A DNA stretch of 64,000 bases from Methanohalophilus profundi (GTDB lineage Archaea > Halobacteriota > Methanosarcinia > Methanosarcinales > Methanosarcinaceae). The stretch is from contig NZ_QBKB01000002.1 in NCBI RefSeq assembly GCF_004137855.1, positions 137,855 through 201,854 on the forward strand, given 5' to 3'. Shown piece by piece: positions 1-64,000 of this stretch. A program made the translations under genes and the position numbers. Below the pieces are notes generated by a model. That model worked only from the letters and a program-made list of their open reading frames with translations, ran no database searches and was not told where the DNA came from. Numbering within the stretch: the first letter of the stretch is position 1; the number at the start of each line of letters is the position of its first letter.

Positions 1-74
1 TTTCTGTATCGGCAGAAACTGTCGGTGAAAGAAAAAAGAAAAGAAGAAATAGAATAAATATTCCTTTTTTTCAC
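1..74 (-). CDS. N-terminus of a secreted protein (partial, probably frameshifted)
   Basis: A GTG at 74-72 follows a good ribosome binding site (GGAGG, six bases upstream) and overlaps the stop of the Yip1 gene, so a gene starts here and runs off the window. As written, the frame after seven A residues gives an unconvincing N-terminus. With six A residues (run at 65-71) it would read MKKGIFILFLLFFFLSPTVSA followed by DTE, shortened here as a classic signal peptide: two lysines, a hydrophobic core and an SA-D cleavage site. I infer a one-base homopolymer error. Only the N-terminus is present, so no function can be given; it is translationally coupled to the Yip1 gene. Confidence 0.45.
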   Translation of the reverse strand, partial: MKKRNIYSISSFLFSFTDSFCRYR

Positions 75-700
75 ACAATTCCTCCAATATAAGTAATGAG
101 GGAATAGGTAATCAAAAGGCCTACAGGCAGTCCTACTGAGATCAGGGCCCCACGAAGGTTTAAGTTACGTGCATTCTTGAGACCAAAAATCCAGATATTG
201 GCACTCCACAGTTGGAATATGATACCAACAAGTGTTGCAACCTGCATCATGGGATCATTGGCAAGCATCTGGGCCATCTGTGCGGGGTTTGCAGCAGTCG
301 CCTGTAGAGAATCTGATATCTGGTTTATAACATACAGACCAAAGATAGAGTTCAATAGGGCCGGGATGTAACCATAGCCGACAAACTCAAGGCTGCGCTT
401 AAATGAGCCTTCCCCGCCAAACAATGCTGACAGTCCATAGAATACCGCTGTGTAAATTGGCCACACTATGAGAACACCCAGAAAACCTCCCACGGCACCA
501 AAAATTGCACCTGCACCTGAAAAACCTCCCCCAACAGCTGCGGATGATAAAATTGCCTTTGTCATAATATAACCTGAAATTGCTCCCATCAGGGCATTCA
601 GGATTACTATAAGAGTAGGGGCTTTGAATTGTATTCTTTCTGTCATCCTTTCTTTGAAAAAACTGTCCGGGTTTGTAAGTACATTGATTATTTCGCTCAA
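71..700 (-). CDS. Yip1-domain integral membrane protein
   Basis: A 209-residue protein with a short cytoplasmic N-terminus (about 25 residues) and five hydrophobic segments, at about 28-50, 62-90, 105-125, 150-175 and 185-207. The N-terminal pattern (LTNPDSFFKERM) and the glycine-rich middle membrane segments match the archaeal Yip1 family (PF04893), small membrane proteins of unknown role, distantly related to eukaryotic Yip1 vesicle proteins. The function in archaea is not established. Its stop overlaps the start of a secreted-protein gene, so the two are probably co-transcribed and may act together at the membrane. Confidence 0.7.
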   Translation of the reverse strand: MSEIINVLTNPDSFFKERMTERIQFKAPTLIVILNALMGAISGYIMTKAILSSAAVGGGFSGAGAIFGAVGGFLGVLIVWPIYTAVFYGLSALFGGEGSFKRSLEFVGYGYIPALLNSIFGLYVINQISDSLQATAANPAQMAQMLANDPMMQVATLVGIIFQLWSANIWIFGLKNARNLNLRGALISVGLPVGLLITYSLITYIGGIV

Positions 701-733
701 AGAATCACCTCATGAAATTATTAAATTGAAATT

Positions 734-814
734 TGCCAGATGAAGCGAAATACTTAGAGGGGGTAGTAAGGTGGCATCAATACGGATTGATGGTGCAGTA
801 ACCTTCATCTGGCA
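734..814. repeat. Nested inverted repeat in the 701-1056 intergenic region
   Basis: The gene-free stretch 701-1056 contains a perfect 12-base inverted repeat, TGCCAGATGAAG at 734-745 and CTTCATCTGGCA at 803-814. Inside the loop lies a second inverted repeat, CATCAAT-ACGG-ATTGATG. Together they could fold into an 81-base branched hairpin. It lies upstream of the Yip1 gene. Nothing else in 815-1056 looks coding or structured. It could be a regulatory leader, a small RNA or a degenerate repeat; I cannot decide which. Confidence 0.45.
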
Positions 815-1056
815 GCATAGAAAGAATAGACTATATAATTGATAAACCTTTCCATATTTAGACAAGTGTGAGTTGTAAACGTCGCTTGCTTTTATATGTA
901 GTATTCATAGAAACCGTATTAGCTAAAATCACTTCTCCAATGAACCAATTATAAACAGCAGCATGAACCAGATTCATAACCGGCATAATGTATGAGAACT
1001 TAGTGCGCACGCAATCAGGAGAAATTATATTACCCGGAAAAAGAAAAAGTGATTAC

Positions 1057-1824
1057 TTATATTAAAGTAATCAGTGTCGCCTGAGCAATCGGTGGTATAC
1101 TTGCCGTCATAGCCGGTCCGGCGAAAACCCTGACAGCCATACCTTCTTCCAGATTTGTCACATCATAAAGTCCGCCGGCAGGATCCTGTATCACCGTCTC
1201 TTCAGATATCACGAATTTAATCCCCCTGCCATGTCCTGACCCCGTTATCTCCTGACTTTCAACCAGAATCATCGGGGATGAAGAATTGAGATTAATAGAA
1301 GATATAGTACCGTTAAATTCCAGAAGTTGCCCGGTAGTTCCAAGATTATCTTCGATTAATTCAACAGGTACTTCAACAACATTTTCGACACCCGAATATG
1401 GCACATCAACATGTTGGGTCGATAGGTAGTCGCCTCCTGAAATAACACCATCCCCATCAACATCCACATGTGCAGAGAGGGAATAAGTGTGACCCTCCCG
1501 AAGTGTTCTATAGCTGATTTCAAAAGGAATATCCGAATCAGTAATATTATTGCGGGAAACATTTTCAAGAGTTGTTTGACCGATTATAGTTGAAGGAGCG
1601 TCCGCAAGACTTACATCTTCAATTGTAATGTTAACAGTAACGTTGGAAAATGGTTCTTCCAGTGAGTCAAAGGTAACTGCTCCATCAAATGTATTTCCGG
1701 TTTCTTCTGAAATCACCACATTTTCATCGTAGTCACCGATACCTACATAATTTATGGTCACAAGACTGACAACCGCCAATACAATAACCAGAATAATACC
1801 TATAAGGACATTAATTGTTTTCAT
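1057..1824 (-). CDS. Membrane-anchored YscW/YbaY-like surface protein
   Basis: A 255-residue protein with one N-terminal membrane helix (about residues 5-27) and an exported domain. Residues about 45-145 resemble the YbaY/YscW fold (PF09619): a beta-rich domain with alternating V/I-x-V strands and a DVDGDG metal-binding-like loop near 122. A second domain (about 165-255) looks like a small OB-type beta domain. The start was taken at the ATG at 1824, because GAGGT lies six to seven bases upstream of it; an ATG two codons earlier sits too close to that site. Likely an extracytoplasmic, envelope-associated protein. The substrate and role are unknown. It is monocistronic and divergent from the DUF169 gene. 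Confidence 0.55.
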   Translation of the reverse strand: MKTINVLIGIILVIVLAVVSLVTINYVGIGDYDENVVISEETGNTFDGAVTFDSLEEPFSNVTVNITIEDVSLADAPSTIIGQTTLENVSRNNITDSDIPFEISYRTLREGHTYSLSAHVDVDGDGVISGGDYLSTQHVDVPYSGVENVVEVPVELIEDNLGTTGQLLEFNGTISSINLNSSSPMILVESQEITGSGHGRGIKFVISEETVIQDPAGGLYDVTNLEEGMAVRVFAGPAMTASIPPIAQATLITLI

Positions 1825-1948
1825 ATTCATACCTCTTAATAGACAGATAGGGAGAGAAGATATATAGTTACCTTTAACTGCGAACCACTTTGAAGTCTAA
1901 TGATATCGTTTTTAAAACCTGGATTAGTTGTGCAATCAAAATGCAAAA

Positions 1949-1960
1949 CTTATATATTAA
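1949..1960 (+). promoter_or_regulatory. TATA box for the DUF169 gene
   Basis: The AT-rich element CTTATATATTAA lies 57 bases upstream of the ATG at 2017, in an A-rich context as expected for an archaeal TATA/BRE element. Assigned by position and composition only. Confidence 0.45.
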
Positions 1961-2016
1961 GCAGTAATGTGCCATGAACATAATATCTTCACATTTAAAA
2001 AACAAGGAATACAAAA

Positions 2017-2700
2017 ATGAAAATTGAAGAAATAAACCAGATGGGAAAAGAATTGAAAGACCTGTTAAAACTCAAGAATTCGCCGGTAGCTGTTGCCCTT
2101 GTGCCAGACACTCATGAAGTACCTGAAGGTATCAATAAAATTGAAGAAAAAATGAGACACTGCCAGATGGTGGACAAAGTTCGCAAAGAGACAAGCGAAT
2201 TCTATGCCCTGGTTGATGACCAGCAATGCAAAGGCGGTGCAGCTGTTATGGGACTGCAGGAAATGGCACCCAAACTTGCCAACGGGGATGTCTATTACAA
2301 CCTGAACCGGTATAAAACAATCAACTCCGCAAGACGTACTATGCAACAGGTTCCCAGACTCAAAGCAGGGTCCACAAAAGCAGTATTATATGGTCCTCTG
2401 GACAAAGTGAGTTTCATTCCAGATGTGGTACTTGTTATCGATAAGCCAAAAAAGGCAATGCAACTCTCACAATCCCTTTTACATCGTTTCGGTGGTCGTG
2501 TTAATGCAAATTTTGCAGGAATCCAGAGTATGTGTGCTGACGGAGTAGTCCAGCCTTATAAAGATGGACACATAAGTGCATCTCTGGGATGTGGCGGAAG
2601 TCGAAAGTATGCCAATGTTGCAGAAGATGAAATGATAATCGGCATCCCTGTGGAAAGGCTGCATGATATGATAGAAGCAGCTCATGAGATGTTTGGCTGA
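2017..2700 (+). CDS. DUF169 family protein
   Basis: A 227-residue soluble protein of the DUF169 family (COG2043), common in methanogens. The conserved features are the N-terminal motif KLKNSPVAVALV (about 20-31), an early MRHCQMV cysteine, a QQCKGGAAVMG segment (about 70) and the C-terminal SLGCGGSRKYA segment (about 190), which supplies conserved cysteines. The biochemical function of the family is not known; the conserved cysteines suggest a metal or redox role, which is inference. It starts at an ATG after an A-rich leader with no strong ribosome binding site, and has its own TATA box. Confidence 0.75.
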   Translation: MKIEEINQMGKELKDLLKLKNSPVAVALVPDTHEVPEGINKIEEKMRHCQMVDKVRKETSEFYALVDDQQCKGGAAVMGLQEMAPKLANGDVYYNLNRYKTINSARRTMQQVPRLKAGSTKAVLYGPLDKVSFIPDVVLVIDKPKKAMQLSQSLLHRFGGRVNANFAGIQSMCADGVVQPYKDGHISASLGCGGSRKYANVAEDEMIIGIPVERLHDMIEAAHEMFG

Positions 2701-2917
2701 AATCTTTGTACGTTTTTTATCTCTTGAATATGAGGTGACATCTATGCGCCATTAAATCACCTCATTTAAATTTGAATTAATAACAAATTTTAATTTTTTA
2801 CCTTTCAGTTCTATTTGGTAGATTCATTCACAGTCGTTAACTATAAATATACGCAATTACACATCTATATGTGTAACAAATACATTACACATGTATGTAG
2901 CAAAAATGGTGATTGAA

Positions 2918-3319
2918 ATGAAAAATAAAACAATTGTAGTGCTTGCAGGAACCATTCTTATCGGCATAATGCTGATAGGGACCGTTTCAGCTCGCTGGGC
3001 TAGTGGCGGATATGGAATGACCGACTACCGAGGAGCAGGTTATTACTGCAACTATGGCTATTATTCAGCTGAGGATGTAACATCAGTGATTACCGAAGAT
3101 GAAGCAATCTCACTTTTTGAAGAAACTACAGGTATCGATGTAAACGATGAAAATGTCTATCAGATGGGACGCTGGTGGGTAATCAACTACGTTGATGAGG
3201 ACGCTATAAAACAGGGACGCGTAGATTCAATAACAGAAGATGTAATCGAGGATTTTTCGGTCTATGCACCGCCGGTCTATGCACCGCCGGTCTATGCACC
3301 GCCGGTATTCTATGAATAA
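2918..3319 (+). CDS. Small secreted protein with C-terminal APPVY repeats
   Basis: A 133-residue exported protein. Residues 1-24 form a signal peptide (MKNKT, hydrophobic core, then VSA-RW). The mature part is rich in glycine and tyrosine at first (GGYG, YYCNYGYY), then has an acidic helical segment (ITEDEAISLFEETTGIDV) that resembles a PepSY-like repeat, and ends in three copies of VYAPP. I chose the ATG at 2918 because it gives a normal signal peptide; an ATG at 2891 would add nine residues. It heads a cluster with a small membrane protein and an ArsR-like regulator, suggesting a surface response module. The function is unknown. Confidence 0.6.
   Translation: MKNKTIVVLAGTILIGIMLIGTVSARWASGGYGMTDYRGAGYYCNYGYYSAEDVTSVITEDEAISLFEETTGIDVNDENVYQMGRWWVINYVDEDAIKQGRVDSITEDVIEDFSVYAPPVYAPPVYAPPVFYE
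3259..3303 (+). repeat. Three perfect 15-base in-frame tandem repeats
   Basis: GGTCTATGCACCGCC is repeated three times without a mismatch at 3259-3273, 3274-3288 and 3289-3303, each encoding one V-Y-A-P-P unit at the C-terminus of the secreted protein. Perfect identity suggests recent expansion by slippage and possible length variation between strains. Confidence 0.9.
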
Positions 3320-3406
3320 CAACTACAGGTAACAGAGAGGAGCCGGTGGCTGCATGGGCTACCGTTAATCCTCCCTCTTCTTTTTATGTAGAGGTGACAT
3401 GATAAT

Positions 3407-3643
3407 ATGATGTATGGAAATATGATGTATGGCACAGGGTTTTCGGTATGGGGAATTATACTAAACTTGCTTCTTATCCTGCTTGTAGTTGGTGCTGTTG
3501 TCGTGCTTTTAACACGCAGTGGTGCCATAAATTGTGAAAGCCAGAAAACAGCAGACATAGAACGTTTGAACAGGCTGGAAAGTGAAGTAAAGGATACCAA
3601 AAAAATGGTAGAAGAAATCAAGGATAAACTTGACGAAATATAA
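3407..3643 (+). CDS. Small membrane protein with a C-terminal coiled coil
   Basis: A 78-residue protein. The N-terminus carries the repeat MMYGNMMYG, followed by one membrane helix (about 13-38, rich in L, I and V) and a charged helix (about 48-78) with heptad spacing (IERLNRLESEVKDTKKMVEEIK) that should form a coiled coil. The GAGGTGA site upstream supports this start. Bacterial SHOCT-like or phage-shock-type small membrane proteins look similar, but I cannot assign a family. It lies between the secreted repeat protein and the ArsR-like regulator and probably belongs with them. Confidence 0.6.
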   Translation: MMYGNMMYGTGFSVWGIILNLLLILLVVGAVVVLLTRSGAINCESQKTADIERLNRLESEVKDTKKMVEEIKDKLDEI

Positions 3644-3677
3644 TTTGGTTTAAACGTTAGTATAAAGGGTACAACCC

Positions 3678-3995
3678 ATGCAAAAAAAACTCCAGGGAAT
3701 TGTCAGCCTTGGCGAAGCTCTATCACATCCTCTGCGACTGAAACTCATATGCATGCTTGCAGACAGGGAATGGTACGTATATGAGCTTGCCAAAGAACTC
3801 GATGTTTCCAGACAGGTACTGTATCTTCACCTGAAACGTCTTGAGAAAGCCGATATCGTTGAAAGTGATCTTCGACTGGAAGAAGATGATATGCGTGCCA
3901 AGAAATTCTTTAAGTTAAAGGAATTTGATATAAAATTGGACGTTAAGGACCTAAAAGACATCTTTGAGACAGAAACAATCCCAAAAAAGAATTGA
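3678..3995 (+). CDS. ArsR-type winged-helix regulator
   Basis: A 105-residue DNA-binding protein. Residues about 10-75 form a winged helix: SHPLRLKLICMLADREWYVYELAKELDVSRQVLYLHLKRLEKADIVES, with the recognition helix in SRQVLYLHLKRLE. The ArsR/SmtB metal-binding cysteine pair of the alpha-3 helix is absent, so the sensed signal is probably not a thiophilic metal. The acidic C-terminus may mediate dimerisation. It sits 34 bases after the small membrane protein and probably controls this three-gene cluster. It converges on pncB, with almost no gap. Confidence 0.7.
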   Translation: MQKKLQGIVSLGEALSHPLRLKLICMLADREWYVYELAKELDVSRQVLYLHLKRLEKADIVESDLRLEEDDMRAKKFFKLKEFDIKLDVKDLKDIFETETIPKKN

Positions 3996-3998
3996 TAT

Positions 3999-5225
3999 TT
4001 ATTCCTCATCGAGCCCTTTTGTACCGAATATATAATTGGCAACCCTTACAGCATCTCTATCTCCTGTTACTTTTTCCTCTGAATCAGTGAGTTTGACAAC
4101 AGGAATACCATCGATTTTATGCAACTTGATCACAATATTCAGGGGAGGATTCTGCCGGAAAAACTCTGAGTTATTGGTCAGGCTTGTACCTATACCGAAA
4201 CTGCATTTGATTTTATCCTTACAGTATTCCTGTATCCTGATTGCATCTTCGGCTTCGAGGGAATTACTGAATACTGCCATTTTCTGTGAAGGATCAATTC
4301 CAAGAGATTTGTAATGTTGAATTGCCTTGTCGATAAAAGTAAAAGGATCACCACTATCATGCCTGATACCATCATAAAGACGTGCCAGGCGACCATCAAA
4401 GTTGTTGAAAAAGGCGTCGCACCCATAGGTATCTGCAAGGGCAATCCCGAGCCTGCCATCATAAACTTTGACCCAGTTTTCAAAGGCAAATTTGTTGGCA
4501 TTGCGCAAACCCACAAGGGCAGAATTACCCATAATCCATTCATGGCCTATCGTACCTATCGGCCGGGTTCCATATTTCATTGCAAGATAGACATTACTGG
4601 TACCCGCAAAACTTGTGGCTCGACTTAAGGTTTCCACGACTTTATCATGAAGTTCAAAACTGCGACGACGGCGAGTTCCGAATTCACTGAGTACACATCC
4701 GGCCTTACCAAGTTTGTCGGATACTTCCTTTATCATATCTCCATATTTGTCCAGAAGATCGGTCTTTGAAAGATAGTCATCAGCCCATTTATTTTCAATG
4801 GTCTCAAAATATAGTTCGGAAACTGTAGCCATGAGCACAATTTCCCAGAGAATGGTACTATGCCACGGCCCTCTGATACATATATCAAGATTATTGTCAT
4901 CCGTCAGGGATATTTCAACCTCATCGGGATTAAAACGGTAATTCTGTAGATGGTCAAGATAGGTATGCTTGAAAAAAGGACAATTCTTTCCCAGCCAATG
5001 CCTTTCTTCATCCAGAAGGCGTAATTTGGGAATTTCTTCCCGGACTATATATTCAAGTTCTTCCTTGAACCGGGGATTGAAACGTTGGTCTCCACGGTTT
5101 ATGAAGCGATATTCTGCCTGTGCTTCAGGAAAAAGCTCAAGTACTGCCATTTGCATGGTCAGCTTGTACATATCATTATCAAGTATTGACCGGATCACCG
5201 TATTGCCTTCAGATAATTGTAACAT
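3999..5225 (-). CDS. pncB: Nicotinate phosphoribosyltransferase
   Basis: A 408-residue cytoplasmic enzyme that joins nicotinate and PRPP, driven by ATP, to give nicotinate mononucleotide for NAD salvage. Motifs of the bacterial-type PncB are clear: [11 protein letters not shown] near the N-terminus, [11 protein letters not shown] (about 185), [10 protein letters not shown], then TIGHEW (about 225), whose histidine is the autophosphorylated residue, and IRHDSGDP (about 290) for phosphoribosyl binding. The length matches the E. coli-type enzyme (about 400). The start is the ATG at 5225, though an internal start is possible. It is monocistronic and convergent with the ArsR-like gene. Confidence 0.93.
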
Positions 5226-5323
5226 TTATTAGAGGAATAACAGCCCTTATGTATTGCATTACAACTATTTAATATAAATGCCTTCGATGTATTACATTGG
5301 CAATCGCCCGGAGAAGATAAAGT

Positions 5324-5950
5324 ATGGAATAGGAAGGAGAAGAACTTGAGGGTGAAGGATTTGATGAATTACTTCGCTATACTTTTCCGGGTTATATTTT
5401 AGGTTTGATTGCCGGTATATTTCTTGATATGCAGGGATACCAGACCAATCCCTTTGGCCAGTGGATTGTAAGAACTCTTGCAGGTGAGGGAGAATCAATA
5501 CTCGAAGGTTTGTATTCCATCAGGCAACATCTGGAAGGTGCAGCTGAATCAATGGCCCAGGCATACGGATGGGGTAAATTTTTTGGAATCGCAATCCCAT
5601 GGATAATAGATGCTGCAAGCCGAATGGCAGGAGTTGATGTATATGGCATACAGGGATTCTATATTCCTTGTTTTTATGCCCTCAGTGATCAGATCGGTGC
5701 CAATATTTCCGGACTTGTGTATCTCAAACGAATCGAAGGTTCATGGTCTGCAGGAATAGAGCGATACCTACACCATCCTGTGATGCTTACCAGTATTGCT
5801 GTAATCCTGCTGGTGCCGTTGGGATTGCTTTCAGCCCGAATCCTCGGATTCAGCCCTACAACACAGACTTTCACCGCCTTTGAAACCATTGCAGCAAATC
5901 TCTGCTGGCTGCCTCCTGTTGTCGGATGGATGGTTCAAAAAGGCAAGTAA
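5324..5950 (+). CDS. Membrane protein of unknown function with an in-frame TAG near its start
   Basis: The uninterrupted frame begins with a TTG at 5405, but homology-like sequence ([19 protein letters not shown]) extends upstream in the same frame to an ATG at 5324, crossing a TAG at 5330-5332 (codon 3). Two membrane-like segments occur, around [11 protein letters not shown] at the start and [18 protein letters not shown] about 50 residues from the end, with a soluble loop of about 100 residues between them. Either the TAG is read as an amino acid, or translation starts at a TTG (5345, with AGGAG upstream) and a base has been lost near 5361. I recognise no family. Confidence 0.45.
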
Positions 5951-6025
5951 ATCGCTCGAAGCATTCATATAACTTGTACTGTTCTGTTGCATAAAAAGAC
6001 AAACTGCAACGGAAACTGAAAAACT

Positions 6026-8470
6026 ATGGCCAAACATCCTGAAAAAATTACTCCCCCGGAAATACTGTCGCCTGTAGGAAATTATGATGCACTGCTGGGT
6101 GCTATCAAGGGAGGAACTGATGCTGTTTATCTGGGAGTTGGTGAATTCAATGCCCGCCAGGGTGCATCCAATTTTACACCCGAAGAGATGGAAAATGCAA
6201 TAGATCTTGCCCATCTGCATGGAATCTCAGTATATCTGGCATTCAATGTACCGGTGAAAGAAACGGAACTCCAGGATGCGATTGATGTCATAGACCGCGC
6301 CTATGCAGCAGGAATTGACGCGGTTATTATGAGAGATTTCGGATTTATAGACCTGATCAAAAAGAACTATCCTGACCTGCCCATACATGGGAGCACCCAG
6401 CTCAATACCAATAACACTGAAACTGTCAAATTTCTGGAAAAACTTGGCCTCTCAAGAATAATCGTAGCAAGAGAACTTGACACTGCAGAATTGAAACACA
6501 TCATTGACAGCACCGATATGGATATCGAGATATTTGCCCATGGCGCTCTTTGTTATTCTTACTCTGGGCAGTGTCTCTTTAGCAGCTTTGCTGCCAGCAG
6601 GAGCGCAAACCGGGGAGCTTGTGCCCAGCCTTGCAGATGGAAATTCGACCTGTTTATCAACGGCAAGAACATGAACCATCATATTGGCGGTGTATCCCCC
6701 ATAAGTTGTGCTGAACTCTGCACTCTGCCAGGTTTGGATGAACTCATCAACACAGGCATCAAAAGTCTCAAAATAGAAGGGCGTATGAAAAGAGCTGAGT
6801 ATGTGACCGCCAGTTCTGAAATATACAAAGAGGCTGCAGAGATAACCTGCCATGATAAAAAACCCGATCCCAACTGGTTGCAGGAAAGAGAAAATGACCT
6901 GGCAAAACTATTTTACAGGGGTTTTACCCGGGGTTTTGTACTGGGTGACAGGAACGTGACCCACCCCGAATACAGTTCCAGTTATGGGGCTTTCCTGGGT
7001 AAGACACGCCGGGTAAAACGAAGTAAAAACGCTGCGTCCATTAAGGTCAAATTAAACCAGACACTTGAAGTCAATGATGGGATAAGCATCCATACCAGGC
7101 AACGGATGCTTGGATCAAAGGTTGAGAAACTCACAGTTGACGGCGGGGAAGTTGAGGTAGCAGAAAAAGGGAGTATTCCCTACATACATATCAGTCCTAA
7201 AACCGTAAAATCTGTAAAGACCGGGGATGATGTATACCTGAATACAGACGTATCCCTTCTGGAAGAAATGGGTGAAAGGAATGTAAAAAAGGTACCCGTG
7301 AATTTCCATATACGTGCAAATATCGGCAGGCGACTGGAAATTACTGCTTCTGCAGGAGATATAGAGGTGCTTCATGTATCCGATTATCTTGTACAGGAGC
7401 CAAAAAAAGCCCCTACTTCTGTAGAACAGATTACCGATATAATAAAAAGACTGGGAGATACTCCCTATATAGCAGATGAAATTGAGTTGAAAGGCCAGGA
7501 AGATATCTTTATCCCCCTCGGGGAACTCACACGGGCCCGTCGCAGCGTGGTGGAAATACTTCAGGAGAAGCAACTGGAAATCTTCCACCGCCAGCCTAAA
7601 AACCCAGAATTACCAGCATCCAGACACAAACCCGAAGACAAAATTCCAGATAAATTACTCCTATCTGTAGAAGTAGCAGATATAGAGGGAGCAAAAGCTG
7701 CTGCTTACAGCGGAGCAGACATCATATATAGCCCAGCGGATCTATTCGACAAAGTCGAGAATGATAAAGACCTCGCTCAAAAAATTAAAATGAATAATAT
7801 TGAAATAGTATTCACATTGCCTGCTATTATTCATGAGAATGAACTCGAAGAATGGAAAGATATCCTTGAAAAAATAAAAACAAGAGGATATACTATCGGC
7901 TGTAGTGAGCCTGGAATACTTCGTTTGGCACACCAAATGGAAATTAAATGTGTTGCACTGAAAAATTTCACTATTTTTAATTCCCTAACTACAAATGTGT
8001 TACAGGCAAATGGTGCATCCCGTGTAGTCCTTTCCCCGGAACTTACCCTTGAAGAAATAACGGATGTTGTGACGGGTTCAGATAAAAATATCCAATTTGA
8101 GGCTATAGCATACGGCAGGCAGCAATTACTTGTTACCGAACATGACCTGCTCAAACCTATTGTGGATAAAGGCTTCTATGATGAAGATAGTAATGCTTTC
8201 CTGCAGCACAAAAAAACAGACAGGTACCCCGTTAAAAGGTGGAGAAACAGAACTGTGATCTATGATTCCCATGTCATCAATATGTTGAATAATATAGATG
8301 ACATGAAGAATACCGGTATAGATGTTCTTCGTTTAGAATTTCCACAGGAAAGTCATCGGAAAGTAGCAATTGTCGTCTCTGAATTTAGGAAAATTCTGGA
8401 CGGAACAAGTAAAAAAAATATTCCGGACTCAAAGGTATATTCCAGAGGACTTTATTACTCAGGCATATGA
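6026..8470 (+). CDS. Peptidase U32 family protein
   Basis: An 814-residue protein with an N-terminal TIM-barrel-like U32 domain: EILSPVGNYDALLGAIKGGTDAVYLG at about 12-37, and the family signature EIFAHGALCYSYSGQC at about 168-183, followed by conserved cysteines (GACAQPCRWKF). U32 proteins include the RlhA and TrhP/YegQ RNA-hydroxylation factors and the UbiU/UbiV oxygen-independent hydroxylases, which bind an iron-sulphur cluster with such cysteines. Peptidase activity is doubtful, so RNA hydroxylation is the better guess (inference). The protein is long because a second U32-like repeat (LSVEVADIEGAKAAAYSGADIIY, about 545) follows a DUF3656-type middle domain. Confidence 0.85.
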   Translation: MAKHPEKITPPEILSPVGNYDALLGAIKGGTDAVYLGVGEFNARQGASNFTPEEMENAIDLAHLHGISVYLAFNVPVKETELQDAIDVIDRAYAAGIDAVIMRDFGFIDLIKKNYPDLPIHGSTQLNTNNTETVKFLEKLGLSRIIVARELDTAELKHIIDSTDMDIEIFAHGALCYSYSGQCLFSSFAASRSANRGACAQPCRWKFDLFINGKNMNHHIGGVSPISCAELCTLPGLDELINTGIKSLKIEGRMKRAEYVTASSEIYKEAAEITCHDKKPDPNWLQERENDLAKLFYRGFTRGFVLGDRNVTHPEYSSSYGAFLGKTRRVKRSKNAASIKVKLNQTLEVNDGISIHTRQRMLGSKVEKLTVDGGEVEVAEKGSIPYIHISPKTVKSVKTGDDVYLNTDVSLLEEMGERNVKKVPVNFHIRANIGRRLEITASAGDIEVLHVSDYLVQEPKKAPTSVEQITDIIKRLGDTPYIADEIELKGQEDIFIPLGELTRARRSVVEILQEKQLEIFHRQPKNPELPASRHKPEDKIPDKLLLSVEVADIEGAKAAAYSGADIIYSPADLFDKVENDKDLAQKIKMNNIEIVFTLPAIIHENELEEWKDILEKIKTRGYTIGCSEPGILRLAHQMEIKCVALKNFTIFNSLTTNVLQANGASRVVLSPELTLEEITDVVTGSDKNIQFEAIAYGRQQLLVTEHDLLKPIVDKGFYDEDSNAFLQHKKTDRYPVKRWRNRTVIYDSHVINMLNNIDDMKNTGIDVLRLEFPQESHRKVAIVVSEFRKILDGTSKKNIPDSKVYSRGLYYSGI

Positions 8471-8545
8471 AGTGTTTCAACATAATTTGAAATGGATAGG
8501 TATTTATACCAGCATTTCAAATAATACTGAAATAGAGGTTGCACA

Positions 8546-9588
8546 ATGCCTGACCAATCATTAATTTATCATCTTGCTATTGTAGGACTGGAATCTGTCC
8601 AGGAATATCTGGCACTACATGTACTGCTATGCCTGATACCGGCCTTTTTCCTGGCCGGAGCTATAGCATCCCTCTTTTCCAAAGAATCTGTACTAAGATT
8701 TTTTGGTAATGAGACCTCAAAATACATTTCCTACCCCGTTGCTGCAGTTTCCGGCTGCCTGCTTGCAGTATGCAGCTGTACTGTACTGCCGCTTTTTGCA
8801 GGAATCTATCGCAGGGGTGCAGGAATCGGGCCTGCAACTACCTTCCTGTTTGCGGCACCGGCAATAAATATCCTGGCAATAGTCTACACAGCAAAAATCC
8901 TGGGGTATGACCTGGGAGTTGCAAGAGCTGTAATTGCAATCCTTCTGTCAATTGCTATTGGACTTACAATGGCGGCCGTATTCGAACACCACAGGGAAAA
9001 AAAGGAAGGAATCAAGACTTTGGCGGAGAAAAACATGCTCACAGTGCATATCTTTTCCTCCTTCTTCTGGCAATCCTCGTCGTTCCGGAGATACTCACAG
9101 AATGGGTACCCCTGCTAGCCGTGGAAACTATGCTTGTTTTGTTAACAGTATTTCTTTCATTCAACTGGTTCAGTAAAGATGAATTGAAAGACTGGACGGC
9201 AGAGACATGGTTCCTGGTTAAACAAATTACACCTCTCCTTTTGTTTGGTGTTTTCTTTGCAGGTATTATGGTGGAACTGCTCCCGGCAGAATATGTGGCT
9301 GCTGTGGTTGGAGGAGCATCATTCGGTGCAAGTTTCATAGCATCGGTTGCCGCAGCATTGATGTATTTCTCAACCCTGACAGAAGTACCTATAATCAGCG
9401 CCCTTACAGAACTTGGAATGGGAAGAGGTCCTGCCCTGGCAATGTTGCTTGCAGGCCCCGCACTGAGTCTTCCGAATATGATCGTTATCAGTCGGATAAT
9501 GGGAGTGAAAAAAGCTTCCCTTTACATAGCTTTGGTAGTAACAGTTGCATCAATCGCCGGCCTTATATTCGGTCTTTATTTTGTATAA
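8546..9588 (+). CDS. COG0701 (ArsP-type) permease, frameshifted
   Basis: Two frames together make one permease of about 347 residues. The first half has a membrane core and the characteristic GCLLAVCSCTVLPLFAGIYRRGAG segment, with a CxC motif typical of ArsP_1/DUF318 permeases; the second half has LLFGVFFAGIMVE and the repeat-like PALAMLLAGPALSLPN. The frame changes near 9029-9033: one more A in that five-A run restores a continuous membrane helix (AYLFLLLLAILVVPEI) into the second half. Known relatives export methylarsenicals or other thiol-reactive solutes. It is followed at once by phosphodiesterase, thioredoxin-like and DGC-domain genes. Confidence 0.8.
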
Positions 9589-9599
9589 AGAGGTAAAAC

Positions 9600-10307
9600 A
9601 TGAAACTACTCGTGATTTCAGATATACATGGGAATATGGAAGCCCTGGAAACTGCAATGGAAATTCCCCATGATGAGGTTATCTGTCTGGGGGACCTGGT
9701 TGATTATGGGCCCTCACCTGCAGAAGTAATAGATTTCATGATGGAAAACAATATTCCCGTTATAAAGGGAAACCATAATAATGCAGTTGCAACAGGAATT
9801 GATTGTGGCTGCAGTTATGAAATCAAGCATCTTTCAATTGCCACCAGGGATTACACAAAAGACCAGCTGGATGATAGACAGATGGATTTCCTGAAGAACC
9901 TTCCTGTAAAAATCGAAAAGGAATACAGGGGAGGTAAGGTATTATTTACACATGGAAGTCCCAGATCCTTTTATGAATATATAAAACCGCAGACACCTGA
10001 TGCAGAAGTACAGGAAATGCTGGAAGGAGTTGAAGCGAATCTGCTGGTGGTCGGCCATTCCCACATTCCAATGACAAGGAATGTTGGAAATATGACCATT
10101 GTCAATCCCGGATCAGCAGGACAGCCACGTGATGGCATTCCCCGCGCATCCTGTGCGGTGTTGGATACCGATTCAATGGAATTCAAAGTATACAGACTGG
10201 AATACGATATGGATAGCGTAGTGGACAAAATAAGAGAAAGGATGCCCCACTGTGATGAACTTATATCAATACTGGAAAATGCAGGCGTAAACAAAAAAGA
10301 AAACTAA
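9600..10307 (+). CDS. YfcE-type metallophosphoesterase
   Basis: A 235-residue cytoplasmic phosphoesterase of the calcineurin-like superfamily. All metal ligand motifs are present in order: DIHGN (about 8), GDLVDYGP (about 31), GNHNN (about 58; the last residue is N where D is more usual), THGSPR (about 118) and GHSHIP (about 152). Families of this length hydrolyse phosphodiesters such as cyclic nucleotides, with two divalent metals. It starts 11 bases after the permease gene, so it is probably part of the same transcript. The substrate cannot be told from sequence. Confidence 0.85.
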   Translation: MKLLVISDIHGNMEALETAMEIPHDEVICLGDLVDYGPSPAEVIDFMMENNIPVIKGNHNNAVATGIDCGCSYEIKHLSIATRDYTKDQLDDRQMDFLKNLPVKIEKEYRGGKVLFTHGSPRSFYEYIKPQTPDAEVQEMLEGVEANLLVVGHSHIPMTRNVGNMTIVNPGSAGQPRDGIPRASCAVLDTDSMEFKVYRLEYDMDSVVDKIRERMPHCDELISILENAGVNKKEN

Positions 10308-10337
10308 CTAATAGGAAAAATTACAGGAGGAAACCAA

Positions 10338-10568
10338 ATGAAAATAGAAATCCTTGGAACCGGATGTGCAAAGTGTAAGAAGACCCTTGAGGTAGTCGAG
10401 AGGGCAGTAAAGGACGCCGGAATTAAAGCCGAGATCACAAAAGTTGAAGATATAAACAGTATTATGGATTACGGTGTAATGATAACACCCGGTGTTGTGG
10501 TCGATGGCGATGTAAAGATTGCGGGCAAGATTCCTTCAGTCGATGACGTAAAGGAATGGATACAATAA
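10338..10568 (+). CDS. Small thioredoxin-like redox protein (redox-active disulfide protein 2 type)
   Basis: A 76-residue thioredoxin-fold protein with the active-site motif CAKCKK at residues 10-15 (CxxC) and the cis-proline segment MITPGVVVDG near residue 50. This is the minimal thioredoxin_3 fold (PF13192) found in methanogens and often next to COG0701 permeases. It probably reduces a disulfide in a partner, possibly the permease with its CxC motif or the following DGC protein (inference). A strong GGAGG site precedes the ATG. Confidence 0.85.
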   Translation: MKIEILGTGCAKCKKTLEVVERAVKDAGIKAEITKVEDINSIMDYGVMITPGVVVDGDVKIAGKIPSVDDVKEWIQ

Positions 10569-10581
10569 CCAGAGGGAAAAT

Positions 10582-10945
10582 ATGACCGATAATAAATGTT
10601 GTTGTTCCTCAGTAGTAGGAATATTCCCCTGTTCGGGAGGTTCCAACGTAGGCCAACTGGCAAACCAGGCAGCAATAGAAATGACCAAAAATGGCAAGGG
10701 AAATATGATGTGTACAGTGGGCATCGGTGGCCGTATTGCAAGGCCTTATGAAATCAGCAGAAGGAGCTGATAAGGTCGTGGCTATTGATGGCTGCCCGCT
10801 AAACTGTGCAAAGAAAACCCTGGAAAATGCCGGGATCTATGTAAATGAACATGTAATCATAACCGAACTTGGCATCAAGAAGAACAAGGATCTGGATCTC
10901 AAACAGGAACAGGTCAATGAAGTTCTTGAAAAGATCAATCTTTAA
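10582..10945 (+). CDS. DGC-domain putative zinc-binding protein, frameshifted
   Basis: Two overlapping frames encode one protein of about 120 residues of the DGC-domain family (PF08859). The first frame gives the N-terminal cysteine cluster (NKCCCSSVVG, then FPCSGGSNVGQLANQAA) and MMCTVGIGG. The second gives AEGADKVVAIDGCPLNCAKKTLENAG, the DGCP signature with its extra cysteine. The shift falls near 10725. The family is predicted to bind zinc or another metal through these cysteines; no reaction is known. It ends the permease-thioredoxin cluster and is followed by a strong terminator hairpin. Confidence 0.8.
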
Positions 10946-10969
10946 AGTCTAAAAGTATATTCTAATTTA

Positions 10970-10999
10970 ATGGAAGGGGATAAACCTTCCATGTTTTTT
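10970..10999. terminator. Hairpin terminator between convergent genes
   Basis: ATGGAAGG (10970-10977) pairs with CCTTCCAT (10985-10992) around a seven-base loop and is followed by GTTTTTTG. It lies between the convergent DGC and carbonic anhydrase genes and could serve both. Confidence 0.65.
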
Positions 11000-11001
11000 G
11001 C

Positions 11002-11538
11002 TCAGGCACGATCCATCTTACGATAACCTTCAACAAGATCCAGGTTCACACTGGAAACTTTGTGCTTAAAATCCATTAGGCCCTGATCGACCAATGGCAA
11101 TTCTGTGACATCTTTTTCGCTCAGTACAGTGCGGCCTACAGGCACACTTTTGGATGCCGGTAGACTGACGCCCTGGACCGTAGCATTATGAAGTACCACC
11201 ACATCATCTTCAAGGACACTGTCAAATACTACCGCACCAAAACCTATGAAACATCTTTTACCCAACTGGCACGGTCCATGCACGATACACCCATGAGCCA
11301 GTGAGGTAGCTTCAGCGATAAATACTTTCGATCCTTCAACCCCATGAAGAACTACATTGTCCTGAATATTACATCCTTTTTCGATAACAATAGATGCACC
11401 CGGTTCATCTGCCCTTATTACAGCATTTGGTGCTACAAGGACATCTGCTTCGATCTTTACATTTCCCATTACAACGGCACTGTCAGCAATCCAGGCACTA
11501 TCATCAATTTGTGGTTTGTCTCCCGCTGGGTTTTTCAT
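11002..11538 (-). CDS. Gamma-class carbonic anhydrase, CamH-like
   Basis: A 178-residue left-handed beta-helix protein. The Cam metal site is conserved: IRADEPG (catalytic Arg region, about 42), NIQDNVVLHG (Gln and first histidine, about 58-67) and SLAHGCIVHGPC (the two other histidines, about 80-90). The C-terminal helix VNLDLVEGY matches the end of Cam. It lacks the signal peptide and the acidic loop of secreted Cam, so it resembles the cytoplasmic CamH type, hydrating CO2 with iron or zinc. It is divergent from larB. Other hexapeptide proteins share the fold, but the three histidines favour carbonic anhydrase. Confidence 0.85.
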   Translation of the reverse strand: MKNPAGDKPQIDDSAWIADSAVVMGNVKIEADVLVAPNAVIRADEPGASIVIEKGCNIQDNVVLHGVEGSKVFIAEATSLAHGCIVHGPCQLGKRCFIGFGAVVFDSVLEDDVVVLHNATVQGVSLPASKSVPVGRTVLSEKDVTELPLVDQGLMDFKHKVSSVNLDLVEGYRKMDRA

Positions 11539-11647
11539 GATTATTTCTCCTGTTGTCCCTATAAGGAATAATTAGAACTATAATAGATAGCCACATATAT
11601 GAATTATATTACAATATACAATTCATTACAGGATAGAGAGGTAAGCA

Positions 11648-12463
11648 ATGAATCTCAAAGATCTTCTTCAGAAATACAAAAACGGTGAAGTCGGGATTGA
11701 TGATACCCAGGCCTGTATACGATCCCTTGGTTATGTTCCGGTATGTGATGTCGCCAACATCGATACGTTCAGGAAACACAGGACAGGCATCATGGAAGCA
11801 GTACTTGCAGAAGGAAAAACATCGGAAGATGTTCTGGAAATTGCAAAAGCCCAGATTGAGGCAACGGGTCGTGTCCTTATAACCCGCCTTAGCGAAGATC
11901 AATCCACATGTCTGGAAAATGAATTTGGCAGTGAACGGATAGATTGGGGAATCCATCACAGGACTGCAGTTGTTCATAACGGGACACCCATTAGAAAGAC
12001 CGGTGGTGTTGTGGCTATAATTTCAGCCGGTACCGCTGATATCAATGTTGCGGAAGAAGCGCGGATGACGGCAGCGGAGATGGGATGTGAGACTGTGAAG
12101 ATATATGATGTGGGAGTTGCCGGTCTTCACAGGTTGCTCAACGAGGTAAAGAACCTGGAATCTGACAGACCGGATGCTGTAGTGGTTGCAGCCGGTCGTG
12201 AGGGTACATTGCCAACCGTGGTATCAAGCCTTTTTGATGTACCTGTAATAGGCCTGCCTGTATCAACAGGATATGGAATAGGGGCACAGGGTGAAGCTGC
12301 CCTGTATTCGATGTTACAGTCATGCTCGGTTCTGTCTGTTGTTAACATCGATGCAGGTTTTGTTGCCGGAGCATTCGCAGGCAGGATCGCAAATACAGTT
12401 GCTGCTGCACGAGAACAGACTGATCCAGTAGTTATTGAGAATCAACAAGGCCGGTTATCATGA
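11648..12463 (+). CDS. larB: Nickel-pincer cofactor carboxylase/hydrolase LarB
   Basis: A 271-residue protein with the PurE-like (AIR carboxylase) C-terminal half: ISAGTADINVAEEARMTAAEMG (about 120-141), PDAVVVAAGREGTLPTVV and the LPVSTGYGIGAQGEAAL segment. The N-terminal domain (LLQKYKNGEV) is typical of LarB. LarB carboxylates nicotinate adenine dinucleotide and frees AMP, the first step of the nickel-pincer nucleotide cofactor. Its stop overlaps the larC start by four bases. LarE, the sulphur donor, and LarA, the user enzyme, are not in this window. Confidence 0.88.
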   Translation: MNLKDLLQKYKNGEVGIDDTQACIRSLGYVPVCDVANIDTFRKHRTGIMEAVLAEGKTSEDVLEIAKAQIEATGRVLITRLSEDQSTCLENEFGSERIDWGIHHRTAVVHNGTPIRKTGGVVAIISAGTADINVAEEARMTAAEMGCETVKIYDVGVAGLHRLLNEVKNLESDRPDAVVVAAGREGTLPTVVSSLFDVPVIGLPVSTGYGIGAQGEAALYSMLQSCSVLSVVNIDAGFVAGAFAGRIANTVAAAREQTDPVVIENQQGRLS

Positions 12464-13644
12464 AAATTATACTGTTCGATCCGTTCTCCGGTGCTGCCGG
12501 AGATATGATTATGGGTTCATTGATTTCACTCGGGGCCGATGGAAACAAAATAAAAGAGACTCTCGAATCAAGACTTGATATCTCAATGCTTTTTGAAAAA
12601 ACTGTCAAACTGGGAATTGAATCTGTTGATGTCAAATTCAATATACCCGGCTTTGAAAATGCCAGAAGTTACCGGGAAATCAAGAATTTCATAAAAGGGT
12701 GCGGCCTTGCTTCAGATATAGAAAACGATGCTATTAGTGTATTTGGTATCCTTGCAGATGCTGAATCAAAGGTTCATGGAAAACCAATTGAAGAATTACA
12801 TTTTCATGAAGTGGGACAAACTGATGCTCTTGCAGACATCATAGGTTCATGCATTGCAATCCATCAGCTGGGTGTCAGAGAAGTACTTTGCCTGCCAATA
12901 AATACAGGGACAGGAACGGTAAACACATCTCATGGAATTATGCCGATACCTGCCCCTGCAACCCTTGAAATATTAAAAACATCGGAACTGGAATTTTATG
13001 GCAAAGGAAATACGGAACTCCTGACACCCACAGGTGCTGCTTTACTGGCCCATTTTGCAAAAACCACCCTGTCCATTCCTGCCGGAAAGGTTAGGGATAC
13101 AGGATACGGGGCAGGAGATATAGACACTGATTGGCCTAATGTGCTGCGTGCTTTTATGATAGAAACAGAAAAATCCTTATCCAGGGATGAAGTGGAAGTA
13201 CTTGAAACAAATGTCGACGATGTAACCGGGGAAGTACTGGGAAATCTTTTTGATCGTTTACTGGAAAATGGTGCTAAAGATGTATCCATAATACCTGCGA
13301 CAATGAAAAAGGGAAGAGCAGGACATATCATCAAGGTTGTAACTCACTCACATCATGGTGAGGAACTTGCCAGGATAATCATGGAAGAAACTGGAAGCCT
13401 TGGCATTCGGACTATTCCAACAAAACATCGGTATATAGCAGACCGCAGGATGGGGACCGTTGAACTTGAAATTAACGATATTCCCTATCAAATTGCAATC
13501 AAGATAGCCCATACACCAGACAGTGGCATATTACATATCTCAGCAGAATATGATGATTGTAAAGAGATCTCAAAAATTACCGGAATTCCGGTCAGGGAAA
13601 TTATAAGAAAAGCCCAAACAAAGGCCAGGGATAAATATGAATGA
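12460..13644 (+). CDS. larC: Nickel-pincer cofactor nickel insertase LarC
   Basis: A 394-residue protein of the LarC family (PF01969). The N-terminal signature FDPFSGAAGDMIMGSLISLGAD (about 5-26), HFHEVGQTDALADIIG (about 108) and the LETNVDDVTGEVLG motif (about 247) are all conserved. LarC inserts nickel into the pyridinium-bis-thiocarboxylate cofactor using CTP in its C-terminal domain. In some bacteria it is split by a programmed frameshift; here it is one continuous frame. It is translationally coupled to larB (ATGA overlap). Confidence 0.88.
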   Translation: MKIILFDPFSGAAGDMIMGSLISLGADGNKIKETLESRLDISMLFEKTVKLGIESVDVKFNIPGFENARSYREIKNFIKGCGLASDIENDAISVFGILADAESKVHGKPIEELHFHEVGQTDALADIIGSCIAIHQLGVREVLCLPINTGTGTVNTSHGIMPIPAPATLEILKTSELEFYGKGNTELLTPTGAALLAHFAKTTLSIPAGKVRDTGYGAGDIDTDWPNVLRAFMIETEKSLSRDEVEVLETNVDDVTGEVLGNLFDRLLENGAKDVSIIPATMKKGRAGHIIKVVTHSHHGEELARIIMEETGSLGIRTIPTKHRYIADRRMGTVELEINDIPYQIAIKIAHTPDSGILHISAEYDDCKEISKITGIPVREIIRKAQTKARDKYE

Positions 13645-13687
13645 AATTTGGCTTTCATCACCCTTTAATTGAATGGGCTACAGTAAA

Positions 13688-13828
13688 TTAAAGATCATCT
13701 TCTTCATTTGATAGGCGACGTCCCTCATAATAATCCTGCTGCTTTGCTATTTTATTGAATTTTTTGCAGGCACGAACCCATAAACAAAGAGGTCTCTCAC
13801 TGTTTTTTTTACATGTTTTAAGAGCCAT
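13688..13828 (-). CDS. Small basic protein of unknown function
   Basis: A 46-residue protein beginning MALKTCKKNSERPLC. An excellent ribosome binding site (GGAGGT, five bases before the ATG at 13828) decides this start over an upstream in-frame ATG. It has two cysteines in the first 15 residues and a further one in RACKKF, many lysines and arginines, and an acidic tail (NEEDDL). It lies 91 bases downstream of pcc1 at the end of the exosome operon and may belong to it. I recognise no family. Confidence 0.5.
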   Translation of the reverse strand: MALKTCKKNSERPLCLWVRACKKFNKIAKQQDYYEGRRLSNEEDDL

Positions 13829-13919
13829 AAAATACCTCCAGATTAAATTTGAACAAGACTGGATTTGAAGTTTTTCACTGAACATGGATATTAAAAGTAT
13901 GCATAAAAGAAAGTGGAAA

Positions 13920-14162
13920 TTAATTTGGTGATGTCAGAGTGACCATTTCATATGCTACTTTGATAAGCCTATACCAGGTATTCAATGTGGACCTCATCGA
14001 TATTAGGTCATCTGATGTAACTCTCATTACCAACTGAGAGTCCTTGACATCTATTTCTATTGATGAACGATCGGTAACCAATCTATCCAGTTCTGGTTTT
14101 ACAGACAGGTACAATTTAAGGGCATCCGGAGTTTCAATGATTGTTTCAGAAGATGAATCCAT
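13920..14162 (-). CDS. pcc1: KEOPS complex subunit Pcc1
   Basis: An 80-residue protein of the Pcc1 family, the small dimerisation subunit of KEOPS, which makes threonylcarbamoyladenosine at position 37 of tRNAs decoding ANN codons. The fold is visible as LYLSVKPEL, IEIDVKDSQLVMRVTSDDLISMRSTLNTWYRLIKVAYEM. The length fits archaeal Pcc1 (about 80). It starts two bases after the Brix gene in the exosome operon. Sua5, which supplies the substrate for KEOPS, is also in this window at 60758. Confidence 0.85.
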   Translation of the reverse strand: MDSSSETIIETPDALKLYLSVKPELDRLVTDRSSIEIDVKDSQLVMRVTSDDLISMRSTLNTWYRLIKVAYEMVTLTSPN

Positions 14163-14164
14163 AC

Positions 14165-14617
14165 TTAATCATCCATTGTCTTGAACCCTTTTACCTTTAG
14201 ATTGAATAGATTATTGCCATTACAATAAAAGCTCATTAAATCATCATCTATCTGAATAGAACACGTGGAGTTATTATCACTTTCAGGTAATAAATCAGCG
14301 AGTAATCCTGCCAGTTTACCATTGCCTTTAATGGCTGGCATACTGCCCTTTGAAGAAGATTTTTTGGGTTTGTCATGGAATGCAACATTCATCCATATGG
14401 ATAATTGTTGTTGCCCTTCACTATCAAAAAATGTCAGACTGGCAGGATTGCCATGATATTGTCCTACTATAAGCAGGGTTTCAGCATCCATACCATACAG
14501 TATGTCCTCTAAACCACTTTTACCCCGTGTGACATACTCGCAGTTAAAAAAAGATGCAAGATACTTACAAAGGGTACGGGTTGGAGGTGAAGGAGAGCGT
14601 GATGAGGAAATTAACAT
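14165..14617 (-). CDS. Brix-domain ribosome biogenesis protein
   Basis: A 150-residue archaeal Brix/Imp4-like protein. The N-terminal LISSSRSPSPPTRTLCKYLASFF and TRGKSGLEDIL are the family signature, and LLIVGQYHGNPASLTFFD (about 50-67) forms the central sheet. Eukaryotic relatives (Imp4, Rpf1, Brx1) assemble pre-rRNA; the archaeal protein is presumed to bind rRNA during ribosome maturation. It lies between rpoP and pcc1 with gaps of only four and two bases, so it is part of the operon. Confidence 0.85.
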   Translation of the reverse strand: MLISSSRSPSPPTRTLCKYLASFFNCEYVTRGKSGLEDILYGMDAETLLIVGQYHGNPASLTFFDSEGQQQLSIWMNVAFHDKPKKSSSKGSMPAIKGNGKLAGLLADLLPESDNNSTCSIQIDDDLMSFYCNGNNLFNLKVKGFKTMDD

Positions 14618-14621
14618 CCTC

Positions 14622-14759
14622 TCACTCTGCTTTCAATGTCTTTATAGTGGTAGGCCTTCCTTTTACAAGAATACGATTCCCACAATAAGGACAGCGTATT
14701 CCGGTGTACTGGTAGTCAATTTCAACTGCTCTCTTACACCGGGTACATTTATAATCCAT
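14622..14759 (-). CDS. rpoP: DNA-directed RNA polymerase subunit P (Rpb12)
   Basis: A 45-residue gene between L37Ae and the Brix gene. It reads [15 protein letters not shown] at the start and has [19 protein letters not shown] in the middle: a zinc ribbon with CxxC pairs (residues 5/8 and about 22/25). Archaeal RpoP, equivalent to eukaryotic Rpb12, binds zinc and stabilises the Rpb3/Rpb11-like assembly platform. The position directly downstream of L37Ae is the usual archaeal order. Confidence 0.9.
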
Positions 14760-14764
14760 ATATA

Positions 14765-15052
14765 TTACTCAACCTGTTCGACTGCTTTCTTAACTGTTCT
14801 GGATATCGTTTTGCCCACAGAAGTGGATGGAATGTATGTACCACCTGCAAAGGTGTGGCCACATTTCTTGCATTCCCAGATACCTGTACCGACCCTTTTT
14901 ACAGTAGGTCTGTCACATTTTACACAGGTATGTGGCATATGTGTCCGTTCTTCGATATCTCCAACAAGTTTACGATCCTTACGACCGTATCTGGTACCAT
15001 ATCTTCCTGCTGAACGGGAAACCCTTCCCTTTTTTGAATACTTTTTTGCCAT
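14765..15052 (-). CDS. rpl37ae: Ribosomal protein L37Ae (eL43)
   Basis: A 95-residue large-subunit protein. A basic N-terminus ([23 protein letters not shown]) is followed by a four-cysteine zinc ribbon, CVKCDRP (about 42) and [11 protein letters not shown] (about 60), and the ending [14 protein letters not shown]. The length and motifs match archaeal L37Ae. It follows rrp42 and precedes rpoP, as in many euryarchaea. Confidence 0.95.
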
Positions 15053-15094
15053 GATAATTGTCTCCTTGGAGGTATGATCTAAAAACCCTGTTAC

Positions 15095-15880
15095 TCATAT
15101 TTCCAATAAATACTTTTCTCGTATAATCTCGCCTTTTTCCTTCGCGATCTTACTTGCTTTAACAACTTGTGCCGGTGACAAACTACCTGAACCACTTTTT
15201 TGCATTGAACAAATGGAACCGTCCTGATTAGAGGATATGGTAATTCTTGTTTCACATACTGATTCTTCACCATAAGTGGGATCTAACAACATTTCATCAC
15301 CAATCTTGACCAGTGATATACCCACAGGCATTTCACGCACAGGCAGGGGATAATCTTCACCTTTTCCTTCTCTTTCAGAAGGTACTGTTGTGGTCATAAG
15401 GGCAGCGATTGCACCCAGGGATGCGGCGTCAAGTATATTTCCGGAATTATTCAGAACATGGACATCAATGAAAACCATCCATACCTCTTCGCCTTCCGTA
15501 ATACAGAGCTTATTTATATCTATTGCGCCAGATTCCCTTATGCCTCTATCTACAATCCTGGCCATCTCGATAGCTTTCTCTCTTGGAGGACCTGCTTCAA
15601 AGTCAGGTGAAGCAATCGGATTAAGTTCCATACTGGTAATGATTACTCCTTCTGCAGGACTATCAGGGAAAGGAGTACCAATCTGCATTTTGACACCCAC
15701 CATTACCTGGGTATCCCCATACTGCACCATTGCAGAGCCTTCTGCCTTATCGATAATACCTGTTTCAAGAGCAATATCCCTTAGCTCATCGAATTGGCGA
15801 CCGTCTTCACGTTCACCCTTGAGCATAAGGTTGTAAATATAATCCCTTTTCAGTCTGGAAATAACCTCACTGCCGCTCAT
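15095..15880 (-). CDS. rrp42: Exosome subunit Rrp42
   Basis: A 261-residue RNase PH-like subunit that pairs with Rrp41 to build the six-membered exosome ring; Rrp42 is non-catalytic but positions the RNA. The family segments are [18 protein letters not shown] (about 24-41), [17 protein letters not shown] and [19 protein letters not shown] chose the ATG at 15880 because GAGGGTGAAGAAG precedes it; an earlier start at 15895 would add five residues. It overlaps the end of rrp41 by 14 bases, so the two subunits are translationally coupled. Confidence 0.93.
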
Positions 15881-16751
15881 CTTCTTCACCCTCATCCTCT
15901 TCGGTTACATCATTTTCATCCGCATTTTCTGCTTCAGATTCTTCATTGTCGAATGAGTCATCCCTTTCTTCTTCCTCTTCTTCTGAATCAGGGACTTCTT
16001 CTGGACTTTCCTCTTCAGCTTCTTCGCCTTCTTCATCCTCATTCCCATATCTGGAAACAAGGACTTCACGCTGAATTTCAAGAATTTGCTGGCAGCCTTT
16101 TTTAACCATCTCCAGGCCTTCTTCAAGTTCTTCAGGAGTAAGGTGGCCATCCATCTGGAGAAGAGTTATTTCCCCATCCTGGGTCATTGCGACAGGAAGG
16201 TCAGCCTGACCATAATTATCTTCTGGTTTGTTGAGATCAAGAACAAGCTGCCCATCAACTTTCCCGACTGCACAGGCTGAAACAAGCCCTTTCATGGGTA
16301 TGCCAGCATCTGCAAGAGCAAGTGTTGCTGCATTGATAGCAGCGGTCCTGGTCCCTGCATCGGCCTGTAATACTTCTGCGAATACATCTATTACAGCACC
16401 GGGATAATATTGTGTCATCACGACAGGTTCAAAAGCTTCTCCACTAACTTTCGATATCTCAGTACTTCTTCTGCTTGGACCCGGTCTTATCCTGTCTTCC
16501 ACAGAAAAAGAGGCCATATTATACTTGTAGCGCACAAGTACTTCATTGGGTTTCTGCATCCTTCTCGGGTGCAGTTCACGGGGGCCATAAACTGCTGCAA
16601 GCACCTTATTATTTCCCCATTCAAGGTAACATGAGCCATCAGCTCTTGAAAGCACACCCATCTCTACTTTCATGGGTCGGATCTCATCAACACGCCTTCC
16701 ATCAAGGCGGAGACCCTCATCATCAATAAAACGTTCCGGTTTATCACTCAT
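15867..16751 (-). CDS. rrp41: Exosome catalytic subunit Rrp41 with a long acidic tail
   Basis: A 294-residue phosphorolytic 3'-5' exoribonuclease subunit that also adds A-rich tails. The core has [27 protein letters not shown], the RNA-binding RRMQKP and RRSTEI segments, and the phosphate/active-site region [24 protein letters not shown] with its conserved aspartates. The core ends near residue 235. The remaining 55-60 residues are almost all E, D, S and N, unlike the usual end of the family. Such a tail could aid solubility in salt or bind basic partners (inference). Downstream it overlaps rrp42. Confidence 0.93.
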
Positions 16752-16800
16752 TACAAGTTCTCCAAAATCCTGCTCAGTATATTAAATATTAAAAAGCCGC

Positions 16801-17568
16801 TCAATTTTCATCTTCATCACTAAGCAGCACATCTACTTTTCGGCAAGCGTCTTCTGTGTAGTCCTTCTTACTACTGGTAAATGGTACAGGTTTTTCCTTT
16901 TCCTCGATTTCATCGGATTCTTCATAACGCAGGAAAGCACTAATATGGTTGGTCAATCCTGATGTGTGGGATTTATTTTCAATAATCTCTATGGCCTGTG
17001 TCAGCCTGTTCATATCTTCATCTTTACCCTTTAACCATATCCTTCCGTTTTGTCCTATGAAGATGTCACAATTGGATTCCTTTTTGAGCATTGAAACCAT
17101 GGATCCATTATGCCCGATGATACGTGGAACCTTCGTAGTGGATACATCTATAATCCTGCCTTCATCCAGACGGCGAAGACCTCGATCCTTCATTGAAAGT
17201 TCCACTTTCATGGAAGTATTAACATCTTTTATACGCAAAATCGCACAATCCCCGATGCCTATTTCCTTTCGCATCATTGAACTATCCACCCTTTTGGGAT
17301 ATTCAGATACATGAAGAAGTCCGTCATACGGGGAGCCGATATCAAATATCCAGTTTGATGAAGTGACTTCTATTACATAACCGATCACATAATCCCTGGG
17401 GGACGGTATGTACTTACCTGAAAAAGGAACAACTGTTACACGATTTTTATCATTGGCCACCCCGTAGAACAGTGAGTATACTTTGCCTTCATGCACATAC
17501 GTACCTGTTCCAGCTTGCTTTTCATTTTCGGAAAGCACCTGGCCGGGATAAACGATTTTGCGTTTCAT
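16801..17568 (-). CDS. rrp4: Exosome RNA-binding cap subunit Rrp4
   Basis: A 255-residue cap protein of the archaeal exosome that helps load and select RNA. Domain order is as expected: an N-terminal beta domain (VYPGQVLSENEKQAGTGTYVHEGKVYS), a central S1 domain (YVIGYVIEVTSSNWIFDIGSPYDGLLHVSE, about 60-95) and a KH domain with the motif IIGHNGSMVSMLKKES (about 150-165). A charged C-terminal extension of about 50 residues follows. It lies between SBDS and rrp41. Confidence 0.94.
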   Translation of the reverse strand: MKRKIVYPGQVLSENEKQAGTGTYVHEGKVYSLFYGVANDKNRVTVVPFSGKYIPSPRDYVIGYVIEVTSSNWIFDIGSPYDGLLHVSEYPKRVDSSMMRKEIGIGDCAILRIKDVNTSMKVELSMKDRGLRRLDEGRIIDVSTTKVPRIIGHNGSMVSMLKKESNCDIFIGQNGRIWLKGKDEDMNRLTQAIEIIENKSHTSGLTNHISAFLRYEESDEIEEKEKPVPFTSSKKDYTEDACRKVDVLLSDEDEN

Positions 17569-17580
17569 CCTGAAATCTCC

Positions 17581-18273
17581 TTATAAGAGCTCAGTCTCAG
17601 CATCGCCTTTTGTGAGCCTGTTAATAAGACCATAAAAATCATTCTGCAATCCTGCGGGCATCCTGACTACAGCTGTCCAGGAACCATCATTTTCCCATTT
17701 ATCTTTTACAAGGGTTCCAAAATTTGCTATTTCACCGTAAGATTTAGCTGCATATGAAGGAGGAACCTGTACCTTAATATCGACCTCTTCAAACCTGATA
17801 GGGATTATTGGACGAATTGCTTTCATCACAATTTTTACCTGCTCATCAACACTTTTGAGAGGATCAATATGTACTTTTGCTTCTTCCATTGCAGTTTTAA
17901 TACGGGCCGGTGGATGAGGCGCACGTGTTTGCGGATTAAGCGCATTATGAGCAATAATGCTTACAACCTGCTTTGTCTTTTCTTCAAGGAAATGCTTTCT
18001 CTGCTCCTGGGTAAGCTGTAGTTCTCCATGCATTATGATGTTGCCTGCAACTTCATAAACATCATCCGTACCAAAACTGTTAATGATATCGGATTCTGCT
18101 GCATGGTCTCCTTTCTTTGCATCGGAGAAAATATCTTCAACAGCAAGAATTGTTTCCAGCTTTACATCATTTCCTTGCCTGTACTCAAAAGCACCATCCG
18201 GGTCAACCAACACTTCAAAATGGTTACTACCTTTCTTAAGACGGGCAATTAAAGCTTCATCAAGAGATACCAT
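17581..18273 (-). CDS. Ribosome maturation protein SBDS (Sdo1)
   Basis: A 230-residue homologue of human SBDS/yeast Sdo1, which clears the anti-association factor from nascent large subunits. The N-terminal FYSH domain (ALIARLKKGSNHFEVLVDP, FGTDD), the helical middle (LTQEQRKHFLEEKTKQVVSIIAHNALNPQTRAPHPPARI) and the C-terminal ferredoxin-like domain (PIRFEEVDIKVQVPP) are all visible. The length fits archaeal SBDS. It lies 12 bases upstream of rrp4. Confidence 0.94.
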   Translation of the reverse strand: MVSLDEALIARLKKGSNHFEVLVDPDGAFEYRQGNDVKLETILAVEDIFSDAKKGDHAAESDIINSFGTDDVYEVAGNIIMHGELQLTQEQRKHFLEEKTKQVVSIIAHNALNPQTRAPHPPARIKTAMEEAKVHIDPLKSVDEQVKIVMKAIRPIIPIRFEEVDIKVQVPPSYAAKSYGEIANFGTLVKDKWENDGSWTAVVRMPAGLQNDFYGLINRLTKGDAETELL

Positions 18274-18296
18274 AATTTTTCACACCTTTACTGGAT

Positions 18297-19067
18297 TTAC
18301 TGTTCTGCTTCTTCATCTTCTGCTTCTTCGGTTTCATCTTTGTGGTTTTCAAGTATCCGCTCCACATAGGATTCAACCTGCTGACTGGAATATTTGGAGA
18401 ACATCTTATCTTCCACTTTCACCACACCGACTTCCAGAGTGGATGCATCCAGTTTCATGTCTGAAGCATTGTAAAGGGCTTCCATACCAAGCATAATAGC
18501 TTCATCCAGATCCATTCCGTCCTTGTATTTTTCTTCGAAAACTTCCATGAAGGCGTTTCTACCTGCACCGATCGCTGTTGCCTTATATTCAAGTAGTGCT
18601 CCGCTTGGATCTGTTTCAAAGAGTTTTGGTGTGGAGCCATCAACACCTGCTATTAAAAGAGCTGTTCCATAAGGACGTACGCCGCCGTACTGAGTGTAGG
18701 TCTGCTTGTGATCACAAATCTTCTTTGAGAGCACATCAACGCTTATAGGCTCATCATAGGAGACAACATTAACCTGTGCTTCTACTCTGGCACGATCTAC
18801 AAGAGCACGTGCATCAGCTACAAGTCCTGAAGTAGCTACCCCGATATGTTCATCAATCTGGAATATCTTTTCAATGGATTCAGCTTCAATCAAATGACTG
18901 GTAATTCTTTTGTCCACCAGAAGGACTACACCGTCACGGGCTTTGATTCCAGCAGCTGTGGTTCCTCTCTTTACTGCCTCACGGGCATATTCTACCTGAA
19001 ATAATCTGCCATCAGGACTAAAAACCGTGATCGCTCTATCATAACCCATTTGTGGTGCCATCTGCAT
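18297..19067 (-). CDS. psmA: Proteasome alpha subunit
   Basis: A 256-residue subunit of the outer, gating rings of the 20S proteasome. The N-terminal gate and H0 helix, [33 protein letters not shown], are the alpha signature, and the body has [13 protein letters not shown] and [17 protein letters not shown]. The C-terminus is an acidic, alanine/glutamate-rich tail. It begins the run psmA-SBDS-rrp4-rrp41-rrp42, linking protein and RNA turnover in one operon; the beta subunit is separate, at 46492. Confidence 0.95.
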
Positions 19068-19138
19068 TTCGTATCTATCTCCTATTAATTCTTATGCACG
19101 TGGTATCGATAACAACGTATAATATAGTTTCTATCCAT

Positions 19139-19507
19139 TTATATGTGTTTGTCATTAGGGACGCTATATGAATCCCTTTTTTCAATGTACTTTTCGGTTG
19201 CCGATCGCACAGTACCTGCAATTCCAAGCACATTTACAATTGCAGGGTACCCACCTACTCTTGTAATTGTAGCAAGTATAGCCCGGGTCAGGTCTTCTGA
19301 ACCTCGCTTGCAGCGAAGTATACCCATGTTATCATTTAAATCAAGCAGCCTGATACCGGCCTGACTTGAACCAAAATCGCCAATTAATGCAGCGGAATTG
19401 GAAAAGATCTCATTGAGGAAATCCTCCCGTGAAACCCGGACCTCACAGATTAATTCCAGTGCAAGATACCTTTTCGGGTCTCGAAGAGTAGGAGGGAGTA
19501 CTTTCAT
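19139..19507 (-). CDS. rnp2: RNase P protein subunit Pop5 (Rnp2)
   Basis: A 122-residue protein with MKVLPPTLRDPKRYLALELICE at the N-terminus and AGIRLLDLNDNMGILRCKRGSEDLTRAILATI in the middle, the Pop5/Rpp14 ferredoxin-like fold. With Rpp30 it forms the heterotetramer that activates the catalytic RNA of RNase P for tRNA 5' maturation. The chosen ATG at 19507 overlaps the Rpp30 stop (TAATG), which supports it over a start two codons earlier. A gap of about 70 bases separates it from psmA. Confidence 0.9.
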   Translation of the reverse strand: MKVLPPTLRDPKRYLALELICEVRVSREDFLNEIFSNSAALIGDFGSSQAGIRLLDLNDNMGILRCKRGSEDLTRAILATITRVGGYPAIVNVLGIAGTVRSATEKYIEKRDSYSVPNDKHI

Positions 19508-20220
19508 TAACAAAGCTCCTGACCATTGTATTGAATAATGCGAACACCTTGCGGCATTGAGGAATTTCTTCTGTTGCGTTTAATAATTCTTTCCGGAATA
19601 GTACTCAAAGCTGCATTTGCTTCATCCTTTTCCATACCGAACAATCCGGCAAGCGCAATCATTTCCCCGGGAGCCCGTATGTCATAGCAGGACATAGCAT
19701 TGCTCGTCAGTACTGTAGAAACATGGTATTTTCTTGCAAGTTGTAAATTTTTCCTGAAATGGGCCAGAGCATGTACCCGCCTTCCACCCCTCTGTTTGAT
19801 TATGGCATCAAGATTGAATGCGATTGCCACTTCATTATCGTGGGCTGATTTTGCAAGGACATGATTAAAACCATTGTCTCTGCCGGTGGGAAGATTAGTC
19901 AGGACATCTACATTGGGATTTTCTACTGCACTGCGATTTATGGATTCGCTGCCCCCATGAACCACAAGAACATCTACTTTCTTGCGATATTTCCCAATGA
20001 GACCATGAAGTTTTGAAGAATTACGGACTTCTATCCCCACACCCCGAACCAGTTCTATATCTTCATGCGAACCATCAGATGGTGGTTCCTTATCAATATG
20101 ATTCGTTATACCAATTCCTGAATATCCAAGATGGTTTGCAACTGAAAGCATCTGTTTTACAGAACTTGAACCATCCGCAAGCACATGTATATTCAAATCG
20201 TAGTAATCAGACCCGCTCAA
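19507..20220 (-). CDS. rnp3: RNase P protein subunit Rpp30 (Rnp3)
   Basis: A 237-residue TIM-barrel protein of the Rpp30 family: YYDLNIHVLADGSSS at the start, LGYSGIGITNH, VDVLVVHGGSESINRSAVENPNVDVL and GRRVHALAHFRKNLQLARKY. It partners Pop5 in RNase P. I chose the TTG at 20220, with GGAGG six to seven bases upstream; the ATG at 20241 would add an atypical MKWWRIF leader. It overlaps the preceding COG1325 gene by 14 bases and the following Pop5 gene by one. Confidence 0.9.
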   Translation of the reverse strand: MSGSDYYDLNIHVLADGSSSVKQMLSVANHLGYSGIGITNHIDKEPPSDGSHEDIELVRGVGIEVRNSSKLHGLIGKYRKKVDVLVVHGGSESINRSAVENPNVDVLTNLPTGRDNGFNHVLAKSAHDNEVAIAFNLDAIIKQRGGRRVHALAHFRKNLQLARKYHVSTVLTSNAMSCYDIRAPGEMIALAGLFGMEKDEANAALSTIPERIIKRNRRNSSMPQGVRIIQYNGQELC

Positions 20221-20662
20221 AAAAATCCTCCACCATTTCAAGGGCTTTATTCCTGTCTTTAGGATAAGTGGCGATTTTTATTTTGACAGCAATCGCATCG
20301 GAAGATGATTCCGTAACCAGTTTTCCTGAGTATGCGTCCTGCTTGCTAAATCGTAGATGCAGCATCAGCTGATCATCGAGACGCTCATCCAGTTGCTGAA
20401 CAAGTTCCTCTCTTTGTGATTTAGATAATTCCGAAACCAAGCGATCCATAAAAGCGGAAGTTTCAGCCTTGCGCTTAAAATCCAGACTATACAAAGCCAT
20501 CGGGTTACCGTAATGTCCATCCACAACCAGATAATTTATCTGATTATCGATATCCGGAGAGTTACGGATAACATCCGGTAAAAGAAATTTCAGGGCAGAG
20601 ACTACTCTGTCCCTGTCTTCGGTTGCATGCGCAGTTACGCGCAATGTTATATAGTGAATCAC
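20207..20662 (-). CDS. COG1325 (DUF54) RNA-binding protein
   Basis: A 151-residue protein of the archaeal DUF54/COG1325 family, an L5-like fold predicted to bind RNA and often annotated as exosome-associated. [29 protein letters not shown], then [34 protein letters not shown] are the family segments. The exact role is unproven. It overlaps L15e by four bases (ATGA) and Rpp30 by 14, so the three are translationally coupled. Confidence 0.85.
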
Positions 20663-21249
20663 TTGCCCTGGTTATTGTTGGACCGGACACTCGGCCTGGT
20701 TTTTTCCGTACCGGTTCCTTTACTGCGCATACCTCTACTCTTTCTTCCTGCGCTTGTTTTTCCACGGAAAGTACGTCCCCGGCTGGAACTGTCACATATC
20801 CATTTAAGGTCCTTGTCTTTAACAATGGCAGGATGGAATGGATCCACAAGAATTGCTTCAAACCATTTATTCTTTCCATCTTCTCCTACCCAGTAAGAGT
20901 TGAGTACTTCCATGTTAGGATGGCGGCGTGAAGCCCTTTCCTCGGCAATTCTCTGGAGACTCTTTTCTCCTGTGATCTTATTTTTACCCATGTGCTGGGT
21001 CCTTCTTCCACGCATATAACGGGAATTACGCCTGCTTCCACGATGTACCTTTACCCGTACGACTGTGATTCCCTGTTTTGCCTTATACCCAAGGGAACGT
21101 GCGCGGTCTACACGGGTAGGCCTTTTTACACGGGTTACTGAGCCTTCACGTCTCCATTCCTGGAGTCTTTCCCATCTGAGATCCTTTACATAAGAATCAT
21201 CAGGTCTTTTCCATGCGTCTCTTACATAACTGTAAAATGATTTTGACAT
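20659..21249 (-). CDS. rpl15e: Ribosomal protein L15e (eL15)
   Basis: A 196-residue, strongly basic large-subunit protein. It starts [20 protein letters not shown], continues [36 protein letters not shown] and ends in an arginine/lysine/serine-rich tail. AAGGTGA upstream supports the ATG at 21249 rather than one six codons earlier. It is the first protein gene of the operon that runs down to pcc1, with tRNA-Trp upstream. Confidence 0.95.
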
Positions 21250-21387
21250 TATTTCACCTTGTTTCATTCATTGACGGTTCAGCCATAAAGGCCACACTCC
21301 AACGGGATTTTTCCCGTAGATGAAACACGCCGCTAATACGACGGCAATATGATTTAAAGGTTTGTGTTACAAAAGAAAAGAAAAACG

Positions 21388-21587
21388 TGGGGCTGGTGAG
21401 ATTCGAACTCACGATCGACGGGTCTCTCCGAACAACTGCACTTAGCAGCTTTGACTGTTCTTATGAACACATATCAGTGCTCCAACGGTTCCTCACTGGC
21501 AAACCCCGTCGGGCAAGCCTCAGTAGACCCGTTGTTCATCATTTATCCGCTGGAGCCCGTCGCCATTCCTGGCTAGGCCACAGCCCC
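21388..21587 (-). tRNA. tRNA-Trp (CCA) with a 126-base intron
   Basis: Exon 1 (21587-21550) has acceptor GGGGCUG, a D arm and the anticodon stem ACGGG with loop CUCCAG, giving anticodon CCA. Exon 2 (21423-21388) completes the stem (CCCGU), T arm (GUGAG-UUCGAAU-CUCAC) and acceptor CAGCCCC, with discriminator A and no encoded CCA. The intron lies between positions 37 and 38, the usual archaeal site, and its ends (GAACAAC near the 5' end, GUUGUUC near the 3' end) pair to form the central helix of the splicing bulge-helix-bulge. Confidence 0.95.
21424..21549 (-). ncRNA. tRNA-Trp intron acting as a box C/D methylation guide
   Basis: The intron has box C (AUGAUGA), box D' (CUGA after GGUCUA), a C'-like box (GUGAGGA) and box D (CUGA after GGAGCA). 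The guide before D (CGUUGGAGC) pairs with exon 1 so that the fifth base upstream of D faces C34. The guide before D' (ACGGGUCU) pairs with exon 2 across the splice site so that the fifth base faces C39. Self-guided methylation at 34 and 39 is established for Haloferax pre-tRNA-Trp; the pairing here fits exactly, except that position 39 is C. Confidence 0.85.
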
Positions 21588-21634
21588 GCAAAACACGTTG
21601 CATGAAACGTGTAAGCATCCACCCAATACACCTC

Positions 21635-21650
21635 ATATATAATATATTTA
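21635..21650 (-). promoter_or_regulatory. TATA box for tRNA-Trp
   Basis: On the minus strand the AT-rich run AAATATATTATATATG lies about 50-60 bases upstream of the tRNA 5' end, a suitable place for the promoter of the tRNA and possibly of the L15e operon. Confidence 0.5.
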
Positions 21651-21721
21651 CCGGTGCAGAGGCGGATAACGCGGCAAATATGTAATGAATTTACTCATAA
21701 TCTTCCAGCAGATCTGCCAGC

Positions 21722-22756
21722 TCAATGCAAATCTTCTCCACCTGTGCCGTCATTTCCTGGCAGGAGTGGCCCAACAAACGCCCCATATAAAAAGGCCCCC
21801 CCTGCACCGACTCCTTCTTTTACATAGCCCATTTCGTATTGCTGGAGACCTACAAGTTTAGATTTGCCAAATCCGAGATCTTGAGCAAACATATCTACTC
21901 CAATCTGTTTTGCCAAGTCACGGAAATTTGCAGTTTCATCATTTGCCACATAACTCGTAGTAACAATGGAAAGATTACCCGTATCCATTCCCATATGTTT
22001 TATAATGCTGAATACGGCAGCCATTTGTGTTCCACCTGCAAGAATTACACGTGTACCACAACCTATACCGGAAACAAGTCCGGCAACCGCAGGCATCATG
22101 GGATCACCCACACAACGTACAGCTTCAAGAGGATCCTGCCTGAGTTTTCCGTGAGTGATATCTGAAGACTCAAGAGCTTGCTTTACAACCTGTGCTTTCA
22201 GTCCTATAGGATTCACTGAAGCACTACTACTCACTTTTCCATCATATCCCAGAGCGTTAAGAACCGCCTGGGCAGTTGTCGTCCCACCGGGAATACTCTC
22301 CCCAATAACTATAAAATCTGATTTATCTTTAAGTTTTTTACCTGCTTCTTCTGCACGTTTGAAAACAGTGTGCGGATCATCTACTGCAATTTTATTGCGT
22401 ATATCCGCCCCTGCAGGCACTTCAAGGTCTATCATCGGAACCTCGGGGGTGAGCTTCATACCCGCACGCACAAACACATGAGGAACTCCCGTAGTAACCA
22501 GAACGGCACGTGTAGTGAGCCCGGGCGTAGGAGTGTTAAAAGGAGGAGTCATAGGCAGTACGGGAACAGTTATGATATTTCCCGTTTCCAGCACTTCAGC
22601 ATCTCCTGCAGGAGTATAATCTGTCAGTTTGGCACTCTTTCCTGCGGCTGAAAGACCCTCTATATATGCAGTTTCAGTGTTAGAAAGCACACATACGAAA
22701 AGAGGCTTTTCAGGTACATCTTTATGTCCAGGTAGGAATGAATCCATAATTACCAC
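21722..22756 (-). CDS. CobT-like nicotinate-nucleotide phosphoribosyltransferase family protein
   Basis: A 344-residue protein of the archaeal UPF0284/TIGR00303 branch of the CobT superfamily. Visible features are TPTPGLTTRAVLVTTGVPH, the glycine-rich FIVIGESIPGGTTTAQAVLNALGYDG (about 148-173), and AGLVSGIGCGTRVILAGGTQMAAV. Classical CobT activates the lower-ligand base for cobamide synthesis. Archaeal members are assumed to act in cobamide assembly, but their base is not certain. Cobamides are central to methylotrophic methanogenesis. It follows proS after 17 bases. Confidence 0.82.
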   Translation of the reverse strand: MVIMDSFLPGHKDVPEKPLFVCVLSNTETAYIEGLSAAGKSAKLTDYTPAGDAEVLETGNIITVPVLPMTPPFNTPTPGLTTRAVLVTTGVPHVFVRAGMKLTPEVPMIDLEVPAGADIRNKIAVDDPHTVFKRAEEAGKKLKDKSDFIVIGESIPGGTTTAQAVLNALGYDGKVSSSASVNPIGLKAQVVKQALESSDITHGKLRQDPLEAVRCVGDPMMPAVAGLVSGIGCGTRVILAGGTQMAAVFSIIKHMGMDTGNLSIVTTSYVANDETANFRDLAKQIGVDMFAQDLGFGKSKLVGLQQYEMGYVKEGVGAGGAFLYGAFVGPLLPGNDGTGGEDLH

Positions 22757-22773
22757 TGTTTTATTTTATAAAT

Positions 22774-24210
22774 TCAATAGGTTCTTGCAATATAAATGGA
22801 ATTGACTGCCTCTTCACCACACAGAGGGCATTTTTTACCCCTACAATCAGGTTGTTCATTCGGTATTCCGAGTATTCCGGCTCCAATGACATCTTCCATC
22901 TCTTTACCGCAATCTTCTCTTCCACACCAGTAAGTTTGAACAATTCCATGAGCCAGTTTATCTTTGATCCCTTCCAGATCCTCACAAAGGAAAATATGCT
23001 CCTGTAATTGTGCCTCAGCCTGTGAATACAGGTTTTTATGTATATCTGCGAAGGTCTCCTTTATGGTTGTAGATATATCCTCAAGTGGAATCTGTTCTTT
23101 TTCACCGGTGTCCCTTCTTGCCATCATTGCTGCCTTATTTTTCAGGTCACGAGGGCCGATTTCCAGCCTGATCGGTACACCCTGCATCTCCCATTTGTAG
23201 TATTTGGCACCCGGGCGCTTATCGCTATCATCAGTCTTGACCTTAATACCGGCATCCTTGAGCTCTTCTGATACCTTTTCACAGGCTGCAAGAACTTCTT
23301 CAGGATTTTTGAATATGATAGGAATAATAACAACCTGTACCGGGGCCACCTCAGGCGGAAGTACAAGTCCCTTGTCATCACCATGAGTGGAAATTAGAGC
23401 TGCAAGACAGCGTTCGGAAACACCATAACAGGCCTGGTGAGCATATACCTGCTCCCCTTCAGAATCTTCATAGGTTATTTCAAAAGTCTTTGCAAAATTG
23501 TCGCCCAAATGATGAGCAGTACCTACCTGAAGCGTCCTCCCGTCAGGCATCAATGAATCAACAGCAATCGTATAATCCGCACCCGGAAACTTGTCCCATT
23601 CGGGTCTTCTGGAAGATAGTATCGGTATCGCAAGCCTGCGGTAGAATTCAGTATAGATCCTGATTGCCTCATCTACCTGCTAGGCTGCTTCATCCCATGT
23701 AGCATGAACTGTATGCGCTTCCTTGAAAGAAGTTATCTCCCTGAGGCGTATAAGAGGACGCGTGTGTTTTGTCTCATAACGGAATGTGTTGACAATCTGA
23801 TACAGGCGCAAGGGGAGGTCTGCATGAGAGCGCACCCAGAGTTTATACATAGGATATATGGCTGTTTCACTTGTGGGACGCAATGCAAGATTTACTTCAA
23901 GAGGAGATGTGCCCCCATGGGTCACCCAGTAGACCTCATCCTCAAATCCCTTTATGTGCTGTGCCTCTTTCATAAACTCGGGTTCAGGGACAAGCAGAGG
24001 AAACATTGTTTCTTCATGATCCCTATCAAGAAGTTGCCTCATAATAGAATATGTTTTTTTTCTGATAGTGAAACCGAAGGGATGCCAGACATAAATACCC
24101 TTTACAGGGTAACGTACATCCATTATCTTTGCAATTTGGAGTAATTCATTGTACCATTCACTGAAATTGTCTTTTGATGGCAGTGATGCTTCTTTTTCCT
24201 GTTCGCCCAT
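22774..24210 (-). CDS. proS: Prolyl-tRNA synthetase with an in-frame amber codon
   Basis: One frame of 479 codons is interrupted only by a TAG at 23682-23680 (codon 177). Before it are class II motifs 1 and 2 ([65 protein letters not shown]); after it come [42 protein letters not shown], motif 3, the anticodon domain (VVIIPI) and the C-terminal zinc-like CGREDCG plus KKCPLCGEE, ending in Y. This is a complete archaeal-type ProRS of about 478 residues. TAG may be read as pyrrolysine, or be an AAG-to-TAG change or error. Cytoplasmic; charges tRNA-Pro. Confidence 0.92.
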
Positions 24211-24258
24211 AAAGTCACCAGAAATTGTTTTTAAATCCTGCGAAGATAAATCGACCCA

Positions 24259-24909
24259 TTATTTATAGTCATTTCCAAGAGGTTGGATATTTTCAGAAGA
24301 GTCAACCTTAAGATCAGCGGAATCAGCATCCAGAATTATCATCCCTGTCTTAAGTGCTGATGCCTCCTCCGGAGTAAGATTGCTGCATGATGCCTTCTCA
24401 GATATAATAGTACTGTTACCCAGTGGATCTTCCATTATGACGGTAAGATTAGCCTTGCCGGAAAGTGTATCATTTAACCTTTCCAGAATATTTTTCCCTG
24501 CAGCCTCTTTTTCCGGATCATCTTGAGACCATTTTATTGCAGCTTCCACTACATCCCTGACCCTGTAGAGCAATCCTTCAATATTTGTCACATAGGAATC
24601 AGAAACATTTCCGGGTTCGACAACAATACCAAGTTCAGGAATTCTTATAGTTCCAGATATTGATCGGATAACCCTGCAGTTAAGGTCTTCTTCCTTTTCT
24701 ATTTTCAATTCACAACGTATCGGCTCTTTCTGAGCCAGGATCATAGTGTCTGTAAAACGAAAACCACACCCGCAACGCTCGTTACATACATAACTTCACC
24801 AAAAAAAAGGTATATCGTCACTCTGCCAGTGTATGATCATTTCATTGTGGCAAAGAGGACATGTGGTTTGGGTATCAAATCCCTCTTTCCTTTCGCTTTC
24901 TGGGTTCAA
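24259..24909 (-). CDS. ZPR1-type zinc-finger protein with two compensating frameshifts
   Basis: The C-terminal 161 residues (from about 24744) are an open frame typical of archaeal ZPR1. The N-terminal zinc finger lies upstream: a TTG at 24909, overlapping the sepF stop, begins ESERKEGF then TTCPLCHNEMIIHWQSDDIPFF in the same frame as the C-terminal part. Between them the frame changes twice: an eight-A run at 24801-24808 (should be seven) and a two-A run at 24774-24775 (should be three). Correcting both gives GEVMYVTSVCGCGFRF, completing the CxxC...CxC finger. ZPR1 proteins are elongation-factor-binding chaperones in eukaryotes. Confidence 0.8.
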
Positions 24910-25283
24910 TATCTCCCACCAATTACCTTGGACCTGTCTATTTTTACGCCGGTTGGTGTTACCAATACCTGATCTTCTTTGATCCCCGCGATATCACCGT
25001 GGACATCGATTATAACTTCCTTGAGATCTTTCAAAGCACGGTCCAGCATCAGTTTATCAGCCTTTATATTGGAAATATCAATCATAAGGATATTGCCGTC
25101 ATATATTTCCTTTTTAAGGGACGGTAATTCATTAAGATTGGTAAGTTCAGCAACCCTTACGTAAGTTTCAGCAGGTTCCTCATCCATTACCTCTTCATAT
25201 TTACCAAGATCAAGTTCCGTGTACTCTTCTGCAGAAGACGTAGCTTTAGTTCCACTTCCGAACAATTTGTCCATGAATGCCAT
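24906..25283 (-). CDS. sepF: Archaeal cell-division protein SepF
   Basis: A 125-residue protein. The N-terminal MAFMDKLFGSG is a short amphipathic membrane-binding helix, followed by an acidic linker and the SepF core (YVRVAELTNLNELPSLKKEIYDGNILMIDISNIK, then LDRALKDLKEVIIDVHGDIAGI). Archaeal SepF anchors FtsZ to the membrane at midcell. I chose the ATG at 25283, with AAGGTG six bases upstream, which gives the standard N-terminus. The stop overlaps the ZPR1 start. FtsZ is not in this window. Confidence 0.88.
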   Translation of the reverse strand: MAFMDKLFGSGTKATSSAEEYTELDLGKYEEVMDEEPAETYVRVAELTNLNELPSLKKEIYDGNILMIDISNIKADKLMLDRALKDLKEVIIDVHGDIAGIKEDQVLVTPTGVKIDRSKVIGGRY

Positions 25284-25358
25284 AGTCCGCACCTTTTATT
25301 TTGAATTAAAGAACTAATGTCCTTATAACGTTCATTATATTTTAAAGATATCTTTGTC

Positions 25359-25838
25359 TTAAAGTTCCAGATTCCAGAACTCATCACCCACATAATGCAG
25401 GGATTCTACTACTTTGCCTGAATCCGCAACCATCTGAGGTCCAGGCACAAGGGCCTTTCCGATAGCCAGTGGTTTATTATGAGCTTCCTCTTTTATAACG
25501 ACAATGTCCCCTTCTTTGATAACAGGATCTGCCGAAACAATACCCGGACTCATTATATCCGCGCCATTAATAACAAATTTAACGGCACCCTGGTCCACAA
25601 CTACCACGTATTCATTTATACCATATTCAAGCACGCCCCTAACTGTAGGGTGCCAATCTTCCTCATATTTGAAGAATAAGATTTTACCCTCTACAATGAG
25701 GACTTCCATGTTATCTGCCCGGGCACTTTCTATTTTACTATCTTCAAGACGGCTAATCTTGCCAAACTTTTCTTCCATTCCTTCAAAAAGTTTCTTCCTA
25801 TCGGATTTCCTCAATTGTACCCTTGATTTTACCTTCAA
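25359..25838 (-). CDS. PUA-domain RNA-binding protein (MCT-1-like)
   Basis: A 159-residue protein: an N-terminal DUF1947-type domain (residues 1-75, KSRVQLRKSDRKKLFEGMEEKFGK) and a C-terminal PUA domain (about 78-155), with the typical VVDQGAVKFVINGADIMSPGIV and KEGDIVVIKEEAHNKPLAIGKAL. This matches archaeal COG2016 proteins, relatives of eukaryotic MCT-1, which bind RNA and influence translation initiation. It begins with TTG preceded by GGTGA. It lies upstream of sepF, in the same direction. Confidence 0.82.
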   Translation of the reverse strand: MKVKSRVQLRKSDRKKLFEGMEEKFGKISRLEDSKIESARADNMEVLIVEGKILFFKYEEDWHPTVRGVLEYGINEYVVVVDQGAVKFVINGADIMSPGIVSADPVIKEGDIVVIKEEAHNKPLAIGKALVPGPQMVADSGKVVESLHYVGDEFWNLEL

Positions 25839-25930
25839 CGTATCACCCGGACGGATAATCTGATTGTATTAGAATAAAAGCTGCCATAAGGATTTAAACC
25901 TTTATGCCTAAACCGGTTTGTTCACTTTGC

Positions 25931-25959
25931 CTAAATTATTTAAACCCATTGTCGTATTT
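25931..25959 (+). promoter_or_regulatory. Extended promoter element, copy 1
   Basis: CTAAATTATTTAAACCCATTG and the seven following bases recur almost unchanged at 27582. It includes the TATA-like TTATTTAAA. It lies about 95-120 bases upstream of the FAD oxidoreductase. The match extends beyond a TATA box into the expected start-site region, suggesting a shared regulator. Confidence 0.6.
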
Positions 25960-26052
25960 AGTGAAAAATATATCTGACAATCTTGATTATCGATTACACA
26001 TATGAACCTACAGAATAATCTGAATTTTCAGGGTCTTTAAAAGGAGAATATT

Positions 26053-27498
26053 ATGAATAAATATGATGCCATTGTAATTGGTGCAGGAGCAACAGGCCTG
26101 CTTGCCGCACTGACACTTTCAAAACACGGAAAGAAAGTATTGGTACTTGAAAAAAATCACCAGGTTGGGGGAAACTGTAACAGTTACGATGTTGATGGTT
26201 TCCAGGTCGATACAGGCCCCCATGCTATAACCCATCTGGAAGCAGGTCCTCTAAAAAGATTGATGGAGAATTACTTTGACTATCTTCCTATTTTCGAAGA
26301 TTACGGAAATTATTTTGTCAGAACTGAACGCAATTTTCTAAAAGTACCTTCTAACCTAAAGGAATTTGCTGTATTCGATGCACTGCCCCGCAAAGACAGA
26401 TTACTTATCGCACAGACCCTCACCAAAGAATTGACACTTTCTACCTTCGGTGTCGACCTTTCAAAAAAATCTGTATATGATGCACTGCCAAAGACACTAT
26501 CCACCGATTCATATAATTTTGTTGATGCAATCTCTCATTTTCTATCAGGTAAGTCAATGAAGGAAACCTCGGTACACAGAATTTTAACAGGGAGCAGTTT
26601 TGTCAGGGACAGTATTACACAGGCACAATTTGCCAGTATTGTATCAAAGCCTGACAGACCGCCTGTGGAATCTATTCTCCAATCCATCATCCCTGCAAAT
26701 TACCATAATCAATTACAACTTCGGTTTAACAGTGTATCAAGCCAGTTTTCATCCCTTGGAAGGCTTGCAACAAACAAGGCAAACTATTCGCAGGGATATC
26801 CAAGAAAAGGTCTCAAAGCACTGCTCAATGCCATCCTGTATTCTTTACCCGATTCAGTTGATATAAAGACGGAAAGTAAAGCTAAAAAGATACTTGTTGA
26901 AAGCGGTCAGGTAACAGGAGTGGAAAGCGATGAAATCTATCTTGCAGACATAGTCATACACACCGGTTTTGTAAAACATTTACCCGAATTAGTGCAGGAT
27001 TTACCCCGCAATTATATCGAGGAATTGAACGGAATTGTTAATAGTAAGAGCCTGACTGTATGGCTGGGTCTTGATGAGGTCAGGAAGGAATTCAACTACA
27101 GGGGTTCTGAAATCTGGTTTAAGGATAATGCCTATTGGGCAATGCCAATAAGTAACTATGACCCAACCCTTGCTCCGCCGGGGAAACAACTTGTAGGTTT
27201 TGCTTTTGCAATAGATGACTCATCTCCTGAAAAGAAAGAAATAAAAAAAGCCCATGAGACAATATACACAGCTGTTCCTGATATCCAGGATCATGTGGAA
27301 ATGCAACATGATCAGGTAACCATTCCTGAAAAAGCTGCAGTTACTATAAATGGGCATTTTGCAAAAATAAGAACACCTGTAAGGAATCTTTATGTGGCGG
27401 GTACAGATACCGATAGCCGCAGTATGGGAGTCACTCGTGCAGCCTATTCCATAATTGAAATGCTAAGAATATTAAACGAAGATTCAAACCTGCATTGA
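26053..27498 (+). CDS. Phytoene desaturase-like FAD-dependent oxidoreductase
   Basis: A 481-residue protein with an N-terminal Rossmann fold (AIVIGAGATGLLAALTLSKHGKKVLVLEKNHQVGGNCNS, about 5-43), the desaturase-type extension DTGPHAI and the C-terminal FAD-binding signature NLYVAGTDTDSRSMGVTRAAY (about 440). This is the CrtI/NDP-related family (isoprenoid desaturases and saturases). Methanosarcinales contain hydrogenated isoprenoids such as methanophenazine, so a prenyl-modifying role is possible (inference). It has its own promoter, sharing an element with ileS. Confidence 0.78.
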   Translation: MNKYDAIVIGAGATGLLAALTLSKHGKKVLVLEKNHQVGGNCNSYDVDGFQVDTGPHAITHLEAGPLKRLMENYFDYLPIFEDYGNYFVRTERNFLKVPSNLKEFAVFDALPRKDRLLIAQTLTKELTLSTFGVDLSKKSVYDALPKTLSTDSYNFVDAISHFLSGKSMKETSVHRILTGSSFVRDSITQAQFASIVSKPDRPPVESILQSIIPANYHNQLQLRFNSVSSQFSSLGRLATNKANYSQGYPRKGLKALLNAILYSLPDSVDIKTESKAKKILVESGQVTGVESDEIYLADIVIHTGFVKHLPELVQDLPRNYIEELNGIVNSKSLTVWLGLDEVRKEFNYRGSEIWFKDNAYWAMPISNYDPTLAPPGKQLVGFAFAIDDSSPEKKEIKKAHETIYTAVPDIQDHVEMQHDQVTIPEKAAVTINGHFAKIRTPVRNLYVAGTDTDSRSMGVTRAAYSIIEMLRILNEDSNLH

Positions 27499-27581
27499 AA
27501 CATGCATATTATGTTTCTTAAAAATTGGATTGCAGCAACCATTTTGGCATTCAGTATAAAAGATTCGTGAAATATTTAAAG

Positions 27582-27610
27582 CTAAATTATTTAAACCCAT
27601 TGTAGTATTA
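27582..27610 (+). promoter_or_regulatory. Extended promoter element, copy 2
   Basis: The second copy of the element at 25931 lies 41 bases before the ileS ATG. The first 27 bases match with one difference (A for C at position 23). It contains the TATA-like TTATTTAAA at the correct distance for a short leader. Confidence 0.65.
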
Positions 27611-27650
27611 GGATAATCAGAATATCAGCTGTTCATGGAGATTACTTATT

Positions 27651-30600
27651 ATGATCAAGGAAGTTACCGATCAATATAATGCACAAAAAATCGAGGAAAA
27701 AGTCCACAATTTCTGGGAGGATAACCAGGCCTACATGAAAGTAAGAGAGCATCGCCGTGGAGAAAAGCGATTTTTCTTTGTGGACGGCCCGCCATATACT
27801 ACCGGACATATACATCTGGGTACCGCCTGGAACAAAATTATCAAAGACTCCATCCTTCGTTACAAATCCATGAATGGGCATGATATTGTAGACCGGGCCG
27901 GTTGGGACATGCACGGCCTTCCCATAGAAGTAAAAGTTGAAGGCGTTCTGGGTTTTGAATCAAAAAAAGATATTGAAAGTTATGGTGTCGAAAAATTTGT
28001 TAATAAATGCAAGGAATTTGCCCTGAAACAAAAGGACGCCATGACAGACCAGTTCCGCACCCTTGGCACATGGCTGGACTGGGAAGACCCTTACATGACC
28101 CTCAAGGATGAATACATAGAAGCTGCCTGGTGGACCCTCAAACAGGCTTACGAAAAAGATCTGCTTGAAGTGGGTAAAAGGGTAGTGAACTGGTGTCCCC
28201 GCTGTGAAACAGCAATTGCAGATTCTGAAGTTGAGTATGAAGATCGTACCGATCCTTCCATTTTCATCAAATTTGCAACAAAAAATGAAAATGACACCTA
28301 TATTGTTATATGGACGACCACACCCTGGACGATCCCCGCAAATATGGCTGTGGCTGTAAATCCTGATTTTGAGTATGCAAAAATAAGGGCCGTGAAAGAG
28401 GATAAGGAAGAAATACTCATAATGGCCTCCGATCTTGTGGAAAGTGTACTTAAAAAAGGACGGTACACAGATTATGAAATCCTTGAAACAATGCCAGGTG
28501 AAGATGTTGCAGGAATGGAATACAAGCATCCACTTGTAGAAAACATACCAGAACAGTCCAAATTCGATCATCGGGTTTATCTTGCAGATTTTGTAACTGC
28601 TGAAAATACAGGTTGTGTCCACATTGCACCAGGCCATGGTGTGGACGACTTTGATGTAGGAAAGGCAAATGACATTCCCGCTTTCTGCCCTGTAGGTTCG
28701 AACGGTCACTACACCAGAGAGGCCGGTAAATATGAAGGCATGAATATCCGGGATGCCAACAAAGTCGTGATGGAAGACCTTGATGCAAAAGGCCTCCTAC
28801 TTGCCGATGATACCATCACTCACCGCTATGGACATTGCTGGAGATGTAAGACACCTATCATCTATCTTGCCACCAAACAGTGGTTTATCAAGATCGGTGA
28901 CCTGAAGGAAGACATGCTTGCGGAAATTAAAAGGGTTGACTGGCATCCTGACTGGGCTGGCTCTGCAAGATTCAGGGACTGGATTGAAGGGGCAAGGGAC
29001 TGGTGCATATCCAGGCAACGCTACTGGGGAATCCCCCTGCCTGTATGGAGATGTGAGGAATGTGAATCTCTCAAGGTAGTGGGAACCCGCAAGGAACTGC
29101 AAGAAATTGCCGATGTTGATCCAAACACCGAACTCCACAGGCCCTATGTGGACGAAATCAAATTAACATGTGACTGCGGCGGCCGGATGTCAAGGATTGA
29201 GGATGTTTTTGATGTATGGTTTGATTCCGCAGTGGCATCCTGGGCCACACTGAACTATCCTCACCGGGAAGACCAGTTCAAAGAATGGTGGCCTGCAGAT
29301 TTCATAACAGAAGGACATGACCAGACAAGAGGGTGGTTCTATTCCCAGCTCGGCGCCAGCATGGTGGCCTTTGGACAGGCTCCTTACAAGAGTGTGCTGA
29401 TGCACGGGTTTACACTGGATAGCACAGGAAAGAAAATGTCCAAAAGCCTGGGTAATGTGGTACAGCCCCATGAAGTTATTGAGAAATATGGTGCGGATTC
29501 GCTGCGTTGCTATGTGCTTTCTTCAAGTGCTCCGTGGGAAGACCTGAAATTTAACCAGGATGAACTTGCAACAATCCACCGGACAATAAATATTCTCTGG
29601 AATGTCTATCGATTCCCTCTTCCCTACATGGCCCTGGATAAATTTGATCCCCTGGAAGTTTCTTTTGAAGCAGTTGAACCATACCTGCGCAAAGAAGACC
29701 GCTGGATATTATCCAGGATGCAATCCGTAATAGAAGAAGTGGACAGGTCAATGGAGCAGTACCTCCTGCATCGTGCTATCAGGACCATCAATGAATTTGT
29801 ATTGGAAGATCTTTCCCGGTGGTACATCCAGCTCATTCGACCCCGTACCTGGAATGAGGCGGATGATCCTGACAAACTGGCAGTTTACAGGGTTCTTTAT
29901 GATGTATTTGCAAACCTCTGCAAAGTAATTGCCCCGTTCATGCCCCATCTGGCAGAAGAAATGTATGGAAATATTGTGAAAAACGTTGATCCCGATGCAG
30001 CTTTGACTGTTCACATGTGTAACTGGCCAAAAGTGGATGAATCCCTCAAGGATACCGATCTTGAAGAAAAAATGACTGCTGTGCGTGCCATGGTTGAAGC
30101 CGCATCCAATGCACGCCAGAAAGTCAAGAGAAAACTACGCTGGCCGGTCAACCGTATAGTCATTGAACCTGAAAACAGGCAGGTCTACGATGCTGTAATG
30201 GACCTGCGTTTTGTCCTTATGGACCAGACAAACGCCAAGGATATAGATCTTGTGGAAGTTAATCACAGTTGGGATGAACTTGGAGTAGAAGCATCTCCAA
30301 ATCACAGCGCCATAGGACCGGTCTTCAAACAGGATGCAGGCAAGGTCATCCAATACATCCAGAAAGCCGATGCAAATGAATTGAAAAAAGGACTTGCAAA
30401 TGGGGAACTGGAGATATCCCTCGAAGGCGAATCTGCAACATTAACCCCGGAAATGGTCAAATTTGAGGACAAAATACCTTCAATGGTTGCTGTTGCAGAT
30501 TTCAGCGGAGGGAGAATCTATGTGGATGCAAACCTGACCAGGGATATTGAATCCGAAGGTTTTGCCCGTGAAGTGATCCGCAGGATACAGGATATGCGAA

Positions 30601-30821
30601 AAGAACTCGACCTGGAAGTGGATGAGAACATCCTTGCACATATCCGTATAGATGACGAAAGAATCGTCGACCTGGTGCTGGACAGGGAAAACTACATCGC
30701 AAAAGAGGTCAGATCACAGGTTCAGGTAATTGGCTTTGATGTGGATGCTACAGGCACTCTGGTAAAAGACTGGAATGTGGAAGGTATAGATGTACATATT
30801 GGAATATCCCCTGCTAACTGA
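27651..30821 (+). CDS. ileS: Isoleucyl-tRNA synthetase
   Basis: A 1056-residue class I synthetase. The HIGH motif is HIHLG at residues 53-57 and the KMSKS motif is KMSKS at 595-599. The editing domain (CP1) has [15 protein letters not shown] (about 220-234). Zinc-binding CxxC pairs occur at CPRCETA and CWRCKTP, and in the WRCEECES region. The anticodon domain ([15 protein letters not shown]) and the archaeal C-terminal extension follow. The length matches archaeal/eukaryotic-type IleRS. It is followed nine bases later by mptE. Confidence 0.96.
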
Positions 30822-30830
30822 GGAATTTGT

Positions 30831-31457
30831 ATGGAATATGACAAATGGGAACCAATATACAAAAAAATAGTAGAAGATTTCGGTTTTTCCGAAGATGCTG
30901 ATGCAGATGCTGCACAGCTTCTTTCAAATCTTCTCATCGAACCTGTAAAAGCGGACCTAAACGATCTTACTGATGTTATCAAGGACAAAGATACATTAAT
31001 TTGCGGTAATGCGCCCACACTGAAAAAAGATCTTGAGCAGGTAGACCCTTCAGACCATGTGATCATTGCTGCCGATGGAGCAACATCAGTCCTGCTTGAG
31101 CAAGGCCTTATTCCGGACGTGATCGTAACTGATCTTGACGGAGATGTTGAAAAAGAGATTGAGGCAAACAAGAAAGGAGCCATAATGGTAGTGCATGCCC
31201 ACGGGGACAATACAGGCAAAATTCTTTCTTTTGTACCTCTTTTGACCAACATTATCGGTACATCCCAGACAAAACCACCACAAGGCCTGTTCAATTTTGG
31301 AGGCTTTACAGATGGGGATAGATGTGTTTTCATGGCTCATCAACTGGGGGCAACTTCAATGACTCTGGTAGGTTTTGATTTTGATGATGACAATGTCGAT
31401 GAAATTAAAAAGAAAAAGCTTAACTGGGCACGTCGGCTTATTGAAGGATTTGCATGA
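30831..31457 (+). CDS. mptE: 6-hydroxymethyl-7,8-dihydropterin pyrophosphokinase MptE
   Basis: A 208-residue protein of the archaeal DUF115/MptE family, which makes the diphosphate activated for pterin cofactor synthesis; in methanogens this leads to tetrahydrosarcinapterin, the C1 carrier. Motifs are LICGNAPTLKKDL (about 57), IIAADGATSVLLEQGLIPDVIVTDLDGD (about 79-106) with its metal-binding aspartates, and VVHAHGDNTGK. It is probably co-transcribed with ileS. Confidence 0.9.
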   Translation: MEYDKWEPIYKKIVEDFGFSEDADADAAQLLSNLLIEPVKADLNDLTDVIKDKDTLICGNAPTLKKDLEQVDPSDHVIIAADGATSVLLEQGLIPDVIVTDLDGDVEKEIEANKKGAIMVVHAHGDNTGKILSFVPLLTNIIGTSQTKPPQGLFNFGGFTDGDRCVFMAHQLGATSMTLVGFDFDDDNVDEIKKKKLNWARRLIEGFA

Positions 31458-31515
31458 GAATGCTGTCCCAGATAACCTATATATAATTTCGTATTAATTT
31501 ATATCTAGAACTTCA

Positions 31516-32607
31516 ATGCAAACACTGGTAATCTGTATAGACCGGGACAACGACCTTGGGGACAAAGCAGGGGTCCAAACACCAATTATAGGCAGAGAGG
31601 CTCACATAGATGCTGCTGTCAGGCTTGCGTCTGCAGATCCGGAAGATTCAGACATCAATACACTGTTTGGCGGAATCCGTGTTTATGACGAGCTGAAAGA
31701 AAAGGGAACCGATGTTGAGCTGGTCTCTTTTGCAGGTGACCGGAATGTAGGTGTGATTTCCGACCAGCGCATCTCACGCCAGCTTGATGATGTACTTTCC
31801 CGCTATAATCCACAGGAGGCTATTTTTGTTTCCGATGGAGCTGAAGATGAAACCCTTCTGCCCATCGTTCAATCAAGAATAAAAATCGATTCGGTAAAAA
31901 GGATAGTCGTCAAGCAAAGTGCAAATCTTGAAAGTACATATTACATTCTAAAACATGCATTTAATGATCCCAAGATTTCCCAGACATTTTTTGTCCCTCT
32001 GGGACTTGCAGCTCTTATCTATGCAATATTCCTCCTAGCCCGATATCCGGAAGGAGCGATTATTGGGATCTCCGCTGCTATTGGCATTTATATGTTATAC
32101 AGGGGATTCAATCTGGACGAATCATTTGTTATTGCCAGGGAAAAGATGAAACAAGCCTTCTATGCGGGCCAGATGACCTTTGTCACCTATATGGCCGCAG
32201 GGTTACTGACAATAATCGCAACCATAATAGGAGCTCTGGAATTGTGGGGCTATTATACAACAGGAGGTGGCTGGTATTATGGTCTGATTACTCTTGTGAC
32301 CGTTTTCATAAATAAATCCGTATGGTGGTATGTTTCAGCCTTCCTTTTTGCGATTGCAGGAAAGATAATTGACCTAAAAATGGAAAAATATTTTTGCTGG
32401 AGAAAACTATCTCCTGCCCTATTTGTGATTGCAGCAGGTTTTCTCCTATGGGGCTCCAGTGAATACATATTATCAATAAGTTCCCTGCCTTCCGAATCTA
32501 CAGCCGGTAGTTTCAGCTTACAATATTTCATTTACTCGGTAGTGTTATCCATAATTTCAGCCCTTGCAGGTGTAAAGTTATCCATTACAGGTAATCGAGA
32601 GAAATGA
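31516..32607 (+). CDS. DUF373 membrane protein
   Basis: A 363-residue archaeal DUF373 protein. The N-terminal 150 residues are a soluble domain with LVICIDRDNDLGDKAGVQTPIIGREAH and an aspartate-rich FVSDGAEDETLLPIV segment. The rest has about seven membrane helices. Function is unknown; the conserved DRDND-type motif suggests metal or nucleotide binding (inference). Its stop overlaps the nucleoside phosphorylase start by four bases. Confidence 0.85.
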   Translation: MQTLVICIDRDNDLGDKAGVQTPIIGREAHIDAAVRLASADPEDSDINTLFGGIRVYDELKEKGTDVELVSFAGDRNVGVISDQRISRQLDDVLSRYNPQEAIFVSDGAEDETLLPIVQSRIKIDSVKRIVVKQSANLESTYYILKHAFNDPKISQTFFVPLGLAALIYAIFLLARYPEGAIIGISAAIGIYMLYRGFNLDESFVIAREKMKQAFYAGQMTFVTYMAAGLLTIIATIIGALELWGYYTTGGGWYYGLITLVTVFINKSVWWYVSAFLFAIAGKIIDLKMEKYFCWRKLSPALFVIAAGFLLWGSSEYILSISSLPSESTAGSFSLQYFIYSVVLSIISALAGVKLSITGNREK

Positions 32608-33380
32608 AAATGGACAGGGAAATTTCTTTTGCCATAATTGGAGGTGTAGGTTTCCTCAAAAATAATGGTTATGAAAAAATTACCGTTTCAAGTACCTACG
32701 GAGATGTGGATTGTTTTATTGGTAAAACCAGGGGTATCAACTTTGCCTTCATACCCAGACATTCGATATCAGGGCCGCATATCCCTCCTCACAGGATCAA
32801 CTATCATGCCATAATATGTGCAGTAAAAAAACTTGGCGTCAAACAGGTAATAGCCACAAATTCTGTAGGCTCCATGAAAGGCCACCCTACAGGCTCATTT
32901 TTTATCCCTGATGATTTCATTGATTTTACAAAAGGGCGCGAATCCACATATTATCATGACCAGACCGTACATGTGGACATGAACCAGCCCTACTGCCCAC
33001 GGCTCAGACAATCTCTCATGAGTGCTTTGCAGGAAAACAGGGAAGACCTCTTTGAAGGAACATACGTATGTACTGAAGGGCCACGTTTTGAAACAAAAGC
33101 AGAGATACAAATGATGGCTTCATTTGGGGATGTTGTAGGTATGACCGGCCTGCCGGAAGTTATACTTGCCCGTGAAATGAAAATCTGTTATGCCTCAATA
33201 TGTACAGTTACCAACCCTGCATGTGGCATGGGAAATGAAAGATTGACCGCAGATGAAGTGATTGGTGTACTTAAAAAACGGGAAAAAGTACTATTTGATC
33301 TTATTATCAACGCATTCCTTTGTATGGATGAGAAAAGGACATGTATATGCAGCCTGGCAAAAGATCAGGCATGTCTTTAA
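32604..33380 (+). CDS. Purine nucleoside phosphorylase (MTAP/MTIP family)
   Basis: A 258-residue trimeric-type phosphorylase. FAIIGGVGF (phosphate loop), FIPRHS, NSVGSM, TEGPRFETKAEI (about 155) and a base-binding loop VTNPACGMGNERLTADEV (about 200-217) are present. Adenine-specific MTAP has aspartate in this loop; asparagine (VTN) favours 6-oxopurines, so 5'-methylthioinosine or inosine/guanosine is likely, as in the known methanogen MTIP pathway. Translationally coupled to DUF373 (ATGA). It converges on the next gene with a two-base gap. Confidence 0.85.
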   Translation: MKMDREISFAIIGGVGFLKNNGYEKITVSSTYGDVDCFIGKTRGINFAFIPRHSISGPHIPPHRINYHAIICAVKKLGVKQVIATNSVGSMKGHPTGSFFIPDDFIDFTKGRESTYYHDQTVHVDMNQPYCPRLRQSLMSALQENREDLFEGTYVCTEGPRFETKAEIQMMASFGDVVGMTGLPEVILAREMKICYASICTVTNPACGMGNERLTADEVIGVLKKREKVLFDLIINAFLCMDEKRTCICSLAKDQACL

Positions 33381-33382
33381 GA

Positions 33383-34207
33383 TCAGACAACATCCTTAGA
33401 TGTATCAATATGGACCCCGTCTGCCACATTGAACTTGATAACATCAGAAGTAGGTACCATACCCCTGATCTTCGGGATTGAGAGTTTGTTTATTATTTGA
33501 TCCGATGATCTTTCAATGAGTACGTCAAATATCACATCTGCAGAATTGAAGAGATCACTTTCAAGTGCTTCAGGACTACTTCTTTTAAGGCTGTAAAGGT
33601 AGGTTTGGGAAGCCATCTGTTTTGTTGTTTCATAGAGCATGTTTAATAGACGTTTGACCAGGCCTCTATTGACATTAAGATTGGTATAAAAGGAAAAAGT
33701 ATCAAATATTACATTCACCTCATCGCCTTCCGCATCCAGAGCAATATTCTGTAGATTGTATTCAGTGAATTCGATTATCTTCGAATCGACAAACTCATTG
33801 CCGACACTGCTCACCATTTCTCCGGTTTGTGTAAAGTAGTATTCTCCATAAACATCAACAAAAATAATATTGGATGGATCAAAACCTAAGTTTACTATGT
33901 CCTGATGGATATATTTGGGGCGCCGACCTGTGGCAAAATAGTAAGTTTTCCTTGTCTGAGAAAACTGATACAGGAAAACCTCGGACATCGATACGGGATC
34001 TGCAGAAAAATAGACCAATGAACTTGACGGAAGACCCCCGCTGAGACTGTCATCAAGTAAGGATATTCCCGTAGGCATAATAATAGGTTTTGATTCATCA
34101 GCAGATGCACTCCCTGAATATTTATTTGAATTGCCCAAAACATTCTTGCTTTTTGGCGGTTGTGTCATTTGCTGAACTTCAAGATGTCCATTATTGTTAT
34201 TCTGCAT
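33383..34207 (-). CDS. RecA/KaiC-like protein with a degenerate P-loop
   Basis: A 274-residue protein with the RAD55/KaiC-like core: PTGISLLDDSLSGGLPSSSLVYFS (about 47-70), where the Walker A should follow but the sequence is ADPVSMSEVF, without GK[TS]. A Walker B-like VNVIFDTFSFY (about 162) is kept. A 40-residue polar N-terminus precedes. It is therefore probably a pseudo-ATPase or binds a partner; related archaeal proteins often sit near sensory or chemotaxis genes, but none is adjacent here. Divergent from the helicase. Confidence 0.7.
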   Translation of the reverse strand: MQNNNNGHLEVQQMTQPPKSKNVLGNSNKYSGSASADESKPIIMPTGISLLDDSLSGGLPSSSLVYFSADPVSMSEVFLYQFSQTRKTYYFATGRRPKYIHQDIVNLGFDPSNIIFVDVYGEYYFTQTGEMVSSVGNEFVDSKIIEFTEYNLQNIALDAEGDEVNVIFDTFSFYTNLNVNRGLVKRLLNMLYETTKQMASQTYLYSLKRSSPEALESDLFNSADVIFDVLIERSSDQIINKLSIPKIRGMVPTSDVIKFNVADGVHIDTSKDVV

Positions 34208-34402
34208 AACTACCCTTCACTACTAACTATTACTATATGGAGCATATTTATAAAACTTTACGCTAAAATATACTGAATAATATTTGATCAAACATATAGT
34301 ATTATACGAAGAAGACGCTTACTTTATAAAAGGGAAATACGTCTATCACAGAATATGACCCTCTGGACTCTTCTCTATCCTTTAAAAGGAAAGGTCACAG
34401 TA

Positions 34403-36838
34403 ATGCTGATTAAAGACCGAAAAAAAACTCCTGCAATAGTAGGTGAACTAACCCTGCGAAGTACCAGCGCAGGACCGCGACCCTTACGATTTCTGGTATC
34501 GAAAGATAATAAACAGGATTACCGTTCACCCGAGGAATTTATCCAGATACTCAGACGTTCGGAGAGAATACTGATTACCAGGCAGGGAAATGCTAAAAAC
34601 CATAAAAAAATTATCGAAATGCTCGGAGGCTTCCACCTTACAGGTGAAATGGTAGATGTGTGTCGTTTTTGTCTGCTCAATAAGGAATTCAATTTTGTGA
34701 ACAAGAAGTCGATTTCTCATCAGGGAGAACGTATCTGTGAAACATGTGCTCAGGAGGAACTGAAACGAGCTCTGCGTAATTCCCAATGCCATTATTCTGA
34801 CGAGGCCATACAGCGCATATTTGATGTTTTAAACAAGACAAAAGACCTTGACCGCACAATCGGCATGCTAAATCCTGAAGAGATTGATTCGGAAGTTACA
34901 AGATACGATACAATTGCTTCAAAAGAAGATCAGAACCCATATCCAATAAGTAAACTTCCAATATCCGGCCAATTCAAGAAATCATTATTAAAAAAATCTA
35001 AAACCCTATTACCTGTACAGAGTATTGCTGTACGCAAGGGTTTATTAAAAGGAAATAATCTTCTTGTGACCTCGGCAACAGCTACCGGTAAAACATTGAT
35101 CGGGGAGATGGCCGGTATTGAGAATATCCTGAAAAAAAGAGGCAAGATGCTTTATCTTGTGCCTCTGGTTGCTCTGGCAAACCAGAAATATAGTCAGTTC
35201 ACTGGAAAGTATAAAGGTTTTGGACTCCAGACTTCAATACGCATAGGAAGCTCTCGTATAAAAACACGCAAAACGGAAAAAATGTCCCGTTCCCTTGATA
35301 CGGACATTATTGTCGGAACCTATGAGGGGATCGACCACATTATGCGTTCTTCCAAAGCAGATATGCTGGGTCAAATTGGCACAGTGGTCATAGATGAAGT
35401 TCATATGCTGGAAGATGAAGAACGCGGGCATCGTCTTGATGGTGTTATTGCACGTCTCAAATATGCAGCACCAGGGGCACAGTTCATTTATCTTTCTGCA
35501 ACAGTAGGAAGTCCCCACGCCCTTGCAAAACATCTGGATGCTGAACTTGTGGAGTATGAACATCGGCCGGTCCCGATTGAGAGACACCTTATATTTTGCC
35601 CCCAGCAAAGCAAATTGAGAATTATGACCCGCCTTATACGTGAGGAATACAATCAGGTATCTTCAAAAGGTCATAAGGGCCAGACCATCGTCTTTACAAA
35701 TTCGCGTAGAAACTGTCATCGTCTTGCAAATGCCCTGCCAATTACGGCATCTGCTTATCATGCGGGCCTGGCCAATCCGGAACGTAAGAAAGTTGAGGAC
35801 AGATTTGCCTCCGGAAAACTTCCTGTGGTAGTGACAACAGCAGCCCTGGCAGCAGGTGTTGATTTCCCTGCATCACAGGTGATATTTGAATCCCTTGCAA
35901 TGGGAATTGACTGGATAAACCTGCAAGAATTCTTACAAATGCTTGGAAGAGCAGGAAGACCGGACTATCATGACAGAGGTGTGGTCGTTTTGCTTGCAAG
36001 CCCTGATAAGACATACGGGGGCGGACAGGCCGTGACAGAAGACGAGATGGCGGTAAAACTGCTCAAAGGCCAGATGGAAGAAATGAATTTAAAATATGGT
36101 CAGGAAGAGCAGGAAGAGGAAGTCCTGGCTTCGGTTGCAGTCACAAATTCAAAAGCCGACCTGAGCTATATATGCAGCAAGATGGTGGAGGATATTGATC
36201 TTAATTCCATTGTAAATAAATTGAAAAAATACCGATTCCTGACACAGAAAGGTGATGCTATCAAATTGACTCGAATGGGGAGTATTGCAGCCCGACATTT
36301 CCTCTCTGCTTCACGTGCGTTCCTTATCCGGGATGCAGTACGTGCAGGCCAGGACCCGATCGAGATTGCAGCCAATCTGGAATTCTTCGATGCGGTTTAC
36401 TTTAAGTTTGCACCCCAGATATCAGCAGCGCTGAACGTGAATATGCCATCCCGGGTATTTCAGGGAGCTGCTCTGGATATTGTATTTGAAGGAGATAACC
36501 TATCCCAGCTGGAAGAGAAGATCCGGGATCAACTCTTCGAATTTGCTACTGATTTTTTGACATGCGGATGTAAAGAGAGTCCCTATTGCGGATGTGCTGA
36601 AAAGAATTTTTCCGAAATGATTATCAGGATGCGCGCTAGTGGTCGCGATCCAGAGAAGATTGCAGCCAGGCTGAACGAAAAGTATGGTATAAGTGCCTAT
36701 GTGGGTGATCTTTATGGTTACCTTGATGGAGTTATCCGCAACCTTGATGCTATTGAAATGATGGCAAGTGCCCATTCAAAACCGGATATCGCAAAACAGG
36801 CAAAGGATCTGAAAAAGAGTGTGGAAGCCGGCAGATGA
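34403..36838 (+). CDS. Ski2-like DEAD/DEAH-box helicase with a zinc finger
   Basis: An 811-residue superfamily 2 helicase. The N-terminus has a zinc finger (CRFCLLNKEF...CETCAQEE, about 80-115). Motif I SATATGKTLIGE lies near 225, motif II is DEVHMLED, motif III SATVG and motif VI QMLGRAGRPDYHDRG. A cysteine-rich segment, CGCKESPYCGCAEK, lies near 720. Related Hel308/Ski2-like archaeal proteins act in repair or RNA processing. I chose the ATG at 34403 because AGGTCA precedes it; an ATG at 34355 would add 16 residues, with no visible site. A TATA-like TTTATAAAA lies at 34322. Confidence 0.85.
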   Translation: MLIKDRKKTPAIVGELTLRSTSAGPRPLRFLVSKDNKQDYRSPEEFIQILRRSERILITRQGNAKNHKKIIEMLGGFHLTGEMVDVCRFCLLNKEFNFVNKKSISHQGERICETCAQEELKRALRNSQCHYSDEAIQRIFDVLNKTKDLDRTIGMLNPEEIDSEVTRYDTIASKEDQNPYPISKLPISGQFKKSLLKKSKTLLPVQSIAVRKGLLKGNNLLVTSATATGKTLIGEMAGIENILKKRGKMLYLVPLVALANQKYSQFTGKYKGFGLQTSIRIGSSRIKTRKTEKMSRSLDTDIIVGTYEGIDHIMRSSKADMLGQIGTVVIDEVHMLEDEERGHRLDGVIARLKYAAPGAQFIYLSATVGSPHALAKHLDAELVEYEHRPVPIERHLIFCPQQSKLRIMTRLIREEYNQVSSKGHKGQTIVFTNSRRNCHRLANALPITASAYHAGLANPERKKVEDRFASGKLPVVVTTAALAAGVDFPASQVIFESLAMGIDWINLQEFLQMLGRAGRPDYHDRGVVVLLASPDKTYGGGQAVTEDEMAVKLLKGQMEEMNLKYGQEEQEEEVLASVAVTNSKADLSYICSKMVEDIDLNSIVNKLKKYRFLTQKGDAIKLTRMGSIAARHFLSASRAFLIRDAVRAGQDPIEIAANLEFFDAVYFKFAPQISAALNVNMPSRVFQGAALDIVFEGDNLSQLEEKIRDQLFEFATDFLTCGCKESPYCGCAEKNFSEMIIRMRASGRDPEKIAARLNEKYGISAYVGDLYGYLDGVIRNLDAIEMMASAHSKPDIAKQAKDLKKSVEAGR

Positions 36839-36894
36839 AATGCAAAACATATTAAGGCAAAAGGTTTATGGAATCTGGAAACGAGGACAAGGTT

Positions 36895-37266
36895 ATGACT
36901 GAGGAAACAAAAGAAGGGCAATCCCAAAAAAGGAATATGAAAATCAAGTTGCATAAACCAGAGCATTTCAATCAGGTCTACGCCATCGGGGCAATGGGTG
37001 GACACAGTCCCTATGATTTCAGGATATGTTTTTATAATGATACCCCTCGCGGAGTATCAAATGACAATGAACAGGTTATCGAGCGTAACCTCGAATCAGA
37101 AGTAATCCTGTCCCCTCTGGCCGCACTGGAACTCTCCAGATGGCTCGACCAACACATCAGGGAATATGAAGCTGCTTTTGGCCCGATTGCCAGAAAGAGT
37201 GCGCAAAGTACTTCTACCAAAAAGCCGGTAGATGATGACAGTTCACATCTTCAGGGGTATATCTGA
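36895..37266 (+). CDS. DUF3467-like protein
   Basis: A 123-residue protein. The core KIKLHKPEHFNQVYAIGAMGGHSPYDFRICFYN then VILSPLAALELSRWLDQHIREYEAAFG is the DUF3467 pattern; the ends are polar and variable. Function unknown. I chose the ATG at 36895, eight bases after GAGG; an upstream ATG at 36868 is possible. It follows the helicase by about 55 bases. Confidence 0.6.
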   Translation: MTEETKEGQSQKRNMKIKLHKPEHFNQVYAIGAMGGHSPYDFRICFYNDTPRGVSNDNEQVIERNLESEVILSPLAALELSRWLDQHIREYEAAFGPIARKSAQSTSTKKPVDDDSSHLQGYI

Positions 37267-37284
37267 ACAGGGAGCAAATATATT

Positions 37285-37300
37285 TAAACCTGCAGGTTTA
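37285..37300. promoter_or_regulatory. 16-base perfect palindrome overlapping a TATA box
   Basis: TAAACCTGCAGGTTTA is a perfect inverted repeat immediately after TATATT, so the left arm overlaps a TATA-like TATATTTAAA. It lies about 95 bases upstream of the LSm start and resembles an operator on which a dimeric regulator would block TBP binding. Confidence 0.55.
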
Positions 37301-37395
37301 TAACCGTTAGGCATAAATAGGGGAGACTACAGTTTACATTCGCGTATTTTAACTTAATCTATATTTAAAAATAATATTTGTGTGAGGATTTTATT

Positions 37396-37623
37396 TTGTT
37401 CCCGAATAAGAAGGTACAGAAACTTGTTGGATCCAGAATTCAGGTTGAAATGAAAGGCGACCACAGTTTACTTGATGGTATTCTGAAAAGCGCCGATGAT
37501 TATATGAATCTCCATCTGGAAGACACATTTGAGATGGTTGAAGAGGAGCGTCAGCGTTCATTGGGCTCTGTAGTATTGAGAGGAAACAACATTATCTTAA
37601 TCGTACCGGCTGAAACACAATAA
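37396..37623 (+). CDS. Archaeal Sm-like protein (LSm)
   Basis: A 75-residue protein with Sm1 (KLVGSRIQVEMKGDHSLLDGILKSADDYMNLHLED) and Sm2 (LGSVVLRGNNIILIVP) motifs, which forms ring oligomers that bind U-rich RNA. I chose TTG at 37396, with GAGG seven bases upstream, because it gives the normal short N-terminus; an upstream TTG at 37378 would add six residues. It precedes a wHTH gene by 14 bases. Confidence 0.88.
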   Translation: MFPNKKVQKLVGSRIQVEMKGDHSLLDGILKSADDYMNLHLEDTFEMVEEERQRSLGSVVLRGNNIILIVPAETQ

Positions 37624-37637
37624 TTCACGGGTTATTC

Positions 37638-37982
37638 ATGGAAATTGAAGAAGAGGCATTGAGTCTAATTCGCAAGCATCATGACGGTGTTTATCAGAAT
37701 GAGCTATGGAAGGACCTAAACATTGATAGTCGTAAGTGCTCCCGCATGATTTCCCGCATGATGAAAGAAGGGAAAGTTATCAGGGAACCAGCTGTAGCCA
37801 ACGGGTCACGCACCTATCTCATAATGGCAACAACACCGGATGAGAAGTCCTATGAGCTTATGCTTGCAGCAGGCATGTTCTCTCCGTGTACAGGTTGCAG
37901 GCTTGCGTGCCACCCTGAACATTGCGAAACTCTTACAGAATGGATTCTAAGGCTTGTCAAGGAAAAACAAAATCAGGTCTGA
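37638..37982 (+). CDS. Winged-helix protein with a C-terminal cysteine cluster
   Basis: A 114-residue protein. The N-terminus (about 1-70) is a winged helix, ALSLIRKHHDGVYQNELWKDLNIDSRKCSRMISRMMKEGKVIRE, like B-block TFIIIC or MarR-type domains. The C-terminus has SPCTGCRLACHPEHCETL, with four cysteines and a histidine, able to bind zinc or an iron-sulphur cluster. Coupling to LSm (14-base gap) suggests RNA-linked control or redox sensing (inference). The family is not named here. Confidence 0.65.
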   Translation: MEIEEEALSLIRKHHDGVYQNELWKDLNIDSRKCSRMISRMMKEGKVIREPAVANGSRTYLIMATTPDEKSYELMLAAGMFSPCTGCRLACHPEHCETLTEWILRLVKEKQNQV

Positions 37983-37987
37983 CAAAA

Positions 37988-37998
37988 ACTATATATAC
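37988..37998 (+). promoter_or_regulatory. TATA box for tRNA-Glu
   Basis: ACTATATATAC lies 44-54 bases before the tRNA-Glu 5' end, and after the stop of the upstream wHTH gene, so the tRNA has its own promoter. Confidence 0.6.
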
Positions 37999-38041
37999 TA
38001 GTAACGTATAGTAGGGTCGCTTTTAGATAGCGGCCAACTGT

Positions 38042-38119
38042 GCTCCGATAGTGTAGTCCGGCCAATCATTCCGGCCTTTCGAGCCGAAGACTCGGGTTCG
38101 AATCCCGATCGGAGCACCA
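38042..38119 (+). tRNA. tRNA-Glu (TTC)
   Basis: GCUCCGA pairs with UCGGAGC; the anticodon loop CUUUCGA gives anticodon UUC; the T arm is UCGGG-UUCGAAU-CCCGA; discriminator A and an encoded CCA follow. Position 27-43 of the anticodon stem is C-A rather than a pair. The next 285 bases (38120-38404) hold no gene I can support. Confidence 0.92.
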
Positions 38120-38404
38120 TACATCTCTTTCTTAGTTCTGTGACATACTGTTTCTTTTCATAATTATGGATAAGAAGTAAGGATTCTTTTTCTCACTTCC
38201 CAAAATAAATCCAATTCGCATTTATAACAAGAATGCTGGAGCGCTTTAGAAATGCCAGTAACAATCAGACCTATTATCTAAAGAGCAGCCACATCCCCAT
38301 GTTATAAATTGCATTTACCAAAAAGAAAATTCTGCATATTTCATACAGAAATTGAAAATGGCTTAACTGCAATTATTTCACTTCTAAATTAAATAAAAGT
38401 AAAA

Positions 38405-38692
38405 TTATTGATCATTAACTTCCATATATTTTATAATTTTTGTCCCCTTCAAATCTCCTTTAAGTAATTCCACCCCCTGCATTTTCAGTATTTTTGGCAC
38501 GTTTTTCGAAAGGGATTTCATGTAAGAAGGCGGAATCTGGGCTGCTTTGAGGTTTGGACAATTTTTGAGTATTTCCAGAATATCTATGTCACTCGGCCTG
38601 AACGAAAAGTGGATGAAATTTTCTTCTTCGCCCAGTCTGTTAATTTCATTTCTTGAATTCAACATTCTTATTTTCAAATTATATACCCCCAT
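38405..38692 (-). CDS. DUF1699 protein
   Basis: A 95-residue protein of the DUF1699 family, mostly found in Methanosarcina and relatives: IRMLNSRNEINRLGEEENFIHFSFRPSDIDILEILKNCPNLKAAQIPPSYMKSLSK then LKMQGVELLKGDLKG. Function unknown; repeated paralogues are common in this family. I chose the internal ATG at 38692, which removes a hydrophobic and atypical 18-residue leader. Confidence 0.75.
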   Translation of the reverse strand: MGVYNLKIRMLNSRNEINRLGEEENFIHFSFRPSDIDILEILKNCPNLKAAQIPPSYMKSLSKNVPKILKMQGVELLKGDLKGTKIIKYMEVNDQ

Positions 38693-38864
38693 ATACAATT
38701 TTACAGCATAGATTATAAACTTTATTATTGCAATTTCCGGAAACAAAGTTACTTTTTATAAATAATTGTATTGAAAAAACAGTAAAAATAGTTAGCATTA
38801 CCGTCAATACGACGGCAATGAACAATAAATTTAATGATTGTAAAATTCTGTATCTAAAGTTATT

Positions 38865-39113
38865 TCAACAGGTTGGTGCTTCTAACACCTCTCTGACATC
38901 ACTCATTTTCTGGAGATAACCTGCCCCCTGATTTGTAATTAAATAGCGATTTGATGCTTTTGTGATAAGTCCCTGATCTATAAGAGCTTCAAGGTAATTA
39001 TCAGCACGATTAAAATTCAGATTTGCCTTATAGACGATAGAAGTTTTTGTTGCTTCTGTTCTCTGTACAACTTTAAGTATGTCTATCATAATTTCGAGTT
39101 TACCACATCTCAT
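38865..39113 (-). CDS. Small winged-helix regulator (HTH_45 type)
   Basis: An 82-residue protein: KLEIMIDILKVVQRTEATKTSIVYKANLNFNRADNYLEALIDQGLITKASNRYLITNQGAGYLQKM is the single-domain winged-helix pattern of archaeal PF14947 regulators. The start is the ATG at 39113. The regulated gene is not evident; neighbours are unrelated. Confidence 0.65.
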   Translation of the reverse strand: MRCGKLEIMIDILKVVQRTEATKTSIVYKANLNFNRADNYLEALIDQGLITKASNRYLITNQGAGYLQKMSDVREVLEAPTC

Positions 39114-39310
39114 GTGTACCACCACTTGCAATCCATAATGAATATGAATTAGCTTGCAATATACTATCTGTGCAAAAATACTATAAATAACTTGTGAATT
39201 TTTAAAAATGTCATACTCATCATTATTATGTACTAAAGGTTCGTAAGAATCATCAGAACGTAATAGTCAGAATACCAAAGCTTATTATCACCGAAATACC
39301 ACATTTGAGC

Positions 39311-40445
39311 ATGTTATACCGTACACTTGGAAAAACAGGTGAGAAAGTTTCATCCCTTGGGCTGGGTTGTATGCGGCTGCCCACCATAGACGGCGATCCC
39401 GGGCACATTGATGAGCAAAGAGCTTGCGAGATAATTCACTATGCCATTGATCAGGGCATAAATTACCTTGATACCGCATACCCTTACCATGAAGGTAAAA
39501 GTGAACCCATGCTGGCTAAAGCGTTGCAAAATGGTTACAGAGACAAAGTAAATATCGCCACCAAAATGCCATCATGGAACATTGAAAGCCGGGAAGACAT
39601 GGATCGCTATTTAGATGAACAACTTGAAAGACTTGGTACGGATTACGTTGATTTTTATCTAATTCATACTCTCAACCGGGATTTTGGCCAAACTATTGGA
39701 ACTTGGACTATTTGAGTTCCTTGATCAGATTAAAAAAGATGGAAGAGCCCGTTATGTGGGATTTTCTTTCCACGATGAGGCCTCTTTGTTCAAGGAAATA
39801 GTTGATGCCTACCAATGGGATGTCTGTCAGATCCAGTACAACTATCTTGACATCGATTATCAGGCAGGCCACGAAGGTTTACTTTATGCAGCATCGCGAA
39901 ACCTTGGAATAATAATCATGGAGCCTTTAAGGGGAGGCTGTCTGGCCGATATGGTACCAGATGACATAATGAAAATCTGGGACAAAAGCGAAATCAAACG
40001 TACACCGGCAGAATGGGGATTGAGCTATATCTGGGATCTTGAGCAGATAAGTATGGTCTTAAGCGGTATGAGCAATCGAGAGCAGCTAAAGGAAAATCTA
40101 GCAACAGCAAATAAGGCATTACCACATTCCCTGACTGAAAAAGACCACTCACTGATACGTGAGGTAAGGGAAATCTACCGTGACAAACTTGTTGTTGATT
40201 GCACAGGTTGCAGGTATTGCCTGCCATGTCCTGCAGGTGTGCAGATCCCCCTCAACTTCAAGTACCTCAATAATGCTATGCTTTATGAAAATATAGAAGA
40301 TGCCAGCAGGGCTTATGCATCCCACGTAGGAGATGAACGTAAAGCATCAAAATGCATAGATTGCGGACAATGTGCAGAGCGCTGCCCCCAGGATATACCC
40401 ATTCCGGAAATGCTTGCAGAAGTCACAAGGTTACTGGAAAAATAA
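39311..40445 (+). CDS. Aldo/keto reductase with C-terminal ferredoxin motifs, frameshifted
   Basis: Two frames form one protein of about 378 residues. The N-terminal barrel has SSLGLGCMRLP, INYLDTAYPYHEGKSE (catalytic Asp and Tyr) and the LGTDYVDFYLIHTLN strand; the second frame continues FEFLDQIKKDGRARYVGFSFHDE. The C-terminus has CTGCRYCLPCPAGV and CIDCGQCAERCPQDIPIPE, two cysteine clusters for an iron-sulphur centre. The shift near 39682-39687 is resolved by one T and one G more, giving the expected W. Substrate is unknown. Confidence 0.82.
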
Positions 40446-40575
40446 GTTCTTTTCTTTTGAGCAGGGGACAAATTTGATATAAAAGTTGCGTACCTATTGC
40501 TTTTCCTTCCTGATAATGATTATACAATTGTCAGGCATACATTGGCAAAAGAGGCGAATTGAAAGGTAATAGATA

Positions 40576-41925
40576 ATGCCCCATGAACGCAACACAATGC
40601 TGGCACAGGAGAATATTGGCAGCCTGATCGTAAAACTGGCAGCTCCGGCTATAGTCGGTCTTGTAGTGCAGGCCATATATAATCTGGTTGACACAATTTT
40701 CATAGGCCGCGGGCTTGGCGAAGATAGTGTACTGGGAATTGCCGGGATTTCAGTGGCGTTCCCGGTACAAATGCTGATGCTGGCAATTGCGCTTGGAGTG
40801 GGAGTTGGGGGAGCATCAATTATCTCCAGGTCCCTGGGCAGTGGAAAACAGCAGATTGCAGAAAAGACTGTGGGCAACATGGCCACCATGGTAACAGTTG
40901 CAAGTCTGCTGTTCACAGTTGCAGGGTTGGCTTTTATGGAAGAATTGCTCGCCCTCTTTGGTGCCTCCGCTGAAGTGATGCCCTATGCTGCAGACTATAC
41001 ATATTACATCCTGCTTGGGACGGTCTTTTTCACCTTTTCGGCTGCCATGAACAACTCAATCCGTGCCGAAGGTAACACTTCATTTGCAATGCTTATTATG
41101 GTGATATCCAGTGTTACCAACATTGTGCTGGATCCTGTTTTTATATTTGAATTTGGAATGGGCGTAAAGGGTGCCGCTATTGCAACGGTAATCTCGCAGA
41201 TAATAGGCACCATACTGGTATTCTACTATTACGCCACCGGAAAAGCCACAGTTCCATTCAGTTTGACCTCCCTGCGACCTGACATGTCAATAGTAAACGA
41301 GTCAACCTACATCGGCATGTCAGAGTTCCTTTTCAACGTGGTGGAAAGCGGCCTTTTCCTCATTTTTAACCAGAGCTTACTCTATTATGGCAGCGATGTT
41401 GCAATTGCTGTATTTGGAATTATAATCAAGGTTTTCATGCTAACCCTGATGCCGGTTATAGGTATCAAACAGGGCATACAACCAATCTTTGGTTTCAACT
41501 ACGGGGCAAACCAGATGCAACGCGTGAGGAGAACGATATCCCTTTCTACCTACCTGGCCACAGGACTCAGTCTGATTTTTGCAATAGTCGTTTTTATTAT
41601 ACCCGAGCAAATTATAAGTGTTTTCAGCAATGACCCTGTGCTTATAGAGATGGGTGTGCCCGCAATCAAGATATGTTACATTATGATGCCCTTTATCGGA
41701 GCACAGATCGTAGCAACAGCTCTTCTACAATCGCTGGGCAAATCCAAGGAATCCCTGCTTGTGACTCTTTCGCGGCAGGTAATCTTCCTGCCACCCCTAT
41801 TGATCATACTACCAATGTATTTCGGCCTGACCGGCATATGGCTATCCCTGCCAGTTTCAGATTTTCTTGCATTCGTGGTGGCTGTAATCTTCCTGCAAAG
41901 GGAATCAAAAAAATTGGAAGTTTGA
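40576..41925 (+). CDS. MATE-family efflux transporter
   Basis: A 449-residue protein with about 12 membrane helices. LVKLAAPAIVGLVVQAIYNLVDTIFIGRGLG at the N-terminus and GIKQGIQPIFGFNYGANQMQRVRRT in the middle are MATE hallmarks. Such proteins export organic cations or metabolites by Na+ or H+ antiport. Monocistronic; the substrate is not readable. Confidence 0.9.
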   Translation: MPHERNTMLAQENIGSLIVKLAAPAIVGLVVQAIYNLVDTIFIGRGLGEDSVLGIAGISVAFPVQMLMLAIALGVGVGGASIISRSLGSGKQQIAEKTVGNMATMVTVASLLFTVAGLAFMEELLALFGASAEVMPYAADYTYYILLGTVFFTFSAAMNNSIRAEGNTSFAMLIMVISSVTNIVLDPVFIFEFGMGVKGAAIATVISQIIGTILVFYYYATGKATVPFSLTSLRPDMSIVNESTYIGMSEFLFNVVESGLFLIFNQSLLYYGSDVAIAVFGIIIKVFMLTLMPVIGIKQGIQPIFGFNYGANQMQRVRRTISLSTYLATGLSLIFAIVVFIIPEQIISVFSNDPVLIEMGVPAIKICYIMMPFIGAQIVATALLQSLGKSKESLLVTLSRQVIFLPPLLIILPMYFGLTGIWLSLPVSDFLAFVVAVIFLQRESKKLEV

Positions 41926-42045
41926 CCTCTTGTTGCAGAATCCATATTTATCGAAACACCAACTATATATGAAAAACAAAGACCACGAATAGATTATGCT
42001 TTTAAAGGGGAAAGATGCAATTAAAGAACAATCAAAAGTGGTTTA

Positions 42046-42611
42046 ATGTCCCTTATAAAAACGATACATGGCAATGGATTAGCCATAAGCGAAATTAAAA
42101 AATCCAGATTCATAGGCAACGCATTTCCGGTTGCAGACGAAACTGAAGCTAAGCGTTTGTGGAAGACATCCGACAAAGATATCCTGATGCCAACCATAAT
42201 GTGTTTGCATACCGTATCACAGGTGACGGAAACCTGATCATGAAATATGATGATGACGGTGAACCCTCAGGAAGCTCTGGCAAACCTGTTTTTAAAGTCC
42301 TTGAACTGAAAGGACTTGATAATGTTGTAGTGATAATTACCCGGTATTTTGGCGGAATCAAACTTGGCTTTGGCGGACTATCCCGTGCTTACAAACAAAC
42401 CGCTATTGAGGCTATAGATGATGCCGGTATTGTTGAGCAGAGACCCACAAAGGAAATGAAAATTGTAGTGGACTACGGGAATATGCAATTTGTAAAACAT
42501 ATGCTTGAAAATTGTGCCACAATCCTGGATGAACACTATTCTGATATAGTGGAAATAGTAGTTGCTGTTGCAGAAGACAAAATTGATGAATTGGAAAAAC
42601 TGATTAATTAG
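42046..42611 (+). CDS. YigZ/IMPACT family protein, frameshifted; ends in TAG
   Basis: About 188 residues when joined: the first frame gives MSLIKTIHGNGLAISEIKKSRFIGNAFPV and the second VEDIRQRYPDANHNVFAYRI, KYDDDGEPSGSSGKPVFK and TRYFGGIKLGFGGLSRAYKQT, the UPF0029 core. A fourth T in the run 42156-42158 joins them. The family may regulate translation (eukaryotic IMPACT); the bacterial role is uncertain. It is the only gene here whose stop is TAG (42609-42611); the next in-frame stop, TAA, is at 42642. Confidence 0.8.
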
Positions 42612-42820
42612 AAAATTCCCGACACTAAGATAACCCGACTTTAAAAGAAAAAAGAAAACAAATTCACCCATAAAAAGTAAATGCAACTTCTTATTTGAAG
42701 AACAATAATTACACCAACTTCCTCTATAATAGATCTACAACCAACATTTGGCAAACAATCCAGCATCCAGGATTATTTTATAATATCCACACAATATTTT
42801 TACTGCTATGTGTACATGCA

Positions 42821-42897
42821 TACGATGCTATCATCGTAGATGAGTAGCAGGATGAGTAGGCAAGGGCGTATACGCCTGTTGGGATCAGGCGCAGAGA
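42821..42897 (+). other. Structured intergenic region
   Basis: Within the 465-base gap 42612-43076 lies a perfect seven-base hairpin (TACGATG-CTAT-CATCGTA, 42821-42838), a direct repeat of GATGAGTAG at 42839 and 42851, and a 12-base palindrome GGCGTATACGCC (42865-42876). It could be a small RNA or a regulator binding site. No coding sequence is evident in the gap. Confidence 0.4.
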
Positions 42898-42955
42898 TGA
42901 AATATTCAAATTGCGTTTCTTATTAAATTTTATTCATGGATGCCAATTTGACGAA

Positions 42956-42966
42956 AAATATATAAA
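42956..42966 (+). promoter_or_regulatory. TATA box for the 43077 regulator
   Basis: AAATATATAAA, followed by a leader of about 95 bases that contains the inverted repeat CGAAGA (43007) and TCTTCG (43044). Confidence 0.6.
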
Positions 42967-43076
42967 CCATGTGTAATAGAGTAACTTATATAGAAGTGGT
43001 GGTATCGAAGAAAAACATATTCCAGTTACCTTTGGGTATGACTCTTCGACAAATGATATGAAAGGAAGGATTAAAG

Positions 43077-43445
43077 ATGTACATGGCAAGAATAAACGAG
43101 TCAGACGAAGAGATGATAGAAGCATTTAGAGGCCTTGGAGTTTCACGAAACCTGGCAACTACTATTGCTTACTTAAAAAATGTTGACGAAGCTTCATCCC
43201 TGGATATTGAGATGAACACAGGATTGCGACAACCTGAAGTAAGTGTTGCAATGCGCTCCATGAGAAAGAATAACTGGATAGAGGAAAGCAGCAAAAAACT
43301 AAACGGCAAAGGAAGGCCTACAAAGATTTACAGTCTTGCAGCTCCTCTCAACAAGATCGTCAGACATTTTGAAGATAAAGTGAAAGAAGAGAACGATGCA
43401 AGGCTCACCCTAGTCAAGAGGCTGAGATCGCTTTCCAAAGACTAA
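43077..43445 (+). CDS. Winged-helix transcriptional regulator
   Basis: A 122-residue protein: FRGLGVSRNLATTIAYLKNVDEASSLDIEMNTGLRQPEVSVAMRSMRKNNWIEES is a TrmB/ArsR-like winged helix, with a wing-like KLNGKGRPTKIYSLAA and a long charged C-terminal helix for dimerisation. Conserved in methanogens. A TATA box and structured leader lie upstream; GGAAGGA supports the ATG at 43077. Ends in a clear terminator. Target unknown. Confidence 0.75.
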   Translation: MYMARINESDEEMIEAFRGLGVSRNLATTIAYLKNVDEASSLDIEMNTGLRQPEVSVAMRSMRKNNWIEESSKKLNGKGRPTKIYSLAAPLNKIVRHFEDKVKEENDARLTLVKRLRSLSKD

Positions 43446-43466
43446 TTTTTTATATTAATAGAGAGG

Positions 43467-43504
43467 CAACCGGCCCACATAAATGGCCGGTTGAACCTTT
43501 TTTG
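43467..43504 (+). terminator. Strong hairpin terminator
   Basis: CAACCGGCC (43467-43475) pairs with GGCCGGTTG (43485-43493) around nine bases, then AACCTTTTTTG. It ends the regulator gene. Confidence 0.75.
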
Positions 43505-43615
43505 AATCAATAATGTTTCTTGATATCTGTCAAGAATGTTCAACTACTTTTCACAGGCCATCCTGAGATGCAGAAAACAGACTGCAAAAGGGATAACCTC
43601 ACACCATCAAAGATT

Positions 43616-43741
43616 TTATTCCGGAAATTCATCACCTTCCGATTTAAGGTCATCCAGATTCTCCTGAATGAGTTTTTCCTCAAGGTTTTCATTTTTTTTC
43701 GCACCCTTTCTTTCTGTATCCCTTTTGTTGAACTTAGACAT
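43616..43741 (-). CDS. Small charged protein
   Basis: A 41-residue gene too short for usual gene finding: MSKFNKRDTERKGAKKNENL, then EEKLIQENLDDLKSEGDEFPE. GGTGA lies eight bases before the ATG. Half the residues are charged and no cysteine or membrane segment is present. The C-terminal half looks like a helix. I recognise no family. Confidence 0.5.
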   Translation of the reverse strand: MSKFNKRDTERKGAKKNENLEEKLIQENLDDLKSEGDEFPE

Positions 43742-43827
43742 GCGAATTCACCATTACAACATGTGACCTGTATCGTTATAATCTTTTCGAACAACCTTTT
43801 AATAAGCTAAAATAGTACTCAACCGTG

Positions 43828-44495
43828 ATGGATAAAACTGCAATACCTGAAAACTTTGAGGCAATCATATCAGATGTCGATGGAGTGCTGGTAGATTCGA
43901 TGTCATTCCATGCACAAGCCTGGAAAACTTCCTTCAAAGAAGCAGGGATAGATATCGAAAAAGAAGAAATATACATTCTCGAAGGGTCTAACCACATAGG
44001 AATTATAGAAAAGATATTTGAAAAGCAAGGACTGGTGCCTACTGAAGAGGATCTTGATCAGATACATGAAAGGAAAAAAGAACTTTTTTCAAGAACCAGA
44101 AAGCATATGTATTTGATGGAATGGATGAAACTTTCAAATCCCTGCAATCAAAGTTCAAACTTGCAGTAGTCTCAGGATCCGACCGTGCCATTGTAGAAAC
44201 GCTGATGGGAAAATTCTACCCCAACATATTCAATACAATTATTGCAGGAACAGATGTAGAAAAGGGAAAACCTGATCCCGAACCTTATTTGACTGCTGTG
44301 GAAAGGCTTGCAGTACAAAAAGATAAATGCATTGTCCTGGAAAATGCACCCTTAGGAGTTGAAGCCGCAAAGAATGCAGGATTGTTTTGCATTGCAGTTC
44401 CAACCTATGTCAGCGCCGATCTTCTCAACAAGGCAGATATTGTTGTAAGAGACCACAGGGAACTTGTAGAGTATCTCTGCAGTCTCCTTGATTAA
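43828..44495 (+). CDS. HAD-superfamily phosphatase (phosphoglucomutase-like), frameshifted
   Basis: About 222 residues when joined. The first frame has the motif I EAIISDVDGVLVDSMSFHAQAWK (DxDGxL, usual F replaced by S) and the second has motif II VVSGSDRA, AGTDVEKGKPDPEPYLTA and motif III CIVLENAPLGVEAAKNAGL. One T more in the run 44084-44089 joins them as FFKNQKAYVFDGM. These enzymes cleave sugar or nucleoside phosphates; the substrate is uncertain. It converges on aCPSF1 with a four-base gap. Confidence 0.8.
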
Positions 44496-44499
44496 ATCT

Positions 44500-46413
44500 T
44501 TATACCAGTCTTATAGTTTCCAGATTGGTAAGAGCTCTGGTTTCAATTTTCTTTCTTTTATGGACAGAACTTGCAAGGTCTATGCACGAGCGTTCATCGC
44601 CATGCTCTGTGAAAACACGTTCTGGTTGTGGCTTCATGCGCTTGAAAAATTCCATGAGTTGCTTGCGGTCCGAGTGTCCGGAGAAACCATCCACAATTTC
44701 AACATCCATATTCATTCGCACGGTTTCTGAACCCTTGCCTCCGGAAGACAGGGGAATTTCCTTCCAGCCTTTCTGAATGCGGCGACCCATAGTTCCATCG
44801 GCCTGATAACCAACAAACACTAAAGTATTCCTTTCATTCGGTGCAAAGGCTTTGAAGTATTCCATTATCGGCCCGCCGCTCATCATACCGGAAGTCGACA
44901 GGATCACACATGGATGTGGATTTTCAATGATATTTCTCCTTAGCTCATTGGAATCCACGGGTTTGAAACATTCAGAGAGGAATGGATTCTGTCCTTTCTG
45001 GAAAATCAGGCGCCTCAGGTCATTATTTAGATATTCCGGATAGGTAGCGTGGATTGCAGTTGCTTCCCATATCATACCATCCAGATAAACCGGAACCTCA
45101 TCAATAATTCCTTTCCTGATAGCTTCCTCTATGACAATCATAACTTCCTGGCTTCTTCCCACAGCAAATGCAGGAATCAGTACAACACCCTGTCGATCTA
45201 TAGTTTCCTTGATAATTCTTTGCAGGTTCTTTTCGGCATCTTTCAATGCAGGCTGCATAGAATTAGAGGCTCCATAAGTTGATTCCGTAATAACGGTCTC
45301 AACCCGTGGGAACTTGTTTACTGCAGGATTGAAAAGACGTGTCGGTCCATACTTGAAGTCCCCGGTTATTACCACATTATGTAAACCATCCCCTATATGG
45401 AAATGGGATACTGCAGATCCGATAATATGGCCTGCATTGTGAAAGGTAAGTTTGATGTCAGGGGCAATATCAGTCACTTCTTCGTATTCCAGTACGATAT
45501 TGTGCTTTAGTGCATTACGCACATCAGCAGATTCGTATGGGATCCGTTTTCCATCTTTGGCGGCCACGTCAATAAAGTCCAGTTCAAGCAGAACCATCAG
45601 GTCCCTGGTGGGATGAGTACAATAAATTGGCCCATCATAACCATATTTATAAAGAAGAGGCACAAGACCCTGATGATCAAGGTGTGCATGGGTAATAACT
45701 ACCGCATCAATCTGATTTAGTGGCTGTACTTCAGGAACGTAAAGATAAGGAGTCATATCATCGTCGGAACCTACATTGACACCACAATCGATCATAATCT
45801 TGGATTCCGGAGTGGAGAGCAGGAAGCAACTTCTACCCACTTCACGACAGCCACCAAGAGATGTAAGACGTACCCATTGATCCTTGGAAGTGCATTCCCT
45901 GTGAATTTTCCTTCCGATTGTTTTAAGGATATCCTTTCTATCGGAATGGTTCTTTTTCATGAATTCCCGTATATTTTTCACAGTACGGGATTTTATCGGC
46001 GGGGTCCTGACAACTTTCGGCGTCCAGCCTATCTTCTTGGTTATTTCACGAAGGGTTTCCCCATGCTTGCCTATTACAAGGCCGGGTTTTTCCGCCTCAA
46101 TTATCACTTCCCCGACATCCGGAGCAAAATCATAATTTGTAACTCCTGAATCATCAGGAACGGTTTGATTAATAAGGTCGATAGATTCTTCTGGTGCCAA
46201 AAGTACCTTTGGATCAGGACGGATAACTATTCTGGTCCTTAAAGTTTTGGCCAGGGTCCGTACGATGTTTCCATTATCAGCAAACTTTCGGGGCTCTTCT
46301 GTATATACTACGAGTTGAGGACCCTCGAATTCTACATTTGAAATTGTAGTGCCAGCCGGAAGATTCTTCTCGATTTTTTTCTTTAATCCTTCTAGGATAT
46401 CTTCTATGACCAT
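44500..46413 (-). CDS. fttA: Beta-CASP ribonuclease and termination factor aCPSF1 (FttA)
   Basis: A 637-residue protein: two N-terminal KH-like domains (KPGLVIGKHGETLREITKKIGW, about 108-130), a metallo-beta-lactamase domain with the zinc motif VVITHAHLDHQGL (about 235) and a beta-CASP domain with PAFAVGRSQE and the closing GFSGHSDRKQL and ERVFTEHGDE histidines. In methanogens it is the general transcription termination factor, cutting nascent RNA at U-rich sites. It lies 78 bases downstream of psmB. Confidence 0.94.
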   Translation of the reverse strand: MVIEDILEGLKKKIEKNLPAGTTISNVEFEGPQLVVYTEEPRKFADNGNIVRTLAKTLRTRIVIRPDPKVLLAPEESIDLINQTVPDDSGVTNYDFAPDVGEVIIEAEKPGLVIGKHGETLREITKKIGWTPKVVRTPPIKSRTVKNIREFMKKNHSDRKDILKTIGRKIHRECTSKDQWVRLTSLGGCREVGRSCFLLSTPESKIMIDCGVNVGSDDDMTPYLYVPEVQPLNQIDAVVITHAHLDHQGLVPLLYKYGYDGPIYCTHPTRDLMVLLELDFIDVAAKDGKRIPYESADVRNALKHNIVLEYEEVTDIAPDIKLTFHNAGHIIGSAVSHFHIGDGLHNVVITGDFKYGPTRLFNPAVNKFPRVETVITESTYGASNSMQPALKDAEKNLQRIIKETIDRQGVVLIPAFAVGRSQEVMIVIEEAIRKGIIDEVPVYLDGMIWEATAIHATYPEYLNNDLRRLIFQKGQNPFLSECFKPVDSNELRRNIIENPHPCVILSTSGMMSGGPIMEYFKAFAPNERNTLVFVGYQADGTMGRRIQKGWKEIPLSSGGKGSETVRMNMDVEIVDGFSGHSDRKQLMEFFKRMKPQPERVFTEHGDERSCIDLASSVHKRKKIETRALTNLETIRLV

Positions 46414-46491
46414 TAAAAATGCCTTCCTGTATTATAAAAAAGTAGAAAATATGGGAAAGAGTATTTTAAAAAATAAGATGAATAAGATAAC

Positions 46492-47124
46492 TTATTTCAG
46501 GTTTTCAAGTATTTTGTCCACCTCTCCGGTCTCAATCCTTTTATAGCCATCTGCAGTTATTTTGACCACATCGATACCATTTCCAGAAGCTGAATCTCTT
46601 TTCATGGCATTGTAAAGAGCACGGACTGCAAGTTTCATGCCCTCATCGACATTGATACCTTCATGATAGCGGTCTTCAAGAACACCATAAGCCATTGGTG
46701 AACCAGAGCCTGTAGCAACGGCCTTTGTTTCCTCAATATTCCCACCCATCGCATCGAGTGAAAATATGGCAGGTCCATTCTTATCTACGCCACCTATCAG
46801 GAGTTGTACCATTAGAGGGAAATAGCGTTGCCCACCAAGGATATTGGAGAGTAAAGTTGTGAGGCCTTTGATGGTTATTGATTCCTGTCTCCTCATTTTA
46901 TAGAGTTTGGATTCCACACTAATCATCCGCACAAGTTGCTGGGCATCACCTACCGAGCCAGCAGTGGTCATCCCGACCAGGTCATCGATCTGGTAAATCT
47001 TCTTTGCGGTTTTGCTGGCTATGAAGTTGCCCATAGTTGCCCTTTTTTCAGTGGCAAGAACAACCCCATCACTGCAAACTATGCCTACAGTGGTTGTGCC
47101 TTTTAAATGCTTGTCATTATCCAT
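46492..47124 (-). CDS. psmB: Proteasome beta subunit
   Basis: A 210-residue subunit. A nine-residue propeptide (MDNDKHLKG) is followed by TTTVGIV, so Thr10 is the N-terminal nucleophile after self-cleavage. The catalytic acidic residue (ATEKR) and the SGSGSP and RDSASG segments are conserved. Forms the inner rings of the 20S proteasome with PsmA (18297). It starts about 330 bases downstream of the 47460 gene and has its own promoter region. Confidence 0.95.
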
Positions 47125-47339
47125 CAGTATACCTCAGCAAAAAACGAGAAATCAATTTGTAAAAACACACCTATGATATAGGGTAATACATTAGATGATT
47201 GGCAATTTAGATATATAAGGGTTTCTGTTAGAGACATTGCACTCCTGCTTCAGTTCATCATAAACAGGGAAGCAATCGTTATTGATCACAGCAACTAACC
47301 CACATAAATACAGATATTGATATTATGAGATAAATAATT

Positions 47340-47366
47340 AAAAAAACGCCGGGATATAATTCCCGG
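47340..47366 (-). terminator. Hairpin terminator of the 47834 gene
   Basis: On the minus strand CCGGGA-ATTATA-TCCCGG is followed by CGTTTTTTT. The rest of 47125-47459 holds no gene I can support. Confidence 0.55.
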
Positions 47367-47459
47367 GAATCAGGGTTGCTAAATACAGTGCTGATATCAC
47401 AAAATTTTCCATTAATATGAGTACAAAGGATTTGAACACATAATTTACTTTTTCAGGAA

Positions 47460-47834
47460 TTAGACTATTAAACTGGTTTGGGTCAGCATAACCATCAAAT
47501 TATTTACTACAAGTACAATACCCAAAAAAGCAATCGCAAATTTGGACGTATTCCACAGAAATGAACTCCAGGATAGGCCGGATTGCCTGATGAGTTTGTA
47601 GTTCAAATAAACCACCCCAATAAAGAGAAGCTTCAAAAGCAAAAAGGCCCCCAGGCCAAATTCCGCCAGTACGACTGCTATAAATCCGTTTTGCTCGATC
47701 CCGAAATTCAGGGCCCCAATGGTAGTAAGGAAATCCCCGAAGACATAGAATAGGATAATGTATTTGATGTCAGAAAGGAAAACAAACAAATCCTTTCCTG
47801 AATACTCAAAGGTGGATGAGTCAGGGAATTCCAT
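47460..47834 (-). CDS. Small membrane protein of unknown function
   Basis: A 124-residue protein with four likely membrane helices, at about 22-45, 50-62, 63-80 and 98-118, and a short soluble N-terminus with acidic residues. The helix KYIILFYVFGDFLTTIGALNFGIEQNGFI resembles DUF5658-type proteins. I cannot assign a function. Monocistronic, ending in a hairpin terminator. Confidence 0.55.
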   Translation of the reverse strand: MEFPDSSTFEYSGKDLFVFLSDIKYIILFYVFGDFLTTIGALNFGIEQNGFIAVVLAEFGLGAFLLLKLLFIGVVYLNYKLIRQSGLSWSSFLWNTSKFAIAFLGIVLVVNNLMVMLTQTSLIV

Positions 47835-48132
47835 AAATAAAAAAGTGTATGTACATTGGTATTAACTTGATGTGCACATAATACGCAACGATGACCATAG
47901 AATTGGCCTTTAACTTCATCAAAATGAGTGAATACATCAGGATTGACATTCAAAAAGACCATGAAACAGGCCTTCATCAGAAAATAGCTCTGCTCATTTT
48001 GACCTCAAGATTATCGACTAAATCCCTGTACTCTTTATCATCTATTTTTTAAAGAGACAACCTTTTTCCAGCATAAAAAGCCCTGCATAATTGCAATATC
48101 CTATTATAGCTATGTACTCATATTTTTTATTT

Positions 48133-48590
48133 ATGCTAGAAGAATACAGGAAAAAAAGGGATTTTGAGAGGACATCTGAACCTGAAGCCAAAGAAACTTC
48201 CAGATCCGATGAGCCTATTTTTGTAATACAGAAACATGATGCCAGCAATCTGCATTATGATCTCAGGCTAGAGATTGGTGGCGTACTGAAAAGCTGGGCA
48301 GTTCCCAAACAACCACCAAAAAAACCGGAATCAAGAGACTTGCCATACAGACGGAAGACCATCCAATGGAATATGCCGATTTTGAGGGAGAAATACCTGA
48401 AGGACAATACGGAGCCGGCAAAGTTGAAATATGGGACAGGGGCAACTACGAAGCAATAAAGATTGAAGACAAGGAAATCATCGTCACACTAAAAGGAAAA
48501 CAATTGACTGGTGACTATGTTCTTGTTAAGACGAAATACGGCAAGAACAATCAGGGCTGGTTATTTTTCAAGAAGAAAGCAGAAAACTGA
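48133..48590 (+). CDS. LigD-type 3'-phosphoesterase domain protein, frameshifted
   Basis: About 152 residues when joined. The first frame has FVIQKHDASNLHYDLRLEIGGVLKSWAVPK, including the HxxxxxHYDxR catalytic histidines; the second has AIQTEDHPMEYADFEGEIPEGQYGAGKVEIWDRG and GWLFFKK, the rest of the domain. One A more in the seven-A run 48318-48324 joins them. The enzyme trims 3'-phosphates or ribonucleotides at DNA ends in repair. It stands alone here, without ligase or polymerase domains. Confidence 0.82.
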
Positions 48591-48718
48591 ATCCGGGTAT
48601 CAATGCAAATAATCATCCACACATACTCATCCCGGCTATAAAAAACGCATTGAACCCGGAAGTCAAATGTAAAAGCATTTATACCAACCGGAAAATCTCC
48701 TTTTGGAGTGAAAGGAAA

Positions 48719-50643
48719 ATGCAATACAGTCTGGGAATTGATGCTGGCGGAACGTACACAGATGCAGTTCTTATCCGTAACCGGGATGGGAAAGTCGTAG
48801 ACAGGGCTAAATCCCTTACTACCTATCCGGACCTAATTATGGGCATTCATAATGTCCTGGGATTGCTGAACAGGGAATATATGGAAAGCATAAACCTTGT
48901 GTCCGTATCCACAACACTTTCCACAAATACCCTCCTGGAAAAAACCGGTGCATCCGCCTCCCTAATCCTGATCGGTGACCATCCCCTGGAAAGGGAACTT
49001 GCTGCAGAGAATTATGTTTTCATAGCCGGAGGACACGACCAAAACGGTGAAGAGTCGACACCCCTGGACATGAAAAAGTGGAAGAATATATCAAAGAAGT
49101 TCAAGGCAACGTTTCGGTATTCGCAGTTTCTGCCTATTTTGGAACCCGTAATCCGGAACATGAACTTAAAGTAAAGGATAAAATACTCGAACTTACCGGC
49201 AAACCTGTTGTATGCGGCCATGAGCTTTCCCAGGAACTCGGAGCCTATGAAAGAGCTGTCACTGCCCTTCTCAATGCCCAGCTTATTCCTGTTACTACAA
49301 AATTCATCCGATCGGTCATCCATGAAATCGAAAAGCTCGGAATACAGGAAAAAATGCTGATGTTGCGTTGTGATGGGTCTGTGGTCAATATAGAGGATGC
49401 TCTGCATCGGCCAATCGAAACTATTTTTTCCGGACCTGCAGCAAGTCTTGTGGGTGCTTCTTACCTGGCAGACTTGAATACATGTGCCGTTATGGACGTT
49501 GGAGGCACAAGCACCGATGTTTCTGCTATCTACAAAGGACTACCGGAGCTAAAAGCAGAAGGGGCTACAGTTGGTGGCTGGAAGACAAGAGTCAAAGCAA
49601 TCGACATGGAAACTTCTGCCATGGGAGGAGATAGTCACATATGGGTTACTAAAAAGAGCATAAATATCGGACCCAGAAAAGTAATACCCCTATGTGTGGC
49701 GGCTACACATCACCCACAACTTATGGAAGTCCTGAGCGAACAGGCACCTACCTTCCGTGTGATGGAAAATGAAAATTTCCAGCCAACCCGCTTTTTTATT
49801 AAGAGTCAATCAGACCACCAATATATTGACCCACAAGAGAAGGAAATCCTGGACTTACTGGATGAACAGCCGGTTCCCATACAAACCATTTCTCATCAAC
49901 TAAATGGGATGCCTTCTGCAAATGTACTGGATTCCCTGATACAGAAAAGACTTGTCCAGGCAATAGGATTCACTCCGACAGATGCCCTGCATGTACTGGG
50001 AGATTATACGGAGTGGAATGTGGAAGCTTCTGAAAAGGGGGCTGAGATGCTTTCAAAACTTCTCAGGAAGAACAAGGTAGAGTTTTGTAAAAATATCAAA
50101 GAAATGTTTGCAAAAAATATGTCAAGAGAACTTATCCACTTCCTGCTACCGGATGTTGATGAAAAAGTGATCATGGACATACTTAACGGCAAATATCCGG
50201 CACGTTTGAATCTGGATATTCCTGTAGTCCTGGCCGGGGGACCTGTTAAGGCTTACGTGGATGAAATACAAGAAATATTGATCGCAGACATAAAGGTACC
50301 TGAAAGTTTCGAAGTTGGCAATGCGGTAGGCGCACTTATGGGAAAGGGGATTAAACGCGTGGATATTATGATCAGGCCACATTCCCTGCAACGACCTGAA
50401 GAGGATTTTCTTGTATTTGCACCCGGTCAAAGAAGGCAGTTTAAGAAATATGTGGATGCCCTGGATTTTGCAAGAAAGACCGGAGAAGATACTGTAAAAG
50501 GATACATGAACAAATGCCGTATAGATTCTGACAGGGTTAAAATCACATTTGAAAAGAAAACCGTGGTCCCGGATGGCTGGCATCATCCACCAATGGAAAC
50601 ACGCCTGATAGTAATGGGAGTGGGCACTCCAAACATCGGATAA
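48719..50643 (+). CDS. Hydantoinase/oxoprolinase (HyuA) family protein, frameshifted
   Basis: About 641 residues when joined. The actin-like ATPase core appears as YSLGIDAGGTYTDAVLIRNRDG at the start and CAVMDVGGTSTDVSAIYKG in the middle, the two phosphate loops. One A more in the five-A run 49073-49077 joins the frames as MKKVEEYIKEV. The family hydrolyses amide rings using ATP; the substrate here is unknown, and the C-terminal partner (HyuB) is not adjacent. The start is the ATG at 48719. Confidence 0.8.
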
Positions 50644-50730
50644 ACATAAGAATAACCAATCCTCTATACCACCCCAACCAGCTTGCTGTCAGGATATACA
50701 CATTTCAGGGGCATGGAAGAGGACAAAACA

Positions 50731-53519
50731 ATGGATATCGAAAAAATACTTTCCAAAATAACATCATCCAGTGGCTACGAAGGACAAATCGTACACAGTG
50801 AATCCATAAAAGAAAGACAGGGAAAGTATGATAATGTCGATATCAAACCATTGCTCAGGTTTGCCCTGCATGAAAGAGGAATTAAAAGACTATATTCCCA
50901 TCAGACAGAAGCTATTGAGAAGATCAGAAGTGGAAAAGATATCGTACTGGCAACCAGTACTGCCAGCGGAAAATCCCTGGCATATACAATACCTGTTTTT
51001 GAAGAAATAATGGGTCATCCTGACTCTACTGTCCTTTATATATCGCCCTTAAATGCCCTTGCCAATGATCAGCATTCAAATTTTGTGAAATTGAGAGACG
51101 TACTGGGAGAAAATATTGACATTGCCCGTTTTGTGGGTTCATCCTCAAAAGAAGAGAGATGGCAGGCAAAAGCCGATGCAAATATTATTTTTACCAATCC
51201 CGAAATGCTGCATATGAGTGTACTGGGCTGGAAACAGCAGTGGTACAGAGTATTATCCAACCTGAAATACATAATCCTCGATGAAAGTCATTATTACACC
51301 GGAGTCACCGGCAGCAACATGGCAAACCTTGTGCGCCGTCTGCAGAGAATATGCAACCACTACGGATCCAATCCCCAATACATATGCTGCAGCGCCACCA
51401 TTGGCAACCCAGGGAAACATGCATGCAGCCTGACTGGAAAAATGTGGAAGTCATTGACAGGGATGGTTCAGGCAGGGGAGCACAGAAGTTTGTATTCTGG
51501 AACCCTCCGGCATACTATAACAAAAAGGGTTATTTCCTGCGCAAAAGCAGTTTTGCAGATTCAAACCGGCTGTTTACCACATTAATACAGGAAGGATTGC
51601 AAACTATTCTTTTTACTCGTTCCCGCCAGAAAATGGAGAGAATGTACCTCCAGTCAAAAAATGAACTGCAAAACCGGGGTTTGAAAGAAAGAATCGCCCC
51701 TTATCGTGGTGGCTATAGCCCAGAAGACAGGATTCTCATAGAAAAACAATTGCAGAATGGCACCCTTAAAGGCGTCCTTTCAACAAATGCCCTGGAACTC
51801 GGTATCGATATCGGAGGACTTGACGGTTGTATCCTTGATGGATTTCCCGGCACTATAATGAGTACCCGACAGCAGGCCGGAAGAGCCGGCAGAGGAGAGA
51901 ACGAAAGCATGGTGGTACTTGTTGCCGGCCAGGATGCCCTGGACCAGTACTACATGCGCAATCCAGAGAAATTTTTTGCAAAATCTTGCGAGGATGCTGT
52001 CATCAATCCTGAAAATACCTACATCCAGACGGGACATATCCTGTGTGCAGCAAAAGAATTACCCCTGCAACAGGATGACGAGAAGTATTTCGGTAGCGGA
52101 ATACGGGATGTCATTGGAGTCCTGAAGGAAGAAAAATTGCTTGCAGAAAAGGAAAAGGGTACAATCTGTCTTGATAATCATCCCCATGGACAGGTGAATA
52201 TAAGGGGAGCCGGGAGGAACGGATATTCCCTTATAGATATCACAGGTGGCAAGAGGAAGATTATTGAAAAAGACCTGGAACGCTCAATGGCTTTCAGGGA
52301 AGCATTTGAAGGAGCCATCTATATCCATATGGGAAATCCCTATGTTGTGCAAAAAATGAACCACAGCAAGAAAGAGATCCTTGTTGAGAAGGGTAAAGCT
52401 GATTATTATACCAAACCAATGGTTGCTTCCGAGATATTCCTGAGGGAAGAGTACGAGGAAAAAAAACCCGGGAAACTGGACGATATTACCGTCGGTTTGG
52501 GAAGGGTCGAGGTTGTCGAACAGGTAACAGGTTTCCGTAGAATACAGCACGGATCGGATGAAGAGATAGGCAGGAAGGAAATAGAAATGCCCCCTTCATC
52601 CCTTGAAACCGAAAGTTTGTGGATAGAACTGCCTGCAGGCTATGAAGAGATGGTGAGTAAACAGAAGCGGGATTTTGCCGGTGGCCTGCATGCAATTGAA
52701 CATGCAATGATAGCAATGTATCCGGTACATCTGCTTGCAGATCGCAACGATGTCGGAGGAGTATCCACACCATCACATGGAGACCTGGAGGGAAGAAGCG
52801 GGATATTCATCTATGATGGTCATGAAGGAGGCGTTGGTTTTGCAGAGAACGGTTTTGACAAAATCGAACAAATGCTTGATGTTACCTTAAAAGCAATCAA
52901 GGGATGTCCCTGTGAAGAGGGATGTCCTGCATGTATCCAGTCCCCGAAATGCGGCAATAACAATGAGCCACTGGATAAACATGCGGCTATAATGGTAATG
53001 CATGAAATATTTGGATTGGAGAAATACACTCCCCCTGCAAAGAAGGAAAGAAAAATCGTCTCAAAATCACAGGGCAAACTTTCTACAGGTAATACAAGCA
53101 ACACAGATGCATTAAACCGTGCCCGAAGCAAATTGCGGAATAAGAAAAAAGCAAGTGTTGAAGAACTGATAATACAGGGCCAGGAATGCAGGACAGACCA
53201 CAAAAAGGCCTATGAATTGTTCAGTAAGGCACTGGAAATGGAGCCGTCCAACAAGAATGCCCTTTTCAATAAAGGAGTGGCCTGCATACAGCTGGGCAAG
53301 TATTCCCAGGCAAACAGGTGTTTTGATACCCTTGTGCAGCAAGGCATGAACAAACCGATAATCTGGGAAATGAAGGGGCGGGCTTTTCATGGAATGCGCA
53401 ATTACGGGATGGCTGTACAGATGTACAAACAGGCACTTGGATTGCATCCAAAAGATAAAGAGGATATAAAGCGGATACAGGGGTTGCTTGGAAAGGCACG
53501 CAAGAGCGCAAATGGCTGA
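50731..53519 (+). CDS. MrfA-like DEAD/DEAH helicase with C-terminal TPR repeats, frameshifted
   Basis: About 929 residues when joined. Motif I is TSTASGKSLAYTIP, motif II DESHYY, motif III SATIGN in the first frame; the second has VLSTNALELGIDIGG and motif VI RQQAGRAGRGE, a DUF1998-type domain with a four-cysteine cluster (CPCEEGCPACIQSPKCG) and a C-terminal TPR-like region (DHKKAYELFSKALEMEPSNKNALFNKG, about 800 onward). One A more in the run 51438-51442 joins the frames. MrfA-type helicases act in DNA repair. TPR fusion is unusual. Confidence 0.85.
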
Positions 53520-53537
53520 TAATAGAGATATCGAACA

Positions 53538-53957
53538 TTATTTTACTGTGACCTCAAGTGTCATTCCCGGGATATCTGCCACACTGAAAGTGTAGGTACC
53601 TTTTTCAGTAAAAGTGTAGAAATAAACATCTTTGGAACTCATTTCCTGATTTTCAAAGAGATTATCGTCGCTCACAAGTACGTAGGTACCCTGTGGTTTA
53701 TAGTTTCTCCAGGCTATAGTATCCCCTATTTCTAATTCCATTTCAGAAGGAGTCATTACCCCATAGTATTCCATTCTTACACCATGATGTTTGCCATCAT
53801 CGGCTATTTCACCTTCCCCTAATGAAGCATTTTCGGGAGATGTATTTTCTTCCAACCCTTCCAGATCAGAGGAACTATCCGAATTACCAGCACAACCACT
53901 AACCACTATCAAAGAGATTATCATTAATGCAAACAGAATTAACCAATTATATTTCAT
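53538..53957 (-). CDS. Cupredoxin-like lipoprotein lacking copper ligands
   Basis: A 139-residue protein. The N-terminus is a lipoprotein-type signal with the lipobox VVSGC (cysteine about 22), then an acidic linker and a plastocyanin-like beta sandwich (MELEIGDTIAWRNYKP, TEKGTYTFSVADIPGMTLEVTV). The usual copper-binding Cys and His near the end are replaced: YTFSVADIPGM keeps only Met. So it is a cupredoxin fold that probably does not bind copper, or binds a partner instead. Monocistronic. Confidence 0.75.
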   Translation of the reverse strand: MKYNWLILFALMIISLIVVSGCAGNSDSSSDLEGLEENTSPENASLGEGEIADDGKHHGVRMEYYGVMTPSEMELEIGDTIAWRNYKPQGTYVLVSDDNLFENQEMSSKDVYFYTFTEKGTYTFSVADIPGMTLEVTVK

Positions 53958-54219
53958 ATCGACACCTTATTACCATCTGGCCCCTTACGCATATAAAATC
54001 TATATTTTCAACCTTTATATTTTTTATGAGAGAGGCATCGCTCTGACGTAAATTTTTGTCCATTTACAAGTGACTTAATAGCAAAACTCCGTTGCACAAA
54101 TCCAAAGAAACAAAAAAATATACTAAGATACATTACAGTAGAAAATGGAATAATATAAGGAAATTTACAGGATAATATAATAAACCGAACTAAGGGATAA
54201 AAAGATAAAAATATAGGTA

Positions 54220-54291
54220 TACATCAGCCGGGATTCGAACCCGGGTTCGAGCGTTGGCAACGCCCGGTGATAACCACTACACTACTGATGT
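54220..54291 (-). tRNA. tRNA-Gly (GCC)
   Basis: Acceptor ACAUCAG pairs with CUGAUGU; the anticodon stem GGGCG/CGCUC frames the loop UUGCCAA (anticodon GCC); the T arm is CCGGG-UUCGAAU-CCCGG. The first pair is A1-U72, whereas tRNA-Gly normally begins G1-C72. No encoded CCA. The 262 bases before it (53958-54219) hold no gene I can support. Confidence 0.9.
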
Positions 54292-54302
54292 TCATACTGA
54301 AT

Positions 54303-54379
54303 TGGTGCCCAGACCCGGACTCGAACCGGGGACAACTGCCTCTTCAGGGCAGCGCTCTCCCAAACTGAGCTACCTGGGC
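54303..54379 (-). tRNA. tRNA-Phe (GAA)
   Basis: Acceptor GCCCAGG pairs with UCUGGGC; the anticodon loop CUGAAGA gives GAA; the T arm is CCCGG-UUCGAGU-CCGGG; discriminator A and encoded CCA. Confidence 0.93.
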
Positions 54380-54436
54380 ATTGGGAGCACCACATAGATG
54401 GTGTTTTTTTATTTAAACATATCGCAATTTAGGAAG

Positions 54437-54510
54437 TGGGCCCGCTGAGAGTCGAACTCAGGATCCCCGCCATGTCAAGGCGATGTCATAACCTACTAGA
54501 CCACGGGCCC
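54437..54510 (-). tRNA. tRNA-Val (GAC)
   Basis: Acceptor GGGCCCG pairs with CGGGCCC; the anticodon loop UUGACAU gives GAC; the T arm is CUGAG-UUCGACU-CUCAG; discriminator A, no encoded CCA. First of the three-tRNA cluster; a TATA-like ATATATATAGG lies about 85 bases upstream. Confidence 0.93.
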
Positions 54511-54789
54511 ATTTTGTTTATCAGACATCTACAAAAACGCAGACACCCTGCACCTCAGGGCAACCCTGAAGCACTCTCCCTATACAGATTTAACCTATAT
54601 ATATTTTGTTGCTCCCCTGAGAGGCATATATAAAACAGACAGCGCCGTCAGGCCATAGAATCTGGCAAAGCAAAATGAATAATGATTAAGAACTGCGGTC
54701 TGACTTAAACAAAAAACAACCGAAGAAGAACAATAGATAAATATGATCAAATATACTTAATGATATTTTTTATTGATCATGAACAACAG

Positions 54790-54799
54790 TTATATATTG
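54790..54799 (+). promoter_or_regulatory. TATA-like element before the mrp operon
   Basis: TTATATATTG lies 21-30 bases before the mrpA ATG; the strong site GGAGGGG is directly before the start. The 309-base gap 54511-54819 is AT-rich, contains the inverted repeat ATGATCA (54753) with TGATCAT (54774), and no gene. Confidence 0.5.
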
Positions 54800-54819
54800 G
54801 AATTTAATAAAGGAGGGGC

Positions 54820-57189
54820 ATGGACTCCTTTACGGCAATCATACTGGCTATATTTTTACCCTTTGCCGCAGCGATATTCATACCGCTGCTGGAAAAGTTC
54901 CTGAAACACAGGATTGGTTGGTTTGCAGCAGGAATTGCCTTCCTGAGTTTTGCATTAATAGGTATAGTAGCTCCCGAAATAATTCATGGACATATAATAC
55001 AACACTCAATTGAGTGGATGCCAAGCATCGGTGCAGAATTCAGCATTTATGCCGATGGACTGGCTATGATGATCGGATTCATAGCATCCGGTATAGGTGT
55101 AATTATAATATCCTATTCCAATGGGTACATGTCCCACAAGGAAGACCTCCCCCGTTATTACCAGTACCTGCTCTTATTCATGGGGTCCATGATCGGTATG
55201 GTCTTTGCAGGGAATACACTCCAGCTCTTCATATTCTGGGAACTTACCAGTATAACATCATTCATGCTCATCGGTTACTGGAGAGGGAAACCTGCTTCCA
55301 TCTACGGGGCCACCAAATCCCTGCTGCTCACAGCAGGTGGCGGTCTTTTCATGCTGGCAGGATTTATCCTGCTACATACCATTACAGGTTCCTATGATAT
55401 CGCTACTATTCTCCAGAACCCCGCCATAATTGAAAACATCAAAGCTCATCCATTCTTCCTCATAACACTGATCCTTATTCTAATAGGCGCAGCTGCTAAA
55501 TCCGCACAGGGGCCCTTTTACATATGGCTTCCAAATGCAATGGAGGCCCCCACACCTGTTAGTGCTTTTTTGCATTCTGCAACGATGGTTAAGGCCGGAA
55601 TATATCTGGTAGCCAGGGTACATCCCATATTTTCAGGTACAGAAGCCTGGTTTATTCTGGTAAGTGGAATCGGCATATTCACAATGCTGCTTGCGGGATT
55701 TTTGGCCTTCCGTCAGACAGACATCAAAGCAATCCTGGCATATTCAACTATCAGCCAGCTGGCATACATGATGACAATGTATGGTTACACATCCTACCAC
55801 GAACCCGGTTTAGGAGTGGCAGCAGCAACTTTCCATCTTCTCAATCACGCAACTTTCAAAGCATGTCTTTTCCTGGTAGCAGGTATTGTTGCACACGAAG
55901 CAGCCACCAGGGACATACGCAAACTCGGTGGTTTGCGAAAGGACATGCCGATTACCTTTATCATTGCATCCATAGCAGCCCTTGCAATGGCAGGAATTCC
56001 ACCTCTTAATGGGTTCCTGAGCAAGGAAATGTTCTATGAAACATCGGTTGAAATGGGGCACATCATAGGAGGACCTTTCACATTCCTGATACCGGCAGCA
56101 GCAGTACTGGGAGGTGTATTTACCTTTGCTTATTCCATCAAACTTATAGACGGGATATTCCTGGGAGAAAAACACCATGACCACCTGCCCGAGCATATAC
56201 ATGAACCGCCTTACACGATGCTTATTCCTGCAGCATTCCTTGCAGGGCTTGTTATCCTGTTTGGTCTTGTCCCCTCAATTCCAATCCACAACATAATTGA
56301 ACCCACAACCGCAGGAATCATTCTTGAGGAAGTCCATCTGCATGTGAAACTCTGGCATGGCCTGACACCCGCTTTCTTCATGACATTGATAACATTCATA
56401 GCAGGCCTGGGAATCTACACACGTTATGACAAAATAGCAGCCTGGCAGGATAGGTTTAATGCAAGGTATCCCCGGATCAGTGTGAACTATTACTATGACA
56501 GGATTGTTGATGGAGCAAAGGGAAGTGCAAAGGGATTTGCCAACTTTACCCAGCCCGGAAATGTCAAGACCTATATCTATGCAATTTTATTATTAATGGT
56601 CATACTGTTTGCCATACCAGCATTCATGATGGCAACACAAGTATTCCCTGCCAACCTTAATTTTGACATACCCCTTTATGAGGCACTGATAATGACACTC
56701 ATGGTCAGCGCGGCAATTGCAGCAGCAACCCTCCATAGATATCTGGCTGCTGTAATCGCACTTTCGACTGTTGGTTACCTTGTCAGTCTGGTATTTATAT
56801 ATCTCAAAGCACCCGATCTTGCTCTTACACAGGTGCTCGTGGAAACCCTCTCCACAATAATATTCCTGCTTGTAATAGCAAAGATACCCCAGACATTCAA
56901 GGAAAAAATACCAAAAACCACACTTGCAAGGGATATAGTAATTTCATCTGCTGTCGCAGCTACAGTGCTGGTCTTGCTTCTCAATGCAACCCAGGGTATT
57001 GTTTCACCCTTTGAATCGCTTTCCTATTATTTCCTGGAAAACAGTGTTCCACTTGCAGGAGGACATAATATTGTCAATGTAATCCTTGTGGATTTCCGTG
57101 GTTATGATACGTTGGGAGAAATTTCAGTATTATGCCTGGCAGCCCTGGGAGTTTATAACCTAATACACAGCAGAGGTGAAGGAGAATGA
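54820..57189 (+). CDS. mrpA: Mrp Na+/H+ antiporter subunit A
   Basis: A 789-residue integral membrane protein, about 20 helices, related to complex I NuoL. FWELTSITSFMLIGYWRGKPASIYGATKSLL, GPFYIWLPNAMEAPTPVSAFLHSATMVKAGIYL and LAYSTISQLAYM are the proton-pumping core signatures; the C-terminal part carries the MbhE/MrpB-like domain (KAPDLALTQVLVETLSTIIFLLV). In Methanosarcina the Mrp complex exchanges Na+ for H+ to balance the two gradients during methanogenesis. Stop overlaps mrpB by four bases. Confidence 0.95.
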   Translation: MDSFTAIILAIFLPFAAAIFIPLLEKFLKHRIGWFAAGIAFLSFALIGIVAPEIIHGHIIQHSIEWMPSIGAEFSIYADGLAMMIGFIASGIGVIIISYSNGYMSHKEDLPRYYQYLLLFMGSMIGMVFAGNTLQLFIFWELTSITSFMLIGYWRGKPASIYGATKSLLLTAGGGLFMLAGFILLHTITGSYDIATILQNPAIIENIKAHPFFLITLILILIGAAAKSAQGPFYIWLPNAMEAPTPVSAFLHSATMVKAGIYLVARVHPIFSGTEAWFILVSGIGIFTMLLAGFLAFRQTDIKAILAYSTISQLAYMMTMYGYTSYHEPGLGVAAATFHLLNHATFKACLFLVAGIVAHEAATRDIRKLGGLRKDMPITFIIASIAALAMAGIPPLNGFLSKEMFYETSVEMGHIIGGPFTFLIPAAAVLGGVFTFAYSIKLIDGIFLGEKHHDHLPEHIHEPPYTMLIPAAFLAGLVILFGLVPSIPIHNIIEPTTAGIILEEVHLHVKLWHGLTPAFFMTLITFIAGLGIYTRYDKIAAWQDRFNARYPRISVNYYYDRIVDGAKGSAKGFANFTQPGNVKTYIYAILLLMVILFAIPAFMMATQVFPANLNFDIPLYEALIMTLMVSAAIAAATLHRYLAAVIALSTVGYLVSLVFIYLKAPDLALTQVLVETLSTIIFLLVIAKIPQTFKEKIPKTTLARDIVISSAVAATVLVLLLNATQGIVSPFESLSYYFLENSVPLAGGHNIVNVILVDFRGYDTLGEISVLCLAALGVYNLIHSRGEGE

Positions 57190-57602
57190 CGACATTGATC
57201 ACAAAAACAATTACCAAGATCTGTATCCCACTTGTAATCCTGTTCTCAATATCCCTCTTACTTGCAGGACATAATAATCCGGGAGGAGGATTTATTGGAG
57301 GTGTAATGTTTGCGTCGGTAATCTCCCTGACCTATGTTGTATTCGGTTTGAAATATATCAAATCCTTCTTCAACCCTTCATGGGATAAGTGGTTCGGTTT
57401 TGGATTACTTCTTTCTTCACTAACCGCTTTTGGAGCAATTGTATATGGATATAATTTCTTCAGGAGTTCAATCAAATTTGTAGAGATACCCCTTTACGGT
57501 GAAATCGAGTTGGTATCAGCTGCTCTTTTTGATATTGGTGTGTACTTTGTCGTAATCGGCACTTTGCTATACATATTCAAAAACGTGGGTGAAGACGAAT
57601 GA
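57186..57602 (+). CDS. mrpB: Mrp antiporter subunit B
   Basis: A 138-residue membrane protein with four helices; GGGFIGGVMFASVISLTYVVFG is the MrpB (PF04039) signature (about 28-49). It overlaps mrpA and mrpC by four bases each. Confidence 0.93.
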   Translation: MTTLITKTITKICIPLVILFSISLLLAGHNNPGGGFIGGVMFASVISLTYVVFGLKYIKSFFNPSWDKWFGFGLLLSSLTAFGAIVYGYNFFRSSIKFVEIPLYGEIELVSAALFDIGVYFVVIGTLLYIFKNVGEDE

Positions 57603-58018
57603 ACAATACAATATTATCAATAACAATAGCCCTTATATTTGGCATAGGTACATTCCTTATGCTGCGCAGGGACATCGTAAAGGTCATCATCGGCTTGTCC
57701 CTCATCTCCCATGCAGTAAATTTGCTAATAGTTTCAACCGGAGTTTTTGATGGTGAAAAAGCCCCAATAATATCAAATGGCCATCACGATTCTTCCAGCG
57801 GGATTATTTTCACAGACAAATTGTCAGATGGGATTTTTGCACCAATAGTCCCTTCGGGCATGGAAGTTCATTTCGTAGACCCGCTTGTACAGGCTCTTGT
57901 ATTGACAGCTATTGTCATCAGTCTCGCAACAACTGCATTTATACTTATACTGGCCTACCGCATCCATGAAGAATACGGCACTACCGATATCAGGAAACTC
58001 AGGAGGCTACGGGGATGA
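57599..58018 (+). CDS. mrpC: Mrp antiporter subunit C
   Basis: A 139-residue NuoK-like subunit with three helices: LRRDIVKVIIGLSLISHAVNLLIV (about 21-44) and VDPLVQALVLTAIVISLATTAFILILAYRI at the C-terminus. It has a longer soluble loop between helices 2 and 3 (about 50-90) than most MrpC proteins. Overlaps mrpB and mrpD. Confidence 0.93.
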   Translation: MNNTILSITIALIFGIGTFLMLRRDIVKVIIGLSLISHAVNLLIVSTGVFDGEKAPIISNGHHDSSSGIIFTDKLSDGIFAPIVPSGMEVHFVDPLVQALVLTAIVISLATTAFILILAYRIHEEYGTTDIRKLRRLRG

Positions 58019-59553
58019 ATATTCAGGAACACCTCCCAATACTACTGGTTGCAACACCTATTCTTATGTCAGCATTAATGATAATGCTGCGTTCCAGACC
58101 AACTTTCCAGAAAACCCTCAACATAATTGTATCAGCATCCCTATTATTGATGAGTATTATTCTCCTCTTGCAAGTATGGAACAGCGGAATACAGGTTTAC
58201 GAAGTTGGGGAATGGGGTAAATATGGAATAATGCTCGTTGCCGACCTGTTGGGCTCCGGAATGGTTGTATTGAGTTCAGGAATCTCCCTGCTTGCGCTTA
58301 TATATTCCCTTGACTACATCGAAGGAAAGTCCCTGAATACAACATATCATTCTCTTTTCAATCTCCTTGTAGCAGGCCTGAATGGTACATTTCTCACAGG
58401 GGATATTTTCAACATGTTTGTATTTTTTGAAATACTGCTTCTTTCATCGTGCGGACTTGTTGTAGCTTCCGAGAATGGTGGTGTCACAAAAATTTCTGAT
58501 AAGATGGAGGCGACATTCAAGTATCTCATTCTTAACATAATTGGTTCAATGTTAATGCTGGTTGCAGTTGCTTCCCTCTATGCAACTGTGGGAACCCTTA
58601 ATATGGCAGACCTTTCAGTAAAGATATCCGCACTGAGTGATGCAGGGACCCTACCCTGGCATATCTATTTCATTGCTTTATTATTTCTCATTGTTTTTGG
58701 AAACAAAGCAGCGATATTCCCACTCCATTACTGGCTGCCAGATGTCCACCCGACAGCACCTTCCCCCATAAGTGCCATGCTTAGCGGTGTGATGATCAAG
58801 GTTGGTGCATACGGAATTCTCCGGGTGTATTTCCTGGTCTTTAAAGATGCACTGTTTTTACTACAACCAATTATCATCCTGCTTGCATTGATTACCATAG
58901 CAATAGGGGCCATTGCTGCTGTAGGCCAGAAAGATGTCAAACGCCTACTTGCCTATTCCAGTGTCAGCCAGATAGGTTATGTTTTCCTGGGGATTGGAAT
59001 GGGAACAGCTTATGCCCTTACAGCATCTTTGGTATACCTTGTAAATCATGCAATTGCCAAATCCATGCTTTTCCTGACCTCCGGAGGGATTATTCACCAT
59101 GCAGGCACCAGGGACATGCATCAGATGGGAGGAATGGTCAAAAGTGCACCACTAATGAGTAGCATGTTCCTTATAGGAGCAATGTCCATTGCCGGATTGC
59201 CACCGCTGGGAGGTTTTATAGCAAAATTTGTCCTTTTTGACGCGGCTATGTTGGGAGAATATTATTTGCCATTGCTTATAGGATTTGCATTCGCAGTTTT
59301 TACAATATTCTACATGTTCAGGGCATGGTTACTCATGTTCTGGGGTGAAACAAGGGACTCTGATAAATATGGCCCGTATTCATCACATGGACTTTCACCA
59401 ATGATTACAGTACCAATAATTATACTTGCAGCCGCTGTACTCATCCTTGGTGTGTATTCAGAACCATTGATAGCCCTTTCAAGTGAGATTGCAAATCAGC
59501 TCCTTGATCCGCAACCATATATCAACGCAGTACTCGGAGGGAGCGTAAGATGA
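58015..59553 (+). CDS. mrpD: Mrp antiporter subunit D
   Basis: A 512-residue NuoM/N-like subunit with about 14 helices. FFEILLLSSCGLVVASENGG, FPLHYWLPDVHPTAPSPISAMLSGVMIKVGAYGILR and LLAYSSVSQIGYVFLGIGMG are the antiporter core. Works with MrpA as the second ion channel. Overlaps mrpC and mrpE by four bases. Confidence 0.95.
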   Translation: MNIQEHLPILLVATPILMSALMIMLRSRPTFQKTLNIIVSASLLLMSIILLLQVWNSGIQVYEVGEWGKYGIMLVADLLGSGMVVLSSGISLLALIYSLDYIEGKSLNTTYHSLFNLLVAGLNGTFLTGDIFNMFVFFEILLLSSCGLVVASENGGVTKISDKMEATFKYLILNIIGSMLMLVAVASLYATVGTLNMADLSVKISALSDAGTLPWHIYFIALLFLIVFGNKAAIFPLHYWLPDVHPTAPSPISAMLSGVMIKVGAYGILRVYFLVFKDALFLLQPIIILLALITIAIGAIAAVGQKDVKRLLAYSSVSQIGYVFLGIGMGTAYALTASLVYLVNHAIAKSMLFLTSGGIIHHAGTRDMHQMGGMVKSAPLMSSMFLIGAMSIAGLPPLGGFIAKFVLFDAAMLGEYYLPLLIGFAFAVFTIFYMFRAWLLMFWGETRDSDKYGPYSSHGLSPMITVPIIILAAAVLILGVYSEPLIALSSEIANQLLDPQPYINAVLGGSVR

Positions 59554-60044
59554 AGAGATATGTTCTGTATTCAATTGCACTTGGTTTTGTCTGGTGTTTT
59601 GTTCACGGTGTCGTAAGCCTGAGCAATTTCCTCATAGGTGCCATGATCGGACCATTCCTGATCAGGCCATTTAAGGAACTCTATAGTTTAGGAGAGGAAA
59701 TTTCTTACAGGGAAAAATTAAACCGCATACCAAAACAGATACATTATTTCTCCATACTCATAGTTGAGATTGTGAAGGCAAGTATCGTTGTAGCAAAAAT
59801 CGTACTGCAACCAAAAATCGATATAAGGCCTGGCATTATAGCAGTTCCTATCAGGGCAAAAACAGATGTTGGTATCACAGCTATAGCAAATACTATCACC
59901 CTGACTCCAGGAACCCTTACTATCGATGTATCTGATGACAGAACCGCATTGTATGTACATTGTATTGATATTGACAACGCAAAGGAAATACGTGATTCCA
60001 TAAAGGACGACCTTGAAGAATATGTACTGGAGGCATTTGAATGA
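59550..60044 (+). CDS. mrpE: Mrp antiporter subunit E
   Basis: A 164-residue subunit: an N-terminal hairpin of two membrane helices (LGFVWCFVHGVVSLSNFLIGAMIG) and a soluble domain with IVEIVKASIVVAKIVLQPKIDIRPGIIAVP and NTITLTPGTLTIDVSDD, the MrpE (PF01899) pattern. Overlaps mrpD and mrpF. Confidence 0.93.
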   Translation: MKRYVLYSIALGFVWCFVHGVVSLSNFLIGAMIGPFLIRPFKELYSLGEEISYREKLNRIPKQIHYFSILIVEIVKASIVVAKIVLQPKIDIRPGIIAVPIRAKTDVGITAIANTITLTPGTLTIDVSDDRTALYVHCIDIDNAKEIRDSIKDDLEEYVLEAFE

Positions 60045-60310
60045 ATACACTAAACCTTCTTGACATAGCACTTGTATTTATGGTACTTTCCATAATTCCT
60101 TGTATTCACCGAATAATTAAAGGACCTACAATTCCGGACAGAGTAATCGCAGTTGATGCCCTTGCAACAGTAATTGTAGTTATGCTTGGTGTTTATTCCT
60201 TTGTCCAAGAGTCAGTATTTTTCATGGATGTAGCTCTTGTACTTTCCATCATAGCCTTTGTAGGAACGGTCACGATCTCAAAATATCTGGATGAAGGAGT
60301 GGTATTTTGA
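60041..60310 (+). CDS. mrpF: Mrp antiporter subunit F
   Basis: An 89-residue subunit with three helices; RIIKGPTIPDRVIAVDALATVIVVMLGVYSF (about 24-54) is the MrpF (PF04066) signature. Overlaps mrpE and mrpG. Confidence 0.93.
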   Translation: MNTLNLLDIALVFMVLSIIPCIHRIIKGPTIPDRVIAVDALATVIVVMLGVYSFVQESVFFMDVALVLSIIAFVGTVTISKYLDEGVVF

Positions 60311-60714
60311 ACAATATAACAGTAATCCAGGATATCCTTAGCAATTTTTTCTTCTTCGCAGGAATGTTTTTTGTGTTCCTGGGAATGCTGGGACTTTACC
60401 GGCTCCCTGATGTATACAACAGGCTTCACGCCACAACAAAAATCGGTACGCTGGGTGCTTTCGGGGTTATGATGGGAATAGTGATCAAACTTGGATTCGG
60501 ACCAATGGGAATTAAAGCAATTACAGTCGGTCTTTTCCTTCTGTTAACAGCTCCTGTAGCAGCTCACATGATCAGCCGGGCTGCTCACAGGCACGGGGTT
60601 GGACTTTGCGAAGAATCAACTGTAGATGACTACGGTAAAACCTATTGTTTAATAAATTCCAGTTGTCCGGTAAAACATGAAGAAACTATTGAAGATGAAC
60701 ATGATCAAATGTGA
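60307..60714 (+). CDS. mrpG: Mrp antiporter subunit G
   Basis: A 135-residue subunit with three helices: FFFFAGMFFVFLGMLGLYRLPDVYNRLHATTKIGTLGAFGVMMG (about 14-57) is the MrpG (PF03334) signature. The C-terminal 35 residues are a soluble, cysteine-containing tail (LCEESTVDDYGKTYCLINSSC) longer than in most relatives. Last gene of the operon. Confidence 0.93.
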   Translation: MNNITVIQDILSNFFFFAGMFFVFLGMLGLYRLPDVYNRLHATTKIGTLGAFGVMMGIVIKLGFGPMGIKAITVGLFLLLTAPVAAHMISRAAHRHGVGLCEESTVDDYGKTYCLINSSCPVKHEETIEDEHDQM

Positions 60715-60757
60715 AAGTTAAAAATATAAGATAAGCCTGTCTTGATATAGGGAAGAA

Positions 60758-61834
60758 ATGGAACAAGTATCCCGTATGCAAAAAAAAACAGAGATTATGA
60801 GAATTGCTGAAAAAACAGCAGATGATATATTCAAAAAGGCAGGAAAACTGTTGCGGGAAGGCAAAACTGTTGCCTTCCCTACAGAAACAGTTTATGGGCT
60901 GGGAGCCGATGCACTTAACCCACAAGCTGTAGAGCAAATATTTAAAGCAAAGGGCAGGCCTGCTGATAATCCCCTTATAGTCCATGTATCAAATCAGGAT
61001 CAATGCAACCAACTTGTGAGCGCTTTCACCCCCATTGCTAAAAAACTTGCAGAATGCTTCTGGCCAGGACCCCTAACAATAATTCTCGAAAAAACAGATA
61101 TGGTGCCTTATATAACTACAGGTAGACTTGACACCGTAGCAATCCGCATGCCTGCCAACCAGATTGCCCAAAAGATTATAGAAGCATCCTGCAAGCCGAT
61201 TGCTGCCCCCAGTGCAAACCTTTCCGGTCGGCCCAGCCCCACAACTGCATTCCATGTCGAGGAAGACCTGCAAGGCCGGATCGATGCAATTGTGGATGGG
61301 GGGGAAGTAGAAATTGGTGTGGAATCCACAGTAGTCGATGCACGCGGCGAGGTTCCGGTGATATTGCGTCCGGGAAAGATATCTGCCGAAGATATACAGC
61401 AATGCACAAATACAGAGGTATGTATCGGATATGCAAAGAAGGACCATATGGAAAAACCTCTTTCACCTGGTATGAAATATACCCATTATTCGCCTTCGGC
61501 AAGGGTAATACTGGTGCAGGGAAAAGTAAAAGACGTGGCTGCAAAAATTACAGACCTTGTTGGAAAAACCAATGAGGAGCAGAAAAGGGCAGGATTGTTA
61601 CTTACAGAAGAGATTCAAAACGACTTCCCGTTGGAAGAAAAATTATCTATAGGCCCGGCAACCAAACCCGAGACAGCAGCAAAACGTATTTTTGCAGGAT
61701 TAAGAGAGATGGATTCAAAAGGTATGGATTTGATAATTGTAGACGGGTCTTTTACTGAAAAAGGGATTGGAGCTGCAGTCTTTGAGAGGCTGCAAAAAGC
61801 AGCTGATATGATTATAACTACACCACAGATGTGA
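60758..61834 (+). CDS. sua5: Threonylcarbamoyl-AMP synthase (Sua5/YrdC)
   Basis: A 358-residue enzyme making threonylcarbamoyl-AMP from threonine, bicarbonate and ATP, the donor used by KEOPS to modify tRNA A37. The YrdC domain (about 20-215) has LLREGKTVAFPTETVYGLGADALNP, KAKGRPADNPLIVHV, RMPANQIAQ and CKPIAAPSANLSGRPSPT; a linker (LSPGMKYTHYSP) and the smaller Sua5 domain follow. Pcc1 of KEOPS lies at 13920. It starts 43 bases after mrpG. Confidence 0.94.
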   Translation: MEQVSRMQKKTEIMRIAEKTADDIFKKAGKLLREGKTVAFPTETVYGLGADALNPQAVEQIFKAKGRPADNPLIVHVSNQDQCNQLVSAFTPIAKKLAECFWPGPLTIILEKTDMVPYITTGRLDTVAIRMPANQIAQKIIEASCKPIAAPSANLSGRPSPTTAFHVEEDLQGRIDAIVDGGEVEIGVESTVVDARGEVPVILRPGKISAEDIQQCTNTEVCIGYAKKDHMEKPLSPGMKYTHYSPSARVILVQGKVKDVAAKITDLVGKTNEEQKRAGLLLTEEIQNDFPLEEKLSIGPATKPETAAKRIFAGLREMDSKGMDLIIVDGSFTEKGIGAAVFERLQKAADMIITTPQM

Positions 61835-61840
61835 ACAACT

Positions 61841-62080
61841 ATGAATGATGAGAAAAAAGAATATCTTGCACACAAGCAAATGTATCAAAGTACCGTTAAA
61901 AGAAACAAAAAGATCGGCCTGGCAAACATGTTTGTCCTGGCTACAGGCCTTGCATTAAAATATTTAGGCAGACCGGATATCGGTGAGCATTTTATCTGGC
62001 TGGGAATTGTAATCCTTCTGTACACGTTCGGCTCCAACATGCTGGCAAAAAAAGAAATGCAAAAGCACCAGCCAAAGTGA
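61841..62080 (+). CDS. Small membrane protein
   Basis: A 79-residue protein with a charged N-terminus (KKEYLAHKQMYQSTVKRNKK), two membrane helices (about 24-43 and 47-68) and a basic C-terminus. No recognised family. Starts six bases after sua5 and probably shares its transcript. Confidence 0.55.
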   Translation: MNDEKKEYLAHKQMYQSTVKRNKKIGLANMFVLATGLALKYLGRPDIGEHFIWLGIVILLYTFGSNMLAKKEMQKHQPK

Positions 62081-62081
62081 G

Positions 62082-63284
62082 TCAGTCTTCTCTCACCGGG
62101 CAGGCACACATTTCCAGCAGAGCTTCTTCCCCGGTGCGGGAACCACGTCCTATAAGGATGTCCCCACCCTCAACACGGGTGCGGGCACTTGGACTGTAAA
62201 GCCATCTTCCGGCTCTTTTTACAGCCATTATGTGGACTCCTGTCTCCGTGGCAAGCTGCAGTTCTCCAAGCGTATCACCGACAATAGGAGAACAGTCTTC
62301 CACTTCAACCCTCGTGATAACTTCATCCGAACCCCTGACAGCAAGAGTAATTATGGGGTGCAGTTCTATATCCCTGAGCACCGTATCAGCAATACCATAC
62401 GCAGCATCAGAGATGGCTTCAGACGCATTGGCAAGATGTAACAACCCCTTTAGCTCGTCAACATCAGAGACATGTTTTGCGGTTTCAAGTACCCAGTGCT
62501 GGAGATCATATTTCATGACATCCATCTCAGACTCAATGGCACGCACCTCTTCTGCTATATCATTATTGTCGTAGAGTATTGCAAAATAAGCAAGTCCTAC
62601 AGACATCTCAGCCATGTTTTTCATGTCCACGATGATATCTACGGCCTTTTCCAGATCCCTTAATAGCCGCTCGTGTGAATTATCCCGCAAAACATACTCT
62701 TTGTTGGTAGCAAGCTTGATCAGAAGAGGCACCCCTTCATCATGCCCTCGTGCAAACAGGACATCCCCGGAACGTATGCGGGTTGAATGATCGGGATCAT
62801 ATATCCAATCATTCTGGCGCCTGATAGCAATAAGCCACATCCCGGTTTCAGTATCCAGTTCAAGATCACCCAGCGTATAGCCACCCATGCTGGAATCATC
62901 GCTTACTGTTACCCTTAAAATGGTTTCTTCAGCTTCTCTGAGTGCCATTTTTAGTTCCAACGGAATACCCATTTGCATCAGGACAATTTGGGCTATATCA
63001 GCAGCTGCATTTGCAATTTTTTCAGAAGATGAAGCTACCTGAAGTACACCTGTCATTTCTTCGGCTTCCTCAACACGACGGGTGCTTAACATTGCAGCCA
63101 TGTTCATGTGATAGTAGTAAGTATCCATCCTCTCTTCTAAGCGCAGGACTTCCTCAGCAATATCCTCATCGTCATAAACCATAGCAGAGTAAGCAAGATC
63201 TACCATAAGTTCAGACGTGTCTTTCATTTGAATAAGAAGATCTTTGAGATTAGTAGGGCTGTATTTGATCTCTTTGGGACACAT
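62082..63284 (-). CDS. Tandem PhoU/TrkA-C domain protein
   Basis: A 400-residue soluble protein made of two repeats, each a PhoU-like helical part (LLIQMKDTSELMVDLAYSAMVYDDEDIAEEVLRLEERMD at about 15-53; DIIVDMKNMAEMSVGLAYFAILYDNNDIAEEV at about 218) followed by a TrkA-C (RCK-C) part (LGDLELDTETGMWLIAIRRQ; LGELQLATETGVHIMAVKRAG). COG3273 proteins of this form sit beside MgtE-like transporters, as here, and probably gate or regulate them. The stop is two bases from the end of the convergent small membrane gene. Confidence 0.85.
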   Translation of the reverse strand: MCPKEIKYSPTNLKDLLIQMKDTSELMVDLAYSAMVYDDEDIAEEVLRLEERMDTYYYHMNMAAMLSTRRVEEAEEMTGVLQVASSSEKIANAAADIAQIVLMQMGIPLELKMALREAEETILRVTVSDDSSMGGYTLGDLELDTETGMWLIAIRRQNDWIYDPDHSTRIRSGDVLFARGHDEGVPLLIKLATNKEYVLRDNSHERLLRDLEKAVDIIVDMKNMAEMSVGLAYFAILYDNNDIAEEVRAIESEMDVMKYDLQHWVLETAKHVSDVDELKGLLHLANASEAISDAAYGIADTVLRDIELHPIITLAVRGSDEVITRVEVEDCSPIVGDTLGELQLATETGVHIMAVKRAGRWLYSPSARTRVEGGDILIGRGSRTGEEALLEMCACPVRED

Positions 63285-63348
63285 GATTCATTCTACCTTT
63301 GTTAATTAAAACTAATTCGCGAATATAAAAACATAATCATTATTAGTG

Positions 63349-63909
63349 TCAGACAAACTCCAACAATGCTATAACTCCAAATATGGCAGAGATCCCTACA
63401 ACATCACCGATAGTTGCAATTATAGGAATGACGGTATCATCCGGATCAAGCCCGAATTTGTGAGATGCAACTGCTACAACCAGTGTTACTGCATATACTA
63501 TGACCAGTTCTACCACGCATGCCAGTACCGAGATGGTGAAGAGGGTTGTAAACTCTATACCATCGTAAACAATCATCCCCACAATCCATACCACTACACT
63601 CAGGAAACATGAAGCAATAATACCTACAATAAAAGCGGCTATCAGGCTATTGCGTACAACAGGATTCTTATGGATACGTGTGGTACCCAGACCCATATGA
63701 AAAGCCGAGGCCAGTCTTGCTCCAAGCATGCTGCCGGTATCCCCACCTATTTTTATCAATGCGGGTATCAGGAGTAAAAGGATAGGAAATGAGATCAAAC
63801 TATCCAGATGCGAGTTCATGATCTGACCTGCAAAAAGGCCGATGAAAGAAGTCAGGAAAAGGATCGGTGCACTGCTTTTTACAATGCTTCCAATGGTGTA
63901 ATAACTCAT
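63349..63909 (-). CDS. MgtE-family membrane protein, second half of a split pair
   Basis: A 186-residue protein with five helices that matches the membrane domain of MgtE (SLC41-type Mg2+ channel): FPILLLLIPALIKIGGDTGSMLGARLASAFHMG (about 41-73) and DPDDTVIPIIATIGDVVGISAIFG (about 156-179). It lacks the N-terminal cytoplasmic CBS domains of bacterial MgtE. The start overlaps the stop of a second MgtE-type gene (ATGA), and the PhoU/TrkA-C protein follows. The pair probably forms a heterodimer. Confidence 0.85.
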   Translation of the reverse strand: MSYYTIGSIVKSSAPILFLTSFIGLFAGQIMNSHLDSLISFPILLLLIPALIKIGGDTGSMLGARLASAFHMGLGTTRIHKNPVVRNSLIAAFIVGIIASCFLSVVVWIVGMIVYDGIEFTTLFTISVLACVVELVIVYAVTLVVAVASHKFGLDPDDTVIPIIATIGDVVGISAIFGVIALLEFV

Positions 63910-64000
63910 ATTGCCAACACCACCTTTGCGGAAAGAAACAGCATGAACATGGATACGATGTCACCTATAGTTGCTATAGAGGGTGTGACTACATTATCCG
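63906..64000 (-). CDS. MgtE-family membrane protein, first half (C-terminal fragment)
   Basis: The last 30 residues of a gene that enters the window from beyond 64000: NVVTPSIATIGDIVSMFMLF then LSAKVVLAI and TGA. The segment TPSIATIGDIV is the repeat of the MgtE membrane domain seen in the next gene, so this is its paralogue and partner. Rest not present. Confidence 0.75.
   Translation of the reverse strand, partial: DNVVTPSIATIGDIVSMFMLFLSAKVVLAI

Follow-up and report, generated by a model that had tools for sequence, protein, structure and literature searches.

Pyrrolysine (Pyl) has been reported in the active site of the methylamine methyltransferases, with read-through of up to 97% (PMC8211752), and an amber codon introduced into a reporter in M. 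acetivorans showed an apparent read-through of 20–30% (PMC2933860). In-frame UAG codons are also on record outside the methyltransferases. The published neutral case is Thg1, the Methanosarcina tRNA-His guanylyltransferase (Heinemann et al. 2009 PNAS, described in PMC8211752), for which the title cited in the reference list of PMC2933860 speaks of neutral evolution, and the M. mahii genome paper proposed Pyl for an amber codon in the citrate synthase gene (PMC3017947). A statement in one review that Methanohalophilus has no Pyl system (PMC8211752) is contradicted by that genome paper (PMC3017947), by another passage of the same review and by the pylS and tRNA-Pyl genes described below. Our full-text literature search, most subscription papers lying outside it, gave no report of a proS gene with an in-frame TAG among the titles and opening lines listed, and in PMC3639795, which screened M. 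mahii, the word 'prolyl' does not occur.

The gene considered here is proS, encoding a class II prolyl-tRNA synthetase (ProRS, family I), at 22774–24210 on the minus strand of the window, by which we mean the whole 64,000-nucleotide stretch analysed. Its genome is designated G000, and seven other Methanohalophilus genomes are designated G001 to G007, including Methanohalophilus sp. RSK (G001), the MAG Methanohalophilus sp. DJKA121_NP-J24_bin.30 (G002), M. euhalobius WG-1MB (G004) and M. mahii (G007). Read from 24210 to 22774, the frame comprises 478 codons plus a TGA stop, and the only interruption in its translation is a TAG, codon 177 (23680–23682, minus strand). A sequence-only reading of this DNA had described just such a single frame with a lone TAG; it had placed the codon correctly but extended it to 23684, two bases too far. 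The coding frame contains no other stop or frame change, and its read-through product matched the proline–tRNA ligase family I profile over residues 12–478 with 639 bits, in agreement with the earlier statement that family sequence runs on continuously at both sides of the codon. The product also matched the solved archaeal ProRS 1nj1 (613 bits), in which the residue aligned to the TAG is Glu (Asn in 1nj8). The codon belongs to the part encoding the catalytic core domain (residues 102–275), at a point that we take to fall between class II motifs 2 and 3. Elsewhere in the window, Rfam returned a 200-nt tRNA match (21388–21587, minus strand) that encloses a C/D box RNA (sR3) and so probably marks a tRNA with an intron; it also returned an eL15 leader at 21271–21316.

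A second ProRS was not found in the 1.83-Mb G000 genome, where ProRS-C_1 matches once and the sole other match was weak and fell in the anticodon-binding region (E = 2.8e-9). The claim that a TAG in this essential enzyme would have to be read through is thus borne out as far as the gene content of this genome goes. The same result bears on the idea of a genuine nonsense mutation, leaving a 176-aa fragment and a re-initiated 259-aa fragment or a cell that draws its ProRS activity from elsewhere. An internal TTG could indeed open the downstream 259-aa ORF, and the genus does contain decaying genes with in-frame stops (citrate synthase and dinB, below). Yet the TAG interrupts the catalytic core, the frame is 97–98% identical to those of G001 and G003, and the gene shows none of the usual marks of a pseudogene, be it other disabling changes, dispensability or duplication. 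As proS is expected to be essential, decay by way of the TAG is unlikely there, and we regard a broken or split gene as very improbable. Across 60 genomes searched, a strong ProRS match was obtained in 59 (some cut by contig ends) and only a weak one in G055. An in-frame TAG occurred among the strong matches only in G000 and, at codon 59, in the same-genus G002, the frame being open in the six remaining Methanohalophilus genomes; the ProRS match of G013 carried one TGA, at codon 6 of the matched stretch and ahead of the conserved part.

To judge what residue 177 tolerates, we surveyed the site in named ProRS loci, taking the best 80 out of 355 and locating the position at a constant distance from a conserved motif. 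All 80 carry a sense codon there, and they do so with nine residue types (A 42, E 15, K 9, S 6, V 2, D 2, Q 2, W 1 and G 1). Since the site is this variable across ProRS, pyrrolysine at residue 177 looks neutral and is likely to be harmless. The sequence-only reading had called for an alignment of codon 177 across relatives and had favoured an origin from AAG (Lys). Within the genus TGG (Trp) stands at this position in G003, the closest relative, and in G001 and G006, while G004 has GGC, G007 TCC, G005 AAG and G002 AAA. The proposed lysine ancestry is not supported, because G003, G001 and G006, which belong to the same clade as G000, have TGG; TAG probably arose from TGG in one step.

That single step could also have been taken by the assembly rather than by the strain, in which case the true codon would be TGG, as in those three relatives, and the consensus would be wrong by one base. 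We therefore compared 159 orthologous genes (162 kb) with G006 as the reference. G000 had 39 frameshift indels, 37 of them single-base, against 12 in G003 and 13 in G007 (11 single-base in each), so that single-base indels were about three times as frequent as in the relatives, and many lay at homopolymers. The assembly is indel-prone, and its completeness is 89.98% even though 1,823,601 of its 1,830,088 bases are in one contig. An example of this burden stands right beside proS, in a conserved gene at 24259–24909 (minus strand; a 216-aa ORF in G003) with two opposite-sign single-base indels relative to G003. Substitutions behave differently. The G000-private ones fell at the three codon positions as 482/309/1898, with a nonsynonymous-to-synonymous ratio of 850/1833 (0.46), compared with 949/2119 (0.45) in G003 and 1695/4094 (0.41) in G007, and thus look like normal evolution. 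The estimated number of substitution errors in the 162 kb was ~45 with the G003 baseline (95% range −99 to 183) and 138 with the G007 baseline; such errors look few and are consistent with none, the bound being weak and the higher of the two estimates leaving room for a wrong base.

The sequence context of the change was considered as well. Relative to G003, TGG to TAG alters the second C of a plus-strand CCAGG site, and a methylated C in such a context can mutate or be misread. G000-private losses of CCWGG sites through inner C-to-T or G-to-A changes were, however, not raised above those of G003 or G007, and a methylation-type base error was rejected as a general feature of this assembly. Within the window, small indels relative to G003, G006 or G007 break conserved genes at 8998–9031, 10740, 21770–21816, 24798, 39685, 42156, 44070–44103, 48320, 49072–49108 and 51438; many lie in homopolymers, and these are probably assembly errors. 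The window also holds a second in-frame TAG at 42609 (plus strand), in a conserved 199-aa gene and 10 residues short of its end; this gene has a single-base indel of its own, and its counterparts in G001, G006 and G007 carry a sense codon there (for Glu in G006).

A further view of the base-error question comes from a smaller block of 25 G000 genes, which contained five genes with frame changes, a TAA as codon 5 in a 185-aa gene and a TAG in thiE; another G003 block proved not to be syntenic with the G000 block and gave 17 genes only. The thiE gene (thiamine-phosphate synthase, G000:C2:289028-289717) has its TAG at codon 130 of 230, is otherwise open and is 96% identical to that of G003. The site is Lys in all six same-genus relatives read, encoded by AAA in G003, G001, G006, G007 and G002 and by AAG in G004. 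The TAG therefore differs by two bases from the codon in the two closest relatives (G003 and G001), though by one base from that in the third nearest (G004), which makes a single base error in thiE less likely, though conceivable. Taken with the nature of the in-frame stops across the genus, described next, this leads us to consider a wrong base at proS codon 177 unlikely, while giving it real weight.

To see whether the TAG is more than a chance event, we asked which stop codons occur in frame across the genus. Proteins were matched at ≥50% identity between two clades of the genus, G000, G001, G003, G004, G006 and G007 on one side and G002 and G005 on the other, a requirement under which antisense ORFs mostly drop out; 66–459 kb were sampled per genome, and stops more than 20–25 codons from gene ends were counted. 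The scan returned 19 in-frame stops, of which nine (6 TGA, 1 TAA and 2 TAG) were dropped. These were a TGA at 24798 in G000, flanked by two opposite single-base indels; two TGA at 39253 and 39256 in G005, 5' of the pylC start; a TAA at 54578 and a TGA at 54815 in G005, 5' of an apparent proteasome-activating ATPase and overlapping an opposite-strand ORF; and two TAG and two TGA in a 193-aa ORF with matches in G002 and G005, which we took for antisense, although no test decided the point. The remaining ten were all TAG (seven in G002 and one each in G005, G007 and G000), for which the probability is 1.7e-5 if each stop type has a share of 1/3; with the four stops of the 193-aa ORF retained, the count becomes 12 TAG versus 2 TGA. 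Wider, less strict lists contained many rows of all three stop types, TAG included, which on reading lay in upstream extensions or antisense ORFs. The uniformity of the ten stops kept argues against base error, all the more as the ~38,000 codons sampled in G000 contained one TAG and, once one frame artefact was dropped, no TAA or TGA. G001 had no TAG-bearing gene in the scan.

The load is heaviest in G002, where the ~29,000 codons sampled contained, after curation, 7 TAG, 0 TAA and 0 TGA. These TAGs lie in proS (codon 59), in a glycosyltransferase (two), in one more conserved gene and in genes read as an exosome subunit, guaAA and elp3, and beyond the scan a TAG was found within the Pfam domain of aconitase, cbiQ, trpF and a CNNM-domain gene. 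In trpF the same codon is TAG in G002 and in G005, which are separate assemblies, and in only these among 23 matched genomes, which makes it an inherited in-frame TAG; the two TrpF proteins are 83% identical and belong to two species. M. mahii has a TAG in a gene read as phosphopantetheine adenylyltransferase (cytidylyltransferase-like by Pfam), the only one among 24 matched genomes. The TAG-bearing genes of G003, G004 and G006 are less certain and comprise dinB, a larB-like gene and gene starts. At dinB, G003 has TAG and G000 has TAA, the latter looking like real decay. The TAG reported in the M. mahii citrate synthase was found again in our data; this gene is only a fragment in four of the eight genus genomes (G000, G001, G004 and G006), three of which have stops in it, and was not found in G002. 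Given its fragmentary state, an in-frame TAG may also be the first step of decay.

We next counted how often TAG ends genes, using raw ORFs of at least 180 codons. TAG-ended ORFs numbered 1/190 in G007, 1/189 in G006, 3/317 in G003, 0/51 in G001, 0/43 in G004 and 2/190 in G005. The higher counts in G000 (8/290) and G002 (8/174) are at least partly raised by interrupted genes, and among conserved genes the ends with TAG were 1/189 and 2/73, respectively. Pooled over G001, G003, G004, G006 and G007, TAG closes 5 of 790 long ORFs, versus 6 of 42 in G039, a genome outside the genus. TAG is thus rare as a terminator in Methanohalophilus. Other genomes outside the genus gave 1/37 (G017), 1/55 (G009), 5/53 (G035) and 6/51 (G020). 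PylS exceeded the cut-off in G009, G017 and G020 and did not in G039, while G035 lay outside the PylS search. As G020 has PylS and yet ends 6 of 51 long ORFs with TAG, having pyl genes is not enough to clear a genome of TAG stops.

The machinery for decoding TAG is present in G000. The match to pylS exceeded the cut-off (370 bits), a tRNA-Pyl gene (pylT) with a CTA anticodon was identified by ARAGORN just upstream of pylS in one 20-kb stretch, and PylB and PylC gave model matches of 517 and 444 bits. Three mtmB-like matches were obtained, one full-length and one partial with one TAG each and one without TAG. The suggestion that this lineage encodes pyrrolysine, for which a search for pyl genes had been proposed as a check, is thereby supported. 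The 100 nt 3' of the proS TAG (23580–23679, minus strand) have an ordinary RNA structure; the 103 nt that begin with the TAG showed no sign of a PYLIS-like element and were not more stably folded than shuffled sequences (z = +0.89, TAG included). Pyl insertion is, for its part, reported without the need for a special mRNA context in two sources (PMC8211752, PMC9499178). This and the presence of a dedicated tRNA-Pyl(CTA) beside pylS, which suffices to decode the codon, argue against read-through with another amino acid through a near-cognate or unrecognised suppressor tRNA; even with room left for such a tRNA by our scans, which covered the window (Rfam) and the 20-kb stretch named above, we hold this to be exceedingly improbable.

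Decoding does not seem to have displaced termination. Altered motifs in aRF1 were looked for in G000, G002 and G005 and rejected, the canonical NIKS, YxCxxxF and GGQ motifs being kept in all three, and so termination at UAG stays possible. Furthermore, TAG still serves as a stop, for pylB terminates at TAG in all six Methanohalophilus genomes read (G000, G002, G003, G005, G006 and G007). From the intact aRF1 motifs and this pylB end, UAG in the genus is probably ambiguous rather than fully reassigned. In a survey of pylS-linked loci, the pylB TAG end was seen in 10 of 11 with a readable pylB (two of them Methanohalophilus), G016 having TAA, and one further locus lacked the motif. Extra in-frame codons follow the pylB TAG, in G000 (G000:C2 about 829320) overrunning the pylC start. 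This end is already in print for some species (PMC2933860); its breadth suggests that it may act as a sensor of Pyl supply.

Judging from these results together, it is fairly probable that the TAG at proS codon 177 is real and decoded as pyrrolysine. We propose that a recent TGG-to-TAG change would be read by tRNA-Pyl(CUA) in competition with aRF1, yielding full-length ProRS with pyrrolysine at a variable, non-catalytic position, and that the fraction of full-length enzyme would be set by the supply of Pyl. The substitution may have been neutral, tolerated because TAG barely serves as a stop in the genus. That the base is correct in the strain, that Pyl enters ProRS and that the full-length enzyme suffices is what we infer. 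If true, a TAG-bearing ProRS would make the cell depend on Pyl supply for translation itself: should the enzyme need pyrrolysine to reach full length, general protein synthesis would hang on a pathway that has hitherto been seen as an accessory of methylamine use.

The larger result, and the part deserving follow-up, is the pattern across the genus. The other in-frame TAGs in its members suggest that TAG is there becoming a codon for an amino acid like any other. Methanohalophilus might accordingly be in transition to a code in which TAG means pyrrolysine, with TAG nearly gone as a stop, TAGs drifting into housekeeping genes in several lineages and the DJKA121_NP-J24_bin.30 lineage using it as an ordinary sense codon, on the order of 100 per genome when extrapolated from 7 in ~29,000 codons; we see the case for and against such a transition as evenly poised. 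Because it has cultured members, few TAG stops and TAG loads that differ between species, such a genus would allow the steps of codon reassignment to be followed and tested.

How far this goes can be gauged against the known systems. Kivenson et al. (2025, Science) reportedly described an archaeal Pyl code in which all TAG codons mean pyrrolysine. With its few TAG stops and its TAG sense codons in many conserved genes, that code is what G002 resembles, whereas G000 has few in-frame TAGs and still ends pylB at TAG. MtmB, MtbB and MttB share with proS the machinery by which UAG would be read as Pyl, and G000 itself has a TAG-bearing mtmB, but their pyrrolysine is reported to belong to the active site and the proS site is variable. 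The M. mahii citrate synthase is likewise a housekeeping gene with an in-frame UAG in the same genus; unlike proS, which is open in six other genomes, it is fragmentary in four and may be decaying. Thg1, like ProRS, is a tRNA-related housekeeping enzyme whose gene has an in-frame UAG in a methanogen with pyl genes; the difference is that proS encodes the sole ProRS found and is expected to be essential. Precedents exist in Thg1 and the M. mahii citrate synthase, and proS adds another case.
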